DNA from: Bacteroidota bacterium
Lineage (GTDB): Bacteria; Bacteroidota; Bacteroidia; Bacteroidales; WCHB1-69
Direction: 5' to 3'
DNA: 64,000 bases
NCBI GenBank assembly: GCA_019135895.1
Contig: JAGVVH010000154.1
Location: 1-64,000 of the forward strand
The translations under genes were made by a program, and so were the position numbers. Positions 1 through 64,000 of the stretch are shown here, in pieces. The stretch's first letter is position 1. Every line of letters begins with the position of its first letter. Under the pieces are notes generated by a model. The model had not been told where the DNA came from and searched no databases. It was given only the letters and a program-made list of their open reading frames with translations.

Positions 1-187
1 GGCTATGATGACAAATAGGAATGGTCAAGGCGAGCATACCGTTTGCCGATAAAATATGAGTTCTATTTCTATAGGACTGTTTTTGATAACTTTCCGAATC
101 TTCTAATAAAACATTATCAGCAGCTAAAATAAGTCCGAAATATTCCACCGGAGGGAAATAGGCAGAAGAAAGTATCAGCTCTGACAT
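1..187 (-). CDS. WbqC family protein (5' part only; runs off the window)
   Basis: The minus strand reads an open frame from an ATG at 187 to the window edge, about 62 codons. The start reads MSELILSSAYFPPVEYFG and continues with ESYQKQSYRNRTHIL, which matches the opening of WbqC-like proteins (a hydrophobic PP(I/V)EYF start followed by an NYQKQSYRNR block). WbqC relatives are found in polysaccharide gene clusters and their biochemical role is not firmly established. The gene lies 11 bases downstream of the exported protease gene on the same strand, so it may be co-transcribed with it. Only the N-terminus is visible, so the length and the state of the rest are unknown. Confidence 0.75.
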   Translation of the reverse strand, partial: MSELILSSAYFPPVEYFGLILAADNVLLEDSESYQKQSYRNRTHILSANGMLALTIPICHHS

Positions 188-198
188 CACAAAATTAA

Positions 199-1833
199 TT
201 ATCTTGCGATCACTAATTTAGAAGTATAGACATTATTATTATTAACTACCTTAATAAAATAGATACCATCGGCTAGGTTATTCAAATTAAGGAATAATTC
301 CTGAGAAGCATTAAATTTGCAACTATAGACCAAATTCCCAAGCAAATTATAGATATTGCAATCGCTTGAAGAGTAGCCAAAATCATTATTAATAGTAACC
401 TCACCGGTAGTAGGATTTGGATAGATATCAAGTTTATTTGGAACAGTCGAAATCTCTTCAATTCCAACAGAGCCATCGTAATAAATTCCATTAATAGAAG
501 TAGCGCCGCTATTATCGGGATCGAGCCAGGGTTGCAATTTAGCCGCGTTATTGGTAGTTGAACCATTCGTCCAGGATCGGGAGAATTTTCCGTAGTAATC
601 ATAACCGTCAAGTTGATCACAGGCACTCGATCCGCAGCAAAGGTCACCAACTATAAGTTTATTTGCATTAAAAAGAGGGGAACCCGATGATCCTTCTTCA
701 GTAACTCCTTTATTATCATCACCCAATATCCAGCCTACTTTCCAAAAATAGTTGTAATAAGTTCCCCCTGCATTAACAAGTCTGGGAAAGCTGATTTTTT
801 TATAATCGCCTCCCGGGTGATGGATACAAGCCCCCACAGTTGGCACGGTGGAAGCATTATCCCATCCGGCAAAATAGAGATTATTTTTGATAGTAGGGCT
901 AATTGCACCGGTAATTTCCAAGAGAAGAAAGTCAGAACTTTGGGAATTATTTCCCTTAGCTCTTAGAACAGCACCTGCAGCACTTCGATTATAAACTCCG
1001 ACAGTTGATTCGCAGGTATTGGTTTGGTAATTAAAATAGAACATCCAGGAAGCATTAGCTTCATAACAATGTTCAGCTGAAAGGACATAAGGAGTTTTAT
1101 CCTGACGGACATTATTAACCATCGCGCCGGAGCAGAGATAAGTACCTGCATCCACAGTCAATTTGATACATACTACTGAATTCACCTGATTAATCCAAGC
1201 AGAAGCTTCAGGGCAGGTCACATTGATATGGCAATCTCCTTGAGCGGTGCCCCAATGACCTTTAAAACCCAGAAAATCACGGTAAGCATGTCCGATTTTG
1301 TTAATAACGAATGAACCTTTGAAAGGAACATCGGCAGGTTCATAATATTCAATAATAATATCCTCCCCAGGCAAATCCTGTGTATAGAAAACATTTCCTT
1401 CTTGACTATTTTGGGAAGTAAATTTACCTAATACAAAGCTATGGTCAGAAGTATAAACATACAATTCAGCAGATTCCGGAATAACGAAATCAGAAAAATG
1501 CACATCCATAGTTACTGCGTCAGAAGAGATAAATTCAGCTCTCCATATTCTGGCTCCATCATCAAGGATATCCATTCTACCTGAATTATCCATCGTGTAA
1601 TTAACCTTGTGAACAACTCCTACTCTCATAGGGTTTCCCTTATCAGCATTAGCAATATCTTCCTGAATAAGAGAATTGTTATCTATTTCGGGCAATGTAA
1701 TTTCAGGCACATCCATCGATAAATTATCGATTTTAAAACTAACCGGTTCTCCACCGAAACTAATTTGGGAATAGACTGATTCAATGGAGAAAAAGATAAA
1801 TAAAAGTGCTGTAAATTGAACTAATTTCTTCAT
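199..1833 (-). CDS. Secreted trypsin-like serine protease with T9SS sorting domain
   Basis: The 544-residue product has a cleavable signal peptide (charged MKK start, hydrophobic core, Ala/Ser-rich end near residue 22). A trypsin-fold catalytic region follows, with His in YVLSAEHCYE, a candidate Asp in SSDFLLLEI and the nucleophile in EEGSSGSPLFN. The overall pattern resembles lysyl endopeptidase-like S1 proteases of Bacteroidota. Many Cys residues fit an extracellular disulfide-bonded protein. The last ~80 residues form a type A T9SS sorting domain (DIYPNPTTGEVTINN, then GIYFIKVV and a basic end), so export to the surface or medium by the type IX machinery is expected. A TAnnTTTG promoter element lies just upstream. 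Substrate specificity cannot be read from the sequence. Confidence 0.88.
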   Translation of the reverse strand: MKKLVQFTALLFIFFSIESVYSQISFGGEPVSFKIDNLSMDVPEITLPEIDNNSLIQEDIANADKGNPMRVGVVHKVNYTMDNSGRMDILDDGARIWRAEFISSDAVTMDVHFSDFVIPESAELYVYTSDHSFVLGKFTSQNSQEGNVFYTQDLPGEDIIIEYYEPADVPFKGSFVINKIGHAYRDFLGFKGHWGTAQGDCHINVTCPEASAWINQVNSVVCIKLTVDAGTYLCSGAMVNNVRQDKTPYVLSAEHCYEANASWMFYFNYQTNTCESTVGVYNRSAAGAVLRAKGNNSQSSDFLLLEITGAISPTIKNNLYFAGWDNASTVPTVGACIHHPGGDYKKISFPRLVNAGGTYYNYFWKVGWILGDDNKGVTEEGSSGSPLFNANKLIVGDLCCGSSACDQLDGYDYYGKFSRSWTNGSTTNNAAKLQPWLDPDNSGATSINGIYYDGSVGIEEISTVPNKLDIYPNPTTGEVTINNDFGYSSSDCNIYNLLGNLVYSCKFNASQELFLNLNNLADGIYFIKVVNNNNVYTSKLVIAR

Positions 1834-1856
1834 TTTTTGTTTATTATTTTGGGCTG

Positions 1857-1864
1857 CAAAGATA
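1857..1864 (-). promoter_or_regulatory. Bacteroidota -7 promoter element of the S1 protease gene
   Basis: The minus strand reads TATCTTTG, a perfect match to the TAnnTTTG consensus, 24 bases before the ATG at 1833. No clear -33 TTTG is seen at the usual distance. It is back to back with the rsfS promoter on the other strand. Confidence 0.6.
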
Positions 1865-1886
1865 CAACTATTTTCAAGAAAACAGG

Positions 1887-1915
1887 TTGACCTAATTGGA
1901 TTATTTGTACCTTTG
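1887..1915 (+). promoter_or_regulatory. Promoter of the rsfS-ftsH-LUD-cdsA operon
   Basis: TTGACC at 1887-1892 and TACCTTTG at 1908-1915 give a TTG-N18-TAnnTTTG arrangement, close to the Bacteroidota -33/-7 pattern. The rsfS ATG follows 23 bases after the -7 box. Confidence 0.65.
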
Positions 1916-1938
1916 CATCAAATATTTTAAAATAAACT

Positions 1939-2319
1939 ATGGGAAAAATCAAGAAGATAAAACCAGAGACAGAGCTCTTTCAAGGAAAATTAGAAGAATT
2001 AATTATTCAAGCACTTATTGAAAAAAACGGCGCAGATATTGTAAACATTAATTTAAAGAAAATAAATCATGTTTTTTTTGACAATTTTATCATTTGTACC
2101 GGAAATTCCAAAACTCATGTAGACACATTGAGTGATTATGTTCAGGAAATAACGAAACGAAAAGCCAATATCAAACCGACTTTTGTTGAAGGAATAGAAA
2201 ATGGGGAGTGGATTCTTTTAGATTACTTTAACATAATTGTACATATTTTTCAACCCAAAGTTCGTGAATTTTATAATTTAGAAAGTCTTTGGGGAGATGC
2301 TGAAATACAACAGTTTTAA
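1939..2319 (+). CDS. rsfS: Ribosome silencing factor RsfS (Iojap family)
   Basis: The 126-residue protein has the RsfS/Iojap signature: a first helix followed by GADIVNINL, then FDNFIICTGNSKTHV, the block VEGIENGEWILLDYFNIIVHIF and the ending REFYNLESLWGDA. RsfS binds ribosomal protein uL14 on the large subunit and blocks subunit joining when nutrients are short. Length is normal for the family. The ATG at 1939 is preceded by a good promoter. The gene heads the conserved Bacteroidota group rsfS-ftsH-LUD protein-cdsA. Confidence 0.9.
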   Translation: MGKIKKIKPETELFQGKLEELIIQALIEKNGADIVNINLKKINHVFFDNFIICTGNSKTHVDTLSDYVQEITKRKANIKPTFVEGIENGEWILLDYFNIIVHIFQPKVREFYNLESLWGDAEIQQF

Positions 2320-2351
2320 CACAATTGTACTACTTAATTTTTTCAAATCAA

Positions 2352-2488
2352 ATGGCAGCTACCGACAAAGAAAACAAAGAAGCAAAAGGAAGAATCAATT
2401 CAAAAATATCCATCAATAGCAATACAAAAAAACCAAAATTATCATCATATTTGCAATTTATTTATATTCAGGATATTCCAAGACCATG
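2352..2488 (+). pseudogene. ftsH: FtsH N-terminal fragment (front piece of a broken ftsH)
   Basis: An ATG at 2352 opens 44 codons of a Lys/Asn-rich, low-complexity start (MAATDKENKEAKG..., then [14 protein letters not shown]), which is how Bacteroidota FtsH proteins begin just before their first membrane helix. The frame then hits TGA at 2486-2488, overlapping the ATG of the next piece in another frame. The expected first transmembrane helix is absent between FIYI and the periplasmic [12 protein letters not shown] segment. I infer a deletion of roughly 15-20 codons plus a frame change near 2460-2480. Only this piece, joined to the next two, would make a full FtsH. Confidence 0.55.
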
Positions 2489-3289
2489 ACTGAAACTGAC
2501 AACATCAAGTTCAAACAAATGGTGGTTAATCATGAAATCAAAGAGTTGGAATATGTTCAAAAGAATAATATCATTAATATATTTCTAAAAGAAGAAGTTA
2601 TCAATTCAAAGTCAGCTTACGAGAAGTATCGTAATAAAAACTTAGAAGGCCCTCATTTTTATCTAAGGATATCTGATTACAAAGTATTTAATGACAATTT
2701 GCTTCAAATAAAAAAACAGGCTATAGAAAACAGATTAGCTTCTGATACAACTGCAATAAGATCGAAAATTGAGAACGACTATGATTTCCCTGTCAAAGAG
2801 AACACCACCCCGGGATGGGGTAAAGAACTAATTTGGTTATTGCCTCTTGTTATCATCATGGTTTTTTTCATTTACTCAATGAGATCCATGCGTGGAGGCG
2901 GCGGAGCAGGAGGTGGTCTTTTCAATATCGGGAAGTCAAAAGCACAGTTATTTGATGAAAAATCAAGTTTAAATATCTCCTTCAAAGATGTTGCCGGATT
3001 AGAAGGGGCCAAATATGAAGTTGAGGAGATTGTTGATTTTCTAAAAAATCCAAAAAAATACACTGAATTAGGAGGCAAAATTCCGAAGGGAGCTTTATTG
3101 GTGGGCCCTCCGGGAACAGGTAAGACGTTGCTTGCAAAAGCAGTTGCCGGGGAAGCCAAAGTTCCTTTCTTTTCTCTTTCAGGGTCAGACTTTGTAGGGA
3201 TTTATTTAAGACAGCTAAAGAGAAAGCTCCCTGTATTGTTTTTATTGACGAAATTGATGCTATTGGAAGGGCCAGAGGCAAGAGTGTGA
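2486..3289 (+). pseudogene. ftsH: FtsH middle fragment: periplasmic domain, TM2 and Walker A part of the AAA domain
   Basis: The 267-residue frame holds the FtsH periplasmic domain (residues 1-108), the second membrane helix ([18 protein letters not shown]), a Gly-rich linker and the start of the AAA+ module ([20 protein letters not shown], Walker A GPPGTGKT). After SGSDFV the frame loses its family match and runs into 34 unrelated residues before a stop. The family continues with a pore loop and VGASRVRDLF. Here the RDLF codons appear directly after GT in another frame, consistent with a deletion of about 34 bases that removes the pore loop. FtsH is a membrane zinc protease for quality control and is usually essential, so this is either real gene loss (with another copy elsewhere) or an assembly error. 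Confidence 0.85.
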
Positions 3290-4308
3290 TGACAGGAGCT
3301 AACGATGAACGTGAAAACACCTTGAATCAGTTACTCACCGAAATGGATGGATTTACTCCGAACACAGGAGTTATCATATTGGCAGCCACCAACCGAGCAG
3401 ATGTTCTAGACAGGGCATTGCTCCGGGCTGGACGTTTTGACCGTCAAATACATATTGAACTTCCAAACCTTAACGAAAGAAAGGGGATCTTTGAAGTTCA
3501 TGTTCGCGGTCTCAAGATTGGTCCTGATGTAGATTTAGATTTCTTTGCTAAGCAAACTCCCGGATTTTCAGGAGCTGACATTGCCAATGTATGTAATGAA
3601 GCTGCCTTAATTGCAGCCAGAACTGCCAAAAAACAAATTGAAAAAGTTGATTTTCTTGCTGCCATTGACCGTATTGTGGGTGGATTAGAAAAAAGAGGCA
3701 GTATTATTTCTCCTCAGGAAAAACGGGTTATAGCTTATCATGAATCAGGTCATGCAGCAGTCAGTTGGCTGCTTCAACACGCGTCTCCCCTTGTAAAAGT
3801 AACCATAGTTCCTCGTGGCAAGTCATTAGGTGCTGCCTGGTATCTTCCTGAAGAAAGGCATCTTACCACAACCGAACAGCTTTTTGATGAATTGACTGCA
3901 ACTTTAGGCGGGAGAGCTGCTGAAGAAGTTGTATTTGGAAAAATATCTACAGGAGCCTTGAGCGACCTTGAAAAAGTGACTAAGCAGGCTTATTCGATGG
4001 TAGTATATTATGGTTTGAACAAAAAAATCGGGAATATCAGTTATTACGACTCCTCCGGTCAACAAGATTATGCTTTTACAAAGCCATACAGTGAAAAGAC
4101 TGCACAAGATATTGACAAGGAAATTCATGAATTGATTGAATCGGCTTATATTAAAGCCAAACAAATCCTTACCGAAAATATTGATAAACTTACTGAACTT
4201 GCTCAATTGCTTTTAGAAAAAGAAGTTATCTTTGCAGAGGATTTGGAACGCATTTTCGGGAAAAGAGAATTTCCGGATCAGGAAACTGAACACCTAAAAA
4301 CCAATTAG
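3286..4308 (+). pseudogene. ftsH: FtsH C-terminal fragment: rest of AAA domain and zinc protease
   Basis: Upstream of the first Met here, the same frame already encodes the family sequence [16 protein letters not shown] and the Walker B stretch [12 protein letters not shown]. This shows that the piece is the continuation of ftsH and not a separate gene. It keeps the second region of homology (RADVLDRALLRAGRFDRQI), the zinc site HESGH and the downstream ISTGALSDLEKVTKQAYSMV block containing the third-ligand region. The protease half is therefore intact in sequence, but it is cut off from the Walker A motif, the pore loop and the membrane anchor. Translation from an internal ATG would give a soluble protein lacking ATPase function. 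The LUD gene begins 1 base after the stop. Confidence 0.85.
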
Positions 4309-4309
4309 T

Positions 4310-4960
4310 ATGTCAACAAATAATGTTTCCTTTGATACAAAAAACACCTCTTCAAAAGAGACTGTCAGAAAAAACATTCGTCATGCACTGGCTTCTAAGA
4401 GTCCGAGTAAATTTCCCAATATTGATTTAACGTCAGAACTTTTTGACCCTATTGATGATGTTTTGTATGATTTTGTAACCAATTTCAGGAATGCCGGAGG
4501 AAAATACATTCCCTGTACAAAGGAGAATTTCATGGAAAGACTTGTTAAGTTGATTAAAAGTCAACAATATAAGTCAATCCTAAACACCAACAGTTCTTTG
4601 GATGCACAATTGACAAAAAACAATATTTGTTTTTCCAATTCTATTGACTCTTCTGCTCTTTCAGATGCAGTTATTGCCTATTCAAATATCTTAATTGCCA
4701 GAACAGGGAGCATGATATTTTCACAAAAAAATTCCCTGTATCCTTCTGTAAGAAATTTAGGCAAAGATATTATTGTAGTTGCCTTTGCCAACCATATCAT
4801 CCCGGATCTAAAAGGGGCTCTGAATGCCCAACAGCAAATAAACGGAACAAACATGCCTTCCATTTCTGAAATCATCACTCCTACCCTTCCAGATCTTGTT
4901 GATGGCAAGGAGGTATTTCCCCCGTCTGAATCAAGAATTATCCTGCTACTGGTTTCCTAA
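4310..4960 (+). CDS. LUD domain protein (LutC/YkgG-like)
   Basis: The 216-residue protein matches the LUD (lactate utilisation) family through the region LIARTGSMIFSQKN...SLYPSV, the IIVVAFANHIIPDLKGAL segment and LPS-like PSISEIITP. In many Bacteroidota an LUD protein lies between ftsH and cdsA, as here; its role in that position is not known and there is no lutA or lutB nearby. The C-terminus is unusual. The family's GPSRTADIE...GAHGP motif is expected after IIT, but here the sequence continues PTLPDLVDGKEVFPPSESR. I found no trace of the motif in the other frames, so this looks like divergence and not a simple frameshift. Confidence 0.7.
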   Translation: MSTNNVSFDTKNTSSKETVRKNIRHALASKSPSKFPNIDLTSELFDPIDDVLYDFVTNFRNAGGKYIPCTKENFMERLVKLIKSQQYKSILNTNSSLDAQLTKNNICFSNSIDSSALSDAVIAYSNILIARTGSMIFSQKNSLYPSVRNLGKDIIVVAFANHIIPDLKGALNAQQQINGTNMPSISEIITPTLPDLVDGKEVFPPSESRIILLLVS

Positions 4961-4970
4961 TTAATAATCA

Positions 4971-5801
4971 ATGAAAAAGCTGATTACACGCACCTTAACC
5001 GGGATTGTTTTTGTAACACTTATTGTTTCCTCACTTTTTCTGAACCCAATTTTTTTCAATATATTATTTTTAGTCATAACATTATTGGCTACTTGGGAAT
5101 ATTTACAGATTGCAGAGAAAAGCAATATCAACCCACAATTTACGATTCCTTTCCTCTTAAATGCCACTTTCTTTACTGCCTTCCAGTTGATGTATTACTC
5201 TATCCCAATTTTTCTTTACCTATTATTATTTGCCTTAATATTAATAATCATCATTCCTGTTGTAGAGTTATACCGCAATAAAGAGAATCCTCTAATCAAT
5301 ATTGCCACATCGCTATTTCCCCTAATATGGATTGCTTTTCCATTTAGCATTATGGGCATGTGGACACATTTTTTTGAATCAGCAAGCACCGTTCTGGCAC
5401 TTTTCATCATCATTTGGGCTTACGACACATTTGCTTACTGTGCCGGATCATTATTTGGGAGACACAGGCTTTGGGAAAGAATTTCTCCTAAAAAATCATG
5501 GGAGGGATTTATTATTTCACTGATTTTAACTGCCGCGGGTTCCATTGTATTCTATTTTATTCCTTTTTTTCAGAATTATATCTTTTATACCCCATGGCAT
5601 TGGATAGGCTTTGCAATTGTTATTATAATTACCTCCACTTTCGGCGATTTGACCGAATCCTTATTTAAAAGAAAATCAGGCATTAAAGATAGCGGGAATA
5701 TTCTTCCCGGACATGGAGGATTTCTTGACAGATTTGACTCTTTCTTCTTTGCAGCACCGGCAGCTTTTGTTTATTGGTATTTAATTTATCTGTTGTCCTA
5801 A
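4971..5801 (+). CDS. cdsA: Phosphatidate cytidylyltransferase
   Basis: The 276-residue integral membrane enzyme makes CDP-diacylglycerol from phosphatidate and CTP, the entry to phospholipid head-group synthesis. About eight hydrophobic segments are visible. The family signature is near the C-terminus: SLFKRKSGIKDSGNILPGHG followed by GFLDRFDSFFFAAP, with the expected acidic and glycine residues. An upstream WAYDTFAYCAGSLFGRH block also fits. It is the last gene of the rsfS operon, 10 bases after the LUD gene. Confidence 0.93.
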   Translation: MKKLITRTLTGIVFVTLIVSSLFLNPIFFNILFLVITLLATWEYLQIAEKSNINPQFTIPFLLNATFFTAFQLMYYSIPIFLYLLLFALILIIIIPVVELYRNKENPLINIATSLFPLIWIAFPFSIMGMWTHFFESASTVLALFIIIWAYDTFAYCAGSLFGRHRLWERISPKKSWEGFIISLILTAAGSIVFYFIPFFQNYIFYTPWHWIGFAIVIIITSTFGDLTESLFKRKSGIKDSGNILPGHGGFLDRFDSFFFAAPAAFVYWYLIYLLS

Positions 5802-5832
5802 TCTTCCCCGACAAAACATTAATCGTAAATAT

Positions 5833-6738
5833 CTATTCATAAATCCGTTCATAATTATATTCGGTAAATATCCGAAAATCATCCTCATCCACCTCATCTC
5901 TTATATAATTAACAATATTCAAAATATTGTCTTGTTCGTCATATTCATACTCTGTCCAATTAAGAATTCTTCCTTCCCTATCTGATATTTCTACTTTCAT
6001 TAATTTCTTCCCTTCAAAACAATAAACCGTCTTTCTGTAATTATCGAGATCTTCTTCTTCTGTTTCAATAATATCCCCGTTATCATTATACTTATAATAA
6101 ATTTTTGCTATCAGCATCTCGTCATAATCATAAATCAGATCCTTCACTTTGTTTTTATTATCATATTCAAAATGATAGGTACGGCGGTCTTTTTCAAGAA
6201 TTTCATCCCTGACCCTTGTGATAACAAGACCATCATCATTATACTCATTAACAGTAACATATTGTCTATTTCCATCTTCGTCAAAATCTATTTGTTCAAT
6301 TAAAAGACCTTTATCATTATAACGATATTCCTTTTCCGTATAAACAAAATGACCATCATCATATGAATCCTGTCTAATTAATAAGCCGTTTTCATAAGTA
6401 AAATGATTGGAGAAAGTAGGGCAATCTTCCCCATAGTAATTATTTTGTTTAACAACATTTCCCTTGTCATCATAAAAGAACTCCAGCTTTTGTCCCATAT
6501 TTCCTTCTCCATCATATTGTGCTGTGGAAGTTAACTCCCCTTTTTCATTATAATCATTGACAGTTAGACTATCAAGACCATTTTCAGCTATATAATGATA
6601 TTCTTTTACTATTTTTCCGTTTTCATTAAAATCATTAGAAATTTCCAGAAATTTTTCTACTACAATATCTTCTTTCCCATATCCTACTCTGGAATGGTTT
6701 GTACAATGCACATTTACTGTTTTTGGAATATTTTTCAT
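5833..6738 (-). CDS. Acidic protein with degenerate YD/RHS-like repeats, function unknown
   Basis: The 301-residue protein has no signal peptide or membrane segment, so it appears cytoplasmic. From about residue 35 it consists of roughly ten degenerate repeats of about 20-25 residues with the pattern (E/Y)YxYNxxGxLIxxxxxDxxG. Examples are YRYNDKGLLIEQIDFDEDG and VNEYNDDGLVITRV. These resemble YD/RHS-type or toxin_R-like beta repeats but lack the polymorphic toxin core and the conserved YDxxGR. It is rich in Asp and Glu. The gene has its own promoter and points toward cdsA. I do not assign a function. Confidence 0.6.
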   Translation of the reverse strand: MKNIPKTVNVHCTNHSRVGYGKEDIVVEKFLEISNDFNENGKIVKEYHYIAENGLDSLTVNDYNEKGELTSTAQYDGEGNMGQKLEFFYDDKGNVVKQNNYYGEDCPTFSNHFTYENGLLIRQDSYDDGHFVYTEKEYRYNDKGLLIEQIDFDEDGNRQYVTVNEYNDDGLVITRVRDEILEKDRRTYHFEYDNKNKVKDLIYDYDEMLIAKIYYKYNDNGDIIETEEEDLDNYRKTVYCFEGKKLMKVEISDREGRILNWTEYEYDEQDNILNIVNYIRDEVDEDDFRIFTEYNYERIYE

Positions 6739-6784
6739 TTCTCTTTTTTGTTATTATTATAGATTAGTTTATTAATAGACGCTA

Positions 6785-6813
6785 CAAAGATACCCTTTTA
6801 AAAGGTAAACAAA
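6785..6813 (-). promoter_or_regulatory. Promoter of the repeat-protein gene
   Basis: The minus strand reads TTTG, then N17, then TATCTTTG (-7 box at 6785-6792), 46 bases before the ATG at 6738. Confidence 0.6.
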
Positions 6814-6876
6814 GCATAATTATGTAAAAAATTGGTTGACAAAAATGCAAAAATTATTAGTAAAAAATTTTTTTTA

Positions 6877-7992
6877 TTATTTCAACACCATTGTCAACAC
6901 TACTTTCTCATTTTTTATTTCTTCAACAACAGATTGAGCCATTCCTGAAATTATAATCATACTCAAGCCATCAGAATCCTCAACCTGATTCAGAATGGTT
7001 TTCAGAGATTGATCAGCAGAGAATATGATAGAAATTTCGTTAGTTTGTTCTGAAAAGGCAACCGTTAATTCAAGCCCTCCGGTAGAATTTAAAATATGAT
7101 TTCTTTTTTCAACATCTCCTTCTCTGAGACATAATTGTAAGGTTTCTTCAATAATAAGATTCAGGTTGTTAATTTGTTTATGTTGAAAGAAATGTTTATT
7201 GCAAAAAGCTTCCACTCCTGACCTCATGTCATAAAAATCGAACTCATTGTTGGAAATATGGTAATTAAAATTCCGAATGCGTTGAATAAAAGTGCGGGTA
7301 TTTTCTTTTTGAGGATTGTCGAATATCTGAGCAGGAGTTCCTTCTTCATAAATGATTCCTTCGTCCATATAAAGAATCCGTGTGGAGAGATCGCGGGCAA
7401 ACTTCATTTCATGAGTAACAATAGCCATAGTCATTCCATCGGAGGCAAGGCGGCGGATAACACCGAGCACCTCGCTAACCATCGTTGGGTCAAGTGCCGA
7501 AGTAGGTTCATCAAAAAGAATAATCTCAGGATCCATGGAGAGGCAGCGGGCAATAGCCACACGCTGCTGTTGTCCCCCAGACAACTCATCAGGAAAAGCC
7601 TCTTCCTTAGCAGCCAATCCTACTAATTTAAGCAACTCCCGTCCTCTTTTTTCTGCTTCTTCTCTAGTTTTCTTCAACAGCTTTATGGGGCCGATAGTCA
7701 GATTGTCCAGGACAGAAAGGTGTTCAAAGAGATTAAAATTCTGAAATACCATTCCCATTTTCTGTCTCAATAAGTTGGGATCGTTTTTAGGATCCATTAT
7801 ATCAAGATTATCCACCCAAATTCTGCCACTTGTTGGTTTTTCCAACAAGTTAAGACAACGAAGAAAAGTACTTTTCCCCGTACCGGAAGGTCCGATAATG
7901 GAGATAATTTCCCCTTTCTTTATTTCAATATTGATATCTTTTAAAACTGTCAGCTTTCCAAACTTTTTTGACAGATGTTCAACCTTTATCAT
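6877..7992 (-). CDS. Amino acid ABC transporter ATPase with a C-terminal degenerate HATPase-like domain
   Basis: Residues 1-242 are a standard polar amino acid ABC ATPase (GlnQ/HisP type): Walker A GPSGTGKST, Q-loop, signature LSGGQQQRVAIA, Walker B IILFDEPTSALDP and switch His in VTHEM. The family normally ends near residue 245. This protein has about 125 more residues. They contain NNLNLIIEETLQLCL, resembling the N-box helix of RsbW-type kinases (KLNLALEEAVTNVI in the phosphatase of the same operon), then a beta-rich part ending GLSMIIISGMAQSVVEEI and VVLTMVLK. The N-box Asn and the DTG motif are missing, so nucleotide binding by this tail is unlikely. I infer a protein-binding domain, possibly for the STAS protein. 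It lies 57 bases after its permease partner. Confidence 0.85.
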   Translation of the reverse strand: MIKVEHLSKKFGKLTVLKDINIEIKKGEIISIIGPSGTGKSTFLRCLNLLEKPTSGRIWVDNLDIMDPKNDPNLLRQKMGMVFQNFNLFEHLSVLDNLTIGPIKLLKKTREEAEKRGRELLKLVGLAAKEEAFPDELSGGQQQRVAIARCLSMDPEIILFDEPTSALDPTMVSEVLGVIRRLASDGMTMAIVTHEMKFARDLSTRILYMDEGIIYEEGTPAQIFDNPQKENTRTFIQRIRNFNYHISNNEFDFYDMRSGVEAFCNKHFFQHKQINNLNLIIEETLQLCLREGDVEKRNHILNSTGGLELTVAFSEQTNEISIIFSADQSLKTILNQVEDSDGLSMIIISGMAQSVVEEIKNEKVVLTMVLK

Positions 7993-8032
7993 GATACTAT
8001 TTTAATTTTTAACTTTAACTGAATTTGTAAAG

Positions 8033-8040
8033 CAAACATA
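8033..8040 (-). promoter_or_regulatory. Possible internal promoter before the ATPase gene
   Basis: TATGTTTG on the minus strand matches TAnnTTTG, 40 bases before the ATPase ATG, in the widest gap of the operon. No -33 element is obvious, so this is weak. Confidence 0.3.
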
Positions 8041-8049
8041 TTCAACATC

Positions 8050-11004
8050 TTAATGAGAGGTTCTTTTTCTCTTTGGAGCAGTCTTAAGCTGAACTCGTTC
8101 AAGGAGAAATGTAAGCAGCCAGGCGAGCACGAAGTACAAAATGGCCACCATAATCAAGGGAAAGAAAGCATCGAAAGTCCTGCTCCGAATGATATCACTT
8201 GCTTTGGTCAGGTCTTGCACGGCAATATAACCCACAATAGCAGTCATTTTCACCAATGCAATAAATTCTCCCTTGTAAACAGGTAGCACTCTTTGCACAG
8301 CTTGTGGCAGCACAATATTGAAAAAAGTCTTTACTTTACTGAACCCCATGGCAATACCTGCCTCTGTTTGTCCTTTGTTAACACTTTCGATAGAGGTTCT
8401 AAACATTTCTGACACATAAGCAGCAAAATTCATAGCAAAAGTAATGATCGCCACCGTAACACCGCTGATATTGAGGGGGGCAAAAATAACGTAGAACATC
8501 AACATCAGCAACACTACTTGCGGAATGCCCCGTAAGAGGTCTATATAGACTTTAGCAACAATTTGAAGGACTTTATTCTTGCTCATTCTCATTGTGCAAA
8601 CCAAAGCTCCGAGTAAGGTGCCCAGTAAGGCTGCCATAACGGAAATTAGAAAAGTTACTTTCAATCCATTCCAAAGTAATAGATATCGTTTTTCGAGAAT
8701 AATATTATTGTAAAAACTTTCTTTCACACGAGCAAAGAAACTCTTTCCCTCAGTATCATTTGCTGCAATTGATTGATCTTTAACAGTGAGCAAAACCTGA
8801 GGATTTACAAAATAGCCTTCGGAAAAATTGACCACTTTCCTACGTTCTTCGGTGGCAGTCATATTTGAAATCACAAGATCTGCTTTTCCTGATTCAAGTG
8901 CAGCAATCAATGCAGAAAATTTCATGTCGTAATATTGCACAGGACGTCCCAACTTGTAGGCAATTCTTTCTATCAGTTCACAATCCAATCCCACAATTTT
9001 ATTATCGGAGACAAAACACATTGGTTCACGATTTGCAGCAATTGCAACAATTAGAGGTTTTCCTTCCTTCACTTTGGGAATAGCTGTTATTTCATAATCA
9101 GAGCCGTCTTTTCGCACCCAGCGACTGATTATCTGATCCAATGTACCATCTTTTGTAAATTCTGTTAGAACTTCATTCACCTGTGCCAACAATTCAGTGT
9201 TATTTTTCGGGAAAGCAATAGCGGCATATTCATCGGTATATTCTTTCGGCAGCACAACAAGATCCTCATTTTTATTGGAAACTTTCAGAGCAGTTGTGTA
9301 AGCGGTGATAACATAGTCCAATTTATGAGCTTGCAGTGAAGCAACGGCATCCATAATATCATCGAAACACTGAACCTCAGCCTTAGGATAATGACTGCGA
9401 ATATACATTTCACCGGTCGTTCCGGTCATGGCTCCTACTTTAGAAACAGCGATGTTACTGCCATCATTGACGAACGTATTTTTCTTATTCTTTTGAGCAA
9501 GATTTTTTTTCATCACCACCATTCCTGAAGTTGTTTCAAAGTAAGGGTCGGAGAAGGCAATTTCTTTGGCACGTTCTTCGGTTACCATAATGCTGTTTCC
9601 AATAATATCTACTTTCCCGCTGATAATGGCAGCAAGTAAACCTCCGAAGTTATATGTAGATATTATGGGTTTAAGCTGTTGTTCAGCAGCAAATCTGAGC
9701 ATAAGTTCAAGATCAAACCCCACCACTTGATTTCCTTTAACAAAAGAAAAAGGGATACTTTCTCCTGTCGTCCCGATACGCAAGCTTCCATTTTTTCCGG
9801 TATTGTAAATTGAGGGCATTTCGGCAGTTTCACTATTATCAATCCATCTTTTGTAAATTTCTTCGTAAGTACCGTCTGTCTTAATTTTTTGCAGAAACTT
9901 ATTGAAAAGGTCCCGTTGTGCAGTATTCTTCAACTGAAAGCCAATTGCAAAATTATCTTTAGTGACAGCATCATCCAGAAAGGCAAACTCATTATTTTTT
10001 TGCATATAGAATTTGCTGCGTACATTATCCAGTAGGATGGCATCACATTGTCCTTGTTTAAGAGAAGTGACTAAGTCTGTAGAAAGGTCAATCCGAATAA
10101 TTTCGGCATTCGGAAAGTGCTCAGTAACATATTCATCCTGTAAAGAACCCAGTAATACTCCAATTCGTTTGCTATGAAGGTCATTGATATCGGACATAAG
10201 ATTGGATTCTTCCTTAACGGAATAGTCTTTCACCACAGCAGCAATACCTCCTTTATAGTATGGTTCTGTAAACAAAACACTCTTGGCACGTTCCTCAGTG
10301 ATAGTCATACAGGCACCAATAATATCGGATTTATTTGACAACAAAGAAGATATCAAGGCTCCGAAATCCATATTCTGAACTTCGAGTTCCATGCCCAGAC
10401 TTTGTGCGAGAAGGCTAACAAATTCAATATCAAAACCAACAATTTGTTGTTTATCGTCAAAGAAAGAAAATGGTTCTGTAACTGCACTGGTTCCGAACTT
10501 TAGGACTCCATTTTTACCTTCCCATTTCATTTCCGGCATGGGAGCAGGTTTCCCTTTTTTGGGGAACCATCGTTTCATCATGTCATCATAACGTCCATCA
10601 GCTTTTAATGCTTTAAGAAGAGAATCAGCTCTGTGTTTAAGATTGTGATCCTGAGGGCGAACAGCCATCCCGTAATTATCAACAGTAATCAAATCCGGAA
10701 GTATTTTCAATCCGGCATTTTTTGCCAAAATATTGCGTAAAATAGGTTCATCGTAAGCTGCCGCTTTTTCAAGTCCCTTTTGAACGGCAACACACGCATC
10801 TAAGGGTGAATTATAATAAACACATTTGGCATCAGGGAACTTCTGCCAAACTAATTGGTCGGCAATAGTACCTGTTACAACTGCAAACTGTGAATTACTA
10901 AGTTCATCAAGCTTTGTTATTTCTGTCTGTTTCTTGTCGGAAGAACATGAAAAAAATAAAACACAGAAGAGTGAGTAAATGATAAATGAGTAAAATTTTC
11001 TCAT
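8050..11004 (-). CDS. Multi-domain substrate-binding protein fused to amino acid ABC permease
   Basis: The 984-residue protein starts with a lipoprotein-type signal (lipobox FFSC, Cys20). It then carries periplasmic SBP_bac_3 material in an unusual order: a half domain (about 37-146, C-terminal lobe only), two full domains (about 165-390 and 405-632) and a final half (about 648-742, N-terminal lobe only). Repeated marks are EPFSFF/IPFSFV, VGFD(I/L)E, MTITEERAK and the ending YKRW. From about 775 there is a GlnP-type permease with several membrane helices and the coupling loop EAGIAMGFSKVKTFFNIVLP (881-900). Together with the ATPase it forms an importer for polar amino acids or similar ligands. 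The two end halves could pair to give a third complete binding domain. Substrates cannot be deduced. Confidence 0.85.
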   Translation of the reverse strand: MRKFYSFIIYSLFCVLFFSCSSDKKQTEITKLDELSNSQFAVVTGTIADQLVWQKFPDAKCVYYNSPLDACVAVQKGLEKAAAYDEPILRNILAKNAGLKILPDLITVDNYGMAVRPQDHNLKHRADSLLKALKADGRYDDMMKRWFPKKGKPAPMPEMKWEGKNGVLKFGTSAVTEPFSFFDDKQQIVGFDIEFVSLLAQSLGMELEVQNMDFGALISSLLSNKSDIIGACMTITEERAKSVLFTEPYYKGGIAAVVKDYSVKEESNLMSDINDLHSKRIGVLLGSLQDEYVTEHFPNAEIIRIDLSTDLVTSLKQGQCDAILLDNVRSKFYMQKNNEFAFLDDAVTKDNFAIGFQLKNTAQRDLFNKFLQKIKTDGTYEEIYKRWIDNSETAEMPSIYNTGKNGSLRIGTTGESIPFSFVKGNQVVGFDLELMLRFAAEQQLKPIISTYNFGGLLAAIISGKVDIIGNSIMVTEERAKEIAFSDPYFETTSGMVVMKKNLAQKNKKNTFVNDGSNIAVSKVGAMTGTTGEMYIRSHYPKAEVQCFDDIMDAVASLQAHKLDYVITAYTTALKVSNKNEDLVVLPKEYTDEYAAIAFPKNNTELLAQVNEVLTEFTKDGTLDQIISRWVRKDGSDYEITAIPKVKEGKPLIVAIAANREPMCFVSDNKIVGLDCELIERIAYKLGRPVQYYDMKFSALIAALESGKADLVISNMTATEERRKVVNFSEGYFVNPQVLLTVKDQSIAANDTEGKSFFARVKESFYNNIILEKRYLLLWNGLKVTFLISVMAALLGTLLGALVCTMRMSKNKVLQIVAKVYIDLLRGIPQVVLLMLMFYVIFAPLNISGVTVAIITFAMNFAAYVSEMFRTSIESVNKGQTEAGIAMGFSKVKTFFNIVLPQAVQRVLPVYKGEFIALVKMTAIVGYIAVQDLTKASDIIRSRTFDAFFPLIMVAILYFVLAWLLTFLLERVQLKTAPKRKRTSH

Positions 11005-11013
11005 AATTTAATA

Positions 11014-11316
11014 TTATTCAAATGAAAATAGAGCGGTAAATCCTGTCATATCAAAAACACTTTTAATTTCAGCATTCATTTTCCTGATAGTTACGCTCCC
11101 ATTCTTTGCCAAAGCTGTTTTTTGTATGACCAAAAAAAGTCTAAGACCTGAGCTGCTGATATACTCAAAATCACTACAATCTAAAATAACGTGATTCATA
11201 TCGCTCTGCAATACAGGGGCAATTGCTTTTTCAAATTCAGCGGCAGTTGCCGTATCCAATCTTCCTGTTAATCGCACAAGGGTTTCGTTCTCAATGTTTT
11301 CAATTTTAATTTCCAT
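11014..11316 (-). CDS. STAS-domain anti-sigma factor antagonist-like protein
   Basis: This 100-residue single-domain protein has the SpoIIAA/RsbV pattern: ETLVRLTGRLDTATAAEFE, then VILDCSDFEYISSSGLRLFL with the phosphorylatable Ser in the ISSSGL loop, then GSVTIRKMN. Members of this family are phosphorylated by HATPase kinases (RsbW/SpoIIAB) and dephosphorylated by SpoIIE-type phosphatases. A phosphatase with its own HATPase domain is encoded immediately upstream (23 bases) and a transporter with an HATPase-like tail downstream (9 bases to the permease). No sigma factor is in the operon, so its target may be the transporter; that is inference. Confidence 0.88.
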   Translation of the reverse strand: MEIKIENIENETLVRLTGRLDTATAAEFEKAIAPVLQSDMNHVILDCSDFEYISSSGLRLFLVIQKTALAKNGSVTIRKMNAEIKSVFDMTGFTALFSFE

Positions 11317-11339
11317 ATAGCAATTATTATAGTTTAAAT

Positions 11340-13682
11340 TTAATTTTCAATTTTCTTTTTCATGGTAAAGACGTTGATATCATGAATCCGGGAATAGGTA
11401 ACCTCATTCATAATTTGCCTGATAAGAAAAATTCCTAATCCACCAATGGGACGTTCTTCTGCAGAGAGATTCAAATCAGGGTTTTCAGTAAGAGTCGGAT
11501 CAAAAGGAACCCCTGTATCTGTCACTGTAAAAATAAGATCATTTCCTTTTAGAGTAACGGAAACAATGATTTTCTTGCCGGGCACTTTGGGATATGCATA
11601 TAGGATAACGTTAGTAACAGCCTCTTCGAGTGCTAAATTCAACTTCATCACCAACGGGGCATTTAATCCCAAATCATCTCCAACTTCTTCAATAAATTGT
11701 TGCAATAAGGGAATTTGTTCAACTTCATTTATGAGTGTAACACTCTTTTCATATTTATCCTGTACTCCTTTGAAAGTGATGGCCAACAGTGTGAGGTCAT
11801 CCGACTGTTGGGCATTTAGTACATGATTATCTACATCTTTTAAAATAGCTTCAATCAAGTTTTGGGCAGAAGTGAATTTCCGTTCTGAAACAAAAGAATG
11901 CAGGCGTTCTTCACCATATAGCACTTTCTGTTCATTTTCAGCCTCAGTTAATCCGTCTGTATAAAGTAAAAGAGTTGATTCGGCTTTGATGGCAATTTCC
12001 TGTTGTTTGTACTTAAATCCTTCAATAAGCCCTAACGGAAGATTAGGAATAACTTTAAAGAAGTCAGAACTATTATCGTGGATAAGAATTGGCGGATTAT
12101 GCCCTGCATTGCAAAAAGAGAGCATACCGTTTTTTAAATCCAAAATTCCCAAAAAAAGTGTGACAAACATGTTGGAGTCATTATTTTCTGAGAGTGTGTT
12201 ATTGAGACTGGATACAATTTCGGAGGGTTTGCTGAAATGAAGTGTCACTGAACGGAAAAGACTACGGGTGACAGCCATCAAAAGTGAGGCAGGTATTCCT
12301 TTTCCCGAGACATCTCCGATGATAAAATAAAGACGTTCATTGTCAATAAAATAGTCGTATAAATCGCCTCCTACTTCCTTGGCGGGAATTAGAGTAGCAT
12401 ACTGGTCAAGTTCTTTGCGTGCAGGAAAAGGTGGAAAAGTCTTTGGAATCATACCCATCTGTATTTCACGGGCAATACGAAGCTCACTTTCAATCTTTTC
12501 TTTTGCGGTTGTAGTATCTTTTAAGGTATCAATGTAATGAACCAAATTCATCTGCATGTAATCAAAAGCATCGTGAAGTTCTTTCATTTCATCCTGAGTC
12601 CTGATATCAGGTAATACAACATTAAAATTCCCTTTAGCGACATCACGAGCACTTTTTGCAAAATGACGTAATGGAACCAATTGTTTTGAGATAATTCTGG
12701 TGATGATGAAAGTCAATAATATCAATCCCACCACAATGACCACAATCAGAATAATAGAAATAGAACGCAATGGCAGATAAATCTCTTCTTTTGGAAAAAT
12801 AACTGCAAGAGTCCAATCACTCGAAGGCAAGCGAGTGAAATACATCATACGTTCCACTCCGTTCAGGGTACTACTTACAAAATCACTCTTTTTGCGTTGC
12901 ATTGCCCGCCCAATTTCACGCAACTCGGGATTATTGATCTCTTTGGCATAGCTGAAAATCGTTTGATTCATAATCAACTCTTTCTTCGGATGCGTCACAA
13001 AAGTGCCGTTTCTGGAGAGCACAGAGGCATAACCTGTATTCAGAATCTTGACCGAAGAAACAATCTCAGTAAACCAATCCAGAGCCAAATCCATCGTAAT
13101 GATGCCTACAATTCTTTTAACTCCCGCCGAATCTGAATAGATAGGAACGGAATAGGTTGTCATAAGGGCATTTCCTCCACCGGTGTCATAATAGGGTTCC
13201 GTCCAATAGGGTTTCGCTATACTGACCGGAATCTGATACCAATCCATAACAAAATATTCATAATTCTCATTTCCCAATTGCATGGAGATGACAGAATCAC
13301 CCGAACGATATGAATAGGGAGAATAATAGAGCCCTTTTTCTTTGAAGTAATTGGGCTCAAAGGCAATGGCAGAACCCATAATTTCAGGGTTACTCTCCAC
13401 AATTTTACGGGTTAGCATAAAAAGAGAATCCGGATCAGATTCGAGTTTCTTGATAATCCATTGATAATTGTTGGAGATTTTGGTGATGGGAACCAATATT
13501 TGCTCTATCTTCAGCACAGTATTGGCTGTCAACGCTTCAGCATTTTGATAGGTCATCTCTTCTATCTGATGCTTAGAAAAAAAATAGAAAACAGATAATG
13601 ATATGATAAAGAGCAAAATACATAACGAAAGTACATAAAATACGATTCTGCCGGATAAGGATTTATTTGTTTTAAATATCAT
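11340..13682 (-). CDS. Membrane sensor: dCache-HAMP-SpoIIE phosphatase-HATPase (RsbU/RsbW-like fusion)
   Basis: I place the start at the ATG at 13682 (MIFKTNKSLSGRIVF), 16 bases after the upstream gene. The longer frame would overlap that gene by over 100 bases. The 780-residue protein has TM1 (about 16-37), a periplasmic dCache-like sensor (45-300), TM2 (309-330), HAMP (331-385), a coiled linker, a PP2C/SpoIIE domain (425-640; metal residues in EVGGDLYDYF, GDVSGKG and QQSDDLTLL) and a C-terminal HATPase with an intact N-box (LALEEAVTNVILYAYP) and DTGVPFD. It can thus both dephosphorylate and potentially phosphorylate a STAS partner, encoded next, in response to an external ligand. Confidence 0.88.
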   Translation of the reverse strand: MIFKTNKSLSGRIVFYVLSLCILLFIISLSVFYFFSKHQIEEMTYQNAEALTANTVLKIEQILVPITKISNNYQWIIKKLESDPDSLFMLTRKIVESNPEIMGSAIAFEPNYFKEKGLYYSPYSYRSGDSVISMQLGNENYEYFVMDWYQIPVSIAKPYWTEPYYDTGGGNALMTTYSVPIYSDSAGVKRIVGIITMDLALDWFTEIVSSVKILNTGYASVLSRNGTFVTHPKKELIMNQTIFSYAKEINNPELREIGRAMQRKKSDFVSSTLNGVERMMYFTRLPSSDWTLAVIFPKEEIYLPLRSISIILIVVIVVGLILLTFIITRIISKQLVPLRHFAKSARDVAKGNFNVVLPDIRTQDEMKELHDAFDYMQMNLVHYIDTLKDTTTAKEKIESELRIAREIQMGMIPKTFPPFPARKELDQYATLIPAKEVGGDLYDYFIDNERLYFIIGDVSGKGIPASLLMAVTRSLFRSVTLHFSKPSEIVSSLNNTLSENNDSNMFVTLFLGILDLKNGMLSFCNAGHNPPILIHDNSSDFFKVIPNLPLGLIEGFKYKQQEIAIKAESTLLLYTDGLTEAENEQKVLYGEERLHSFVSERKFTSAQNLIEAILKDVDNHVLNAQQSDDLTLLAITFKGVQDKYEKSVTLINEVEQIPLLQQFIEEVGDDLGLNAPLVMKLNLALEEAVTNVILYAYPKVPGKKIIVSVTLKGNDLIFTVTDTGVPFDPTLTENPDLNLSAEERPIGGLGIFLIRQIMNEVTYSRIHDINVFTMKKKIEN

Positions 13683-13698
13683 AAAATCATGTATAAAA

Positions 13699-14667
13699 TT
13701 ATAAAACAGGTTTATAAAAATCTTTATAAGGGATCTTCCGAGTGACAAAGCCTCCATCCAAAAGTGCATCTTGTGCCTTGATAAAGTCAGTTTCATATAA
13801 CACACCCTTCCTGGCATTCGGAGCAGATGGAATCATTAAATCTAACACTTTTTCCAACATCCATTTTTGATGAGCATAGTTGGTAGATATATGCTCTTTT
13901 TTCATCACTTCTAGAACTATTTTAAGAGCCTCTTCAGGGTGACTTCGTGCATATTCCCAACCCTTTAAGGTAGCCTTGACAAATTTCTGCAAATCATCTT
14001 TTCTCGTTTGATAAGTTTTGCTCAGACAATAAAGCCCATCTTCCGGAATATTATATCCATAGTTCGAAAAAAAGAAAGTTGTTAATTCATCAGGATTGAA
14101 TCCGGCATTAATAATTTGGTCATATTCATTATACCACATAACCGTCATAGCATCTATCCCATCAAGCATAAACATGCTGATAGAGGATAGAATCGGGACC
14201 CATTTGACATTCATTTTTTTCTTTTCTAACAAAGATTTGGGAAGTTCATCGAAACCACTTTCCCAAATTCCGATTTTTTTACCGTTCAAATCATTCAATG
14301 ATTTAAAGTTTTTCTCCTTCTTCGCCACAAAAAGTAATGCAGAATTTTGAGACAACTGGGCTATGTTAACCATTTGAGTCCCTTTATTTACTTCTGTAAG
14401 AGCACTCACTAAAAAGAAGGAGATAATATCAACTTTCCCTTCAATGAGATATTCACTACCCTCCACAGAGGCCGACGGATGAATGATTTCAACCTCAATA
14501 CCTTCTTGCTGATAAAAACCCTTCTGCTGGGCGATGTAATATCCGGCAAACTGCGACTGGGGCAACCAATGAGGCATAAATCTTATTTTTGAATAAGTGG
14601 TTTGCGCAAGAAGAAAGTTCGAAATAATGAAAAATAGAATTAAAAAAAGTGAATATTTATATTTCAT
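13699..14667 (-). CDS. NMT1/THI5-type periplasmic substrate-binding protein
   Basis: The 322-residue exported protein (signal peptide ending FLLAQ) has the SsuA/ThiY/NMT1 pattern: FMPHWLPQSQFAGYYIAQQK, GFYQQEGIEVEII, a GKVDI loop and DLNGKKIGIW. Such proteins bind small molecules such as sulfonates, pyrimidine precursors or nitrate and usually feed a SsuC/ThiX-type permease. None is encoded here. It is instead the first gene of an operon whose second product is a sensor phosphatase, so it may act as a ligand-loaded signal for the dCache sensor. That is inference. The ligand is unknown. Confidence 0.82.
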   Translation of the reverse strand: MKYKYSLFLILFFIISNFLLAQTTYSKIRFMPHWLPQSQFAGYYIAQQKGFYQQEGIEVEIIHPSASVEGSEYLIEGKVDIISFFLVSALTEVNKGTQMVNIAQLSQNSALLFVAKKEKNFKSLNDLNGKKIGIWESGFDELPKSLLEKKKMNVKWVPILSSISMFMLDGIDAMTVMWYNEYDQIINAGFNPDELTTFFFSNYGYNIPEDGLYCLSKTYQTRKDDLQKFVKATLKGWEYARSHPEEALKIVLEVMKKEHISTNYAHQKWMLEKVLDLMIPSAPNARKGVLYETDFIKAQDALLDGGFVTRKIPYKDFYKPVL

Positions 14668-14720
14668 GGAATATCTGTTATTTGTTGTATGCTACTCACT
14701 ACGACTTTCAAACACATTTG

Positions 14721-14728
14721 CAAATTTA
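14721..14728 (-). promoter_or_regulatory. -7 element of the five-gene ABC/partner-switch operon
   Basis: TAAATTTG on the minus strand matches TAnnTTTG and lies 54 bases before the first ATG of the operon (14667). The -33 element is unclear. Confidence 0.45.
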
Positions 14729-14834
14729 AAATAAATTTTAATATGAGAAAATACAAGGTATAAATAGCTCTATTTTTAACTCTCTGAAAATCAACAATTA
14801 TTTTTGTCGAGACTTTTCGATTTTAGACTTGATA

Positions 14835-14863
14835 TACTTTTGAAAATAAAAATCTTACTTTTG
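14835..14863 (+). promoter_or_regulatory. Two candidate -7 elements before the MBL hydrolase gene
   Basis: TACTTTTG occurs at 14835-14842 and again at 14856-14863, both perfect TAnnTTTG matches. The leader to the ATG at 15007 would be about 140-165 bases. Which copy is used cannot be told. Confidence 0.45.
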
Positions 14864-15006
14864 TGAAGAATATTACCAGAAAAAATTGGACTATAAACTA
14901 TATTTAATCAATAAATTATAAGAAAAACAGCAATAAAAAAGTAATTTAATGTGCAGAATATAAGTATTGCCCTATTATGTAAAGATTTTGAATAAAATGA
15001 ATTAAG

Positions 15007-15702
15007 ATGAAAAAATGGAAAACAAAAAGTGGAATTGAAGTAATTCAAATTTTATCGGGAAGATGCAATGTGTTTTTACTTTCAAACGAAAGTAAAAATA
15101 TATTGATTGATACATCCGTAAAAAGATTACGAAATAAACTGGAGAAACGACTTGATTCACTTGGTATAAAGACTATTGATTATTTGATTTTAACTCACTC
15201 TCATTTTGACCATGCAGCGAATGCACAGTGGATTAAACAAAGATTTAATTCAAAAATAATCATACAAAGTAAAGAAGAAAAATACTTGTCAACCGGAAAG
15301 AATATTATCCCAAAGGGCACAACTTTTCTGACACGTCCACTAATAAATTTGTTGGGAAAACATTTGTTTCATCTCTTTAGATATGAGCCCTGTAAGCCTG
15401 ATATTACAGTAGATTCTCATTATGAGTTAACTGAATTTGGGAAGAAATTATATTTATTGCATTCTCCGGGGCATACCATTGGGTCAATGAGTTTGATTGT
15501 GGATGATGAAATTGCATTTGTTGGAGATGCCATGTTTGGACTCTTAAAATGGTCAGTCTTTCCGCCATATGCGGAGGATGTAGAAATGATGATAAAAAGT
15601 TGGGGGAAATTGTTAGAGACAAATTGTTCAGAATATATACCCTCACATGGAACTGCAAATAGCAGACTATTAGTTAAAAAAGATTATAATAAAAGAAGCT
15701 GA
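15007..15702 (+). CDS. MBL-fold metallo-hydrolase
   Basis: The 231-residue cytoplasmic protein has the full metallo-beta-lactamase-fold metal site: THSHFDHAAN (HxHxDH), LHSPGHTIGSMSL, the bridging Asp in AFVGDAMFG and the final His in IPSHG. The family includes glyoxalase II-like and lactonase-like hydrolases. Nothing in the sequence fixes the substrate. Its stop is 1 base from the ftsW stop on the other strand, so the two transcripts must overlap. It occupies the place where murG would be expected in a complete dcw cluster. Confidence 0.82.
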   Translation: MKKWKTKSGIEVIQILSGRCNVFLLSNESKNILIDTSVKRLRNKLEKRLDSLGIKTIDYLILTHSHFDHAANAQWIKQRFNSKIIIQSKEEKYLSTGKNIIPKGTTFLTRPLINLLGKHLFHLFRYEPCKPDITVDSHYELTEFGKKLYLLHSPGHTIGSMSLIVDDEIAFVGDAMFGLLKWSVFPPYAEDVEMMIKSWGKLLETNCSEYIPSHGTANSRLLVKKDYNKRS

Positions 15703-15703
15703 G

Positions 15704-16804
15704 TTATTGCTTTGCCCTATTTTTACTAATATTGAGCAAGGTGCCAACAATGATTCCCGAAAACAACATTGAAGCTCCCCCCCTGCTAATAAAAGGAAGT
15801 GTTTGACCTGTTGCCGGAAGCAATTCGCAATTAACCCCAATATGTACCAATGCCTGGCAAGTAAACCAAAATCCTATCCCGATTGCCAATAGCATTCCAA
15901 AAGTCCCCTCGCTATGTCGGGCAATCATCCAGGATCGGTAAAAAAATATTAAGTATGCAAAAAGAATTGCAATCCCCACAATAATTCCAACTTCCTCAAC
16001 TACAGTTGAATAAATATAGTCTGTATCTTTTTGTGCAAGAGATTTTTTGATTACACCCTGTCCAGGTCCTGCCGGCATTAAGCCGGATCTGGCAATGGCT
16101 GCTTTTGCTAGTACCATCTGTCTTCCATACTCTGCGGTAGCCTTATCCACAGGCTGTTTTTCATCTTTATTTTTTGAAGAAAAATAATAGGACAATCTGT
16201 TCTTTGCAGTATCGCCACGACCGATATTCAGGGATAGGATTCCAATTCCTCCTATCATACAAATAAAGACAAAAAGAAAAATGTACTTAAGCTTCACATT
16301 TCCGATGAACAAGACAACCATAGAGGTAAAAAACAGAATAATGGCAGTAGAAAGGTTTGCCAGCGCCATCCCTCCGCAAAATAGACCGATAACTAAAAAA
16401 AGAAATAACACCTCTTTTGAAGTAAGTTGTTCGTCTTTATTTAATCTTAGAGCTAAAAATTTCGAGATATAAAAAACAACAAAAAAACCAATGAAGTAGA
16501 AAGTTTGAAAATTCTGGCCAAAAATTTCGATCGCTCTCCCTTTTTCCCCTGTCAACAATGTTATTATCATGAGTACAAAGGCAATAATTAAGAGTAAAAA
16601 AGAAAATTGAGACAAATTTCTATAATCAATTTTGTAAAAAATATAGATTCCTATAAAACAGAGAGCTATGTGAAACAATTGAGATAGTATTTTGCCTGTT
16701 GAACTATATACTGCATATAATGAGATTAATGACAAAATAATAGTCACAACCAGGACTATGAGATCTCCTTTAAAATTAATTTTATCAATCAATTTCTTGA
16801 ACAT
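15704..16804 (-). CDS. ftsW: FtsW-type SEDS peptidoglycan polymerase
   Basis: The 366-residue polytopic protein has about ten membrane helices and the SEDS ending LPATGQTLPFISRGGASML, plus the DTDYIYSTVVEEVG segment. FtsW works with FtsI to make septal peptidoglycan, and its place after mraY-murD fits. It is on the short side, and one usually invariant stretch is altered. Family members read R-W...FQPSE after the fourth helix, while this one reads GRAIEIFGQNFQTFYFIGF. It has lost RW and PSE and gained hydrophobic residues. The polymerase may thus be atypical. It follows murD by 12 bases. Confidence 0.85.
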   Translation of the reverse strand: MFKKLIDKINFKGDLIVLVVTIILSLISLYAVYSSTGKILSQLFHIALCFIGIYIFYKIDYRNLSQFSFLLLIIAFVLMIITLLTGEKGRAIEIFGQNFQTFYFIGFFVVFYISKFLALRLNKDEQLTSKEVLFLFLVIGLFCGGMALANLSTAIILFFTSMVVLFIGNVKLKYIFLFVFICMIGGIGILSLNIGRGDTAKNRLSYYFSSKNKDEKQPVDKATAEYGRQMVLAKAAIARSGLMPAGPGQGVIKKSLAQKDTDYIYSTVVEEVGIIVGIAILFAYLIFFYRSWMIARHSEGTFGMLLAIGIGFWFTCQALVHIGVNCELLPATGQTLPFISRGGASMLFSGIIVGTLLNISKNRAKQ

Positions 16805-16816
16805 ATTGAAACCATT

Positions 16817-17374
16817 TTAAAGTTGAGCAACTGCTTCTATGAATTTATCTCCTCTTTCACGATAAGTTCTGTAAATCCCGTTACTGGTAGTTCCTGGAGA
16901 AAACAAAACCACATCGCCCTGTTTACAGGAATAGTAAGCAGTTCTTACGGCATCTTCAAGATTCATAGTAAAAAAAACTTCTTTTCCAAGTCCTGTAAAG
17001 AAATCCAATATCTCGGAATTGTATACTCCTTGTATTATTATTCTGGATACTTTTTTATTTATACTTTCCAACAGATCTTCCGTTATCAAATCAATATCAT
17101 CAATATTCATAATCCAGGCGATAGGTTTATACATGCTTTCAAGTGCAAACCATACAGAATTGATATTTGTTGCCCTGGAATCATTGACAAAGTCAACCCC
17201 TTCAATACTTTTGATATACTGAAGTTTATGTTTAGTCCCTTCAAAATCTGAAAGGGATTCACTTAAATTCCGGTTACGGATATTGATCAATTTATCTGAC
17301 AATGAAGCGGCAATAGATGCGGAACTTACTTCATTATTATAGATTTTATAATTATTTGATTTTTGATTTGCCAT
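16817..17374 (-). CDS. murD: Truncated MurD: only the C-terminal ligase domain remains
   Basis: MurD (UDP-MurNAc-Ala:D-Glu ligase) is normally about 440 residues; this product has 185. It aligns with the C-terminal third: LINIRNRNLSESLSDFEGTKHKL, then FVNDSRATNINSVWFALESM and DVVLFSPGTTSNGIYRTY. The nucleotide-recognising N-terminal domain and the ATP-binding GTNGKT domain are missing entirely. The ATG lies 2 bases after mraY, so the front half has been cleanly lost or replaced. Motifs that remain are also changed: AGGxDKG became MNIDDID, and SPACASFD became SPGTTSNG. It cannot catalyse the reaction alone. A complete MurD must exist elsewhere if peptidoglycan is made. Confidence 0.82.
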   Translation of the reverse strand: MANQKSNNYKIYNNEVSSASIAASLSDKLINIRNRNLSESLSDFEGTKHKLQYIKSIEGVDFVNDSRATNINSVWFALESMYKPIAWIMNIDDIDLITEDLLESINKKVSRIIIQGVYNSEILDFFTGLGKEVFFTMNLEDAVRTAYYSCKQGDVVLFSPGTTSNGIYRTYRERGDKFIEAVAQL

Positions 17375-17376
17375 GA

Positions 17377-18633
17377 TTATCTTACTTTAAGTGTTACTAC
17401 TGTTAATACTGCCAATAATATTCCGATGATAATAAAACGTTGTACAATTTTAGCTTCATGCAGCCCTTTTTTTTGATAATGATGATGAAGCGGGGCCATA
17501 AGGAAGAATCGTTTTCCTTCACCGTATTTACGTTTGGTATATTTAAAATAGGCAACCTGAATAATTACAGAGAAGGATTGAATAAGGAATATTCCACAAA
17601 GAATGGGAATCAGAAGTTCTTTTCGAATAATAATACACAACACGGCTATTATTCCTCCAAGTGTAAGGCTACCGGTATCTCCCATAAAAATCTGGGCAGG
17701 ATAGCAATTCCACCAATAAAAGCCGATACATGCCCCGACGAGCGAGGCCGTAAAGATTACAATCTCCCCGATATTGGGAATATACATAATATTCAGGTAA
17801 TCTGCAAAAATAGCATTTCCTGAAACGTAAGCCAAAACAGAGATTCCGACCGCAATGATTGCCGATGTGCCGGTTGCCAACCCATCAAGTCCATCAGTTA
17901 GGTTGGCACCATTGGATACACCGGCTATTATGAATGTTATAATAAGAATATAGATTAGAGAAGACCATTTGCCCGACTTGTCTCCCATCCATTGTGTCAG
18001 CCATGCATAATCAAATTCATTGTTCTTTACGAAAGGAATGGTAGTAATGGTCGATTTTTTTGCAGGACTATTGCTAAATGATGTGGTTGTTTTCGACACA
18101 TTTTCAAATTTGAAAACCTGTTCAGTATTAACAAATTTACTTTGTCTTGAAGTTTTTTCCTTAATAACAACATCAGGATGGAAATACATAATAACTCCGA
18201 TTATTAAGCCCAAAATAATTTGCCCAATAAGTTTCTTTTTTGGTGAGAGTCCCTCTTTATTTTTTTTATAAATCTTAATATAGTCATCTGAGAATCCAAT
18301 AGCTCCCAACCATATTGTAGCAAAAATCATGAGCAATATATAGATATTATTCAGCTTTGTAAGAAAAAGCACAGGAACCAAAATAGATGCAATAATAATC
18401 AGTCCACCCATTGTAGGAGTCCCCTTTTTCTCCATTTGTCCTGAAAGCCCCAAATCACGAATTGTCTCTCCGATTTGTTTTTTCTGCAAAAATTTGATGA
18501 CTCCTTTTCCAATTATCACAGAAATAAAGAGAGACAAAATTATTGCCAATGCCGCCCGGAAGGAGATATATTGAAATAAACTTGCCCCGGGGATATTAAA
18601 ATTTTCTAGCCATTCAAATAAATAATATAACAT
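17377..18633 (-). CDS. mraY: Phospho-N-acetylmuramoyl-pentapeptide transferase
   Basis: The 418-residue membrane enzyme attaches phospho-MurNAc-pentapeptide to undecaprenyl phosphate, giving lipid I. Ten or so membrane helices are visible along with the family blocks [43 protein letters not shown] and [11 protein letters not shown]. The catalytic Asp and the His cluster are intact. A hydrophilic insert around residues 155-215 is typical of Bacteroidota. It lies between murE and the truncated murD in the dcw cluster. Confidence 0.95.
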
Positions 18634-18665
18634 GTTTTTATAATTTGGTTAATGGTTCTATTTTA

Positions 18666-20135
18666 TTAATCGTTAAAGTATTCACAAACAATTTCCATAT
18701 CATCAAAATGATGTTTTACATGATTTATCTCCTGGTAATTTTCATGTCCTTTTCCTGCAACCAGCAACACCGCATTGTCGGGGAGCATAAGGCAGGCTGT
18801 TTTGATAGCTTCTTTTCTATTTTCAATTATCAATACATTCTTTTTAAAAGATACAGGAATCCCTTCCTCCATGTCAGAAAGAATCTTATTGGGATCTTCA
18901 GTTCTGGGGTTATCGGAAGTTAGAATAACTTTACTGCTATATTTACATGCAGTAGCTGCCATCACCGGACGTTTCAGTGCATCACGGTCGCCTCCGCAAC
19001 CAACAACAGTAATAATCTCTACATTATTTTTAGTGATTTCTTTTATTGTGGAAAGCACATTATTGAGTGCATCGGGAGTATGAGCATAGTCTATAACAGC
19101 AGTGCATCCTCTCTGGTTTCTGACCAGTTGGAATCTTCCCGGGGCACTTTCAAGGTTGCTCAAAGAAACTAAAATCTCATCAGCAGGAAGTCCCAGTAAT
19201 CTTGCTGTACCAAAAATGGCAAGTAAATTATAGGCATTAAATTTTCCGGTAAGTTTGAAAAACACTTCCTGATTGTTAATATAAAGATCAAGTCCCTCAA
19301 AACTGTTATCCACAATTTTTCCTTTAAAATCGGCTGCCGTTTGCAAGCTATAAGTATAAACGGATGTTTTGCTGTTTTGAACCATAACCCTTCCATTTTT
19401 ATCGTCAATGTTGGTAAGGGCAAAAGATTTTTTGGATAGTTTGTCAAAAAAGGACTTTTTAGCTTTGATGTAGTTGGCAAAAGTCTTATGAAAATCCAAA
19501 TGGTCATGAGTGATATTACTAAAGATAGCTCCTGCAAATGTCAGACCGGCAATACGATGCTGACAAATCGAATGTGAACTCACTTCCATAAAACAAAATT
19601 GACAACCTGCCAATACCATTTGGTATAAAAGTTTATTTAATGTCACAGCATCAGGAGTGGTATGAGTTGACGGAATAACTTCATCATTAATTTTATTCTC
19701 AATAGTGGAAAGCATTCCTGATGCATAACCCAGATTGACAAAAAGTCTGTGGAGAAGCGTTACGGTAGTTGTTTTTCCATTAGTACCTGTAATGCCAACT
19801 AACTTAAGTTTAGTACTTGGGTTATCATAAAAGGCACTTGCTATTTTCCCCAAAACCACTGAAGAATCAGCAACTAGTATGTAAGTAATTTCAGAGTTAA
19901 TATCTTTCGGTAATACCTCACAAATGATGGTTGAAGCTCCTTTATCTATTGCTTGATTAATAAATAGATGACCATCCACTTGAGTTCCACGTTGAGCAAG
20001 ATAAATAGGAAAAGAATCATCATCTCCGGGTTTAACCTCACGTGAATCAAATTCTATTGAAGAAATAAGTCGGTCATTACGGCCGATAATATCGTACTTT
20101 CCTATATGTTTGAGTAAAAAAGATAATTCTTTCAC
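18666..20135 (-). CDS. murE: UDP-MurNAc-L-Ala-D-Glu: meso-diaminopimelate ligase
   Basis: The 489-residue Mur ligase is complete, with ATP-binding GITGTNGKTTTVTLL, the SSHSI segment and the C-terminal TSDNPRTEDP. The DNPR motif marks meso-diaminopimelate as the amino acid added, so the cell wall is of the DAP type. The VAGKGHE ending is also present. It sits between ftsI (71-base gap) and mraY (32-base gap) in the cluster. Confidence 0.95.
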   Translation of the reverse strand: MKELSFLLKHIGKYDIIGRNDRLISSIEFDSREVKPGDDDSFPIYLAQRGTQVDGHLFINQAIDKGASTIICEVLPKDINSEITYILVADSSVVLGKIASAFYDNPSTKLKLVGITGTNGKTTTVTLLHRLFVNLGYASGMLSTIENKINDEVIPSTHTTPDAVTLNKLLYQMVLAGCQFCFMEVSSHSICQHRIAGLTFAGAIFSNITHDHLDFHKTFANYIKAKKSFFDKLSKKSFALTNIDDKNGRVMVQNSKTSVYTYSLQTAADFKGKIVDNSFEGLDLYINNQEVFFKLTGKFNAYNLLAIFGTARLLGLPADEILVSLSNLESAPGRFQLVRNQRGCTAVIDYAHTPDALNNVLSTIKEITKNNVEIITVVGCGGDRDALKRPVMAATACKYSSKVILTSDNPRTEDPNKILSDMEEGIPVSFKKNVLIIENRKEAIKTACLMLPDNAVLLVAGKGHENYQEINHVKHHFDDMEIVCEYFND

Positions 20136-20206
20136 GTCTATAAAATTAATGGTTTACAACAAGGTTTTTACTAAAGGTTTATATCTGTTTTATTACAAAA
20201 TACTTT

Positions 20207-22432
20207 TCAAGGTCCTAATATTAGGGTAACACAATTGGTTGATTTATTGAAATACTGTTCTTTTACACTTCCTCTTCCTTCAATAATAACCTTATATCCT
20301 GCCCTATTGAGTTCGTAAACAGCATTAGATGAAATCATATTCAACACATTTGGAATTACAGGATCTTTTAATTTAAAATTGTAAGCTTTAATATAGTTTG
20401 AGTAGTCGCTTTTTAAACCTGAAACAACATAAGGAGTTTTAATTTTTGAATAATCACCCGGGATCCCCAAATTTGACAGGATTACTTCAAGTTGATATTT
20501 GGAAATTGCATTAAAGCGAGGAATTTTTTTATTCTCTGCTTGATCCACCTTTTGCAGGGCATCAAAGTTGGATATATTTAATGTTCTTTTTGCAATATTA
20601 GCAAAAACCTCAACGGCAATAGAACTCTTTTTCGGAACATTGTACATGTATACAATACAGGTATAGCGTGGATTATCTGCAGGAAAATAACCACAAAAGG
20701 AAACGCAGTTTTTGCTTCTATTGTACGAGTGAGTTTTCTCATCCCAAATATCACGAGTCCCGGTTTTACCTGCAAAAGTGAAGTTTGGATTTTTAAATCT
20801 TTTTGCAGTTCCGTATTCTCCGTATACAACAGATTTTAAATATTCTTTTGCCCGTTTAATGGTTGATGGTTTACAAATTTGATCAGAGATTACTTCTGCT
20901 TGAAATTTTGCTATTGTATCATTATTTTCAGAAATATATTTGACAAAAAGCGGCACAATCATTTTCCCGTCATTGGCAACAGCATTAAAGTAAATTAAAG
21001 TTTGGATGGGAGCCATCTTAAATCCTGTTCCAAAACAAGTATTGTAATAACTGTGAAAATCCGTTGCATTTCTTTTTATGTTGGGTGGTTTTACTTTTCC
21101 CAATTGAGTAGAGAACGAAGTAGTAATATACATTGAATCTATTTTATTCAAATAGTCACGGTAGTTTTTATACTTGTCAAAAATCATCGAGGCAATTCCG
21201 ACATTTGAAGAGCGTTGGATTACTTCTTTAGGATATGCTAAACCCTCAACTAACCCGGGTTCATCTACTTTTGGAAAACTATATTCTCTTGTTCCGGCTC
21301 TGTTTTTGATGATGAAATTGTGGGCCAGAATCGGATATTTTTTTGCAGTATCATTTGGTGTACGTTCCAGAAATGCCAAAAGTGATGCCAATTTAAAAGT
21401 TGACCCAGGCTCAAGCATATAATTAAGCACATAATTAGTTTGTTCTTCATAACGTTTCCTACTGGTATCACAAAGAGTAAGATTAGAAATTGCCTTTATT
21501 TCTCCTGTTTTGGTTTCCATCACTACCGCACAACCCCAGTCAGCATTGTAGTTTTTAAGCATCTGCAAAAGCTCATTATGTACAATATTCTGAATTTCCA
21601 GATTTATGGTAGTATGAATATGATGCCCGTCAATGGGGTCAATACTTTTATTTAAAGGAATATTGGTGTTTTTTACCACAACAATTTTATTAGTACCATC
21701 AGAACCATATAACTCCTTATTCATTTCATATTCAAGTCCATTCCATTGCCCGTTAATTTCTTTCCCGATAGCTCTTTTAGCCATTTCTCCATAAGGATTC
21801 AATCTAACATTATGTCTGGTAAGATTTAACCCGGAAATATTCCAAGATTCGCACAAAACAGGCATTTTATTTATAATCTCAATATCTGCTGTTGTAATCC
21901 ACTTGTTTTCATTTTGCAGATTGGAGCGTAGAATGATTACATTAGAGCTGTCTCTCAGACTTTTGGATATTTTATTTTTGTAGTATTGAAAATTATAATT
22001 TGGAAATTTATGCTTAAAAAGTTTATAAAATCTGTTGGATAAATCATTTATCAATAACTCCAACTTATGAGAGTCATTCCTGTATAATTTGTTTTGAGAA
22101 GACCTGTTAAATGTTTTCCCATCAAGAGTAATGTCATATACCACTATTGAACTTGCCAGGACACGCCCTCTATCATCGTATATGTCACCTCTTCTGGGGG
22201 TCCTATTATTTTCTATCACAAAGCAGTTGCAGTCGGGATCCTTTGCAAGCGGATTATTCTCCCAGTCAGGATTTGTTTTGTCAAGGCACGAGCTATCAGT
22301 TCCTTGATATAGAGCCCTTTCAAAAATAACCAAATACATAATCTTAGTAAAACAGGCAATTCCAAGAAGGAGAATTGAGAAATAGACAATTCCCATTTTA
22401 AGATTAGAAAGATTATTTTGTTTTCCAGTCAT
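20207..22432 (-). CDS. ftsI: Peptidoglycan transpeptidase FtsI/PBP3 with PASTA domain
   Basis: The 741-residue class B penicillin-binding protein has one N-terminal membrane anchor, a PBP dimer domain and a transpeptidase domain with the three catalytic motifs: EPGSTFKLAS (SxxK), RSSN (SxN) and FAGKTGT (KTG). The C-terminal ~70 residues form a PASTA domain, as in many Bacteroidota FtsI. It cross-links septal peptidoglycan together with FtsW. The ftsL-like gene ends 8 bases upstream, which supports joint translation. Confidence 0.93.
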   Translation of the reverse strand: MTGKQNNLSNLKMGIVYFSILLLGIACFTKIMYLVIFERALYQGTDSSCLDKTNPDWENNPLAKDPDCNCFVIENNRTPRRGDIYDDRGRVLASSIVVYDITLDGKTFNRSSQNKLYRNDSHKLELLINDLSNRFYKLFKHKFPNYNFQYYKNKISKSLRDSSNVIILRSNLQNENKWITTADIEIINKMPVLCESWNISGLNLTRHNVRLNPYGEMAKRAIGKEINGQWNGLEYEMNKELYGSDGTNKIVVVKNTNIPLNKSIDPIDGHHIHTTINLEIQNIVHNELLQMLKNYNADWGCAVVMETKTGEIKAISNLTLCDTSRKRYEEQTNYVLNYMLEPGSTFKLASLLAFLERTPNDTAKKYPILAHNFIIKNRAGTREYSFPKVDEPGLVEGLAYPKEVIQRSSNVGIASMIFDKYKNYRDYLNKIDSMYITTSFSTQLGKVKPPNIKRNATDFHSYYNTCFGTGFKMAPIQTLIYFNAVANDGKMIVPLFVKYISENNDTIAKFQAEVISDQICKPSTIKRAKEYLKSVVYGEYGTAKRFKNPNFTFAGKTGTRDIWDEKTHSYNRSKNCVSFCGYFPADNPRYTCIVYMYNVPKKSSIAVEVFANIAKRTLNISNFDALQKVDQAENKKIPRFNAISKYQLEVILSNLGIPGDYSKIKTPYVVSGLKSDYSNYIKAYNFKLKDPVIPNVLNMISSNAVYELNRAGYKVIIEGRGSVKEQYFNKSTNCVTLILGP

Positions 22433-22440
22433 ACTAATAA

Positions 22441-22818
22441 TTACTTAGATTCAGATTCATCACTGTTTTTTATAGAAATCTTATAGATTTTTTTGTCATC
22501 ATTTATAAATCCTTTAGCTTCCATCATTTCAATCAGCTTTTGGTTGGTGTCATAAGAAATAAATTGATTATTATTTCTAAGGTTGGATATGTTTTTTTTA
22601 TATTCTTCATCCAATTCTTTAATTTTATTTTCTTTTGATATGACACTTTTTTCATTTATAACAACAAATCCTGCCAGAAGAAAGAGTAAGAAAAGATAGG
22701 GGTACCATTTTAAAGCTGTTTTGCTGAGCAAAAATTCCCCTCCCATTAATTCCCTAAAGGCACTTTTATCTTTTTTTTCTTTGTTTGATGAGTTTGAATG
22801 CTTATATGAAGTTTCCAT
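22441..22818 (-). CDS. FtsL-like small cell division protein
   Basis: The 125-residue protein has a basic cytoplasmic start, one membrane helix (WYPYLFLLFLLAGFVVI) and a short coiled-coil-prone tail rich in Lys, Glu and Asn. It has the size, topology and position (between rsmH and ftsI) of FtsL. FtsL sequences are poorly conserved, so the call rests mostly on context. In the divisome FtsL pairs with FtsB and activates FtsWI. Confidence 0.75.
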   Translation of the reverse strand: METSYKHSNSSNKEKKDKSAFRELMGGEFLLSKTALKWYPYLFLLFLLAGFVVINEKSVISKENKIKELDEEYKKNISNLRNNNQFISYDTNQKLIEMMEAKGFINDDKKIYKISIKNSDESESK

Positions 22819-22854
22819 TAAAATATTATGATAGTCATTTTATCTAAAATAATT

Positions 22855-23775
22855 TTACTTAACACTAATAAATTCTTTTCTCTCGGCAATTCTTAATTTT
22901 GCACTCCTTGCTCTTGGATTCATTGCAATTTCTGCTTCTGAAGGAATAATGGCTTTACGGGTTATTAGATTAAAAGGAGAGATTGGATTCCCAAAAAAAT
23001 CTTTTTCAACAGTACCGGTAAAATTTCCCGCTTTCATAAAACATTTTACCAACCGGTCTTCGAGTGAATGATAAGATATTATTACCAAGCGACCTCCAGG
23101 TTTGAGAGCATCAACAGTTTGGGATAAGAACTCCTCTAACACCTCCATTTCCTGATTAACCTCAATTCGTAGAGCTTGAAAAATCTGGGATAGAGGCTTA
23201 AAGTCTTTTCCTTGAGGAAGTATCGGCATAATTGCATCAACCAGTTGAGTTGTGGTGATTATCTCTTTAATATTTCTATATTTCACAATTTGAGCAGCAA
23301 TTCGACGTGCATTATTGAGCTCTCCATATTTAAAAAACAGATTTGACAATCTTTCCTCCGAATAACTATTGATAATATCCCGAGCAGAGATCCCTTTTTT
23401 GTTATTCATTCTCATGTCTAGATTTCCTTCAAAACGATAAGAAAACCCTCTTTGAGGAGTATCAAATTGATGCGATGACACACCCAGATCAGCCAAAATT
23501 CCGTTAACGGGATATGCCTGATAGTATTGCAGGAATTTCTTTAAATGACGGAAATTGTGGGGAACAAACTGAAAACGTGAATCTTGAATATTGTGATTTG
23601 CACTTTCGACATCCTGATCAAAAGCGATTAATCTTCCATCTTCATTAATTTGTGAGAGAATTTTATTTGAATGACCACCTCCACCAAAAGTGACATCAAC
23701 ATAAATCCCGTTTTTTTGGATGACGAGTTCATCAATAGATTCTGAAAGTAGAACAGGATTATGATATAATGTCAT
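22855..23775 (-). CDS. rsmH: 16S rRNA (cytosine-1402-N4) methyltransferase
   Basis: The 306-residue enzyme begins HNPVLLSESIDEL, then has the SAM-binding block YVDVTFGGGGHSNKIL, LADLGVSSHQFD, RGFSYRFEGNLDMRM and the C-terminal NPRARSAKLRIAER. It methylates C1402 in the 16S rRNA P-site region. Its start overlaps the end of mraZ by 17 bases, the usual translational coupling in the dcw cluster. Confidence 0.95.
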   Translation of the reverse strand: MTLYHNPVLLSESIDELVIQKNGIYVDVTFGGGGHSNKILSQINEDGRLIAFDQDVESANHNIQDSRFQFVPHNFRHLKKFLQYYQAYPVNGILADLGVSSHQFDTPQRGFSYRFEGNLDMRMNNKKGISARDIINSYSEERLSNLFFKYGELNNARRIAAQIVKYRNIKEIITTTQLVDAIMPILPQGKDFKPLSQIFQALRIEVNQEMEVLEEFLSQTVDALKPGGRLVIISYHSLEDRLVKCFMKAGNFTGTVEKDFFGNPISPFNLITRKAIIPSEAEIAMNPRARSAKLRIAERKEFISVK

Positions 23776-24247
23776 TATTATTTTCTATAGATAGTTTATA
23801 TTTTCCTGTATGAATTGCTTCGTTGAGAGTATTAAATTCTTCGGGATCCATATCAAATTCATTGTGATAATTTTCACTGTTCCATATTTCAATTTTTCCG
23901 TTATCAAGGAGAAGAACTACTTCACGGTCAATATTATATTGCTCAATCAGTGGTTTGGGAATAACAAATCTATCTTGAGAATCACATTCTAAAAAGGCAG
24001 TATTTCTTAAAAAGGCATTTCTGTATTTTTTAACTTCAACAATATTTCTGTTTAAAGAGTTAAGATATTGCATTTGTTCCTGATATGAATTCTCGGTCCA
24101 TAGCATTATATGCTTGCCAAAACCGTGAGTAATCCAAAACTTCTTGCGTTCGTTTTCGGGCAATGACTTCAACAGTGCATTGGGCAATTTTAGACGCCCT
24201 TGCTTTTCTATTGCTACTTCCCAATAACCGTAATCAAGATTTGACAT
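23759..24247 (-). CDS. mraZ: Transcriptional regulator MraZ
   Basis: The 162-residue protein has two AbrB-like MraZ domains. The first contains GRLKLPNALLKSLPENERK; the second contains ECDSQDRFVIPKPLIEQYNI. MraZ binds direct repeats upstream of its own gene and regulates the dcw operon in E. coli and Mycoplasma. It is the first gene of the cluster, with a TAnnTTTG promoter 21 bases upstream and three 10-bp-spaced GGAAA repeats further up. The protein is slightly longer than the E. coli one, as usual in this phylum. Confidence 0.93.
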   Translation of the reverse strand: MSNLDYGYWEVAIEKQGRLKLPNALLKSLPENERKKFWITHGFGKHIMLWTENSYQEQMQYLNSLNRNIVEVKKYRNAFLRNTAFLECDSQDRFVIPKPLIEQYNIDREVVLLLDNGKIEIWNSENYHNEFDMDPEEFNTLNEAIHTGKYKLSIENNNDIIS

Positions 24248-24267
24248 AATAACTCATTAATGAAAGA

Positions 24268-24275
24268 CAAAAATA
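24268..24275 (-). promoter_or_regulatory. -7 element of the dcw cluster promoter
   Basis: TATTTTTG on the minus strand, with TTG 15 bases upstream of it, 21 bases before the mraZ ATG. Fits the Bacteroidota consensus with a slightly short spacer. Confidence 0.55.
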
Positions 24276-24530
24276 CACAATTATTTTTATCAACTCCACA
24301 TTTTTAATAAAAAATGATTTTTATTCCTTTAGATTGTCATAACTAATTATAAATCAATTAGGAAAAATTTGGATTGTAATTTATAATTTTGAGTTATAAA
24401 CAATAAAATATTGATAACTTGATAATTAAAAAAATTTAATCATATTAATTTCAAAATACTTTATATCAATAAATTACAAATATAGTGTTAGTTTTATAAA
24501 ATTAACTATTGTATTTACGACATAATTTTT

Positions 24531-24560
24531 GGAAATAAATGGAAATTTAAGGAAACTTTT
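24531..24560 (+). repeat. Three GGAAA direct repeats at exact 10-bp spacing, candidate MraZ-type operator
   Basis: GGAAATAAAT, GGAAATTTAA and GGAAACTTTT start at 24531, 24541 and 24551. Known MraZ boxes are TGGGN-type direct repeats with a 10-bp period upstream of mraZ, so the geometry fits while the sequence (TGGAA, TGGAA, AGGAA) differs by one base. They lie about 285 bases upstream of mraZ and read on the opposite strand. Confidence 0.35.
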
Positions 24561-24692
24561 GTATTTAAAGAATAAAATAAATGAATCATCATGTTTTTTT
24601 AAAAAAAAATACTGACAGAGTATAGTTAATAATTATTCCAAGCAATAGGTATTTTTTTTAATAATCAAACCAGACAATTTGGACAATTTATT

Positions 24693-24700
24693 TAAATTTG
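24693..24700 (+). promoter_or_regulatory. Candidate -7 element of the CPA2 antiporter gene
   Basis: TAAATTTG, 66 bases before the ATG at 24767. No -33 element at the right distance was seen. Confidence 0.35.
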
Positions 24701-24766
24701 CAATTAATTATTGAATTTTGAACATAATTATGTTTATATCATTAAAATTCAAACAATTGATGTCTT

Positions 24767-26083
24767 ATGGGTCATGAATTACATCTTGTTTCAGATTTAG
24801 CTCTCATTTTAATTTCTGCAGGAGTTATTACTATTATTTTTAAATTATTGAAACAACCTTTAGTTCTCGGCTATCTATTTGCAGGTTTTTTAATAGGTCC
24901 TCATTTTACTCTTTTTCCAAGTCTTATAGCACCAACTAGTGTAAAAGAATGGTCAGAAATTGGAATCATTTTTTTATTGTTTGCATTGGGATTGGAATTT
25001 AACATCAAGAAGTTGTTGAAAGTGGGGCGTACCGCAATGGTCACTTCCATCACACAAATGTTGACTATGCTCTGTGTTGGTTTTATTACGGGGTATTTTT
25101 TGGGATGGACTACAATTGAAAGTTTGATTTTGGCAGGAATGCTGGTAATGTCTTCTACTACAATTGTTATAAAAGCTTTTGGAGATTTAGGATTAAGAAA
25201 CCATAAATTCGCTGACATCTCTCTTGTGGTACTTATCATGGAGGATATCATTGCTATTTTGATGCTGGTTATGATTCCGGCTATTGCAGTAAGCCAGCAA
25301 TTTGCAGGTAAAGACTTTGTTTTCACACTGCTTAAATTTGTATTTTTTATTATTTTATGGTTTGTCGTTGGAATCTCAATTATTCCCACTTTTTTTAGAA
25401 AGCTTAAATCTTATATTAATGATGAAACCTTACTAATTATTTCTATTGGATTGTGTTTCGGAATGGTAGTGTTTGCAAATTATGTCGGTTTTTCATCTGC
25501 ATTAGGAGCTTTTGTAATGGGTTCAATATTGTCGGAAAGTACTGAAAGTAAAAATATTGAATCTTTAACTAAGAGCATCAAAGATCTATTTGGGGTTATT
25601 TTTTTCGTTTCTGTAGGAATGATGGTAGACCCCATTATTTTGGCTGAATATTGGCAACCTATTATTATCATCACATTCATAACCCTTATTGGAAAAGCTT
25701 TTTTTTCGGCAATGGGTGTTCTTATTGCCGGGGAATCATTGAAAGTATCCATTCAAACGGGATTCAGTCTTGCTCAAATTGGTGAATTTGCCTTTATTAT
25801 TGCTACGCTTGGAGTGTCTTTGGGAATATTACGTGATTTTATATATCCGGTAATTGTTGCTGTTTCATTTCTAACAACCTTTACTACTCCTTATTTTATC
25901 AGATTTGCAACCCCATTTTATAATTGGCTCGAACCTCATATTCCAAGTCATATTAGACAAAAACTTGATGAATATGTCATTATGGGAATTGGACCAAAAA
26001 GGAACAGCGATTGGAAAATAATTCTCAAAACATCTTTACTCAGAATCCTGATGATTTTCCTCAAATTGTCGGAAATTTTATAA
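24767..26083 (+). pseudogene. CPA2-family cation:proton antiporter, N-terminal part (frameshifted)
   Basis: The 438-residue frame encodes a KefB/NapA-type antiporter core: LKQPLVLGYLFAGFLIGP, FLLFALGLEFNIKKL, MSSTTIVIKAF, VLIMEDIIAIL and the late SLAQIGEFAFIIATLG. It covers about twelve helices. After ...DWKIILKTSLLRILMI the family match is lost and the frame ends 8 codons later. The expected next piece (HFPQIVGN-like, then a hydrophobic stretch) is found immediately downstream in another frame. I infer a deletion of one membrane-helix-sized segment with a frame change near 26045. The ion specificity (K+ or Na+) is not certain. Confidence 0.78.
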
Positions 26084-26424
26084 ATGCTATTCTTACACTG
26101 GGAATTTTAGCACCTTTTCTTTTGGGATTAATGACAAATAATCATTCAACTCACGAAATCAATTTGAGGCTATGGCGAATGAGTCGTTTAAGCAGAACAG
26201 GAGTGGTTACGTGGACTCTTTTTCGTATTTTCCTGGCAACTTTTTTTGTAATCCTTGTTCTTTTAAGATGTTTTCAATTTAAGGTCTTTGTTGGAATATC
26301 AATTGCTTTAGCTATAGTATTCTTTATCCTTTTTTCCAGAAATACTTTTAAGCGATTTTCAAAAATGGAGGAGAATTTTATTAAAAATCTTGAATCAAAT
26401 GAGGAGAGAAAAGAATCAGATTAA
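26011..26424 (+). pseudogene. CPA2 antiporter, C-terminal membrane tail (out of frame)
   Basis: From about 26050 this frame encodes DDFPQIVGNFINAILTLG followed by ILAPFLLGLM and two further hydrophobic segments, which is how Bacteroidota CPA2 proteins continue after the antiporter core. It ends without a TrkA-type nucleotide-binding domain. The stretch between 26011 and about 26050 overlaps the first frame and is probably not native. The TAA stop shares its bases with the stop of the converging nucleotidyltransferase gene (TTAA at 26421-26424). Confidence 0.6.
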
Positions 26425-27140
26425 AGTTGTTTTCCGATTTTAAGATAATCTTCATATCTTCCCACATCCATCCAGCTGTCTTTCTGATGAAGATACCCCA
26501 AAATTGATTGATTTTCTGCAAGTTCAAGATACAAAGGTGTAAGTGATTTTTTCTCGGTTGAAGAAATAAAGTTCAATAATTCCTTTTTTACAATATGAAT
26601 TCCACTGAATGCCAATTCTATTGGATTAGGAGTCTCTTTGACTGTCAATAGGGTGTTTTCTTTACTATTTTTCCATCCGCAAAGTTGCATAGAGGGACGG
26701 TCGAAAATGAAATAACGGGAGGTGGAACGCTCTTTTACTGCCAGAGTGGCAAGCGCATTTGTTGAGAGGTGATGATTTATGAAACTTTTTAAATTTATGG
26801 AAGAAACAATATCCACATTATGAAGCAAAATGTGATCAGATCCGAAGAATAATGACTCTGCAAATTTTAATCCTCCGGCAGTGTCGAGTAATTGCCTTGA
26901 TTCATCAGAAATCAGAATATTAGCTTCGAAATGGTGATTATTCAGGAAGTCAACGATTTGTGAACTAAAGTGATGAACATTCACAACAATATCCTTAACG
27001 TTGTACTGAATTAGTTTCCCGATGGTTATTTCCAATAAAGTCTGACCGTTTATTTCCACCAATGCTTTTGGTTTATCGGCAGTTAATGGATAGAGTCGGG
27101 TTCCAAGACCCGCTGCAAAAATCATAGCTGAAATTTTCAC
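26421..27140 (-). CDS. Sugar-phosphate nucleotidyltransferase (MurU/RmlA-like)
   Basis: I choose a GTG start at 27140 (reads MKISAMIFAAGLGTRLYPLT). The longer frame would begin inside the tRNA terminator region. The protein of about 240 residues has the nucleotidyltransferase signature AAGLGTRLYPLT, the uridine-binding KPKALVEINGQTLLE, HNVDIV with the metal Asp, and a late SWMDVGRYEDYL. Close relatives are MurNAc-1-phosphate uridylyltransferase (MurU), which recycles peptidoglycan sugars, but no AmgK kinase gene is adjacent, so the sugar is uncertain. The gene lies downstream of the initiator tRNA on the same strand. Confidence 0.78.
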   Translation of the reverse strand: MKISAMIFAAGLGTRLYPLTADKPKALVEINGQTLLEITIGKLIQYNVKDIVVNVHHFSSQIVDFLNNHHFEANILISDESRQLLDTAGGLKFAESLFFGSDHILLHNVDIVSSINLKSFINHHLSTNALATLAVKERSTSRYFIFDRPSMQLCGWKNSKENTLLTVKETPNPIELAFSGIHIVKKELLNFISSTEKKSLTPLYLELAENQSILGYLHQKDSWMDVGRYEDYLKIGKQL

Positions 27141-27164
27141 CGGCACAAAGATTTTGTTTAAACT

Positions 27165-27198
27165 AAAAAATCTCTCACAAGTAAGAATTTGCAAGAGA
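27165..27198 (-). terminator. Probable terminator after the initiator tRNA gene
   Basis: On the minus strand a TCTCT...AGAGA stem with a long imperfect interior is followed by T6 at 27170-27165. The stem is modest, so the call is tentative. Confidence 0.4.
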
Positions 27199-27213
27199 TT
27201 TTTGTCTTTGAGG

Positions 27214-27285
<72 letters not shown>

Positions 27286-27300
27286 CTGTATTTAAGGATG

Positions 27301-27308
27301 CAAAGATA
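27301..27308 (-). promoter_or_regulatory. -7 element of the initiator tRNA gene
   Basis: TATCTTTG on the minus strand, 15 bases before the tRNA 5' end. Confidence 0.6.
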
Positions 27309-27516
27309 CAATTTAATCTAGTTTTACTAGTGCAAAAAGTAAAGAAAACGAGTCGGAGCACACAAAAAGCAGGTAGAAATAATCATAAATATTTCAGATT
27401 ATTTCTTTAACGTTTACAAACTGATTTTCAAGCAATTTATATAGATAAAATCCTAAATATGGAGTTTTTATTAGAATAGATAGGCTTCAAGAAACTCATA
27501 TTAAAATTATTTTTTG

Positions 27517-27524
27517 TACTTTTG
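27517..27524 (+). promoter_or_regulatory. -7 element of the NlpC/P60 gene
   Basis: TACTTTTG, a perfect TAnnTTTG match, 15 bases before the ATG at 27540, implying a leader of under 10 bases. It also overlaps a TTG that would start a longer frame, which supports the ATG as the true start. Confidence 0.55.
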
Positions 27525-27539
27525 AACTTTAAAGATTGC

Positions 27540-28370
27540 ATGATGACCCATAAAATTTTATTTTTAATCTCCTTATTACTTCTCGTATCAGTTTCAGTTT
27601 TTGCTCAAGATGACAACCTTTTAGAAGATGAAGTTTATATAAAGTCTCTGGATAGCTCAATTGCTGATAATCCTATTTATTTGGGAGATGCAGCCTGTAT
27701 GAAATTAGATTCTATTGTCAATTTTGCACTTTCACATATTGGGGCTCGTTATAAATATGCATCCGAAGGTCCTACTAGTTTTGATTGTTCAGGATTAATG
27801 TTCTACACTTTTAAACATTTTGGGATTACTCTTGGTCGTAGTTCCCGAGATCAGTATGCGATGGGAGTTAAAGTTAAAAAAAATGATATCAGAAAAGGGG
27901 ACTTGGTTTTTTTTCTACGGGGAAAGAAAGGTCGTCGTTATATTGGACATGTTGGTTTAGTAATTGAGGTTGATTCAAATCATAATTTCAGGTTTGTTCA
28001 CGCGTCCAATCCACAATATGGGATTCGCATCGATGAATCAACAAGAGCTGGTTATATAGGTTCATATGCAGGGGCACGCCGTATTATTCAGTGTGATGGA
28101 GAAACACAACATTATGTATTGCCTAATAAGCCTCTTAAAGACACTACTGTTGTTGCGATTGATTCATCAAAAAAGGAGACTATGGCCGCAAAAGTTGTTC
28201 CCGAGAAACAAGTTGTTAAGCCAAAAGTTATTTATCATAAAGTAAAAAAAGGGGATACTCTTTCGTCAATATCCCGAAAATATCATGTACCTGTTGCCAA
28301 CATAAAAAAATGGAACAGGCTTAGGTCTGACTTAATCAAAATTGATCAGCGTCTCAAAATATACAGATAA
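27540..28370 (+). CDS. Exported NlpC/P60 peptidoglycan hydrolase with LysM domain
   Basis: The start is the first of two adjacent ATGs at 27540. The protein of about 276 residues has a signal peptide (KILFLISLLLLVSVSVFAQ) and a NlpC/P60 domain with nucleophile Cys in TSFDCSGLMFY, catalytic His in YIGHVGLVIE and the following FVHAS. A linker leads to a C-terminal LysM (YHKVKKGDTLSSISRKYHV). It likely cleaves stem peptides (gamma-D-Glu-DAP bond) in the periplasm while LysM holds the glycan. It is single in its transcript, ending at a strong hairpin shared with the next convergent gene. Confidence 0.9.
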   Translation: MMTHKILFLISLLLLVSVSVFAQDDNLLEDEVYIKSLDSSIADNPIYLGDAACMKLDSIVNFALSHIGARYKYASEGPTSFDCSGLMFYTFKHFGITLGRSSRDQYAMGVKVKKNDIRKGDLVFFLRGKKGRRYIGHVGLVIEVDSNHNFRFVHASNPQYGIRIDESTRAGYIGSYAGARRIIQCDGETQHYVLPNKPLKDTTVVAIDSSKKETMAAKVVPEKQVVKPKVIYHKVKKGDTLSSISRKYHVPVANIKKWNRLRSDLIKIDQRLKIYR

Positions 28371-28399
28371 AAAAAACGGCTGTCTTTGGACAGCCGTTT
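28366..28399 (-). terminator. Rho-independent terminator between convergent genes
   Basis: A perfect 11-bp stem (AAACGGCTGTC/GACAGCCGTTT, 28374-28384 and 28389-28399) with a 4-base loop. On the minus strand it is followed by a T run, so it ends the 28421-29785 transcript; it may also act on the plus strand. Confidence 0.85.
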
Positions 28400-28420
28400 C
28401 AGTTAGTATAATTGAAGAAA

Positions 28421-29785
28421 TTATTTCTTAGTATTTTTCTTGGTAAGTTTATGTTTTTTCACAAAGTCAACAAGAACTTCTTCAAGGTTTGGTTTTCCGA
28501 TTTCCTGTAATTCATAACCTATTTTCACAACAGGTTGCTTGATTTTAATGAAACGAGGAAGGTCAATTGGAGTTCCGATAACCACTGCATCGCAAGGAGT
28601 ATTAGCAATAGTTTTTTCAAGGTCTTTCATTTGTTGATCACCGTATCCCATTGCCGGAAGTAATGTTCCGATATTTGGATATTTAGTATAAGTAGAAGAA
28701 ATTTCACCAACAGTAAAAGGTCTTGGGTCAACAAGTTCTGCGGCACCGCATTTCATAGCTGCAACAGTTCCTGCTCCGATTTTCATTTCACCGTGAGTCA
28801 AAGTAGGGCCGTCTTCAACAACCAAAACTTTTTTACCTTTTATCAGTTCAGGTTTATCGATTGTAAGCACGGAAGCAGCATCAATAACCATTGCATTAGG
28901 ATTGATAGCAGCTAAATTTGCTCTAACTTGATTGATATTTTCCAAAGAAGCGGAGTCAATTTTATTGATTACCATAACATCTGCCATACGGGCAACCACT
29001 TCACCGGGATAATAGCTTATTTCAGCACCCGGACGCAATGGATCTGCAACGCCGATAAATAAATCGGGAACATAGAATGGAAAGTCGTTGTTTCCACCAT
29101 CCCAAAGAACGATATCACAACCATCGGGATCTTTTTCTGCTTCACGGAGAATAGCTTCATAGTCAACTCCGGCATAAATAACATTTCTTTTGGTTACAAC
29201 ATGAGGTTCATATTCTTCCATTTCCTCAATAGTACAATTGTGTTTTTTTAAATCAGCTACAGTAGCAAAACGTTGAACTTTTTGTTTATTTAAATCAGGA
29301 TCATAAGGCATGGGGTGACGAACAGCAACCACTTTAAGTCCCATTCCTGTAAGAATTTCAATAATTCTTCTTGAAGTTTGTGATTTTCCACAACCGGTTC
29401 TGGTAGCACCAACGGCAATAACCGGTTTTGTAGATTTAATCATCGTATCTTTGGGTCCCATTAAAACGAAATTTGCACCGGCAGCATTCACAATGGCACT
29501 AATTTTCATAACATAGTTATATGGTTTGTCGCTATATGCAAACACACATTCATCAACTTTTAATTTTTTGATTAATTCAGGAAGTTCAGATTCTTTGTAA
29601 ATAGGAATACCCTTAGGATATAAATCTTTTCCGGCTAATTCAGCAGGATAAGGTCTACCGTCAATTCCCGGAATTTGTTCTGCAGTAAATGCGACAACAT
29701 TATAATTTTTGTTTCCTCTGAAATAAGTGTTGAAGTTGTGGAAATCTCGTCCCGCCGCTCCAATGATAATTACGTTTCTTTTCAT
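28421..29785 (-). CDS. Cyclic 2,3-diphosphoglycerate synthetase-like P-loop protein
   Basis: The 454-residue protein matches the predicted GTPase family COG2403, whose archaeal member makes cyclic 2,3-diphosphoglycerate. An N-terminal Rossmann-like domain begins NVIIIGAAGRDFHNFN. A P-loop, GATRTGCGKSQTSRRI, lies near residue 127, followed by DIVLWDGGNNDFPF, DLFIGVADPLRPG and VMVINKIDSA. Bacterial members are uncharacterised. The next gene upstream on the same strand is gpmA, whose product needs 2,3-bisphosphoglycerate, the substrate of the archaeal synthetase; this makes a link to that metabolite plausible but unproven. It has its own promoter. Confidence 0.75.
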   Translation of the reverse strand: MKRNVIIIGAAGRDFHNFNTYFRGNKNYNVVAFTAEQIPGIDGRPYPAELAGKDLYPKGIPIYKESELPELIKKLKVDECVFAYSDKPYNYVMKISAIVNAAGANFVLMGPKDTMIKSTKPVIAVGATRTGCGKSQTSRRIIEILTGMGLKVVAVRHPMPYDPDLNKQKVQRFATVADLKKHNCTIEEMEEYEPHVVTKRNVIYAGVDYEAILREAEKDPDGCDIVLWDGGNNDFPFYVPDLFIGVADPLRPGAEISYYPGEVVARMADVMVINKIDSASLENINQVRANLAAINPNAMVIDAASVLTIDKPELIKGKKVLVVEDGPTLTHGEMKIGAGTVAAMKCGAAELVDPRPFTVGEISSTYTKYPNIGTLLPAMGYGDQQMKDLEKTIANTPCDAVVIGTPIDLPRFIKIKQPVVKIGYELQEIGKPNLEEVLVDFVKKHKLTKKNTKK

Positions 29786-29839
29786 AAAATATTGAATTTA
29801 AGTTATTTGAATTATACTTTTCTTTTTAATTATGAGGAA

Positions 29840-29847
29840 CAAAGTTA
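29840..29847 (-). promoter_or_regulatory. -7 element of the cPGS-like gene
   Basis: TAACTTTG on the minus strand, 54 bases before the ATG at 29785. Confidence 0.45.
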
Positions 29848-29897
29848 CATTTTTTTTCAAACAAAAAAAATATTTTTCCTACTATCGGGGATTATTG

Positions 29898-30647
29898 TCA
29901 TTTTTTCTTAGTTTGATTGGCAACTTCTTCCATCATTTTTTTCAAAGTAGCTTCATCTGCCATAAAGTAATCTCTAAGAAAATTCATATCCTCGTCAAAT
30001 TCAAAAATATAAGGGATTCCTGTTGGAATATTTAAATCAATAATTTCTTCTTTAGATATATTTTTTATAAATTTGATAATTCCGCGCAAACTGTTTCCAT
30101 GTGCAACAATCAATACTTCTTTATTCAATTTCAGGTTGTCATGAATACTCAAATTCCATAATGGAATTATTCTATTGGTACAATCCATTAATGATTCAGT
30201 TCCAGGAGTTGAACCTTTTTCTTTAATGAGTTGATATCGGATATCATTTTTAGGATGTCTGGGATCATCAGTAGCTAGTGCAGGTGGACGTACATCAAAA
30301 CTTCTTCTCCAGAGATGAACTTGTTCGGCCCCATATTTTTCAACCATTTCTGTTTTATTCATTCCTTGCAGAAAGCCGTAATGTTTTTCATTCAATCTCC
30401 AGGATTTTTCGACGGGCAGCCACATTAAATCCATCTCTTCCAAAAGAATATCCAAGGTTTTGATAGCTCTTTTCAACAAAGATGTATAGGAATATCTGAA
30501 ATGAAACCCGGCTTCTTTTAAGGATTTACCGGCTTCTTTAGCTTCGTTTTTACCTCTTTCCGTCAAATCAACATCAGTCCATCCAGTAAATAGGTTTTTC
30601 TCATTCCATTCACTTTGTCCATGTCGTATTAATACTAGTTTGTACAT
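29898..30647 (-). CDS. gpmA: 2,3-bisphosphoglycerate-dependent phosphoglycerate mutase
   Basis: The 249-residue cytosolic glycolytic enzyme interconverts 3- and 2-phosphoglycerate. It has the phosphohistidine motif LIRHGQSEWN, the FTGWTDVDLTERG stretch, the KRAIKT region, HYGFLQGMNK and the second catalytic His in IVAHGNSLRGI. Length is normal for the cofactor-dependent family. It starts 3 bases after the panD stop, so it is probably co-transcribed with the pan genes. Confidence 0.95.
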   Translation of the reverse strand: MYKLVLIRHGQSEWNEKNLFTGWTDVDLTERGKNEAKEAGKSLKEAGFHFRYSYTSLLKRAIKTLDILLEEMDLMWLPVEKSWRLNEKHYGFLQGMNKTEMVEKYGAEQVHLWRRSFDVRPPALATDDPRHPKNDIRYQLIKEKGSTPGTESLMDCTNRIIPLWNLSIHDNLKLNKEVLIVAHGNSLRGIIKFIKNISKEEIIDLNIPTGIPYIFEFDEDMNFLRDYFMADEATLKKMMEEVANQTKKK

Positions 30648-30650
30648 AAA

Positions 30651-30998
30651 TTATTTTATTCTATTGTTGATATCAGGAAATACTATTGTAGGTTTAAAAG
30701 ATTTTGCATCTTCAAAATCCAAGGTGCAAAAAGAAATGACAACTATTTGGTCCCCGACAGAAACTTTACGGGCAGCAGGTCCGTTAAGACAGATGACTCC
30801 TGAATCTTTTGCGCCCTTGATAACATAAGTTTCAAGTCGTTCCCCATTATTCATGTTTAAGACCTGAACTTTTTCATTTTCAATTAAATTGGCTGCTTTC
30901 ATCAATGTCTCATCAATGGTTATACTCCCTACATAATGTAAGTTTGCCTCCGTCACGATGAGATGATGTAACTTTGATTTTAATACTTCTATTTGCAT
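30651..30998 (-). CDS. panD: Aspartate 1-decarboxylase (pyruvoyl enzyme)
   Basis: The 115-residue proenzyme makes beta-alanine for pantothenate. The self-cleavage site is visible as YVGSITID, where Gly24-Ser25 gives the pyruvoyl group, and the [17 protein letters not shown] and [14 protein letters not shown] blocks are typical. It lies between panC and gpmA, both on the same strand, so two steps of pantothenate synthesis are together. Confidence 0.95.
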
Positions 30999-31061
30999 TT
31001 TCTTATTTTTCTCTATATTAAATAATCAAGATAAAATATTATCTGTTATTGTTAAAAAATT

Positions 31062-31898
31062 CTATTTATATCTCACATTATCAATTAATCTAACTGATCC
31101 GAGATGCAGTGCAATACAACCGACAACTCCTTCACAATCATCAAGGCTTTCGACATTCATTAAAGATTTATCATCCACAATCTCAAAATAATCTAGTGTA
31201 AATTCGGGAATTCTGGTTATTTCAGAAACAACAAAAGATTTAATTTGTTTAACCGGCTGATTAATTAATTTCAGTGATTCCTGTAAAATTCTATTGATAT
31301 TACCTGCCATTTCGAATTCATGCTCCGTCAATCTTCTATTTCTTGAACTCATAGCAAGACCATTTTGTTCCCGTATTATTGGACAGGCAACTATTTGAGT
31401 ATTCAAATTGTAATCTTTGACTAATTTTTGAACTATTACTAACTGTTGAAAATCTTTTTCTCCGAAATAAGCTTTATCAGGGGAAATTAACTCTAAAAGT
31501 TTTTTTACAATAATAGCAACCCCTTTAAAATGGCCCGGGCGAGAAGCACCTTCCATCACATTTTCAAGAGTTCCGAAAGAATAATTTTCTTTGGGTGGTT
31601 CCGGATACATTTCTTCTTGTGAAGGAACAAAAACCAAATCTACCAAATTTTCAATTTTAAAAATATCGGATTCTAAATCTCTTGGATAATTTAAAAGATC
31701 ATCACTATTGTTAAATTGAATAGGATTAACAAAAATTGAGCAAACAACCACTTCTGTCTCCGCTTTAGCCCTTTTTATAAGGGAAATATGTCCTTCGTGC
31801 AGCGCTCCCATTGTCGGCACAAATCCAACAGACTTCCCATTACTCCTTATTCTGAAAAGTACATCCTTGAGATCTTCTATTGTTTTTATTACAAGCAT
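31062..31898 (-). CDS. panC: Pantothenate synthetase
   Basis: I prefer the ATG at 31898 (MLVIKTIEDL), matching family starts, although an in-frame ATG at 31913 exists. The protein of about 278 residues condenses pantoate and beta-alanine with ATP. It shows GFVPTMGALHEGHISLI (HIGH-type motif), SIFVNPIQFN, FEIVDDKSL and the late GCIALHLGSVRLIDN. It neighbours panD; panB was not seen here. Confidence 0.94.
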   Translation of the reverse strand: MLVIKTIEDLKDVLFRIRSNGKSVGFVPTMGALHEGHISLIKRAKAETEVVVCSIFVNPIQFNNSDDLLNYPRDLESDIFKIENLVDLVFVPSQEEMYPEPPKENYSFGTLENVMEGASRPGHFKGVAIIVKKLLELISPDKAYFGEKDFQQLVIVQKLVKDYNLNTQIVACPIIREQNGLAMSSRNRRLTEHEFEMAGNINRILQESLKLINQPVKQIKSFVVSEITRIPEFTLDYFEIVDDKSLMNVESLDDCEGVVGCIALHLGSVRLIDNVRYK

Positions 31899-31939
31899 TT
31901 TATTTTTAATCAATTATTCAACTACTATTTTATTTCAAC

Positions 31940-32488
31940 TTATTTATTCTGATTAGAATTATCTATGAGAATATTTAGAATGTCATTTTCAATTGTACTA
32001 AAAGGAGTTTCTATTATCCGACCGACTTCTTTCCCATCAATATAAAAAATAAAAGTGGGAACGAATTCAACTCCAAGATTATCGAAAATTTCAATTCCGG
32101 TTTTTTTACTTCTGTCGCAACCAACCAAAGTAATATTTTCCTCAGGGATAATTTCTGAATCGCGTATAATTTTGAAAAAATGGGGAAGATGTTCTTTTGA
32201 ATCCCCGCACCAAGCTCCAAAAATTATGGTTGCTGTTAAAACTTTATCTTTGAAAGAATTAATGAGTAAGCTTTGAATTTGATTTAACGTAGTGCTGTCC
32301 AATTTGTATGATTGATAATATTCTTCCATTTCAGAGTAGAATTCTCCCTCACTTAACTCGTCATAATTTCCAATGCCTAAAGGGACATCATAACTCTTTG
32401 CCGTGTCCGTTACCCAGTTAAACGATTGGGAAAACGCGGAACTAATTGAAAATAAAGTTATTAACATAGAAAAAGCCACATTGTTCAT
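31940..32488 (-). CDS. Exported thioredoxin-like protein
   Basis: The start is set at the ATG at 32488, because the longer frame begins inside the promoter -7 box. The protein of about 182 residues has a signal peptide (ending AFSQ) and a thioredoxin-like fold with TATIIFGAWCGDSKEHLPHF and a cis-Pro region FVPTFIFYIDGKEVGRI. The active site reads WCGDS, with a single Cys instead of CxxC, so it is not a classical disulfide oxidoreductase. It may be a reductase-like or binding protein. It heads the panC-panD-gpmA transcript, with no clear functional link. Confidence 0.75.
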   Translation of the reverse strand: MNNVAFSMLITLFSISSAFSQSFNWVTDTAKSYDVPLGIGNYDELSEGEFYSEMEEYYQSYKLDSTTLNQIQSLLINSFKDKVLTATIIFGAWCGDSKEHLPHFFKIIRDSEIIPEENITLVGCDRSKKTGIEIFDNLGVEFVPTFIFYIDGKEVGRIIETPFSTIENDILNILIDNSNQNK

Positions 32489-32506
32489 TGTTATTTTTTT
32501 AACTTG

Positions 32507-32514
32507 CAAAAATA
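32507..32514 (-). promoter_or_regulatory. -7 element of the thioredoxin-pan-gpm transcript
   Basis: TATTTTTG on the minus strand, 18 bases before the ATG at 32488; it decides against the longer frame that would start within it. Confidence 0.55.
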
Positions 32515-32537
32515 CAATAAAAATATGGAAAGTTTCA

Positions 32538-32569
32538 TTTGAGATATTTGAAAAAATAGACTAATTTTG
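32538..32569 (+). promoter_or_regulatory. Promoter of the IPExxxVDY-like gene
   Basis: TTTG at 32538-32541, N20, TAATTTTG at 32562-32569: an ideal Bacteroidota promoter. The ATG follows 9 bases later, so the transcript may be nearly leaderless. Confidence 0.65.
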
Positions 32570-32578
32570 CATTTGTAT

Positions 32579-33322
32579 ATGGCAACTCGTAAAAAATCAG
32601 AAATAAATTTAAACGACTTTTTTGGACTTTCCAAAAAGTATGTGGTTTATGCTGTCAAATCAGATCTTAACTTATATAGATTTGTTTTAAAAATGAGACG
32701 ATGTTGTGGTGCCGATTTTTCATTTTTAGGAACATTTAATCCCGGAATCCCTAAGTATGGGGCACATTTTAAGATGATGTATTCACCCTCTTTGGATGCA
32801 GAAAAAATGAATGTTGTCGTTTTGGAAAATAAAACTTCTCATTTTAATGAATCAGAAAAAGGTCATTCAAAAGCTGAAAGAAGTCTTAATTTTCAAACAC
32901 TTTCTCTATTTGAGGATTTTTTATATATTTTTAATTCACAGGGGAAGTATTTGTATACATCTGATTTGCTTGATTATGATTATTTAATACTGATTAATAC
33001 TTATAAAGAATATGATTTTACCTCATTAACTAATCAACTTTCCTATTTTAAAAGCCTTAAAATGGTTTATGATTCAAATATTTCAGAAGAATCTTCTAGC
33101 AAATTTGAGAAGACAAAGACCCATTTTTTAAAAGAGCTTTTTTGCAATATAGAAATGAGTATTTCAAATTTCCATAATCATTTTGACAATAAGTTACTTG
33201 CACAAAGAAAATCAATTCCATCAGTTAATCTGACTATTCCTCCTCCTAGCGACTTTGAATTGTCGCGGATAATGAATACAAAATATATTGAATTACTGAA
33301 TAAGGATATTAGTTTTGAATAG
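32579..33322 (+). CDS. IPExxxVDY-like family protein (uncharacterised)
   Basis: The start is the ATG at 32579; a longer frame begins with a TTG in the promoter. The first ~155 residues (LNDFFGLSKKYVVYAVKSDL, then DYDYLILINTYKEYD) resemble the small Bacteroidota-specific IPExxxVDY family, which commonly sits next to rnc, fabF and acpP, as here. The name-giving IPE motif is not evident (SLKMVYD instead), and about 80 extra residues follow. No function is known for the family. The 3' end overlaps the rnc 3' end by 14 bases on the opposite strand. Confidence 0.5.
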   Translation: MATRKKSEINLNDFFGLSKKYVVYAVKSDLNLYRFVLKMRRCCGADFSFLGTFNPGIPKYGAHFKMMYSPSLDAEKMNVVVLENKTSHFNESEKGHSKAERSLNFQTLSLFEDFLYIFNSQGKYLYTSDLLDYDYLILINTYKEYDFTSLTNQLSYFKSLKMVYDSNISEESSSKFEKTKTHFLKELFCNIEMSISNFHNHFDNKLLAQRKSIPSVNLTIPPPSDFELSRIMNTKYIELLNKDISFE

Positions 33323-34040
33323 TATCAATTTTTTCTTTAATTGTTTTTTCAATTAATTCCCAGGATTTTGCTGCCGCAATTTGCTCTGCTTTTTTAATGG
33401 TATAATCAATCCCCTCTCCAAAAGTTTCATTATCAATCTGTAGAAAGACTTTATATAGTTTTTTGGGTGAATGATTAAATACTTCAATATGATTAAAATT
33501 TATTTTCTTATGATATTTCTGTCCCCAAGACAAAATTTTGCTTTTGTAATTGCTTTCTTCGTATAAAATTGCTTCTAAGTCCAAATGGGTAAGAATTAAT
33601 TTTATAAGGATTTTTCTTGTTGAATTATAGCCTTTATCTAAAAAAATGGCTCCGATAAGTGCTTCGAAAGCATCTCCATTTGCAGATTTTGAGAAAATGT
33701 GTTCATCAATCATCATCATTTTATCAAGACCTATTTTTTTCGAAAGATAATTCAACCTTTCTCTGCATACAATTTTAGATCTCATTTCAGTTAAAGGACC
33801 TTCAGCAAAAAATGGAAATTTTTTAAAAAGGAAATCAGCAACTATTGCACTCAATATTGCATCACCTAAATATTCCAATCTTTCGTTATTTAATAACCCA
33901 AAAGCAGGATTTTTAGAAGAAGCAGACTTATGGATAAAAGCAATTTTATAGAAATCAGTTTTCTTTGGAGTAAATCCAAAGACATTTTTCATATATTCAA
34001 TAAACTCTTTTTCTTTGTTATCTTTACTAAGAAACACCAT
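33309..34040 (-). CDS. rnc: Ribonuclease III
   Basis: The 243-residue endonuclease processes rRNA precursors and double-stranded RNA. The catalytic signature NERLEYLGDAILSAIVADFL and the second acidic cluster GDAFEALIGAIFLDKGY are intact. A C-terminal dsRNA-binding domain ends KKAEQIAAAKSWELIE. It is the third gene of acpP-fabF-rnc, starting 18 bases after fabF. Confidence 0.94.
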   Translation of the reverse strand: MVFLSKDNKEKEFIEYMKNVFGFTPKKTDFYKIAFIHKSASSKNPAFGLLNNERLEYLGDAILSAIVADFLFKKFPFFAEGPLTEMRSKIVCRERLNYLSKKIGLDKMMMIDEHIFSKSANGDAFEALIGAIFLDKGYNSTRKILIKLILTHLDLEAILYEESNYKSKILSWGQKYHKKINFNHIEVFNHSPKKLYKVFLQIDNETFGEGIDYTIKKAEQIAAAKSWELIEKTIKEKIDTIQN

Positions 34041-34058
34041 TTTTACATCAAGTTCAGA

Positions 34059-35306
34059 TTAGTCAATTTTTTTAAAGAGAATTGAGACATTATGACCACC
34101 AAAACCAAATGAATTGGAAATAGCAGCTTTGATAACTTTTTGCAAAGGTTTTTTGATTATGAAATTTAAATCTGGAATTTGGGGATCTTTTTCATCAAGA
34201 TTGATAGTCGGGGGAATAATTCCCTCTTTTAGAGACAAAATAGTCGCTATTCCTTCAACAGCTGCCGCGGCACCTAATAAATGTCCAGTCATGGATTTTA
34301 TTGAATTGATAGCTATATTAGCTGCATGTTCTTTGAATAGCAACTTAATAGCTTTGCATTCAGCCAAATCTCCGGCAGGTGTAGAAGTACCGTGAGTATT
34401 TATATGATCAATGTCTGTTAATTTAAGATTTGCTTCTTCAATAGCTAATCTCATCGAATTGGCAGCTCCGGTTCCTTCCGGTTCAGGTAAGGTAATATGA
34501 AAAGCATCTGCAGTGAGACCAATTCCACCTATTTCAGCATATATTTTTGCCCCGCGTGCTTTTGCATGTTCATACTCTTCCAATATTAGTATGCCGGACC
34601 CTTCACCTATCACAAATCCATCACGCTTTACATCGAATGGTCGTGAGGCTTTTTGACATTCATCATTTCGGGTAGAGAGTGCATGCATAGCATTGAAACC
34701 TGCAACGACAGGCTCCGCAATACACGCTTCAGAACCACCTGAAATAATGATATCAGCTTTTCCCATTTTGATATAGTAATATGCATCAGCAATAGCGTTT
34801 GCTGAAGACGCACAAGCAGATGTTGTAGTATAATTAGGTCCCTTAAAACCAAAGTAAATGGAAATCCAACCGGGCATTATGTCAGCAAGTACTTTAGGAA
34901 TAAAATAAGGGCTGAATTTGGGGATTCTTCCTCCTTCAATAAATTCAAAAATAGTATTGGTTGTCGTTGTTAGTCCTCCGACTCCTGTGCCTAAAATTAT
35001 ACCAGCACGATCTAAATTAATTTTTTGTAAGTCTATCCCACTGTCTTTCATGGCTTCCATAGATGCAATCAAAGCATAATGGCTGCAAGGATCCATCTTA
35101 TGTGCTTCTTTATTCTCAATATAATCAAGAATATTGAAATTTTTTACCTCACAAGCAAATCTTGTTTTAAATTTATCGGCATCAAAGTGAGTTATAGGAT
35201 TGGCACCACTAACTCCAGTTAAAAGTCCATTCCAATAATCTGAAAGTGTATTTCCAATTGGAGTAAGGGCACCTAAACCTGTAACAACAACTCTTTTAAA
35301 ACTCAT
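34059..35306 (-). CDS. fabF: Beta-ketoacyl-ACP synthase II
   Basis: The 415-residue condensing enzyme elongates fatty acids on ACP. The nucleophile Cys lies in TTTSACASSANAIADA, and the two catalytic His are in INTHGTSTPAGD and SMTGHLLGAAAAVE. The NSFGFGGHN end is typical. It follows acpP directly, in the standard Bacteroidota order. Confidence 0.95.
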   Translation of the reverse strand: MSFKRVVVTGLGALTPIGNTLSDYWNGLLTGVSGANPITHFDADKFKTRFACEVKNFNILDYIENKEAHKMDPCSHYALIASMEAMKDSGIDLQKINLDRAGIILGTGVGGLTTTTNTIFEFIEGGRIPKFSPYFIPKVLADIMPGWISIYFGFKGPNYTTTSACASSANAIADAYYYIKMGKADIIISGGSEACIAEPVVAGFNAMHALSTRNDECQKASRPFDVKRDGFVIGEGSGILILEEYEHAKARGAKIYAEIGGIGLTADAFHITLPEPEGTGAANSMRLAIEEANLKLTDIDHINTHGTSTPAGDLAECKAIKLLFKEHAANIAINSIKSMTGHLLGAAAAVEGIATILSLKEGIIPPTINLDEKDPQIPDLNFIIKKPLQKVIKAAISNSFGFGGHNVSILFKKID

Positions 35307-35327
35307 TTAGTGATTGAAGATCGATTA

Positions 35328-35564
35328 TTATTGAATGTTTTCTTCAATGAATTTAACCGCATCTCCAACAGTCGAAATTTTTTCTGCCTGATCATCAGGA
35401 ATTGAAATACCGAATTCTTTTTCAAATTCCATAATCAACTCAACTGTATCCAATGAGTCAGCACCCAAATCATTGGTAAAACTCTTTTCCAGAGTTACAT
35501 CAGCTGCATCAACACTAAGTTTTTCAGCAATAATTGCTTGTACTTTGTCAATAATTTCTGCCAT
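35328..35564 (-). CDS. acpP: Acyl carrier protein
   Basis: The 78-residue acidic protein is read from the ATG at 35564 ([16 protein letters not shown]); another ATG lies two codons upstream. The phosphopantetheine site is Ser in [17 protein letters not shown]. It carries the growing acyl chain for FabF and other enzymes. It heads the acpP-fabF-rnc operon behind a TATTTTTG promoter. Confidence 0.96.
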
Positions 35565-35590
35565 AGTCATTTGTTTTATAATTTAGCGTG

Positions 35591-35598
35591 CAAAAATA
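35591..35598 (-). promoter_or_regulatory. -7 element of the acpP-fabF-rnc operon
   Basis: TATTTTTG on the minus strand, 26 bases before the acpP ATG; the -33 element is weak. Confidence 0.5.
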
Positions 35599-35756
35599 AC
35601 ATTTTTTTCTTTAGTGAGCATTTTTTATACTTTATTTTGCTCATCTGTATACAAATGCCTAATTTTTAACACTTTATATTTTTAGATTGTTTAACATTCT
35701 TTAGGATTGTTTAGGAAGCGATAAATATATAACGTAAATTAAGAGCAAAAATAAGC

Positions 35757-38003
35757 TTATTCATTTTCAAATCCAATTCTTTCTATTTTTTCTATATTGT
35801 CAATTTCTTTAAGTTTTTCTATAAGTTCTCTAAGTGATTTAACATTTACAATGTAAAGCATGATGGTTCCTAGAAAAACATTACCTTTGGTTTCAATATT
35901 CATGGAACGAATATTCAAATCCATCTGATCAGAAATAATGTTTATAATTTCTCTGATCATTCCTTTTTTATCAAAGCCATATATTTTTATTCCTGACAGG
36001 AATGCAATGTCCTGTTCCTTACGCCATTTAGCTTTGATGATTCTGTTACCAAATTTGGACATTTGCTCAATAGCTTTGGGACAATTGGTTTGATGAATTA
36101 TTATTTCATCGTTAGCCATTTGGAATCCCACTACCGAATCTCCAGGAAGAGGATTGCAACAACTTGCAACAACATACTTAATTTTATCTGACGTATCATC
36201 AAGCATGAAAATTTCCGGATTTGTTGCCATTTTTTCATGGATAATATCATCTAAGGATTTATTAGTAATTTCATCAGAAACTTTTTTTTGAAATTCTTCC
36301 AACCAAACATTCTTTTCATTGGATAGAATTTTCTTTATTCTTGCTTTCGTTAATTTACCCTGAGCAATGAAATTCCAAAATTCAATGGGAGACTTAATTT
36401 TGGTGACCGCTTGAATTTTTCCAATGTTTTGAGGTATAAAATCAATCCCTAAATCTTCAAAATAGATTTCCAGTAATTTCATTCCTTTTTCAGAAGATTT
36501 TTTTTGTTCAATCTTTATGGCTTCTTTTATTGATTCACGCGAACGGGAAGTTTTAACAAAATCAATCCATTCTGATTTAGGCGTCTGTTTTTTGGAAGTG
36601 ATGATTTCTACCTGATCCCCATTTTTTAATACATAATCTATAGGAACAATATTGTAATTTACTTTTGCCCCAATACACTGATTTCCTAAACTGGAATGCA
36701 ATTCATAGGCAAAATCAAGGACAGTAGAACCTGAAGGTAGTATTTTTGTCTCTCCTTTTGGAGTAAAAATGATAACTTCTTTAAGATCTAAATTCAATTT
36801 AATTTCATTCAAAAAATCTAAAGCGTTTGAATCATCACTTTTTAAAACATTTCTGATTTTTGACAACCAATCCTCTACTCTATTTTCATATTCAGCAGGC
36901 GTACGGTGTTCTTCCTTATACTTAAAATGAGCAGCGAATCCATTTTCAGCAATTTCATCCATCCGTTTGGATCGAATCTGAACTTCTACCCATTTTCCGC
37001 TGTTACTCATTGCAGTAACATGCAATGACTGATATCCATTGGGTTTGGGATTAACTAAAAAGTTACGTTCACGAGAGGAATTTGTTTTATATAATTTTGT
37101 AACAATATCATATATTGACCAACAAATTTTCATTTCATCAGCAGGGTCGCTGTCAAATACAAAGCGAACAGCAAAAATGTCATAAATGTCTTCAAAATCT
37201 ATCTTTTTTCTTTTCATTTTCTGATAAATTGAAAAAATTGATTTTGTACGACTAGACATTTCAGCAGAAATACCATTTTCTTCCAACTTCTTTGTTATCG
37301 GCTTAACAAAATCCTCAATTAAAGCAAATCGTTCCGACTCTGAGCTCTTTAGTTTGTTGTATATCAAATTATAAGCAATTGGGTCTGTATATTTCATGGC
37401 ATAATCTTCAAGCTCACTCTTAATTTTGTAAAGTCCAAGTCTATGTGCAATAGGAACATAAAAATAAGAGGTTTCAGAAGATATTTTTAGCTTTTTCTCA
37501 TCAGCCATAAAATCAAGAGTTCGCATATTATGCAAACGGTCTGCTAGTTTTATCAAAATTACTCTGATATCATCCGACATAGAAAGAAAAATTTTCCTGA
37601 AATTTTCTGCCTGAATGGATGTATCGGGATCAAATTCAATATCATCAATTTTTGTAAGTCCGTCAATAATTAGTGCTATTTTATCTCCAAATATTTCTCT
37701 TATATCAGCAATAGTATATTCAGTATCTTCCACAACATCATGTAAAAAGGCACATACAACAGAAGTCGTTCCAAGATGAATTTCTTCAGAAACAATTTTG
37801 GCAACAGCCAAAGGATGATAAATATAAGGTTCTCCACTTTTACGTCTCATGTCCTTATGGGCATTGACAGCAAGCGTAAAAGCTTTCTTTATCATTTTCC
37901 TTTGCTCTTTATTGGTTTTATCATATAGATAAGTGAGAAGTTCTCTATATTTTTGAATTATGGTAGCATTTTCTAACTCTTCATTAGGAATATAAGTGTC
38001 CAT
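35757..38003 (-). CDS. Bifunctional (p)ppGpp synthetase/hydrolase (RelA/SpoT family)
   Basis: The 748-residue RSH protein has an HD hydrolase domain (YHPLAVAKIV, FLHDVVEDTEY), a synthetase domain (NPKPNGYQSLHVTAM, WVEVQIRSKRMDE), a TGS domain (IIFTPKGETKILPSGSTVLD), a Cys-containing zinc-finger-like region (ASCCNPLPGD) and a C-terminal ACT domain. Both the HDxxED and the synthetase motifs are intact, so it should make and degrade the stringent alarmone. It is encoded 17 bases after the T9SS subtilase gene, probably in one transcript with dnaX. Confidence 0.93.
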   Translation of the reverse strand: MDTYIPNEELENATIIQKYRELLTYLYDKTNKEQRKMIKKAFTLAVNAHKDMRRKSGEPYIYHPLAVAKIVSEEIHLGTTSVVCAFLHDVVEDTEYTIADIREIFGDKIALIIDGLTKIDDIEFDPDTSIQAENFRKIFLSMSDDIRVILIKLADRLHNMRTLDFMADEKKLKISSETSYFYVPIAHRLGLYKIKSELEDYAMKYTDPIAYNLIYNKLKSSESERFALIEDFVKPITKKLEENGISAEMSSRTKSIFSIYQKMKRKKIDFEDIYDIFAVRFVFDSDPADEMKICWSIYDIVTKLYKTNSSRERNFLVNPKPNGYQSLHVTAMSNSGKWVEVQIRSKRMDEIAENGFAAHFKYKEEHRTPAEYENRVEDWLSKIRNVLKSDDSNALDFLNEIKLNLDLKEVIIFTPKGETKILPSGSTVLDFAYELHSSLGNQCIGAKVNYNIVPIDYVLKNGDQVEIITSKKQTPKSEWIDFVKTSRSRESIKEAIKIEQKKSSEKGMKLLEIYFEDLGIDFIPQNIGKIQAVTKIKSPIEFWNFIAQGKLTKARIKKILSNEKNVWLEEFQKKVSDEITNKSLDDIIHEKMATNPEIFMLDDTSDKIKYVVASCCNPLPGDSVVGFQMANDEIIIHQTNCPKAIEQMSKFGNRIIKAKWRKEQDIAFLSGIKIYGFDKKGMIREIINIISDQMDLNIRSMNIETKGNVFLGTIMLYIVNVKSLRELIEKLKEIDNIEKIERIGFENE

Positions 38004-38020
38004 TTGTTATTATATGTGTA

Positions 38021-39946
38021 TTATTTTTTGATAAATTTCTCAACCAAAATATTATTAAAGTCAATAATTTTAATTAAATAAAAGCCTGCTTGATAATGTT
38101 GAATATCTATTTTTGTCACTCCTGAGGATAATTCTTGTTTAGCTATTAATTTGCCCGTAAGGTCAAATATCTCTGCTAATACAGGATGGTTATCACATTG
38201 GGTGGAAATATATAGATAATCATTTGCAGGATTTGGATATAGTGTATAGCGGTTTTCAGATACAACATTTTCATTAATTCCAATTACTTCCAATGCCTTA
38301 ATTACTGCCTGATGAGCATCTACTTTTCCATAGCCAAATCTTTCAACCCCACTTTCTGCAGTGAATTGATCCTGATAGGCAGTTTCATGCAATATCTCTT
38401 TAACCTGAGCTGAAGATAAATTCGGATTAGCTTGTAACATTAATGCCACAACTCCGGCCACAAAGGGTGATGACATGGAAGTTCCAGATAAGGAAATAAA
38501 TTTATATTGCCTGTCATTAAAAGTGACGGTGGTCGTTGCAGCTCCGACAGAATGATTTGTAAAACTAGAAATTGCTGCTACTACATTTTTTCCCGGAGCA
38601 GATATTTCAGGTTTAGTCCGATTGTCAATGGTTGGTCCATAACTTGAAAAATCACAAATTCCACCACCAATAAAATAACCGGCATAATTTTGTGACCGCG
38701 ATTGGTGAGCAGCTACCGTGATAACACTTTCTACATTTCCGGCAGCACCTACTCCATATTCAGGGTCTCCCGAAGTCCATCCCGTTAATCCCGAAGGTGC
38801 AACAAAAGGAGCTCCCCAATTACCAACATCATTGGTTAATTCTATTAAATTCCAAGCATGAAATTCTCCACTATCCGCCGTTACAAATAAGCCAAATTTA
38901 TAGTTTGAAACTGAGGGCTTTTTCAGCCTGAATCTGACTTCAGGGCGTGAATTATACACATTTGATTCCTGTAAATCAATTTTATAATATAAAGTATCCT
39001 GGTTGTAGATCAGAAATGTGTCAATATTGATATTGCCATCTCCGGTATTATAAAAATCTGAAGTTGCCAGCGATTGATTGGTGCTGTTCATGAGATTTAA
39101 AGCAAAAGCAAAATGGCTATTAGGCGAACTTGTCATAGTAATTGATTGCCCCCACATTTTGGGATAAGTTGAGGCAAACATTATCTGGGATTTAAGCGTA
39201 TCGTTACCTCCATTAAAAGAATGGTTTATATGAAAATTTACATCTCCATTGTTGCCACCACTTCCCACAAAAACGACACCTAAAGCTGATAATGAATCAA
39301 TTACATTAGCAATTCTACCTGTACCATCCATACTTCCAAAATAATATAATCCCCAGCTCATATTAATGACAAGACGTTTTTGTTCTTGTTGAGCAACCTG
39401 ATACATCCAGTTAAAAGCATCAATAATAGCTTGTTCATTAACCAAAATTGAAACAAACAGAAATTCTGCATCATACGCGACTCCACGATACTTCGTACCT
39501 GCGCCTGCACCTCCCGCGATACAACTTACATGAGTTCCATGATAATTATATTCATACACATTAAAAGTGTCACATTGTGCCTCCAAAAGAGCATTTTGGC
39601 CCATTATTTCCTTCCCGTAATTAAACCCTGAAGGCGCAGGACCAGCCGTACGATATTGATCCCATGCACCTAAAATCCTGTAATAAAGCATGCTGGTATC
39701 GTAGAAAACCGGATTGGTAAAATCAAATCCCCAGTCAGTTACTCCAATAATTACATCTTTGCCCGAATATCCCTCTGGTAAATCAACTCCAACCCAAACA
39801 CTATCAACTCTTCCATCATGAACTGCTTTGTTGAGTTGTTGACCCTGAATATCAAATTTTTGTGCCTGAATATTGTTTAAGAGTAAAGAGAATATTAGAA
39901 ACAACCATAGATATGATTTCATATTTGGAATATGTATTTTATTCAT
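38021..39946 (-). CDS. Secreted subtilisin-like (S8) protease with T9SS sorting domain
   Basis: The 641-residue protein has a signal peptide ending NIQAQ; an internal ATG at 39922 is an alternative start that avoids overlapping the previous gene. The S8 triad is Asp71 (GVTDWGFD), His136 (YHGTHVSCIAGG) and Ser in SLSGTSMSSPFVAG. A roughly 180-residue beta-rich insert lies between the His and Ser regions. The C-terminal 80 residues form a type A T9SS sorting domain (YTLYPNPANDYLYIS, ending FNNILVEKFIKK). It should be exported through the type IX system, like the S1 protease at the left end of the window. Confidence 0.9.
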   Translation of the reverse strand: MNKIHIPNMKSYLWLFLIFSLLLNNIQAQKFDIQGQQLNKAVHDGRVDSVWVGVDLPEGYSGKDVIIGVTDWGFDFTNPVFYDTSMLYYRILGAWDQYRTAGPAPSGFNYGKEIMGQNALLEAQCDTFNVYEYNYHGTHVSCIAGGAGAGTKYRGVAYDAEFLFVSILVNEQAIIDAFNWMYQVAQQEQKRLVINMSWGLYYFGSMDGTGRIANVIDSLSALGVVFVGSGGNNGDVNFHINHSFNGGNDTLKSQIMFASTYPKMWGQSITMTSSPNSHFAFALNLMNSTNQSLATSDFYNTGDGNINIDTFLIYNQDTLYYKIDLQESNVYNSRPEVRFRLKKPSVSNYKFGLFVTADSGEFHAWNLIELTNDVGNWGAPFVAPSGLTGWTSGDPEYGVGAAGNVESVITVAAHQSRSQNYAGYFIGGGICDFSSYGPTIDNRTKPEISAPGKNVVAAISSFTNHSVGAATTTVTFNDRQYKFISLSGTSMSSPFVAGVVALMLQANPNLSSAQVKEILHETAYQDQFTAESGVERFGYGKVDAHQAVIKALEVIGINENVVSENRYTLYPNPANDYLYISTQCDNHPVLAEIFDLTGKLIAKQELSSGVTKIDIQHYQAGFYLIKIIDFNNILVEKFIKK

Positions 39947-40796
39947 TTGTTTTTAATTTCAAAATCTCAATAAAATTAACAATATCAGTGTTTTGTTCTT
40001 TTAGAATTCTAATTTTCTCCCTATTGTCAAGAATGACAACTTTGCTTTCTAAATCAGCATCAATAATAATTTTGATTTTTTCAATTTCATTATTAAAGTT
40101 ATTTCTTAAATAGGAAAGAATATCTCTTTGTCTCATTTCAATTTCGCCCTTCTGAAGTTCATTTTTTACGGTGATAAGAATATCATTATCTAAAATATCA
40201 GGTAGATTATTTTTAAGAGAAAAATAAACAGTGGGAACTTTATCAAAAACAACATCCAGCATATTGTTCCAATGTGACATAAAATCAAGCGAAGATTCCT
40301 GATCAGGTTGTGTTTCTCCCTGATTTATGTTGTCAGGAATCTCTTCTTGAACTAATTCAACTTTGGATTCTGATGATATCTCTTCTGGTGCTTTCGGAAT
40401 AATTTGTGAATTGCCTATATTAACTCTATTGGATTGATTCTCAATCTCCTTCTGAGATTCTGAAGATGAATTATCATCCTGAGAATCATTGGCAAATGAT
40501 GTATCAGTAATTTCATTTTTTACCTCATTCTCTATTTCGGGCAGATTTGTATCTGGTTTTAATGTGTTATTTTCCTTTGGCTGAATTTCTTCATTTTTCT
40601 GATCTTGAATAGAAGTATCCTTAATAATTTCTTTCAGAGAAGGAGATTTTTTAACAGGATTGATTACCGGGGCAACAAACTTTTGCTTAGATTGTTTTGG
40701 CATCCAGCCCGGAGCTTTGTCATCATTTTTTTTCGTTTCACTATCACTCCCGTGATTGCCTGACTGCAGCTTTTGCTTTATATTGATAGTTTGCAT
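39939..40796 (-). pseudogene. dnaX: DnaX tau-specific C-terminal region (out of frame with the ATPase part)
   Basis: The 285-residue frame begins inside the end of the dnaX ATPase frame. It carries a long Lys/Asn/Glu/Ser-rich linker and then a folded end, with HWNNMLDVVFDKVPTVYFSL, NELQKGEIEMRQ and ILSYLRNNFNN, that looks like the C-terminal domain of Bacteroidota DnaX. It is thus the tau extension displaced by a +1 frame change. Two TTTGCATT copies at 40790-40807 (10-bp period) sit at the junction; removing one period joins the frames. Alternatives are programmed frameshifting or a separate tau-like protein; I consider an indel most likely. Confidence 0.6.
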
Positions 40797-41874
40797 TGAT
40801 TTGCATTAAGCAAATTTCTACAGATAAGCGTTTGTTATTGGATAATTTATAATTAAAATCACAAAGATTGGCTAATTCCAGTGCTCTTACTAATAGCATT
40901 TTATCAATTTTTTTTGCCTGTTCAGAAAATTTAGCCTTCACACTATCAGATACTTCCATCAACCGAATGGTATTATGATTCCTGGCCATCAACAAGTTAC
41001 GAAAATGAGCTGCCAACCCGGCAATCAAATGCTGAGCATCAAATCCTTTATTTAATATATCATCTAGGAGTAACAACGAGGAAGTCTGATCTTCACTAAA
41101 CAGAAAATCAGTCATTTTGAAGTAATTATCAACATCCAATACATTCAAATTATCAATTGCAGCCTGATAGGTAATGTTTTTTCCTGTAAAACTTACCAAC
41201 TGGTCAAAAATAGACAAAGCATCACGGAGGGCTCCATCTGCTTTGGCTGCAACAATTCTCAGTGCTTCCCGATCAGCAACAACATTTTCATTGGTTGAAA
41301 CATACTGTAATAGTTTGATAATATCATCATCCTTGATTCTCATAAAATCATATACCTGACAACGTGACAGAATGGTAGGAATAATTTTATGTTTTTCAGT
41401 AGTTGCCAAAATAAATTTTGCATAAGAAGGAGGTTCTTCCAAAGTCTTTAAGAATGCATTAAAAGCCTGATTCGAAAGCATATGAACTTCATCAATAATA
41501 TATACTTTATATTTTGCTCCCTGTGGCGAAATACGAACCTGATCAACTAATGCTCGGATATCATCAACTGAGTTGTTTGAAGCAGCATCTAATTCATAAA
41601 TATTAAAAGATGTCGATTCATTAAACAATCGACAGGATTCACACTCGTTACAAGGTTCACCATCTTCGGTAAGATGCAAACAATTCAAAGCTTTGGCAAA
41701 AATTCTAGCACATGTTGTTTTGCCAACGCCTCTTGGCCCACAAAACAAAAAAGCTTGTGCAACCTGCCCAGACTTGATGGCATTTTTTAATGTAGATGTG
41801 ATGGTATCTTGCCCTACTACTGATTTAAACGTCGAAGGACGGTATTTTCGAGCTGAAACAATAAAATTATCCAT
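40744..41874 (-). CDS. dnaX: DNA polymerase III subunit gamma/tau, ATPase part
   Basis: The 376-residue frame encodes the clamp-loader ATPase: YRPSTFKSVVGQ, Walker A FCGPRGVGKTTCARIFA, the zinc cysteines in CNECESC, Walker B IIDEVHMLSNQAF, sensor 1 FILATTEKHKI and the SRC motif. Domain III follows (FDAQHLIAGLAAHFRNLL). It stops at ...AAVRQSRE, giving a gamma-length product without tau. The tau part follows in another frame. A gamma-only product could assemble a clamp loader but would not bind the polymerase core. Confidence 0.88.
   Translation of the reverse strand: MDNFIVSARKYRPSTFKSVVGQDTITSTLKNAIKSGQVAQAFLFCGPRGVGKTTCARIFAKALNCLHLTEDGEPCNECESCRLFNESTSFNIYELDAASNNSVDDIRALVDQVRISPQGAKYKVYIIDEVHMLSNQAFNAFLKTLEEPPSYAKFILATTEKHKIIPTILSRCQVYDFMRIKDDDIIKLLQYVSTNENVVADREALRIVAAKADGALRDALSIFDQLVSFTGKNITYQAAIDNLNVLDVDNYFKMTDFLFSEDQTSSLLLLDDILNKGFDAQHLIAGLAAHFRNLLMARNHNTIRLMEVSDSVKAKFSEQAKKIDKMLLVRALELANLCDFNYKLSNNKRLSVEICLMQINANYQYKAKAAVRQSRE
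40790..40807. repeat. 10-bp-period direct repeat at the dnaX frame break
   Basis: TTTGCATT occurs at 40790-40797 and 40800-40807. Removing one 10-bp period restores a continuous dnaX frame (reading LMQTINIKQK). The match is 8 of 10 bases, so the duplication is imperfect. Confidence 0.6.
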
Positions 41875-41943
41875 AATGAATTAATGAGTAAAGATCTAAT
41901 TTAACATATAAGGTTCATCAACTTGCATCTCTATTACTTTCTG

Positions 41944-41951
41944 CAAAAATA
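41944..41951 (-). promoter_or_regulatory. -7 element of the dnaX-subtilase-RSH transcript
   Basis: TATTTTTG on the minus strand, 69 bases before the dnaX ATG. Confidence 0.45.
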
Positions 41952-42048
41952 TAAATAATTTGTCTTTTTCTCCACATATTTTTTCTATTATTGTAAAAAA
42001 AATACAGAATATTAAAATGTTGATATTCACTATATTATTATATTGCTA

Positions 42049-42669
42049 ATGATAAATTTGAGTCTTGAAGGGAAAGAACTTCCCATTATGGAAGAATTTT
42101 ATTCTTTACAAGGAGAGGGGTTTCATTCGGGTAAACCTGCCTATTTTTTAAGAGTTGGGGGATGTGATGTGGGCTGTTTTTTTTGTGATGTCAAGGAATC
42201 ATGGGATGCCTCAAAGCATACTTTAACCCCTACAGATGAGGTTATTGCACGGATCGCTTGCAATCCTTCAGGTGCAGTAGTTGTTACTGGTGGCGAACCA
42301 TTACTATACAATATGAATTATTTGTGTGATGAGCTACATAAATTGGGGTTTTTGCTTTTCCTCGAAACTTCCGGTTCAGAACCTCTTAGCGGCTGCTGGG
42401 ATTGGATTTGTCTTTCTCCAAAAAAAGATGCTGCTCCCTTGCCTGAATTGTTGAAGATTGCCAATGAACTTAAAGTGATTATATATGATGAGGATGATTT
42501 TGTCTGGGCAGAAAAAAATTGTGCAAAAGTTAAAGAACAATGTTTGCTCTATTTGCAACCTGAGTGGAGCAATGCTAAAAAAATGATGCAACCTATTGTT
42601 GATTATGCTCTGAATAATCCAAAATGGAGAGTCTCCATTCAGAGCCATAAGTATATGAAAATTCCTTAA
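42049..42669 (+). CDS. queE: 7-carboxy-7-deazaguanine synthase (radical SAM)
   Basis: Start at the ATG at 42049; the longer frame opens with TTG two codons earlier. The protein of about 206 residues has the substrate-loop motif SLQGEGFHSGKPAYFLRVGG and the cluster motif CDVGCFFCD (CxxxCxxC). VVTGGEPLLY and the ending VSIQSHKYMKIP are standard for QueE. It makes the 7-deazaguanine core for queuosine. No queC, queD or queF lies next to it. Confidence 0.9.
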   Translation: MINLSLEGKELPIMEEFYSLQGEGFHSGKPAYFLRVGGCDVGCFFCDVKESWDASKHTLTPTDEVIARIACNPSGAVVVTGGEPLLYNMNYLCDELHKLGFLLFLETSGSEPLSGCWDWICLSPKKDAAPLPELLKIANELKVIIYDEDDFVWAEKNCAKVKEQCLLYLQPEWSNAKKMMQPIVDYALNNPKWRVSIQSHKYMKIP

Positions 42670-42675
42670 TAACTT

Positions 42676-43773
42676 TTAAACATTAAATCTGATGTGAAGT
42701 ATATCACCATCTTGTACTTCATAGTTTTTGCCCTCAACAGACAGTTTTCCCGCTTCCTTGCATTTTAATTCCGACCCATAAGTTTTCAAATCATTATATT
42801 TGATTACTTCAGCCCGGATAAATCCTCTTTCTAAGTCACTGTGAATAGATCCGGCAGCCTGAGGTGCGAGCATTCCCTTGCGAATAGTCCAAGCTCTGTT
42901 TTCCTTTCCTCCAACAGTAAAAAAGGATATTAATTTCAATAAACTATAAGCTTCTTTGATAACTTTGTTCACACCAGGCTCGCTTAAACCAACATCTGAT
43001 AAAAAGTCTTTTCTGTCTTCTTCGTTTTCAAGTTCAGCAATTTCCGATTCAATTTTAGCTGCAATTACTAAAGGAGTTATGCCTTGTTCATTTAAGTACT
43101 CCCTTACTTTATCAACATAAACATTACCTTTTACAGCATCATTGTCGTTTACATTACAAACAAACATCATGGGCTTTTCAGTCAATAGCATCATATCGGC
43201 CACAACCGACCTTTCTTCTTCTGTAACTTCAAGAGTTCTGATATTCTGAAAATTTTCAATATGAGTTTTATATTTAAAAAGAATTTCAAGATCTCTCTTA
43301 GCATTTTTGTCCCCTACTTTTGCAGCTTTCTCAACTTTTTGGATTTTTCGTTCAATTTGTTCAAGATCTTTAACTTGCAATTCAAAATCTATGATTTCGA
43401 TATCTCTGACCGGATCAATGGAACCCTCTACATGAGGCATATTGGGATTGTCAAAACAACGAATCACATGAATCAAGGCATCACAAAGTCTGACATCAGC
43501 CAAAAAACTGTTCCCAATACCTTCTCCCTGACTGGCTCCTTTGGCAAGACCGGGGATATCAACAACATCTAAAGTTGCATAAACCAACTTCTCCGCCGGT
43601 ATAAAAGTATTTATATGGGCAAGCCTTTCATCGGGAACAGGACATACGCCAATATTGGATTTATTAGTGCTGTATGCAAATTCCGTAGTAACAGCCTTAG
43701 TATTGGATATACAATTAAACATTGTTGTCTTCCCTGAATTGGTAAGACCCACAATCCCACATTTTAAACTCAT
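42676..43773 (-). CDS. ychF: Ribosome-binding ATPase YchF
   Basis: The 365-residue Obg-family protein has the P-loop GLTNSGKTT, LDVVDIPGLAKGASQGEGIG, an IHVIRCFD segment, a coiled-coil insert and a C-terminal TGS domain ending EVQDGDILHIRF. YchF prefers ATP over GTP and binds ribosomes, with a role in stress responses. The gene stops 6 bases from queE (convergent) and starts 11 bases after the broken nifU-like gene, so they likely form one transcript. Confidence 0.93.
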   Translation of the reverse strand: MSLKCGIVGLTNSGKTTMFNCISNTKAVTTEFAYSTNKSNIGVCPVPDERLAHINTFIPAEKLVYATLDVVDIPGLAKGASQGEGIGNSFLADVRLCDALIHVIRCFDNPNMPHVEGSIDPVRDIEIIDFELQVKDLEQIERKIQKVEKAAKVGDKNAKRDLEILFKYKTHIENFQNIRTLEVTEEERSVVADMMLLTEKPMMFVCNVNDNDAVKGNVYVDKVREYLNEQGITPLVIAAKIESEIAELENEEDRKDFLSDVGLSEPGVNKVIKEAYSLLKLISFFTVGGKENRAWTIRKGMLAPQAAGSIHSDLERGFIRAEVIKYNDLKTYGSELKCKEAGKLSVEGKNYEVQDGDILHIRFNV

Positions 43774-43784
43774 ATTTTATTAAT

Positions 43785-44040
43785 TTAAAAATTAAGCACT
43801 ACATCTTCCACGGCTTTAATTTCAGGTAAATATTGTTGAATAGTTTGCTCAACACCTTGCTTAAGAGTGGCTTTTGCATGCGGGCAGGTTCCACAGGCCC
43901 CTTGTAATTTTACTTTTACAACATTATCGGAAGTTAGAAGTTAATTCTATAAATTCAATATCACCACCATCATTTTGAAGGTAGGGACGAATTTGTGAAA
44001 TGATTGATTTTACTTTTTGTTCTAACGAGGTATTTTCCAT
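43785..44040 (-). pseudogene. NifU-like Fe-S scaffold protein, frameshifted by a 7-bp duplication
   Basis: The ATG at 44040 opens MENTSLEQKVKSIISQIRPY and then the NifU-domain marker NDGGDIEFIELTS. The frame shifts and stops after 38 codons. One frame over, the rest of the domain follows: DNVVKVKLQGACGTCPHAKA with the CxxC cluster ligands, then LKQGVEQTIQQYLPEIKAVE. The break is a perfect tandem GAAGTTA duplication at 43930-43943; removing 7 bases restores an 83-residue NifU C-terminal-domain protein. Such proteins carry Fe-S clusters to target enzymes. Confidence 0.85.
43930..43943. repeat. Perfect 7-bp tandem duplication inside the nifU-like gene
   Basis: GAAGTTA at 43930-43936 is followed directly by GAAGTTA at 43937-43943. 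The extra copy adds 7 bases and breaks the reading frame. Confidence 0.9.
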
Positions 44041-44059
44041 GTGTCAATATTTTTGTTTG

Positions 44060-44067
44060 CAAAAATA
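44060..44067 (-). promoter_or_regulatory. -7 element of the nifU-like/ychF transcript
   Basis: TATTTTTG on the minus strand, 19 bases before the nifU-like ATG. Confidence 0.5.
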
Positions 44068-44286
44068 ACAATAAAAAAGATAGATGCCTTTTTTGCTGTC
44101 AACAAATACTCCTTTTTCCATGATAAATAATAATCAATAAAGTCATTAAAAAAATACTTTCATTGTTATTTTTTATTGCTTTTTACCTTCACTGTATCTG
44201 TTAATTAATAAGTAGGTCTGTATTTTACAAAAAAAAATTCAATAGAAAAAACAAATAAAAGAAGAGTAATATAGAAAGTAAGATGC

Positions 44287-44313
44287 AAAAAAAAAACAGC
44301 CAAAAGGCTGTTA
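44287..44313 (-). terminator. Terminator of the tRNA Thr-Tyr-Gly transcript
   Basis: A 7-bp stem (AACAGCC/GGCTGTT) with a 4-base loop is followed on the minus strand by a run of T residues, starting 2 bases beyond the tRNA-Gly 3' end. Confidence 0.85.
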
Positions 44314-44314
44314 G

Positions 44315-44387
44315 AGCGGAAAACGGGGCTCGAACCCGCCACCTACAGCTTGGAAGGCTGTCGCTCTACCAAATGAGCTACTTCCGC
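44315..44387 (-). tRNA. tRNA-Gly (TCC)
   Basis: A 73-base cloverleaf on the minus strand with acceptor GCGGAAG pairing TTTCCGC, anticodon TCC in CAGCCTTCCAAGCTG and T-loop TTCGAGC. CCA is not encoded. Third gene of a three-tRNA transcript. Confidence 0.95.
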
Positions 44388-44395
44388 TTGGGGAG

Positions 44396-44477
44396 TGGGA
44401 GGGGGAGGATTCGAACCTCCGAAGGCTGCGCCAACAGATTTACAGTCTGCCCCATTTGACCGCTCTGGTACCCTCCC
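44396..44477 (-). tRNA. tRNA-Tyr (GTA)
   Basis: An 82-base class II tRNA with a long variable arm. Acceptor GGGAGGG pairs with CCCTCCC, anticodon GTA is in CAGACTGTAAATCTG, T-loop TTCGAAT. CCA is not encoded. It lies 8 bases before tRNA-Gly. Confidence 0.95.
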
Positions 44478-44482
44478 AATTG

Positions 44483-44555
44483 AGCCGATAGACGGACTCG
44501 AACCGCCGACCGGCTGATTACAAATCAGCTGCTCTACCAACTGAGCTACATCGGC
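44483..44555 (-). tRNA. tRNA-Thr (TGT)
   Basis: A 73-base cloverleaf with acceptor GCCGATG pairing TATCGGC, anticodon TGT in CTGATTTGTAATCAG and T-loop TTCGAGT. First of the three tRNAs; Thr-Tyr-Gly order is common in Bacteroidota. CCA is not encoded. Confidence 0.95.
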
Positions 44556-44583
44556 TTGAGATTTGATAGTTTCAAATAACGTT

Positions 44584-44614
44584 CCCGTTTTATTTCAAAC
44601 GGGCTGCAAAAATA
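44584..44614 (-). promoter_or_regulatory. tRNA operon promoter with a leader hairpin
   Basis: TATTTTTG (-7) at 44607-44614 on the minus strand precedes a 7-bp hairpin (CCCGTTT/AAACGGG, 44584-44603) located at or just after the predicted transcription start and 28 bases ahead of tRNA-Thr. Confidence 0.5.
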
Positions 44615-44691
44615 GATTTTTTTTTGATTATACGGAATAGTCTTGATTATTTTTTTTCAAGGATTTGTTTATTATGTTGATTTTTAGTTTC

Positions 44692-45387
44692 TTATTTTTT
44701 TATACAACGGGTAATTTCTCTTTTTCCTATCGGTCCGGGGAGGCCTAAAACCTCAAATCCAACCTTTTTTAGGCTTCTTTTAACAGCTCCTTTTGAACAA
44801 TAAGTGACTAAAACTGAATTTTGGGCCATGCTACGGTAGATTTTTTCGAATATTTTTTCACTCCATAACTCCGGTTGAACTGCCGGTCCGAATGCATCAA
44901 AATATACTAAATCATATTTATCACTTTCTAAATATATCTCTTCAATTTTAGCAACAGATACTTTTAATTTGAAATTTGAATTAATATTCATCCATTTTCC
45001 CTCATCAAATTGCATAATTTTAGAATGAATATTTTTTAATTCATTATCAATAAACAAATTGTAATTCAGTTGCTTGTACTCTTCTTCCTTTAAGGGATAT
45101 GCTTCAATAGCATGATATTCTATTTTGCGGGCTCCAGTATTTTGCAATGTCAAAAGAGCATTTAGCCCTGTTCCGAATCCTACTTCCAATATCTTCAGAG
45201 CTTCTCTTTCTACAAGGAAATTAAACCCTGCATTGATATAAATATGAATTGATTCGTTTATGGCACCATGAATTGAGTGGAATTGCTCGTCAAATTCGGT
45301 GAGTTTCAGAGTCGTAGAACCATCTTCGGTTATTTCAATAACCCTTTTTTCAATGGGATTGAGTTCACTATTCTTATTAACGTACAT
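44692..45387 (-). CDS. mnmD: tRNA 5-methylaminomethyl-2-thiouridine methyltransferase MnmD
   Basis: The 231-residue SAM-dependent enzyme has the MnmC N-domain marks: FHSIHGAINESIHIYINAG, LKILEVGFGTGLNALLT (SAM site), YDLVYFDAFGPAVQPELW and the late GLPGPIGKREITRC. It completes mnm5s2U in the wobble position of several tRNAs. It lacks the FAD-oxidase half of E. coli MnmC, hence MnmD. Its start overlaps the 3' end of tex by 11 bases, so the two are co-transcribed. Confidence 0.85.
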   Translation of the reverse strand: MYVNKNSELNPIEKRVIEITEDGSTTLKLTEFDEQFHSIHGAINESIHIYINAGFNFLVEREALKILEVGFGTGLNALLTLQNTGARKIEYHAIEAYPLKEEEYKQLNYNLFIDNELKNIHSKIMQFDEGKWMNINSNFKLKVSVAKIEEIYLESDKYDLVYFDAFGPAVQPELWSEKIFEKIYRSMAQNSVLVTYCSKGAVKRSLKKVGFEVLGLPGPIGKREITRCIKK

Positions 45388-47515
45388 CTTTCATCGACAA
45401 AGTAATACGCTTTCTGGCAACTTCCACATTCAATATTTTTACCATTACTTTCTGATTCAGCTTTACTACTTCATTAGGATTGGAAATAAACCTATCAGTT
45501 ATATTGCTAATATGAACCAATCCGTCCTGATGGACTCCAATATCAACAAAGCAACCGAAGTTGGTTATATTGGTAATAATTCCTGGAACCACCATGCCCG
45601 GTTTCAAGTCGTTGATTGAGTTGATGGTCTTATCAAATTCAAAAACATCAAAATGTTTACGGGGGTCACGTCCGGGCTTTGCCAACTCGTTTATAATGTC
45701 CTTCAGGGTCGGCATTCCTACTTTGTCAGTTATATATTCTTTCAAATCAAGGCTATTTCTCAACAAGTCATTTTTCATCAAATCCTTAATTGTGGATTGA
45801 CATCTCTTGGCCATCAGGTCAACAATATGATAACTTTCAGGATGAACGGCACTGGCATCCAGTGGATTTTCCGCCCCGTGAATTCTAAGAAATCCTGCAG
45901 CCTGTTCAAATGCCTTATCTCCGAAACGTGGCACGGTTCTCAGTGCATCACGGTGTTTAAAGGGGCCATTGGCATTTCGGTATTCAACAATGTTTTTTGC
46001 AAGAGAAGGGCCCACTCCGGACACGTATGATAAGAGCTCTTTGCTGGCAGTATTGACTTCGACTCCCACTTGATTAACACAACTGATGACCGTTTCTTCC
46101 AGACTTTTTTGAAGCTGTGATTGGTTAACATCGTGTTGATATTGCCCCACCCCGATTGATTTAGGATCAATTTTAACCAATTCTGCCAACGGATCCATAA
46201 GTCGCCGACCTATAGAAACAGAACCTCTTACCGTAACATCATAGTCGGGAAATTCCTCCCGGGCAACAGATGAAGCTGAATATACAGAAGCTCCGCTTTC
46301 ATTAACAATGATGGCTTTTATATCACGTTCAAAGGGTATTTTTCTGACAAAAAATTCCGTTTCCCTTCCTGCAGTTCCGTTACCAATAGCAATGGCTTCT
46401 ACTTTGTACTGCAAAACCAATCTTTTAAGTTTGTCGGCAGCCAGTTTATATTCCGATTGAGGGGGGTGGGGATAGATGGTTTCGTTATGTAAAAGTTTCC
46501 CCTGAGGATCCAGAATTACCACTTTGCACCCTGTCCGAAAACCCGGGTCAATTGCCAGAACCGTTTGCTGTCCGAGCGGAGGAGACATGAGCAATTGTCT
46601 CAAATTGGTCGCAAAAACATTAATGGCTTCTTTATCGGATTTTTCCTTGTACATTTTGCGCATTTCAGTCTCCATCTGAGGCTGAAGAAGCCTTTTGTAT
46701 GAATCGGTTACAGCAATCCAAACCTGATCTGCACATTCATTATCTGCTTTCAAAATTAGCCTATCAAGAATATCCATTGCTTTTTCTTCATCCGGAGAAA
46801 TTGACAGACGTAAGAAGCCTTCCGTTTCTCCTCTGAACATCGCCAAAATCCTGTGAGACGGTGCTTTTGAAATCGGTTCAGAAGAGTTAAAGAAAATTTC
46901 AAATTTTTCCCCCTCCTCTTCTTTCCCTTTAATCACTTTTGAAGATATAAAGGCTTCTTTGATATACAGATTTCGCATTCTTTCCCGAACCCGTTTGTCT
47001 TCGCATACCCATTCAGCAATAATATCTCTGGCCCCAGACAATGCTTCCTCAAGCGTAAAAACACCTTTTTCTTCATCAATATACTGGTTTGCAATATGTT
47101 CCAAGTCAACATCCCGCTGATCATAAATAACAAAAGCCAAAGGTTCAAGACCTTTTTCAACTGCAAGAGTAGCTCTGGTTTTTCTTTTTGGTTTAAAAGG
47201 AAGATAAAGATCTTCCAATTCGCTCATTGTCAAAGCATTATTAATCTGCTCTTTTAACTCAGGTGTTAATTTCCCCTGTTCTTCAATTGAATCAAGAATT
47301 GAAGCACGACGTTTATCCAATTCTATCCATTTTTCATGCAACTCTTTGATATTACTGATTTGTACTTCATCAAGACTGTCAGTAGCTTCTTTTCTGTACC
47401 TGGAAATAAAAGGTATGGTTGCTCCGGAAATAAGTAAATCAAGTGTGTTTTGCACCTGTTTTTCTCTTAGTCCGAGTTCTTTTGCGATAACAGATGCATA
47501 ATTTCTGATTATCAT
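45377..47515 (-). CDS. Tex-family RNA-binding transcription accessory protein
   Basis: I choose the ATG at 47515 (MIIRNYASVIAKELGL); a longer frame begins with a TTG within the promoter. The protein of about 712 residues has the Tex layout: N-terminal helical domain (GATIPFISRYRKEATDSLDE), YqgF-like nuclease fold (AIDPGFRTGCKVVI, AIGNGTAGRETE), helix-hairpin-helix (YVSGVGPSLAKNIVEYR) and a C-terminal S1 domain (ITNFGCFVDIGVHQDGLVHI). Tex binds nucleic acid and affects transcription or RNA turnover. Confidence 0.93.
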   Translation of the reverse strand: MIIRNYASVIAKELGLREKQVQNTLDLLISGATIPFISRYRKEATDSLDEVQISNIKELHEKWIELDKRRASILDSIEEQGKLTPELKEQINNALTMSELEDLYLPFKPKRKTRATLAVEKGLEPLAFVIYDQRDVDLEHIANQYIDEEKGVFTLEEALSGARDIIAEWVCEDKRVRERMRNLYIKEAFISSKVIKGKEEEGEKFEIFFNSSEPISKAPSHRILAMFRGETEGFLRLSISPDEEKAMDILDRLILKADNECADQVWIAVTDSYKRLLQPQMETEMRKMYKEKSDKEAINVFATNLRQLLMSPPLGQQTVLAIDPGFRTGCKVVILDPQGKLLHNETIYPHPPQSEYKLAADKLKRLVLQYKVEAIAIGNGTAGRETEFFVRKIPFERDIKAIIVNESGASVYSASSVAREEFPDYDVTVRGSVSIGRRLMDPLAELVKIDPKSIGVGQYQHDVNQSQLQKSLEETVISCVNQVGVEVNTASKELLSYVSGVGPSLAKNIVEYRNANGPFKHRDALRTVPRFGDKAFEQAAGFLRIHGAENPLDASAVHPESYHIVDLMAKRCQSTIKDLMKNDLLRNSLDLKEYITDKVGMPTLKDIINELAKPGRDPRKHFDVFEFDKTINSINDLKPGMVVPGIITNITNFGCFVDIGVHQDGLVHISNITDRFISNPNEVVKLNQKVMVKILNVEVARKRITLSMKDVR

Positions 47516-47539
47516 ATTAATAAGGTTAGGTAAATTGAA

Positions 47540-47571
47540 TTGCAAATATATAGAAAAAAATAGTATTTTTG
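47540..47571 (+). promoter_or_regulatory. Promoter of the 596-residue exported protein gene
   Basis: TTG at 47540-47542, N21, TATTTTTG at 47564-47571. It is interleaved with the divergent tex promoter; the two -7 boxes are 13 bases apart. Confidence 0.55.
47543..47550 (-). promoter_or_regulatory. -7 element of the tex-mnmD transcript
   Basis: TATATTTG on the minus strand, 27 bases before the tex ATG. The plus-strand promoter of the next gene overlaps the same stretch. Confidence 0.5.
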
Positions 47572-47638
47572 CCGTCCGATTTTAATCAAAAAAAAGATTG
47601 ATTTTCAAATCATTAAAAGCAAATAGGGGTGTAATAAA

Positions 47639-49429
47639 ATGATAGATTTTCTCGATAAAAAGATTTTTTCTTTTTCAAAGTTGCTTTTATTCTTTCTCTG
47701 TTTTTGGATCTCAACCAATTCTTTTTCACAAAACAGTTCAGGTTGTTTGTCTAACAATCAACTTGTTACAATTAGCCAAGGGACTATTTCAGAAATCAGT
47801 TCTCTTCTTAATAAAGAAAAATGGCTTCTGATTTCTAATGAAAGTAATGTTCCTTTAGTTATCGGTCAGGATTCTATTGATTTTAATCTGGCTATTTGGC
47901 AGTATTCAATGGGATATGAGGAAACTTTCGTTTATCTTTACTATCATAATAAAATATCAAATTATATTGAATATAAAACTAATGAGTCTTGTTATAATAA
48001 TTTAATCGACTATTGTAAGTTAAATTATAAGACTGATTCACAAAAATTTTCCGAAAATAATATTGTCCATATTAATTTTTTGAAATCAAATAGTTTAAAT
48101 ATCATTTTTTCTAAGACAAACGATAATTACCCCCGCTATTCTATTTATTATTGTAATAAAAATCAAATAGATAGCTTAATAAATGTCAAAAAATCTATTC
48201 GACTTAAAGCTGAGGAAGAAGCTAAAGAAAGATTGACAAAAGTAATACGTGGAATAGCAATATCAGATTCTCTGCATAAGCTTGATATGTTGGACGAGGC
48301 CTTATCATCTCTTGAGAGTATTTTTGGAATAATACCTTCATTTGACAAGCAGATTGAGATGAAAATGGATTATTTAAAATCAGAAATAATTTTAAAAGAA
48401 ATTTCTCTGTTGACTTCCGAAGGAGAACAACTTTTTGCAAAAAGAGATTTAGTTGCGGCAAAGAATAAATTTAAGAAAATTCTTTTATTAGATTCTAAAA
48501 ACGAAACTGCAAAAAAAAGGATCTCTCAAATAGACAAAATGCTGGATGTTCTTTCTTCTCGATCCTTAATGATGTATGATTATGAAATACTTAATCCTGA
48601 TGCGTATCAGAATATTCACAGAGAATTATGTGAAAAATTGAATTATAATGCATCTCAATATCCGAAAGGGCAACTCAATTTTAATTTTAATATTCTTTTT
48701 GATACTGCCGGAAACAACCTCACTTTTTATGAAATATTAAATTCTAGCATAAGTCAATTCAATGTTGTTCTCAGCTCACTTGCCCAAAACTCATTACTTG
48801 AACCTACTCAAAAAGAGGGAATTCTGGTCAGTTCTAAATCATTTATTCCTGTTAATCTAAATTGGGATACAAGAGAAGTGGAAATAAAAAAGAAAAAAAC
48901 CAAGTTTATTATCAATCCCAGGAATGGATTCGGGATGAAAGAGGATTTAATATCTGAATATTTGGCTGATAGTACTATGCCACGGGGACGTTATTATTTT
49001 GATGTTAAAAATAAAACTCTTAATTCGGGAATGCAGTTTTCAGATATTAAACTTAAGAAATATAAAACTACAGGCCCCGAAGCTGCTTTGTATTCCATGT
49101 TGATGCCCGGTGCCGGAACCATGGCTGCAACTCAGGGGAGAAAAGGATATGCTGCCATGTCCACTTTCTTGATTTTTGGTGCAGGAAGTCTGGTCTGTTG
49201 GTATTACAGCGATAAATTGTCTGATAATCCCACGACGACAGATAAGGCAAAATGGCTTAAATATGGAAGTTACGCCTGTGTTGGGGTTGCCGGTGTCATC
49301 TATATTTCTGATGTGATTAATGCCTTTGTAAAAGGGATTAAAAATATGAAGAATTCCAAAGCTTTGAGAAAATCTCTTAAAGAGGGAGGGATAGAAGTTT
49401 CTAAAGAAAATATTACCATAGACTTATAG
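47639..49429 (+). CDS. Exported protein of unknown function with TPR-like middle and membrane-type C-terminus
   Basis: The 596-residue product has a signal peptide (ending NSFSQ). A 160-residue N-terminal region without a recognised domain is followed by charged, helix-rich repeats ([35 protein letters not shown]) that look like tetratricopeptide pairs. A TonB-C/energy-transducer-like stretch may lie around residues 330-410. The end has two hydrophobic segments and the motif [18 protein letters not shown], similar to DUF5683-type Bacteroidota envelope proteins. It probably resides in the envelope. It is followed by gltX, with no obvious functional link. Confidence 0.6.
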
Positions 49430-49445
49430 TGCTGAATATAATTAC

Positions 49446-49453
49446 TAATTTTG
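49446..49453 (+). promoter_or_regulatory. Candidate -7 element of gltX
   Basis: TAATTTTG, 17 bases before the gltX ATG at 49471. Confidence 0.4.
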
Positions 49454-49470
49454 TCAATAAAAATTATTTT

Positions 49471-50982
49471 ATGAATCCAAGAGTTCGTTTTGCCCCAAGT
49501 CCAACAGGTCCTCTCCATATCGGTGGAGTTAGGACTGCTCTTTATAACTATCTCTTTGCCAAACAAACCGGCGGTACTTTTATTCTCCGCATTGAAGATA
49601 CTGACCAAACACGATTTGTTGAAGGTGCTGAAGAATATATTATTGAAGCTTTTCAATGGCTTGGCATTAAATTTGACGAAGGTGTTCATATCGGTGGAAA
49701 ATATGGACCCTATAAACAATCAGAAAGAAAAGCAATTTACAAGCAATATTCCGACCAACTGATTCAAAGTGGTTGGGCTTACTATGCTTTTGATACTCCT
49801 GAAGAATTAGATATTCAGAGAAAAATCTATGAGTCTCAAAAACAAACTTTTCAATATGATGGACAAACTCGAGGAAAATTAGCCAACTCGCTGCACATGC
49901 CGGAAGATACTGTTAAAGAAATGCTTACTAACGGGACTCCTTATGTTGTAAGATTCAAATTTCCGGAAAATGAAGAGATATTGATACATGACCTTATCAG
50001 AGGAGAAGTAAAAATCAACAGCAGTACTCTTGATGATAAGGTGCTTTTTAAATCTGACGGGATGCCTACTTATCATTTGGCTAATATTGTGGACGATCAT
50101 TTAATGGAGATTACGCATGTTATCAGAGGTGAAGAGTGGCTACCCTCTGCACCACTCCATGTAATGCTTTATAAGGCTTTTGGATGGACTGCTCCCAAAT
50201 TTGCCCATCTCCCGCTTTTATTAAAACCTGACGGAAATGGCAAACTCAGCAAGCGTGATGGCGATCGTCTCGGGTTTCCTGTTTTTCCATTACAATGGAC
50301 TGACCCTAAAACCAATGAAGTTTCTTCAGGGTACAGAGAATCAGGATATCTTCCTGAAGCAGTGATTAATATGCTAGCCCTTCTGGGCTGGAATCCAGGT
50401 ACAGAACAGGAAATGATGACTATGGATGAATTGGTTTCTCTTTTTTCGCTTGATAAAATCAGCAAATCGGGAGCTAAGTTTAATCTTGAAAAGGCTAAAT
50501 GGTTTAATCACCAATATATTCAGTTGAAAAGCAATGATGAATTAACACGAATATTTTCATGCGAGCTCACTAAACATAATATTTCTTTACCTTATAATAA
50601 AGTACTGAAAGTAGTTGAGATGGTGAAAGAAAGAGTCCATTTTACTAACGAATTCTGGCTTCAAAGCGACTATTTTTTCCAAGCTCCAACTGAATATGAT
50701 CCTCAGGTAATCAAGAAAAGATGGAAAGAAGATACTCCAATCCATTTGAAAGAAATTGCCGATATTATTAAATCCATTGAACCATTTGACAAAATGGTGG
50801 CCCATGACCTTGTGATGAATTATATTCAGACGAATGAATTGAATACGGGACAAATTATGAACTCTTTCCGCCTTACGCTTGTAGGTGCTGCAAAAGGTCC
50901 GGATCTATTTGAAATTATTGATTTTTTGGGTATTGAAGAAGTGCTTACAAGAATTTTTAAAGCAATAGAGATTATTAAATAA
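49471..50982 (+). CDS. gltX: Glutamyl-tRNA synthetase
   Basis: Start at the ATG at 49471 ([19 protein letters not shown]), which places the HIGH-type motif at the very N-terminus as in the family. The 503-residue class I synthetase has [18 protein letters not shown], the catalytic loop [14 protein letters not shown] (KMSKS equivalent) and a C-terminal helical anticodon-binding region. It charges tRNA-Glu. Length is normal and no damage is seen. Confidence 0.95.
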
Positions 50983-51273
50983 AATTCTGTCAATACTGAA
51001 TTCTAATTCTGTTCTTCTTTTTCGGCTATGTTTTTTTACAAAAACAGAACTATGAATTTTATTGGAATATAATATTAAGTTTAATTTGAGGGTTCATTCC
51101 TCCTTGCTACATTCTGCAGTTGATCTTTTTGCTAGAGCAAATGGTGATTAATAATTAAATCTTTCATTGAGCGCAATGCCGAACCAATTTCCTTTCTTTT
51201 AATCTCTTTTTACAAAAAAAAGCCGGCAATAAATAATTATTACCGGCTTTTTAAGTATCTAACCTTAATTAAT
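50983..51273. other. Intergenic region after gltX
   Basis: About 290 bases without a supported gene. The only recognised element is the strong hairpin at 51217-51252. Short runs on the minus strand look vaguely coding (KEIGSALRSMKDLI) but are interrupted, so a decayed gene cannot be excluded. Confidence 0.4.
51217..51252. terminator. Bidirectional terminator between gltX and the PorE-like gene
   Basis: A 16-bp stem (51217-51232 and 51237-51252) with one mismatch and a 4-base loop, flanked by A and T runs on either side, fits a terminator for both convergent transcripts. Confidence 0.85.
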
Positions 51274-53787
51274 TTATTTATCAAATATAATCAAATTCTT
51301 TGTCTTATCAACAGTGTAAGTTCCCCATTCATCTTGAATGTATGTTTCACCGATTACAAAAGTAGATGGAAGGCCTTTCTTTACAATTACTTTTACATTT
51401 TCGGCATAATCATCGCCAATTCTTATTTCTTTAAGATAAAGAACAGAGTTTTCAATAATAGAACCATCTTCCTGCTTGATAGCTTTATCCTTGAGTTCAA
51501 AATCTGCATAGGTAATAATCATATCTTTCAAAAATTGAGTAGCTGCCGTATAACTCATCATAATATCTGAAGAATTAGGTGCAATTTCAAAGTCAAAAGT
51601 TTTAGAATTTGCAATACATGATCCTTTTACAACATCATTCGTAATCGTAACAGGAATGGTCCTTTGTAAGACAAGTGCAATAGGTTTAACAACTTTTCCA
51701 ATGCTGTCGCCTTTAGGAACAAAATCAGTACGCAGTACAATAAATTCTGTACGACGGTTGAGTGCATTGGCAGCAGCTTGTTCGTCAGTCGGCAGGGTTT
51801 TGATATAAGCTTCCGTCAACTCAGTCCCTTTTAGGAAAGTATAGCTTTTACCAGCCCATTTTATAGTAATATCTTTTTCTATTTTTCTTGGTCTGTATTC
51901 CCCATATCCCTTAGGAACAAGTCTTTCCGCGTCAATACCTTTCTTAGTAACTAAGAAGTCAACACAAGTTTGGGCACGTTTTTGGGAAAGTTCTTCGTTG
52001 CTTTCGTCAGTCCATTGGTAGTCGGTATGAGAACGAAGTTCTACAACGAGTGTTGGATTTTTGATCATTATATTATATAAGTACAGAAGTGAGTCTTCAT
52101 ATTGCGGTTTTAAGTCCCATTTAGCAAGATCGTAGAGTATTTCAGGCAACACGATAGGTTCTTTGGGTATAGGAGTCAGCACAAAATCCTGTTTAAGGTC
52201 TGTATTTTCGGTTAAACCGACTGTAGTTTGAGTTGCAGTATTGTTTTCTTCCCAGTATTTAGGTTTTGTAACTCTCATATTGTAAGTGGTATTGCCTAAA
52301 ATTTTGGTTTTATCAAAATAATAGTACCCTTTAATATCTGTCAAAGTCTTGTATGAGCTTCCGTCAGAACCAATAATTTCAACTTCTGCACCATCAATAT
52401 ATTGCAGTGTAGCGGCATCTTTAACAAACCCTGCAATTGAATAAACAAGTGGTCTGAGAACAAAGTAATAAATATCATCACCTCCTCTTCCACCGGGACG
52501 ATTTGAAGAGAAAAATCCTTTTGCAAGATAGGGTGATTTTGATTTGGGATCAAGGGATGGAGTCTCATCGTAAATCATTCCGATTTCATCCCAACAGGAA
52601 TTAATCGGCACCATCATATTTTCTGCTTGTTGGAATTGATTATTCTTAAGAACTGAAACGAAAATGTCAAGTCCGCCCATTCCCACATGACCATCAGAGG
52701 AAAAATACAACAAAGAATCATCTCTCATAGCAGGAAATACTTCTTGTCCTGGAGTATTCACATTAGGTCCTAAATTAGTAATATTAGAAAATTTGGCCGA
52801 TTTTTTTGCTCTTGTAGCTTTATATATATCATAGCCACCATACCCGCCCGGAATATTTGAGGCAAAATATATTGTAAGTTCATCTTCCATAATGTAAGGA
52901 TGTACATAATTGAAAGAATCAGGTCCTAATTCAACAAGTTCCGGTTCTCCCCATGATTTTCCTTTTTTAGAAGTAACATAAATATAACATCCCTGAACTT
53001 TCTTTTTATCCTGAGGACATTTTGTAATATAGAGAGCACTTCCTTTTTTATTGGCACTAGCTTCCCCTTCGTTAACCGATGAATTTAATATTTCAGATTC
53101 ATCAAGAGGAAGAATTGGTGACCATTCACCAGGCCACTCAGTATTTTTACTTTTTGGTTTGTCTGATTTGTATATATCTGAAAAAGCAATTCCGGTCCAT
53201 TGGTCTGTTCCTTTTCCGATAGATCCTTCACGATTGGAAGTAAATATCAATTGGTTTAATTTTTCTGGATTGCCCCATCTTGGAGCCCATTCATCTTGTT
53301 TAGTGTTGAATTTTTTGAAGTTTTCCACTTCAATACGAGTGGGATTCTCCTGCCACATTTTCGCTTTTTGACAACCTTCTATCCGAATGTCCACTCGGCT
53401 ATCTTCTGGAGCTCTTTTTTTGTAATTATTATAATATTTGAGAGCCATATCATATTCACCTCTAAGGTTGTAAATGCTTCCAAGGTGAAAGAGAATCATT
53501 GGGTTATCCTTCTGATAATTCTTTTTCTCTAATCTAATATACTGTTGTTCAGCTTTTTTCAAATCTCCCATTATACGATAACATTCAGCAATCTGAAAAG
53601 TAACTCGTCTGACTTCGATTTGATTTTTGCTAATTTTCTTGATACCTTTTTTATATCCATCCAAAGCTTTTTCATACTGGCAATTTTTAAAAGAATAGTC
53701 TGCATCTCTTAAAGTTTGCGCTTTTATAGTAGAAAAACCTATAAATAAAACAGATAGAAAAACAAGTAATAGCCTGTAAATTCTCAT
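51274..53787 (-). CDS. PorE-like OmpA-family protein (TPR, beta-propeller, CRD, OmpA) with a retropepsin-like tail
   Basis: Start at the ATG at 53787 (MRIYRLLLVFLSVLFIGFS), since the longer frame begins within a hairpin. In the 837-residue protein a signal peptide is followed by TPR repeats (about 25-140), a PD40-type propeller (about 160-440; FTSNREGSIG, YFASNIPGGYGGYDIY, FFSSNRPGGRGGDDIY), a carboxypeptidase regulatory-like domain (450-535) and an OmpA peptidoglycan-binding domain (555-690; LRSHTDYQ, RAQTCVDFLV, NRRTEF). This is the layout of the T9SS component PorE. The last ~115 residues resemble a retropepsin fold (IRIGDDYAENVKVIV, IGETYI, GTYTVDKTKNLIIF) but have APNSSD where DTGAS would be, so no protease activity is expected. 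Confidence 0.82.
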   Translation of the reverse strand: MRIYRLLLVFLSVLFIGFSTIKAQTLRDADYSFKNCQYEKALDGYKKGIKKISKNQIEVRRVTFQIAECYRIMGDLKKAEQQYIRLEKKNYQKDNPMILFHLGSIYNLRGEYDMALKYYNNYKKRAPEDSRVDIRIEGCQKAKMWQENPTRIEVENFKKFNTKQDEWAPRWGNPEKLNQLIFTSNREGSIGKGTDQWTGIAFSDIYKSDKPKSKNTEWPGEWSPILPLDESEILNSSVNEGEASANKKGSALYITKCPQDKKKVQGCYIYVTSKKGKSWGEPELVELGPDSFNYVHPYIMEDELTIYFASNIPGGYGGYDIYKATRAKKSAKFSNITNLGPNVNTPGQEVFPAMRDDSLLYFSSDGHVGMGGLDIFVSVLKNNQFQQAENMMVPINSCWDEIGMIYDETPSLDPKSKSPYLAKGFFSSNRPGGRGGDDIYYFVLRPLVYSIAGFVKDAATLQYIDGAEVEIIGSDGSSYKTLTDIKGYYYFDKTKILGNTTYNMRVTKPKYWEENNTATQTTVGLTENTDLKQDFVLTPIPKEPIVLPEILYDLAKWDLKPQYEDSLLYLYNIMIKNPTLVVELRSHTDYQWTDESNEELSQKRAQTCVDFLVTKKGIDAERLVPKGYGEYRPRKIEKDITIKWAGKSYTFLKGTELTEAYIKTLPTDEQAAANALNRRTEFIVLRTDFVPKGDSIGKVVKPIALVLQRTIPVTITNDVVKGSCIANSKTFDFEIAPNSSDIMMSYTAATQFLKDMIITYADFELKDKAIKQEDGSIIENSVLYLKEIRIGDDYAENVKVIVKKGLPSTFVIGETYIQDEWGTYTVDKTKNLIIFDK

Positions 53788-53815
53788 AATGTTAAATATT
53801 TTGTCTATAAAATTC

Positions 53816-53856
53816 AAGGTTGCTAAATTAGAAAAAATTTCTAATTTAACAACCTT
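53816..53856 (-). terminator. Long hairpin between secDF and the PorE-like gene
   Basis: A 19-bp stem with one mismatch and a 3-base loop (arms 53816-53834 and 53838-53856). On the minus strand the following bases are only moderately T-rich, so it may terminate secDF transcription weakly or protect an mRNA end. Confidence 0.6.
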
Positions 53857-53866
53857 AATATTTTAT

Positions 53867-56800
53867 TTATTTCTTCAGTTCAATTTTGGCTCTTTTCATC
53901 TTAGATCCGGCCAATTTGAGTAAATCATAAGCAAGAGGAGTGGAAACAAAAATTGCAGAGTATGTTCCGATGATAATCCCGGCACCCATAGCGAAAATAA
54001 ATCCACGGATTACTTCTCCACCGAAAATAAACATGGCAAGTAGAGTAACAATAGTGGTCCCTGAAGTATTGATAGTACGTCCAAGTGTACTGTTCACGGA
54101 AGAGTTGAAATTTGTGTAGTTATCACGTTTAGGATAGAGTGCCAGATTTTCACGGATACGATCATAAATAACCACAACATTATTAATTGAATATCCAATA
54201 ACAGTTAATATTGCTGCAATAAAAGACTGGTCAATTTCCATGGAGAAAGGCATGATTTTATAGAAAAGAGAAAATAATCCAATGGTAATCAAAGCATCAT
54301 GCACTAATGAGAAGACCCCTCCAACTCCAAATTGCCAATTTTTAAAACGAATGGCAATATAAACAAATATTAAGACAAGCGAAACAAGTACTGCAAGAAA
54401 GGCATTGAAAACCAATTCACGTGCAATAGTAGGTTGTACTTTTTGCGTACTTTGAATCCCTCGCGGGTCGTTTTGCTGAATAAAATCATTTTGAGAAATA
54501 TTTGATTTTAGATAAAACCCTTTCAATGCATTATATAGTTTTATCTCACATTCTTTATCAACAGCTGGATCGGTTTCATTAATTTTGTAGTTAGTAGTAA
54601 TTCTTACCTGATCATTTCCACCAAAGGTCTTAACTTCAGGACTTCCGCCAAATTCATTAACGATAGCTGCTCTGACATCATTAGTTCTAATTTCCTGGTC
54701 AAATCTAACAACATAATTTCTACCACCGGTAAAGTCAATTCCGGGTTTTAATCCAAGAGTGAATAATGAAATAATGGAAATAACCATTAATGCGCCTGAA
54801 AAAACGTAAAAGATCTTTTTAGTTTTGATAAAATCAAATTTAGTATTGATAAATGCATTAATGGTAGCTTTAGTTCCGAATGGAATATTTTTCCCTTTTG
54901 CAATTCTATTTTCAAAAATAATTCTTGAAATAAAAATGGCAGTAAACATTGACGAAAGAATACCAATGATAAGAGATGTTGCAAATCCTTGGATAGGACC
55001 TGAACCAAATATATAAAGGGCGATAGCAGTGATAAGTGTTGTTACCTGTCCGTCAATAATAGCAGAATAAGCATTTTTATATCCTTCATCAAGGGCAATT
55101 CTCAATCCTTTTCCTGCACGAATTTCTTCACGAATACGCTCAAAGATAATTACATTCGCATCTACCGCCATACCCATTGTAAGAACGATACCCGCAATAC
55201 CCGGCAATGTCAATACAGCACCAAGCGAAGCAAGAATACCAATAATAAAAAAAACGTTGGTAAATAATGCTAAGTCGGCAACAAAACCTGCACGACTGTA
55301 ATAAATAATCATATAAATCAGAACCAACACAAAAGCTAATAAGAAAGATAACAGACCGGCATTGATAGATTCTTTACCAAGAGTAGGTCCAACAACTTCA
55401 GATTGAACAATATTTACTCCGGCTTCTAGGTTTCCGGAGTTCAGAACTGTTGCAAGGTCCTTTGCTTCATCAATAGTGAAATTTCCAGAAATTTCACTAT
55501 TTCCGTTAGGAATTTCAGTATTAATTCTTGGATAGGAATAAACCTGTTCGTCAAGAACAATCGCAATAAAAGTAGTCTTTGATTTGTTATCAACAGCTGC
55601 ACGGGTGATTTTACGCCATTCATCAGAAGCCTGGTCTTCCATTGACATTGTTACAACAACTCTATTGTTTTGGTCAACATCCTGTCGGGCAGAATGCACT
55701 ACTCTGGCGCCACCTATTGTTTCAGAACTCAATTTAGGTCCTATGCGGTCATTTTTGAGAGGCACCAATGGATAAGCATTGCCAAAATCTTTATTTGGAG
55801 TACCCCAGTAGAAAACAACATTGTTATTTCCCAGTAATCTAGAAAGTTCCGGTAATAAAGCAATAACTTCTTTCATCTCAGCTTCTTTAAAAAAGGCAAT
55901 TGCCACGCCGTCACTACCTGATGAGGCTTTACTAAGTATAGGTCCTACTCCGCTCTTTTGTGCCGTTTCATCATTTTTTGTCAAAGAATCAATAGCAAGT
56001 GTAGCGGAATCTACAGATAAAGAATCTGCCGATAAAGAATCTGTCGGAGCTACTTCACCGCTTTCTGCAGCTTTTCTAGCTTTTAGTTGCTCTCCTAATT
56101 GCAAGTCAGCAAGTCTGAATGCTTCCTGAATTGTTCCACCGTTTACAGGATCATTATATACTTCCCAAAATTCAAGCTTTGCAGTACTTTTTAACAGATC
56201 GGTAACACGTTCCGGTTCCTTGATACCAGGAAGTTCTACCAGAATACGACCACCTTGTAAGCGTTGTATATTTGGAGATGCAACGCCAAAACGGTCTATA
56301 CGAGTACACAAAATTTTAAAAGTACGGTCGATGATTTTATTGGATTCTGTTTGGATAAAAGTGATAATTTCTTTGTCAGAAGCATTTTTTATTCCTGATC
56401 GCTCCTCAAAATAAGTACGTAAAAGAGCATTATTTAAACCTAAAGTAACTTTTTCCTGATTAAATTGCTTCACAAAAATATCAATAAAATCTCCGTTAGT
56501 TTCTTTATAGGTAACTATTGCTTTTTCAAAACTATTTTTGAAAAGCTGGTCATCAGTATTAATAGCCAAGCTCTTCAGAACATCAGGAATGGATATTTCA
56601 AGTGTAACATTCATACCTCCCTTTAAGTCAAGACCTAAATTCAACTCTTTATACTTACACTCTTTATAAGTCATACCCAAAAACACCGAAGAATCTTTCA
56701 TCTTGGACAGAAAATGGGTTTCTCTTTCAGAATAAATGGAATCCCTAATCTGTTTTTCAAGCATCAGATCACCCTTAGACAACTTTATAATATCTTTCCC

Positions 56801-56944
56801 GACAACAGGATCATCTATAACTTCCTGTGCAAATTCCTTGGCATCTTTTTCTACAGACCAGGTAATGAAAGAAAATGATAAGCAATACACGCAAACTAAT
56901 GCAATGAGTATTGTAAAAAAAAGAATCAAACCTTTGTTACGCAT
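53867..56944 (-). CDS. secDF: Protein translocase subunit SecDF (fused)
   Basis: The 1025-residue membrane protein fuses SecD and SecF, as is usual in Bacteroidota. SecD marks are LGLDLKGGMNVTLE, GRILVELPGIKEPERV and the TM block GMAVDANVIIFERIREE. A Ser/Asp/Glu-rich insert lies at about residues 280-330. SecF marks are GIDFTGGRNYVVRF and IGYSINNVVVIYDRIREN. Twelve membrane helices and two large periplasmic domains can be traced. It uses the proton gradient to help export through SecYEG. Confidence 0.96.
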   Translation of the reverse strand: MRNKGLILFFTILIALVCVYCLSFSFITWSVEKDAKEFAQEVIDDPVVGKDIIKLSKGDLMLEKQIRDSIYSERETHFLSKMKDSSVFLGMTYKECKYKELNLGLDLKGGMNVTLEISIPDVLKSLAINTDDQLFKNSFEKAIVTYKETNGDFIDIFVKQFNQEKVTLGLNNALLRTYFEERSGIKNASDKEIITFIQTESNKIIDRTFKILCTRIDRFGVASPNIQRLQGGRILVELPGIKEPERVTDLLKSTAKLEFWEVYNDPVNGGTIQEAFRLADLQLGEQLKARKAAESGEVAPTDSLSADSLSVDSATLAIDSLTKNDETAQKSGVGPILSKASSGSDGVAIAFFKEAEMKEVIALLPELSRLLGNNNVVFYWGTPNKDFGNAYPLVPLKNDRIGPKLSSETIGGARVVHSARQDVDQNNRVVVTMSMEDQASDEWRKITRAAVDNKSKTTFIAIVLDEQVYSYPRINTEIPNGNSEISGNFTIDEAKDLATVLNSGNLEAGVNIVQSEVVGPTLGKESINAGLLSFLLAFVLVLIYMIIYYSRAGFVADLALFTNVFFIIGILASLGAVLTLPGIAGIVLTMGMAVDANVIIFERIREEIRAGKGLRIALDEGYKNAYSAIIDGQVTTLITAIALYIFGSGPIQGFATSLIIGILSSMFTAIFISRIIFENRIAKGKNIPFGTKATINAFINTKFDFIKTKKIFYVFSGALMVISIISLFTLGLKPGIDFTGGRNYVVRFDQEIRTNDVRAAIVNEFGGSPEVKTFGGNDQVRITTNYKINETDPAVDKECEIKLYNALKGFYLKSNISQNDFIQQNDPRGIQSTQKVQPTIARELVFNAFLAVLVSLVLIFVYIAIRFKNWQFGVGGVFSLVHDALITIGLFSLFYKIMPFSMEIDQSFIAAILTVIGYSINNVVVIYDRIRENLALYPKRDNYTNFNSSVNSTLGRTINTSGTTIVTLLAMFIFGGEVIRGFIFAMGAGIIIGTYSAIFVSTPLAYDLLKLAGSKMKRAKIELKK

Positions 56945-57005
56945 TTTTTATCTATTTGATTATTAATAATTTATTTTTCTTAAAGAGTTTTATTTTTTGA
57001 GCCCG

Positions 57006-57021
57006 CAAATATACAAAAATA
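57006..57021 (-). promoter_or_regulatory. Two adjacent -7 elements before secDF
   Basis: TATATTTG (57006-57013) and TATTTTTG (57014-57021) lie head to tail on the minus strand, about 61-70 bases before the ATG. Either could be used. Confidence 0.45.
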
Positions 57022-57067
57022 TTTCTATGATTTTTTTTATTTATTATAAAGTATATAAACTATTATA

Positions 57068-57802
57068 TTATGGTTTTCTTAATTCAAAATTTCTTCCTAA
57101 ATATACTTTCTTAACATACTCATCACCGGCAAGTTCTTCTGAAGTACCTGATTTCAAAATTCTTCCTTCATAAAGAAGATAGGATCGATCTGTAATTGAA
57201 AGTGTTTCATGCACATTATGGTCGGTAATAAGAATTCCTATATTTTTATTTTTTAAGGTAGCCACAATATTTTGAATATCTTCAACAGCAATAGGATCAA
57301 CTCCTGCAAACGGTTCATCCAATAAAATAAACTTTGGATTAGAGGCCAGACAACGAGCAATTTCTGTCCTGCGGCGTTCGCCACCGGAAAGATTATTTCC
57401 CATATTTTTCCTAACTTTCTGAATGTTAAATTCAGCAATTAAGCTTTCCAGCTTTTCTTTCTGTTCTGTTTTGCTCAATTCGGTAAATTCAAGTACTGCC
57501 CTAATATTATCTTCAACACTCAAATTACGAAATACAGAAGCTTCTTGGGGCAAATAGGCAATCCCCATCTTCGCTCTTTGATACATAGGTAACTTAGTAA
57601 TATTTTCTTCATTAAGAAAAATTTCTCCTGAAAATGGTTTTATTAATCCCACAATCATATAAAATGAAGTAGTCTTTCCTGCCCCATTAGGACCAAGTAA
57701 GCCCACAATTTCTCCTTGTTCAACATTAAAAGAGGCATTATCAACCACTACACGGTTTTTATACTTTTTAACAAGCCCTTCTGTTCTGATACTTAATTTC
57801 AT
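57068..57802 (-). CDS. lptB: LPS export ABC transporter ATPase LptB
   Basis: The 244-residue ATPase has Walker [21 protein letters not shown], the LptB-type Q-loop region [19 protein letters not shown], signature [16 protein letters not shown], Walker [16 protein letters not shown] and the switch His in LITDHNVHE. It powers LPS extraction from the inner membrane. It starts 4 bases inside the end of the SRPBCC gene. lptF/G, A and C are not adjacent. Confidence 0.95.
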
Positions 57803-58206
57803 ATTACTTCTTTTTCTGCTTCATTTTTAATCTTTTCAGCCATCAAATCAACGAAGTTTTGCATAGGTTTATTGAGCATTGCCGATAAAAAAACGGGGAC
57901 ATCTACTGTAGCCTCCACTAAAATATCACTTTGTTCCTCTTTTCCATTGATATTTATCACAATGATTACTTGAATATTTTTGTCATTTTCAGCCTGATAG
58001 ATAATTTTAGAAAATTCATGTTTTTCAAGGATGGAAAGAGTCATGGTCAACAACCCTTGAATAGTAAATTTACACCACTCCTCCGTGGATTCAAAATGCT
58101 GAATCTGTTCCGGTAAAAATCTTCCAAAGTTGTTAAAATTGTCTAATAAAGTAAAAATTTTTTGCTCAGAGGCCTGAATATGAACTTTTCTGCTGCTTAC
58201 TTTCAT
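57799..58206 (-). CDS. SRPBCC (START-like) family protein
   Basis: Start at the ATG at 58206 ([21 protein letters not shown]); a longer frame begins with TTG inside the promoter. The protein of about 135 residues fits the SRPBCC/polyketide cyclase-like fold: an N-terminal strand, helix [15 protein letters not shown], beta strands [17 protein letters not shown] and a long C-terminal helix [16 protein letters not shown]. Such proteins bind hydrophobic ligands in a deep pocket. The 4-base overlap with lptB suggests a linked role, perhaps with lipid, but that is inference. Confidence 0.65.
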
Positions 58207-58224
58207 GCTTTTTTCTTTAAGTTG

Positions 58225-58232
58225 CAAAAATA
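58225..58232 (-). promoter_or_regulatory. -7 element of the SRPBCC-lptB transcript
   Basis: TATTTTTG on the minus strand, 18 bases before the ATG at 58206; its overlap with a TTG decides the shorter start. Confidence 0.55.
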
Positions 58233-58278
58233 CATTTTTTGTTGATAAATAATCGAGATATTTGTATTGGTTTTTTAT

Positions 58279-58286
58279 TAAATTTG
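58279..58286 (+). promoter_or_regulatory. -7 element of the Plug-like/ROK transcript
   Basis: TAAATTTG, 78 bases before the ATG at 58365; the -33 element is unclear. Confidence 0.4.
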
Positions 58287-58364
58287 CAGTTGTTATAGTT
58301 TTTTCCTTCCCATTTTAATTTGCGGAAGAGTTTTTTGAGTTAATAACTTAATATCCAATTTTTT

Positions 58365-59636
58365 ATGAAAAAGATTTGGACAATTGTTTTATTTATAAGT
58401 ATTTTATATACCGGCTTTTCTCAGCAATTCGAGAATATTGCATTGGATAATAAAGTTTATGTTAGTGGGATTGAAAGTGTTAAATTATGCCTTGAAGGTT
58501 ATGATTTCGGTCAGCCAATTATTAAGTTGAACGGAGAGGATAAATTAAAGCTTGTATTTGATGATTTGGAAACAGAAAGCCGTTATTTAAAATATACGCT
58601 GATTCATTGTACTCACGACTGGAAAATCTCTGATCTTAATCAATTAGAATATTTGGATGGCTTTATGGAGGATGAAATAACAGATTATTCTTATTCATTT
58701 AATACAATTCAACATTATATTCATTATGAACTACTATTTCCAAACGACCGTATGAATATTACTAAATCAGGTAATTATATTTTGTTTGTTTATGATGATA
58801 ACTATGACAATCCTATTATGACCCGGAGACTTATGATTATGGAGTCTTCTCCTGCTTCTGTTAACGGAATTGTAAGCGATGCCACTGATGTAAATAATAT
58901 GTTTACAAAACAGGAGGTCGATTTCGTTGTCTATGCAGGCAATTATCTCATCAGAAATCCCGGTCTATACCTAAATGCAACTATTATGCAGAATGGACGT
59001 TGGGATAATGCTATCATCGGTCTTAAATACCGCTCTGGGAAACCGGGTGAATACAGTTTCGATTATGACAATAATGAAAATGTGCTTACCGGAGGTGCTG
59101 AATTCAGAACTTTTGACATTAAAAGTTTACGGTATAACGGAAACAGAATAGTATCGGTCAGATTTCTAAATCATACCAACAATGCCTATATTGTGGAAGA
59201 TTTGGCAAGACCTTTCGGGGCCTATGAGACAAATACTACTCTTAAAGGAAGATGCTATTATAAAAATGAAGATTTTCCTGGAGAAAATACCGAAGATTAT
59301 GTAATCACTCATTTTGCCCTCCGCTCTGATTTTCCCATAAAAGATGGAGATGTGTACGTCTATGGAGAACTTACTGACTGGCAAATCAACCCTAAGGCAA
59401 AACTTGTTTATAACCCAACGTCAAACTATTGGGAAGCATCACTCTTTCTTAAACAGGGCTATTATAATTACCAATATGTATTTGTGAAAAACGGAACTAA
59501 TGTTATTGATGAAACCTATATCGAAGGAAGTCACTGGGAAACCAAAAACGATTATACTGTTTTAATCTATCTGCGTGATGAAGGGACTGTTTATGATAAA
59601 TTAATCGCAGTTAATTATTTAACTATTTCAAAATGA
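58365..59636 (+). CDS. DUF5103 protein, T9SS Plug-type
   Basis: The 423-residue exported protein (signal ending GFSQQ) matches DUF5103, the family of the Plug protein that closes the lateral opening of the T9SS SprA translocon. Visible marks are LDNKVYVSGIESVKLCLEGY, LKYTLIHCTHDWKISDLNQL, FMEDEITDYSYSFNT, MTRRLMIMES and the C-terminal DVYVYGELTDWQIN and GYYNYQYVF segments. The second half is beta-rich. With the two sorting-tail proteases and the PorE-like protein it adds to the T9SS content of the window. It overlaps the next gene by 4 bases. Confidence 0.85.
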   Translation: MKKIWTIVLFISILYTGFSQQFENIALDNKVYVSGIESVKLCLEGYDFGQPIIKLNGEDKLKLVFDDLETESRYLKYTLIHCTHDWKISDLNQLEYLDGFMEDEITDYSYSFNTIQHYIHYELLFPNDRMNITKSGNYILFVYDDNYDNPIMTRRLMIMESSPASVNGIVSDATDVNNMFTKQEVDFVVYAGNYLIRNPGLYLNATIMQNGRWDNAIIGLKYRSGKPGEYSFDYDNNENVLTGGAEFRTFDIKSLRYNGNRIVSVRFLNHTNNAYIVEDLARPFGAYETNTTLKGRCYYKNEDFPGENTEDYVITHFALRSDFPIKDGDVYVYGELTDWQINPKAKLVYNPTSNYWEASLFLKQGYYNYQYVFVKNGTNVIDETYIEGSHWETKNDYTVLIYLRDEGTVYDKLIAVNYLTISK

Positions 59637-60583
59637 AAAAATTATATTCCATTGGAGTTGATATCGGCGGTACCAATACTGACATCGGATTGGTTGACAG
59701 TGAGGGACTTTGTTTGGAGATGCTGAGAATAAAGACAGCTTTATTTACGGATGTAAATTTATATGTTGATGCGTTGATAAATAATATACGACTCTTAATT
59801 ACGAAGAATGATATCCCGGAAATAACCGGAATCGGCATTGGTGTTCCTAATGGAAATTATTACACCGGCTGTGTTGAGAATGCGGTTAATCTTAATTTTA
59901 AAGGGAAAATAGATTTGAGAAAATTAATCCAAAAATCTATTCCTGTTGAAGTAATAGTGACAAATGATGCAAATGCAGCTGCTTACGGTGAAATGATTTA
60001 CGGTGGAGCAAAAAAAATGAAAAATTTTATCATGTTTACTATTGGAACGGGGGTTGGAAGCGGTATAGTTGTGGACGGAAAATTAGTCTACGGTCATGAC
60101 GGAAACGCCGGAGAAATAGGCCATACTATTATTTTTCCGGAAGGAAGACCTTGTAATTGTGGAAGAAAAGGTTGCCTTGAACAATATACTTCAGCTAGAG
60201 GTATTCGCAAAACTTGCATAGAAATGATGAAAAACATTGAAGATCATACAGGACTGGAAGATGTGATTAGTCATGATTATGGTTTTAAAGCTATTACAAA
60301 AGCTGCTATGAATGGGAACCAGCTGGCAAATCAAGTACTTGCAAAAACCGGAGAAATTCTGGGACTTGCTTTGGCAAACTCAGTTGCCTATACTTCTCCT
60401 GAAGCTATTTTCCTGATGGGAGGTCCTTTAAAGGCTGGAAATATTTTGTTGGACCCAATCAGAAAATCTTTTGATGAAAATTTGCTTTCGATTTATAAAG
60501 GAAAAACTCAAATATTGGTTTCTAAATTAAAAGAGAACGAAGCGGCTATTCTTGGTGCTGCTGCACTGACGAATAGGGTGTAG
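59633..60583 (+). CDS. ROK-family sugar kinase
   Basis: The 316-residue protein has the N-terminal ATP site GVDIGGTNTDIGLVD, catalytic Asp in VTNDANAAAYGE, GTGVGSGIVVDG and the ROK zinc motif GEIGHTIIFP then CNCGRKGCLEQYTSARG. The family includes glucokinases, N-acetylglucosamine kinases and others; the substrate is not decided by the sequence. It overlaps the Plug-like gene by 4 bases (ATGA), and its last 38 bases overlap the tsaD 3' end on the other strand. Confidence 0.88.
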   Translation: MKKLYSIGVDIGGTNTDIGLVDSEGLCLEMLRIKTALFTDVNLYVDALINNIRLLITKNDIPEITGIGIGVPNGNYYTGCVENAVNLNFKGKIDLRKLIQKSIPVEVIVTNDANAAAYGEMIYGGAKKMKNFIMFTIGTGVGSGIVVDGKLVYGHDGNAGEIGHTIIFPEGRPCNCGRKGCLEQYTSARGIRKTCIEMMKNIEDHTGLEDVISHDYGFKAITKAAMNGNQLANQVLAKTGEILGLALANSVAYTSPEAIFLMGGPLKAGNILLDPIRKSFDENLLSIYKGKTQILVSKLKENEAAILGAAALTNRV

Positions 60584-61574
60584 CATTTAAAGTTGAAAAA
60601 TTTCCTTTTATGAATTTATAATACCCGCACACTGCAATCATTGCAGCATTATCTGTCGTCAAATCTATGGAAGGTAAGTAAAGATTCCGCTTTTCATTTT
60701 CGGCCAACAGTTGCATTGCTTCTCTCAAGGCTGAATTTGCTGATACTCCTCCTGCCAACACAATATCTCGGCAAGAATAATTTTTAAGAACTGCTGCCAT
60801 TTTATTGGTTAGAGATTTAATTATTGCATATTGAATGGATGCAGCCAAATCAGCAAGATTCTCCTGAATAAAGTTAGGATTTGTTTTAAGATTGTCTCTG
60901 ATAAAATATAAAAATGATGTTTTTAATCCGCTGAAACTAAAATTGTAATCAGGAAGATTTGCAATGGAAAAGTGAAATTTTTTAGAATTTCCTTCTTTTG
61001 CCAATTTATCGATAATAGGGCCTCCCGGATAGGAAAGTCCTAAAATCTTTGCTGCTTTGTCAAAAGCTTCGCCGGCAGCATCATCAATGGTACCACCTAG
61101 ATATTGCATTTCAAAATAGTCGTTTACTTTTAATAGTTGGGTATGCCCTCCTGATACTGTCAAACAAAGAAACGGAAATTCAGGAATCTTTTTATTTTCT
61201 CCGGGTTTGCTCAGAAAATTTGCCAAAACATGTGCCTGCAAGTGATCAACTTCAATGATTGGAATCCCCAAACTGTAAGCCATAGCTTTAGCAAAAGAAC
61301 TTCCTACCAATAAAGAACCTAATAATCCGGGGCCATTTGTATATGCAATAACAGATAATTGATTTTTGTTTATTTTTGCATGTTTAAGTGCAGTATCAAT
61401 TACCGGGATGATATTCTGCTGATGGGCACGAGATGCCAATTCGGGAACTACGCCACCAAACTCAGAGTGTACTTTTTGACTTGCAATTACGTTTGATAAA
61501 ATGGTGGTGTCGGAAAGAACGGAAGCAGCAGTATCATCACATGATGATTCTATACCGAGTATATAAACAGACAT
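60546..61574 (-). CDS. tsaD: tRNA N6-threonylcarbamoyladenosine synthesis protein TsaD
   Basis: The 342-residue ASKHA protein transfers threonylcarbamoyl to A37 of ANN-decoding tRNAs together with TsaB and TsaE. Family marks are ILGIESSCDDTAASV, ELASRAHQQNIIPVI with metal-binding His, GPGLLGSLLVG, LTVSGGHTQLL and VLAGGVSANSALRE. It is divergent from the TamB gene, with only 12 bases between the proposed starts. Confidence 0.95.
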   Translation of the reverse strand: MSVYILGIESSCDDTAASVLSDTTILSNVIASQKVHSEFGGVVPELASRAHQQNIIPVIDTALKHAKINKNQLSVIAYTNGPGLLGSLLVGSSFAKAMAYSLGIPIIEVDHLQAHVLANFLSKPGENKKIPEFPFLCLTVSGGHTQLLKVNDYFEMQYLGGTIDDAAGEAFDKAAKILGLSYPGGPIIDKLAKEGNSKKFHFSIANLPDYNFSFSGLKTSFLYFIRDNLKTNPNFIQENLADLAASIQYAIIKSLTNKMAAVLKNYSCRDIVLAGGVSANSALREAMQLLAENEKRNLYLPSIDLTTDNAAMIAVCGYYKFIKGNFSTLNATPYSSVQQHQE

Positions 61575-61586
61575 AATAATACAATT

Positions 61587-64000
61587 TTGGGACGCAAAAT
61601 TACAAAAAAAATTGCCATTGTGCTACTGTGGGTGCTGGGGGTTCTCATTGCCCTTGATTTGATATTGGTTGGTCTGTTTTTTATTCCAAAATTCCAAAAT
61701 GCTGTAGTTGATAAAGTTACTTCTTATATTACACAAAAATGGGGATCTGAAATTTCTATCGGAAGCATTTATTTAACTCCTACTCTAAAACTTGTTGTCA
61801 GGGATTTTCATATTAAAGACTACAGAGATAATGATATGATTAGGGTAAACTATGCCAAGACCCGAATTAAATACTTTAAGAAATCTCCAATTTCTATAGC
61901 TTTTGGGAGTCTTCGATTTGATGATGCAGATGTGATTGTTCGCAAGTATGTTGGAGATGAATCTGTTAATATTGCACTGTGGGCTGAAAAATTCAAATCG
62001 GATAAACCAAAAAAGGGGTTTATCCTCCGTGCAGATCGCTTAGAGATGACTAATAGCAGATTTCTTTATGTTAACGATAGCTCACGCGTTTACAATGGGG
62101 GAATTGATGAAATGGATTACAGTTATTTCGAAATTAAAAATATTGATTTTCATTCTACTGATTTTACTATTAACAGTGACGATATTTCTTTTCGAATTTC
62201 CGATATCTGTTTTGATCAATATACCGGCTTTAAGTTACTTGCCGGTAAAGGAAATTTTAGAATTAATAATAAAAATTTGATTTGTGAAGACGGTCATTTT
62301 GTAACTCCATATAGTAGTGCTTTTTTGGATTTGACATTTAACTATTACGACTGGAGCAGTTATTCAGAATTTGTAGATAGTGTAATGTTTGACGCCGTTG
62401 TTCGACCATCTTCTCTGAGCATGAAAGATATAGCTTGTTTTGCCCCTTCTTTGAAAGGAATGGATGAAACTTTTGTTTTAACGGGACTTGTTAAAGGACC
62501 TGTCAACAAACTCAGTATTGATGAGTTTGTTGTACATTACGGAAATTCTACTTCTTTAGCCGGTGATCTTGTGATTGGCAATGCTGCTGAAGAAGAAAAT
62601 CTCAATTTTAATCTGAATTTATTAGATGCCCGACTTAATATTTCTGATTTGCTACTCTTTACACTTCCCGGAGGAGATACTATTTCTATACCCAAACAAT
62701 TTGCTAATGCAGGAGCTATAAAAGTGAATGGCTATTTCTTTGGTGAATTAACGAAATTTGAAACACAAGTAAACCTTTATTCAGATGCCGGAGACCTTTT
62801 TGCTAATCTTGTTGTGGATGATGATGCAGGAAATCTAACCTATGAAGGTCGCTTTGCTTCCCAAAATTTTAACCTTGGAAAAATATTGCCCAATCAGAAA
62901 TATTTGGGCATAGTCTCTCTCAATTCAAAAATTAGTGGAACTGCTGAATCTCCAAAATACAGTAATAATTTCTCCAAGTCAATTAAAGCTCACCTCGAAG
63001 GAGATGCCGGTCGTTTCGATTTTTATGGCTATCCGATTAAAAATATCACTTTTGCAGGTTTGTACGGGGATAAAAAATATGATGGAAAAATAAGCTCTTT
63101 AGATACCAACTTTAGTTTTAATTTTACCGGTCTGATTGATCTGAACCGGACAATTCCCAATTTTAAAAGCTTTATTTCTCTTGACAGATTTGCTCCTGGG
63201 AAAATGCTAAAATATGTCGGAAAAATTGACACTTCCTCATCGCAAAATTTTGATAAATTTTTCCTCTATGTGAAAAAACATCCTAATATTGAACTGTCAT
63301 TCGAATCCCTTGAACTCAATATAAGCGGAGACAGATTTGAGGGACTAAACGGATATGTCGGTGTGGACGGACTGAATTATAGGCAGGATAGCGCCTCTGT
63401 TAAGGGGGAGAGAATAAGACTGACAGCAATTAATACTGCTTCCGGACTTCATAAGTTTATACTGAAGTCTAATTTTGTAAATGCTACTATGACTACAAAT
63501 TATGAACTAAATAGTTTGTTTGACTCTCTTGCAGAAGTAGGATACCGTTATTTCCCTAATTTACTGCCTGAAAAAAATATCACTTTGAAAAAAAGTACTA
63601 AGATAAAGGATGATAAGGAGTATTATTTTAATTTTTTCGTTCAAACTTTCCGTACGAGAGAGATTCTTGCCCTTTTTTATCCGGGAATGAGAGTAGCTCC
63701 ATTATCTACAGTTAATGTTCATATAAATTCAAAACAACATAATGATAGTCTGAACATTAATATAGAACATTTCAGCATTAAAGAAAAAGTGAAAGTAGAA
63801 AATTTTGTTGCTGATGGTCATGCAGACTCCGACAGCACATTTATTTTGATGCTTAATTGCAAAGATGTGATTCTCCCACAAAAGAAAAATGATATAGTTT
63901 TCAGTAATATAGGCTTTCATTCAACTATTTTTAAAAATATTATCAATTATGATCTAACATGGAATAATCCGGCTTCTATTTCTAAAGATGAATCTCGACT
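61587..64000 (+). CDS. TamB-like (AsmA/DUF490) envelope protein, 5' part
   Basis: An open frame of about 800 codons runs from a proposed TTG at 61587 to the window end without a stop. It opens with a membrane anchor (IAIVLLWVLGVLIALDLI) and continues with AsmA/TamB N-terminal features (SYITQKWGSEISIGSIYLTP, LVVRDFHIKDY) and long beta-rich repeats. TamB-like proteins span the periplasm and help move lipids or assemble outer membrane proteins. Position next to tsaD is common in Bacteroidota. The start is uncertain; a GTG at 61620 is an alternative. The C-terminal DUF490 domain lies outside the window. Confidence 0.82.
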   Translation, partial: MGRKITKKIAIVLLWVLGVLIALDLILVGLFFIPKFQNAVVDKVTSYITQKWGSEISIGSIYLTPTLKLVVRDFHIKDYRDNDMIRVNYAKTRIKYFKKSPISIAFGSLRFDDADVIVRKYVGDESVNIALWAEKFKSDKPKKGFILRADRLEMTNSRFLYVNDSSRVYNGGIDEMDYSYFEIKNIDFHSTDFTINSDDISFRISDICFDQYTGFKLLAGKGNFRINNKNLICEDGHFVTPYSSAFLDLTFNYYDWSSYSEFVDSVMFDAVVRPSSLSMKDIACFAPSLKGMDETFVLTGLVKGPVNKLSIDEFVVHYGNSTSLAGDLVIGNAAEEENLNFNLNLLDARLNISDLLLFTLPGGDTISIPKQFANAGAIKVNGYFFGELTKFETQVNLYSDAGDLFANLVVDDDAGNLTYEGRFASQNFNLGKILPNQKYLGIVSLNSKISGTAESPKYSNNFSKSIKAHLEGDAGRFDFYGYPIKNITFAGLYGDKKYDGKISSLDTNFSFNFTGLIDLNRTIPNFKSFISLDRFAPGKMLKYVGKIDTSSSQNFDKFFLYVKKHPNIELSFESLELNISGDRFEGLNGYVGVDGLNYRQDSASVKGERIRLTAINTASGLHKFILKSNFVNATMTTNYELNSLFDSLAEVGYRYFPNLLPEKNITLKKSTKIKDDKEYYFNFFVQTFRTREILALFYPGMRVAPLSTVNVHINSKQHNDSLNINIEHFSIKEKVKVENFVADGHADSDSTFILMLNCKDVILPQKKNDIVFSNIGFHSTIFKNIINYDLTWNNPASISKDESR
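61595..61602 (-). promoter_or_regulatory. -7 element of tsaD, inside the start of the tamB-like gene
   Basis: TAATTTTG on the minus strand, 20 bases before the tsaD ATG. It falls within the first codons of the divergent gene if that gene starts at 61587. Confidence 0.5.

Follow-up and report, generated by a model that had tools for sequence, protein, structure and literature searches.

In a large group of Bacteroidales the catalytic two thirds of murD have been lost, and the strong selection on the last third points to a second job for the C-terminal domain (CTD) encoded there. One such CTD-only gene lies in the window (the whole 64,000-nucleotide stretch analysed here, which is contig C107 of a draft genome). 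We consider it likely that the inner part of the murD of the dcw cluster survives in these bacteria after a swap to a MurD2/MurL-like pathway and is kept for a non-catalytic job. In the course of events that we propose, MurI and MurD (D-glutamate addition) would have given way to two proteins encoded at other sites, a MurD2-like ligase (contig C248 in the window's own genome) and a MurL-like epimerase (C342). With this swap the cell would no longer have required the dcw MurD as a ligase and would have lost its nucleotide-sugar and ATP domains, and the last ~180 residues would have been retained as a separate small protein because they perform some non-catalytic task that is still required. The data themselves show how the gene is conserved, selected, placed and repeatedly truncated, and that its occurrence fits the presence of MurL-like and MurD2-like genes and the absence of MurI; the MurD2-like and MurL-like proteins would presumably carry out the replacement chemistry. 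MurD figures in textbooks as an essential enzyme and is a drug target, and the removal of catalysis with one domain kept, apparently at least eight times, is a natural experiment that argues for a second function missed by enzyme studies.

The gene (positions 16817..17374, minus strand) has an ATG start and an unbroken frame, as the first-pass annotation had described, and its 185-aa product comprises, by profile matches and a fold model, the final helices of MurD's central domain and the CTD. The description of murD as reduced to its C-terminal domain is borne out by the MurD model TIGR01087, which the protein matches only at positions 264-440 of 441 (124.9 bits, E 4.4e-36, with this partial coverage below the curated cut-off of 211.95), and by a profile search of the 185 residues that gave no match to Mur_ligase_M (the ATP-binding domain with the P-loop) or to the N-terminal domain; PF02875 matches below threshold (E 6e-5, 24.3 bits, cut-off 28.4). 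Both motifs said to be kept, SLSDF and the hinge-region motif NDSRATN (residues 64-70, codons at 17165..17185, minus strand), are present. The reported motif drift is equally real: SPGTTSNG (residues 159-166, codons at 16877..16900, minus strand) stands where 42 of 43 full-length dcw MurDs, from MurI-positive and MurL-positive genomes, have SP[AC]CASFD, one of two D-Glu-binding motifs absent from the window protein, the other being GG.DKG. The protein thus shares with full-length MurD the fold, the order of elements, the dcw place between mraY and ftsW and the NDS(K/R)ATN region, but lacks the N-terminal and ATP domains, scores below the family cut-off and has lost the D-Glu motifs, and for these last three reasons it is ligase-dead by architecture and cannot have ligase activity on its own.

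The fold of the C-terminal glutamate-ligase domain is predicted to be present. An AlphaFold2 model of the window protein, built with 15 related sequences, has a mean pLDDT of 81.4, mostly above 90 over residues 51-185 and low before residue 51, and in a comparison of this model with PDB structures the best 33 of the 50 matches listed are all MurD (best E 7e-12). The matches also include structures 8r6s and 8w9z of plastid RNA polymerase, in which the matched subunits are presumably the MurE-like ones. These MurE-like subunits are a precedent for reuse of the Mur ligase fold without ligase function, although they derive from full-length MurE in plants and have another partner and role than the CTD described here.

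The gene sits in a run of murE (18666..20135), mraY (17377..18633), the CTD-only gene and ftsW (15704..16804), all on the minus strand; its start codon follows the mraY stop by 2 nt, in agreement with the first-pass annotation, and ftsW starts 12 nt after the stop of the CTD-only gene. The surrounding cluster, called otherwise ordinary, is so only up to a point, since the run stops at ftsW and is followed in the ORF list by an oppositely oriented frame (15007-15702). Elsewhere in the window, a 984-aa frame (8050-11004, minus strand) looks, from its sequence, like a fusion of several solute-binding domains with a permease domain of an amino-acid ABC transporter. The genome to which the window belongs (G000) comprises 5.09 Mb in 579 contigs and is 93.87% complete with 8.77% contamination; it is about twice the size of most members of its family (mostly 1.6-2.9 Mb, with G006 at 4.6 Mb), and this size and contamination suggest that the bin may be mixed.

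We compared the locus across a relatives set of 60 genomes, 36 of which, including the window's own, belong to the window's family (order and family being tool labels, and the genomes mostly drafts). The MurD model finds a match in 59 of the 60, and the frame at the dcw site is short, that is, CTD-only, in 34 of the 36 family genomes. A full-length MurD at the same site in relatives, which the first-pass annotation had held would speak against its reading, occurs in the remaining two, G018 and G030 of one genus, and because the 34 others are short these two look like the ancestral state and not like the sign of an artefact. Together with loci from outside the family we retained 65 short loci (34 family and 31 outside, G049 included), leaving out a 111-aa piece in G040 and the locus of G135, both cut by contig ends. 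Among family copies, GG.DKG is found in 1/34 and SP[AC]CASFD in 0/34, and the aligned CTD-only copies retain the [ND]D[SA] region, which is strongly conserved; a C-terminal QL marks 30/34 family copies vs 1/31 others, and the first ~20 residues are altered in the window protein as well as in many of its close relatives. In three genomes (G009, G013 and G037) the match to the MurD model continues a short way further upstream, through one or two stops, and these extensions may derive from the missing portion of murD. The nearest named records are uncultured Bacteroidales or Bacteroidetes metagenome-assembled genomes, several of them from animal gut; six of them appear to be family genomes already in the set (G003, G005, G020, G021, G025 and G035) and do not constitute an independent count.

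Of all neighbours mraY is the most constant: it precedes the gene on the same strand in 64/65 short loci, within 100 nt in 62, and the 65th locus ends at a contig edge. Downstream, ftsW is found in 58/65, mostly within about 30 nt; two of the other seven have less than 1 kb of sequence there, and five, all from the family (G004, G016, G017, G021 and G029), have no ftsW in the following 3-5 kb and an intact CTD gene. These five loci (L088, L093, L096, L102 and L104) span several genera of the family, with mraY directly upstream in four and a contig end in L093.

The protein is maintained by purifying selection. Across the eight measurable CTD-only pairs of ten (two were dropped for saturated dS, and some of the eight have dS near 2 or 3), dN/dS is 0.04-0.15, compared with 0.02-0.10 for mraY and 0.02-0.12 for murE; it exceeds the mraY value in each of the six pairs measurable for both, so the constraint on the CTD is weaker than that on mraY. 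None of the CTD matches listed has a stop codon inside it. The earlier suggestion, that the protein is established and may have taken on a new role, is thus partly borne out: this selection and the 34/36 family genomes support its first half, and the role itself is hypothetical.

Evidence for a pathway swap comes from genes elsewhere in the genome. The first-pass annotation had proposed a search for a complete murD outside the cluster, and this search was successful: a complete second MurD-like gene (334 bits with TIGR01087) lies on contig C248, and the other matches to this model in the genome are weaker (E 6e-30 to 7e-6), lie in longer frames and are presumably other Mur-type ligases, two of them being the window's murE. 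The second MurDs of all 22 fetched loci, that of the window's genome included, have E at the position of E. coli D182 and R at that of K348, and all 40 dcw MurDs aligned (of 108 at hand) have D and K there; two of 24 initial MurD2 matches, which have the D/K residues and look like dcw MurDs, were dropped. The E/R pair is reported for the L-glutamate-specific MurD2, in which changing these two residues switched the enzyme to D-Glu (PMC8788868). The genome further encodes a MurL-like protein on C342 (234.5 bits with NF041275), located via relatives in which the MurL-like and MurD2-like genes adjoin (G009, G018, G037, G039, G046, G047 and G054); in G000 the two are on separate contigs, and no MurL candidate was visible among the ORFs near MurD2 in it and three other family genomes. 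In four genomes both matches fall in one frame of 885-949 aa, which looks like a fusion of MurL with MurD2 (G110:C12:29778-32177, G198:C6:2610-5033, G271:C16:3490-5910 and G135:C329:4125-6818).

MurL-like genes and above-cut-off MurI do not overlap in the relatives set or in the wider set from the order. TIGR00067 (MurI) has no match in the window's genome at its 93.87% completeness, and matches above cut-off occur in 0/36 family genomes vs 18/24 others of the relatives set, with weak matches in 2/36 family genomes. MurL-like genes are present in 32/36 family genomes vs 5/24 others (37/60), the four family misses being only 65-75% complete, and no genome of the 60 has both a MurL-like gene and an above-cut-off MurI. 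Extending this to 247 genomes of the order with completeness >=90%, 81 have a MurL-like gene, 154 an above-cut-off MurI, 12 neither and none both, although 16 MurL-positive genomes have weak TIGR00067 matches (E 1e-5 to 3e-12). Among 198 genomes drawn from the phylum, the only strong MurL match is that of the window's genome, with two others at E 1e-4 to 3e-4. We call these proteins MurL-like because their scores (204-285 bits, best 285.3 among the 81 genomes) are far under the curated Xanthomonadales cut-off of 700; for five relatives' proteins that we scanned, NF041275 is the sole NCBIfam match at E 0.01, and Pfam gives weak DUF6395 matches in two and nothing else. A D-amino-acid transaminase as the source of D-Glu was considered and set aside, since TIGR01121 has no match above cut-off in the 60 genomes, a weak test in which only 1/14 control genomes exceed the cut-off.

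The gene content suggests that these bacteria use a MurD2/MurL-type route to peptidoglycan. As in the Xanthomonas pathway (PMC8788868, PMC5808125), the window's genome has an E/R MurD, a MurL-like protein and no MurI match; it differs in that the host is a member of the Bacteroidales, that the MurL-like scores are so low and that the route here is a predicted one, and MurD2 and MurL have neighbouring locus numbers in Xanthomonas (PMC8788868) where their counterparts here are on different contigs. MurL has been listed in Gamma- and Alphaproteobacteria and actinobacteria (PMC8788868, PMC5808125), with low-similarity orthologues in a fungus, cyanobacteria and an amoeba (PMC5808125), and the term "Bacteroid" does not occur in the main texts of the two papers. 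About a third of the order genomes sampled (81/247) would thus use a route that these papers report from other groups. Neither MurL in Bacteroidales nor a CTD-only MurD is reported among the literature matches listed, a search with subscription journals largely outside its scope.

CTD-only genes track this apparent swap. The 77 MurL-positive genomes outside the family comprise 30 with a short dcw gene, 41 with a full one, one with an incomplete 5' end (G046), one cut by a contig end (G135) and four in which no dcw-type MurD was found (G054, G084, G108 and G154), which suggests, if these drafts are not simply incomplete, that some genomes may do without the CTD; gene context was inspected for all 30 short and 12 of the 41 full loci, the remaining full ones being assigned by score and frame length. 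In MurI-positive genomes, all 76 with a match (17/18 in the relatives set and 59/60 in a further set) have a full-length gene and 0/76 a short one. Fisher's test for 30 short and 41 full against 0/76 gives p 5.8e-12, which is too strong because kinship is ignored, so we give more weight to the gene tree. One genome departs from the pattern: in G049 (98% complete) a CTD-only gene lies near 299596-300003 (locus L082, G049:C4:294600-305000), and neither MurI nor a MurL-like gene nor a full MurD was found. The swap does not force the loss of the ligase, since 41/77 keep a full MurD whose catalytic motifs are mostly intact (P-loop in 24/27 examined outside the family, other motifs in 26-27/27). In the full-length MurDs, the ratio of outer-part to CTD divergence is 1.33 in MurL-positive vs 1.15 in MurI-positive genomes, a somewhat greater divergence that one would expect if it is the CTD that remains necessary. 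Some MurL-positive genomes, such as G060, G178, G208 and G232, have a full-length dcw MurD beside a MurD2-like gene and no MurI above the cut-off.

The tree, built with FastTree from MraY, MurE and FtsW only and rooted at the midpoint, contains eight sister groups that pair full with short genes, with support of 0.99-1.0: G178/G082, G208/G123, G228/(G181,G090), G232/(G150,G039), G060/G163, G194/G104, (G018,G030)/G009 and G170/G068 (the G040 piece and G004 were left out, and the pair G046/G235 was not counted because of the incomplete 5' end of G046). From these groups, at least eight truncations look independent and to have led to much the same product, provided that full length cannot be regained; regain by recombination would reduce the number. 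The family itself is not one clade in this tree, in which G009, G018 and G030 stand apart from the rest.

For the retained domain we tentatively favour, as one possibility, that it binds and organises partners at the membrane step beside MraY: mraY is its most constant neighbour, and a binding role at this step of precursor assembly fits the linkage, the intact folding and the purifying selection. The low dN/dS, the truncations that look independent and the persistence of the CTD beside mraY even where ftsW is gone indicate that the ligase became dispensable and the CTD did not. The main alternative, improbable in our estimate, is a sensor or regulator that binds a muropeptide or glutamate and tunes MraY, MurD2 or another Mur ligase; the protein has the fold of the domain with which full-length MurD binds glutamate, and the [ND]D[SA] region is conserved, but the known D-Glu-contacting motifs have been lost in family copies. 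The frequent presence of ftsW close downstream would also suit a stretch kept just to space ftsW or couple its translation, irrespective of the protein, and this we regard as very unlikely, given the low dN/dS, the lack of stops in the matches listed and the five family genomes with an intact gene and no ftsW in the next 3-5 kb.

Other readings fare worse still. The first-pass annotation had also considered a binding partner of a split MurD, in which the CTD would act in trans with an N-terminal half as a D-Glu ligase; the predicted intact fold would permit this, but the TIGR01087 search found no N-terminal-only murD in the window's genome, for which we therefore reject a split enzyme, the D-Glu motifs are gone from the window protein and nearly all family copies, and the complete second MurD has a CTD of its own, all of which makes it a highly unlikely arrangement. 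Fragmentation into 579 contigs and 8.77% contamination might raise the suspicion of an assembly or binning artefact, but the same structure recurs at 65 loci in 65 genomes, one per genome, including a 5.26-Mb contig (G181) and another of 1.38 Mb, and for the trait as such we consider this explanation negligible.

The binding role at MraY can be combined with a further possibility, which adds to the preferred explanation and does not compete with it: the murD of Bacteroidales, perhaps of Bacteroidota, may give rise to a CTD protein from an internal ATG in addition to full MurD, such that truncation removed the outer gene only. We hold this to be possible, if short of an even chance. A Met just before LALxGKHN is present in 100/104 full-length dcw MurDs (142 loci, 106 distinct, 104 with the motif once one without the motif window and duplicates were dropped), and 30/65 CTD-only proteins (10 family, 20 outside) start at this place by a loose pattern. 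The RNA there is less structured than in synonymous-codon shuffles by +2.28 kcal/mol (n=100, the top of a 41-point scan), compared with an average of -0.92 at other in-frame Mets (n=703; p 2.5e-21, a small p-value that overstates because the 100 sequences are related). When these are grouped into 21 clusters at 70% identity, the internal Met is positive in 17 (p 0.008) vs 2/21 for other Mets, and equivalent sites in MurE (-0.14, n=71) and MurD2 (-1.78, n=15) lack this effect. Third codon positions upstream of the internal Met have lower GC and higher A. The effect is larger in full-length genes of MurL-positive (3.40, n=26, excluding G106 and G267, which have neither MurI nor MurL) than of MurI-positive genomes (1.36, n=15; p 0.008), and the difference persists after GC correction (+2.20 +/- 0.68).

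Several observations weigh against an internal start. In the window protein and in many of those closest to it, the first ~20 residues differ and the start lies elsewhere; the signal within MurI-positive genomes is weak (p 0.026, n=15); and outside the order, where the Met is present in 21 of 25 scored (29 loci, 4 without a scorable site), the structure signal is non-significant (+1.57, p 0.13, n=13; +1.33, p 0.38, n=12). The Met may also owe its conservation to protein structure, and after any truncation the next ATG would serve as the start. A likeness exists in the Rpn genes-within-genes, in which a C-terminal domain is translated separately from an internal start, although these form a toxin-antitoxin and phage-defence system (PMC10327210) with no kinship to murD, and for murD the inner start is only predicted. 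We regard an inner start in murD as plausible, and the full combination, in which the inner ATG yields a separate CTD protein with its own needed function at MraY and lineages with MurD2/MurL repeatedly gave up the outer gene for the ligase but retained the inner one, as having perhaps one chance in three.
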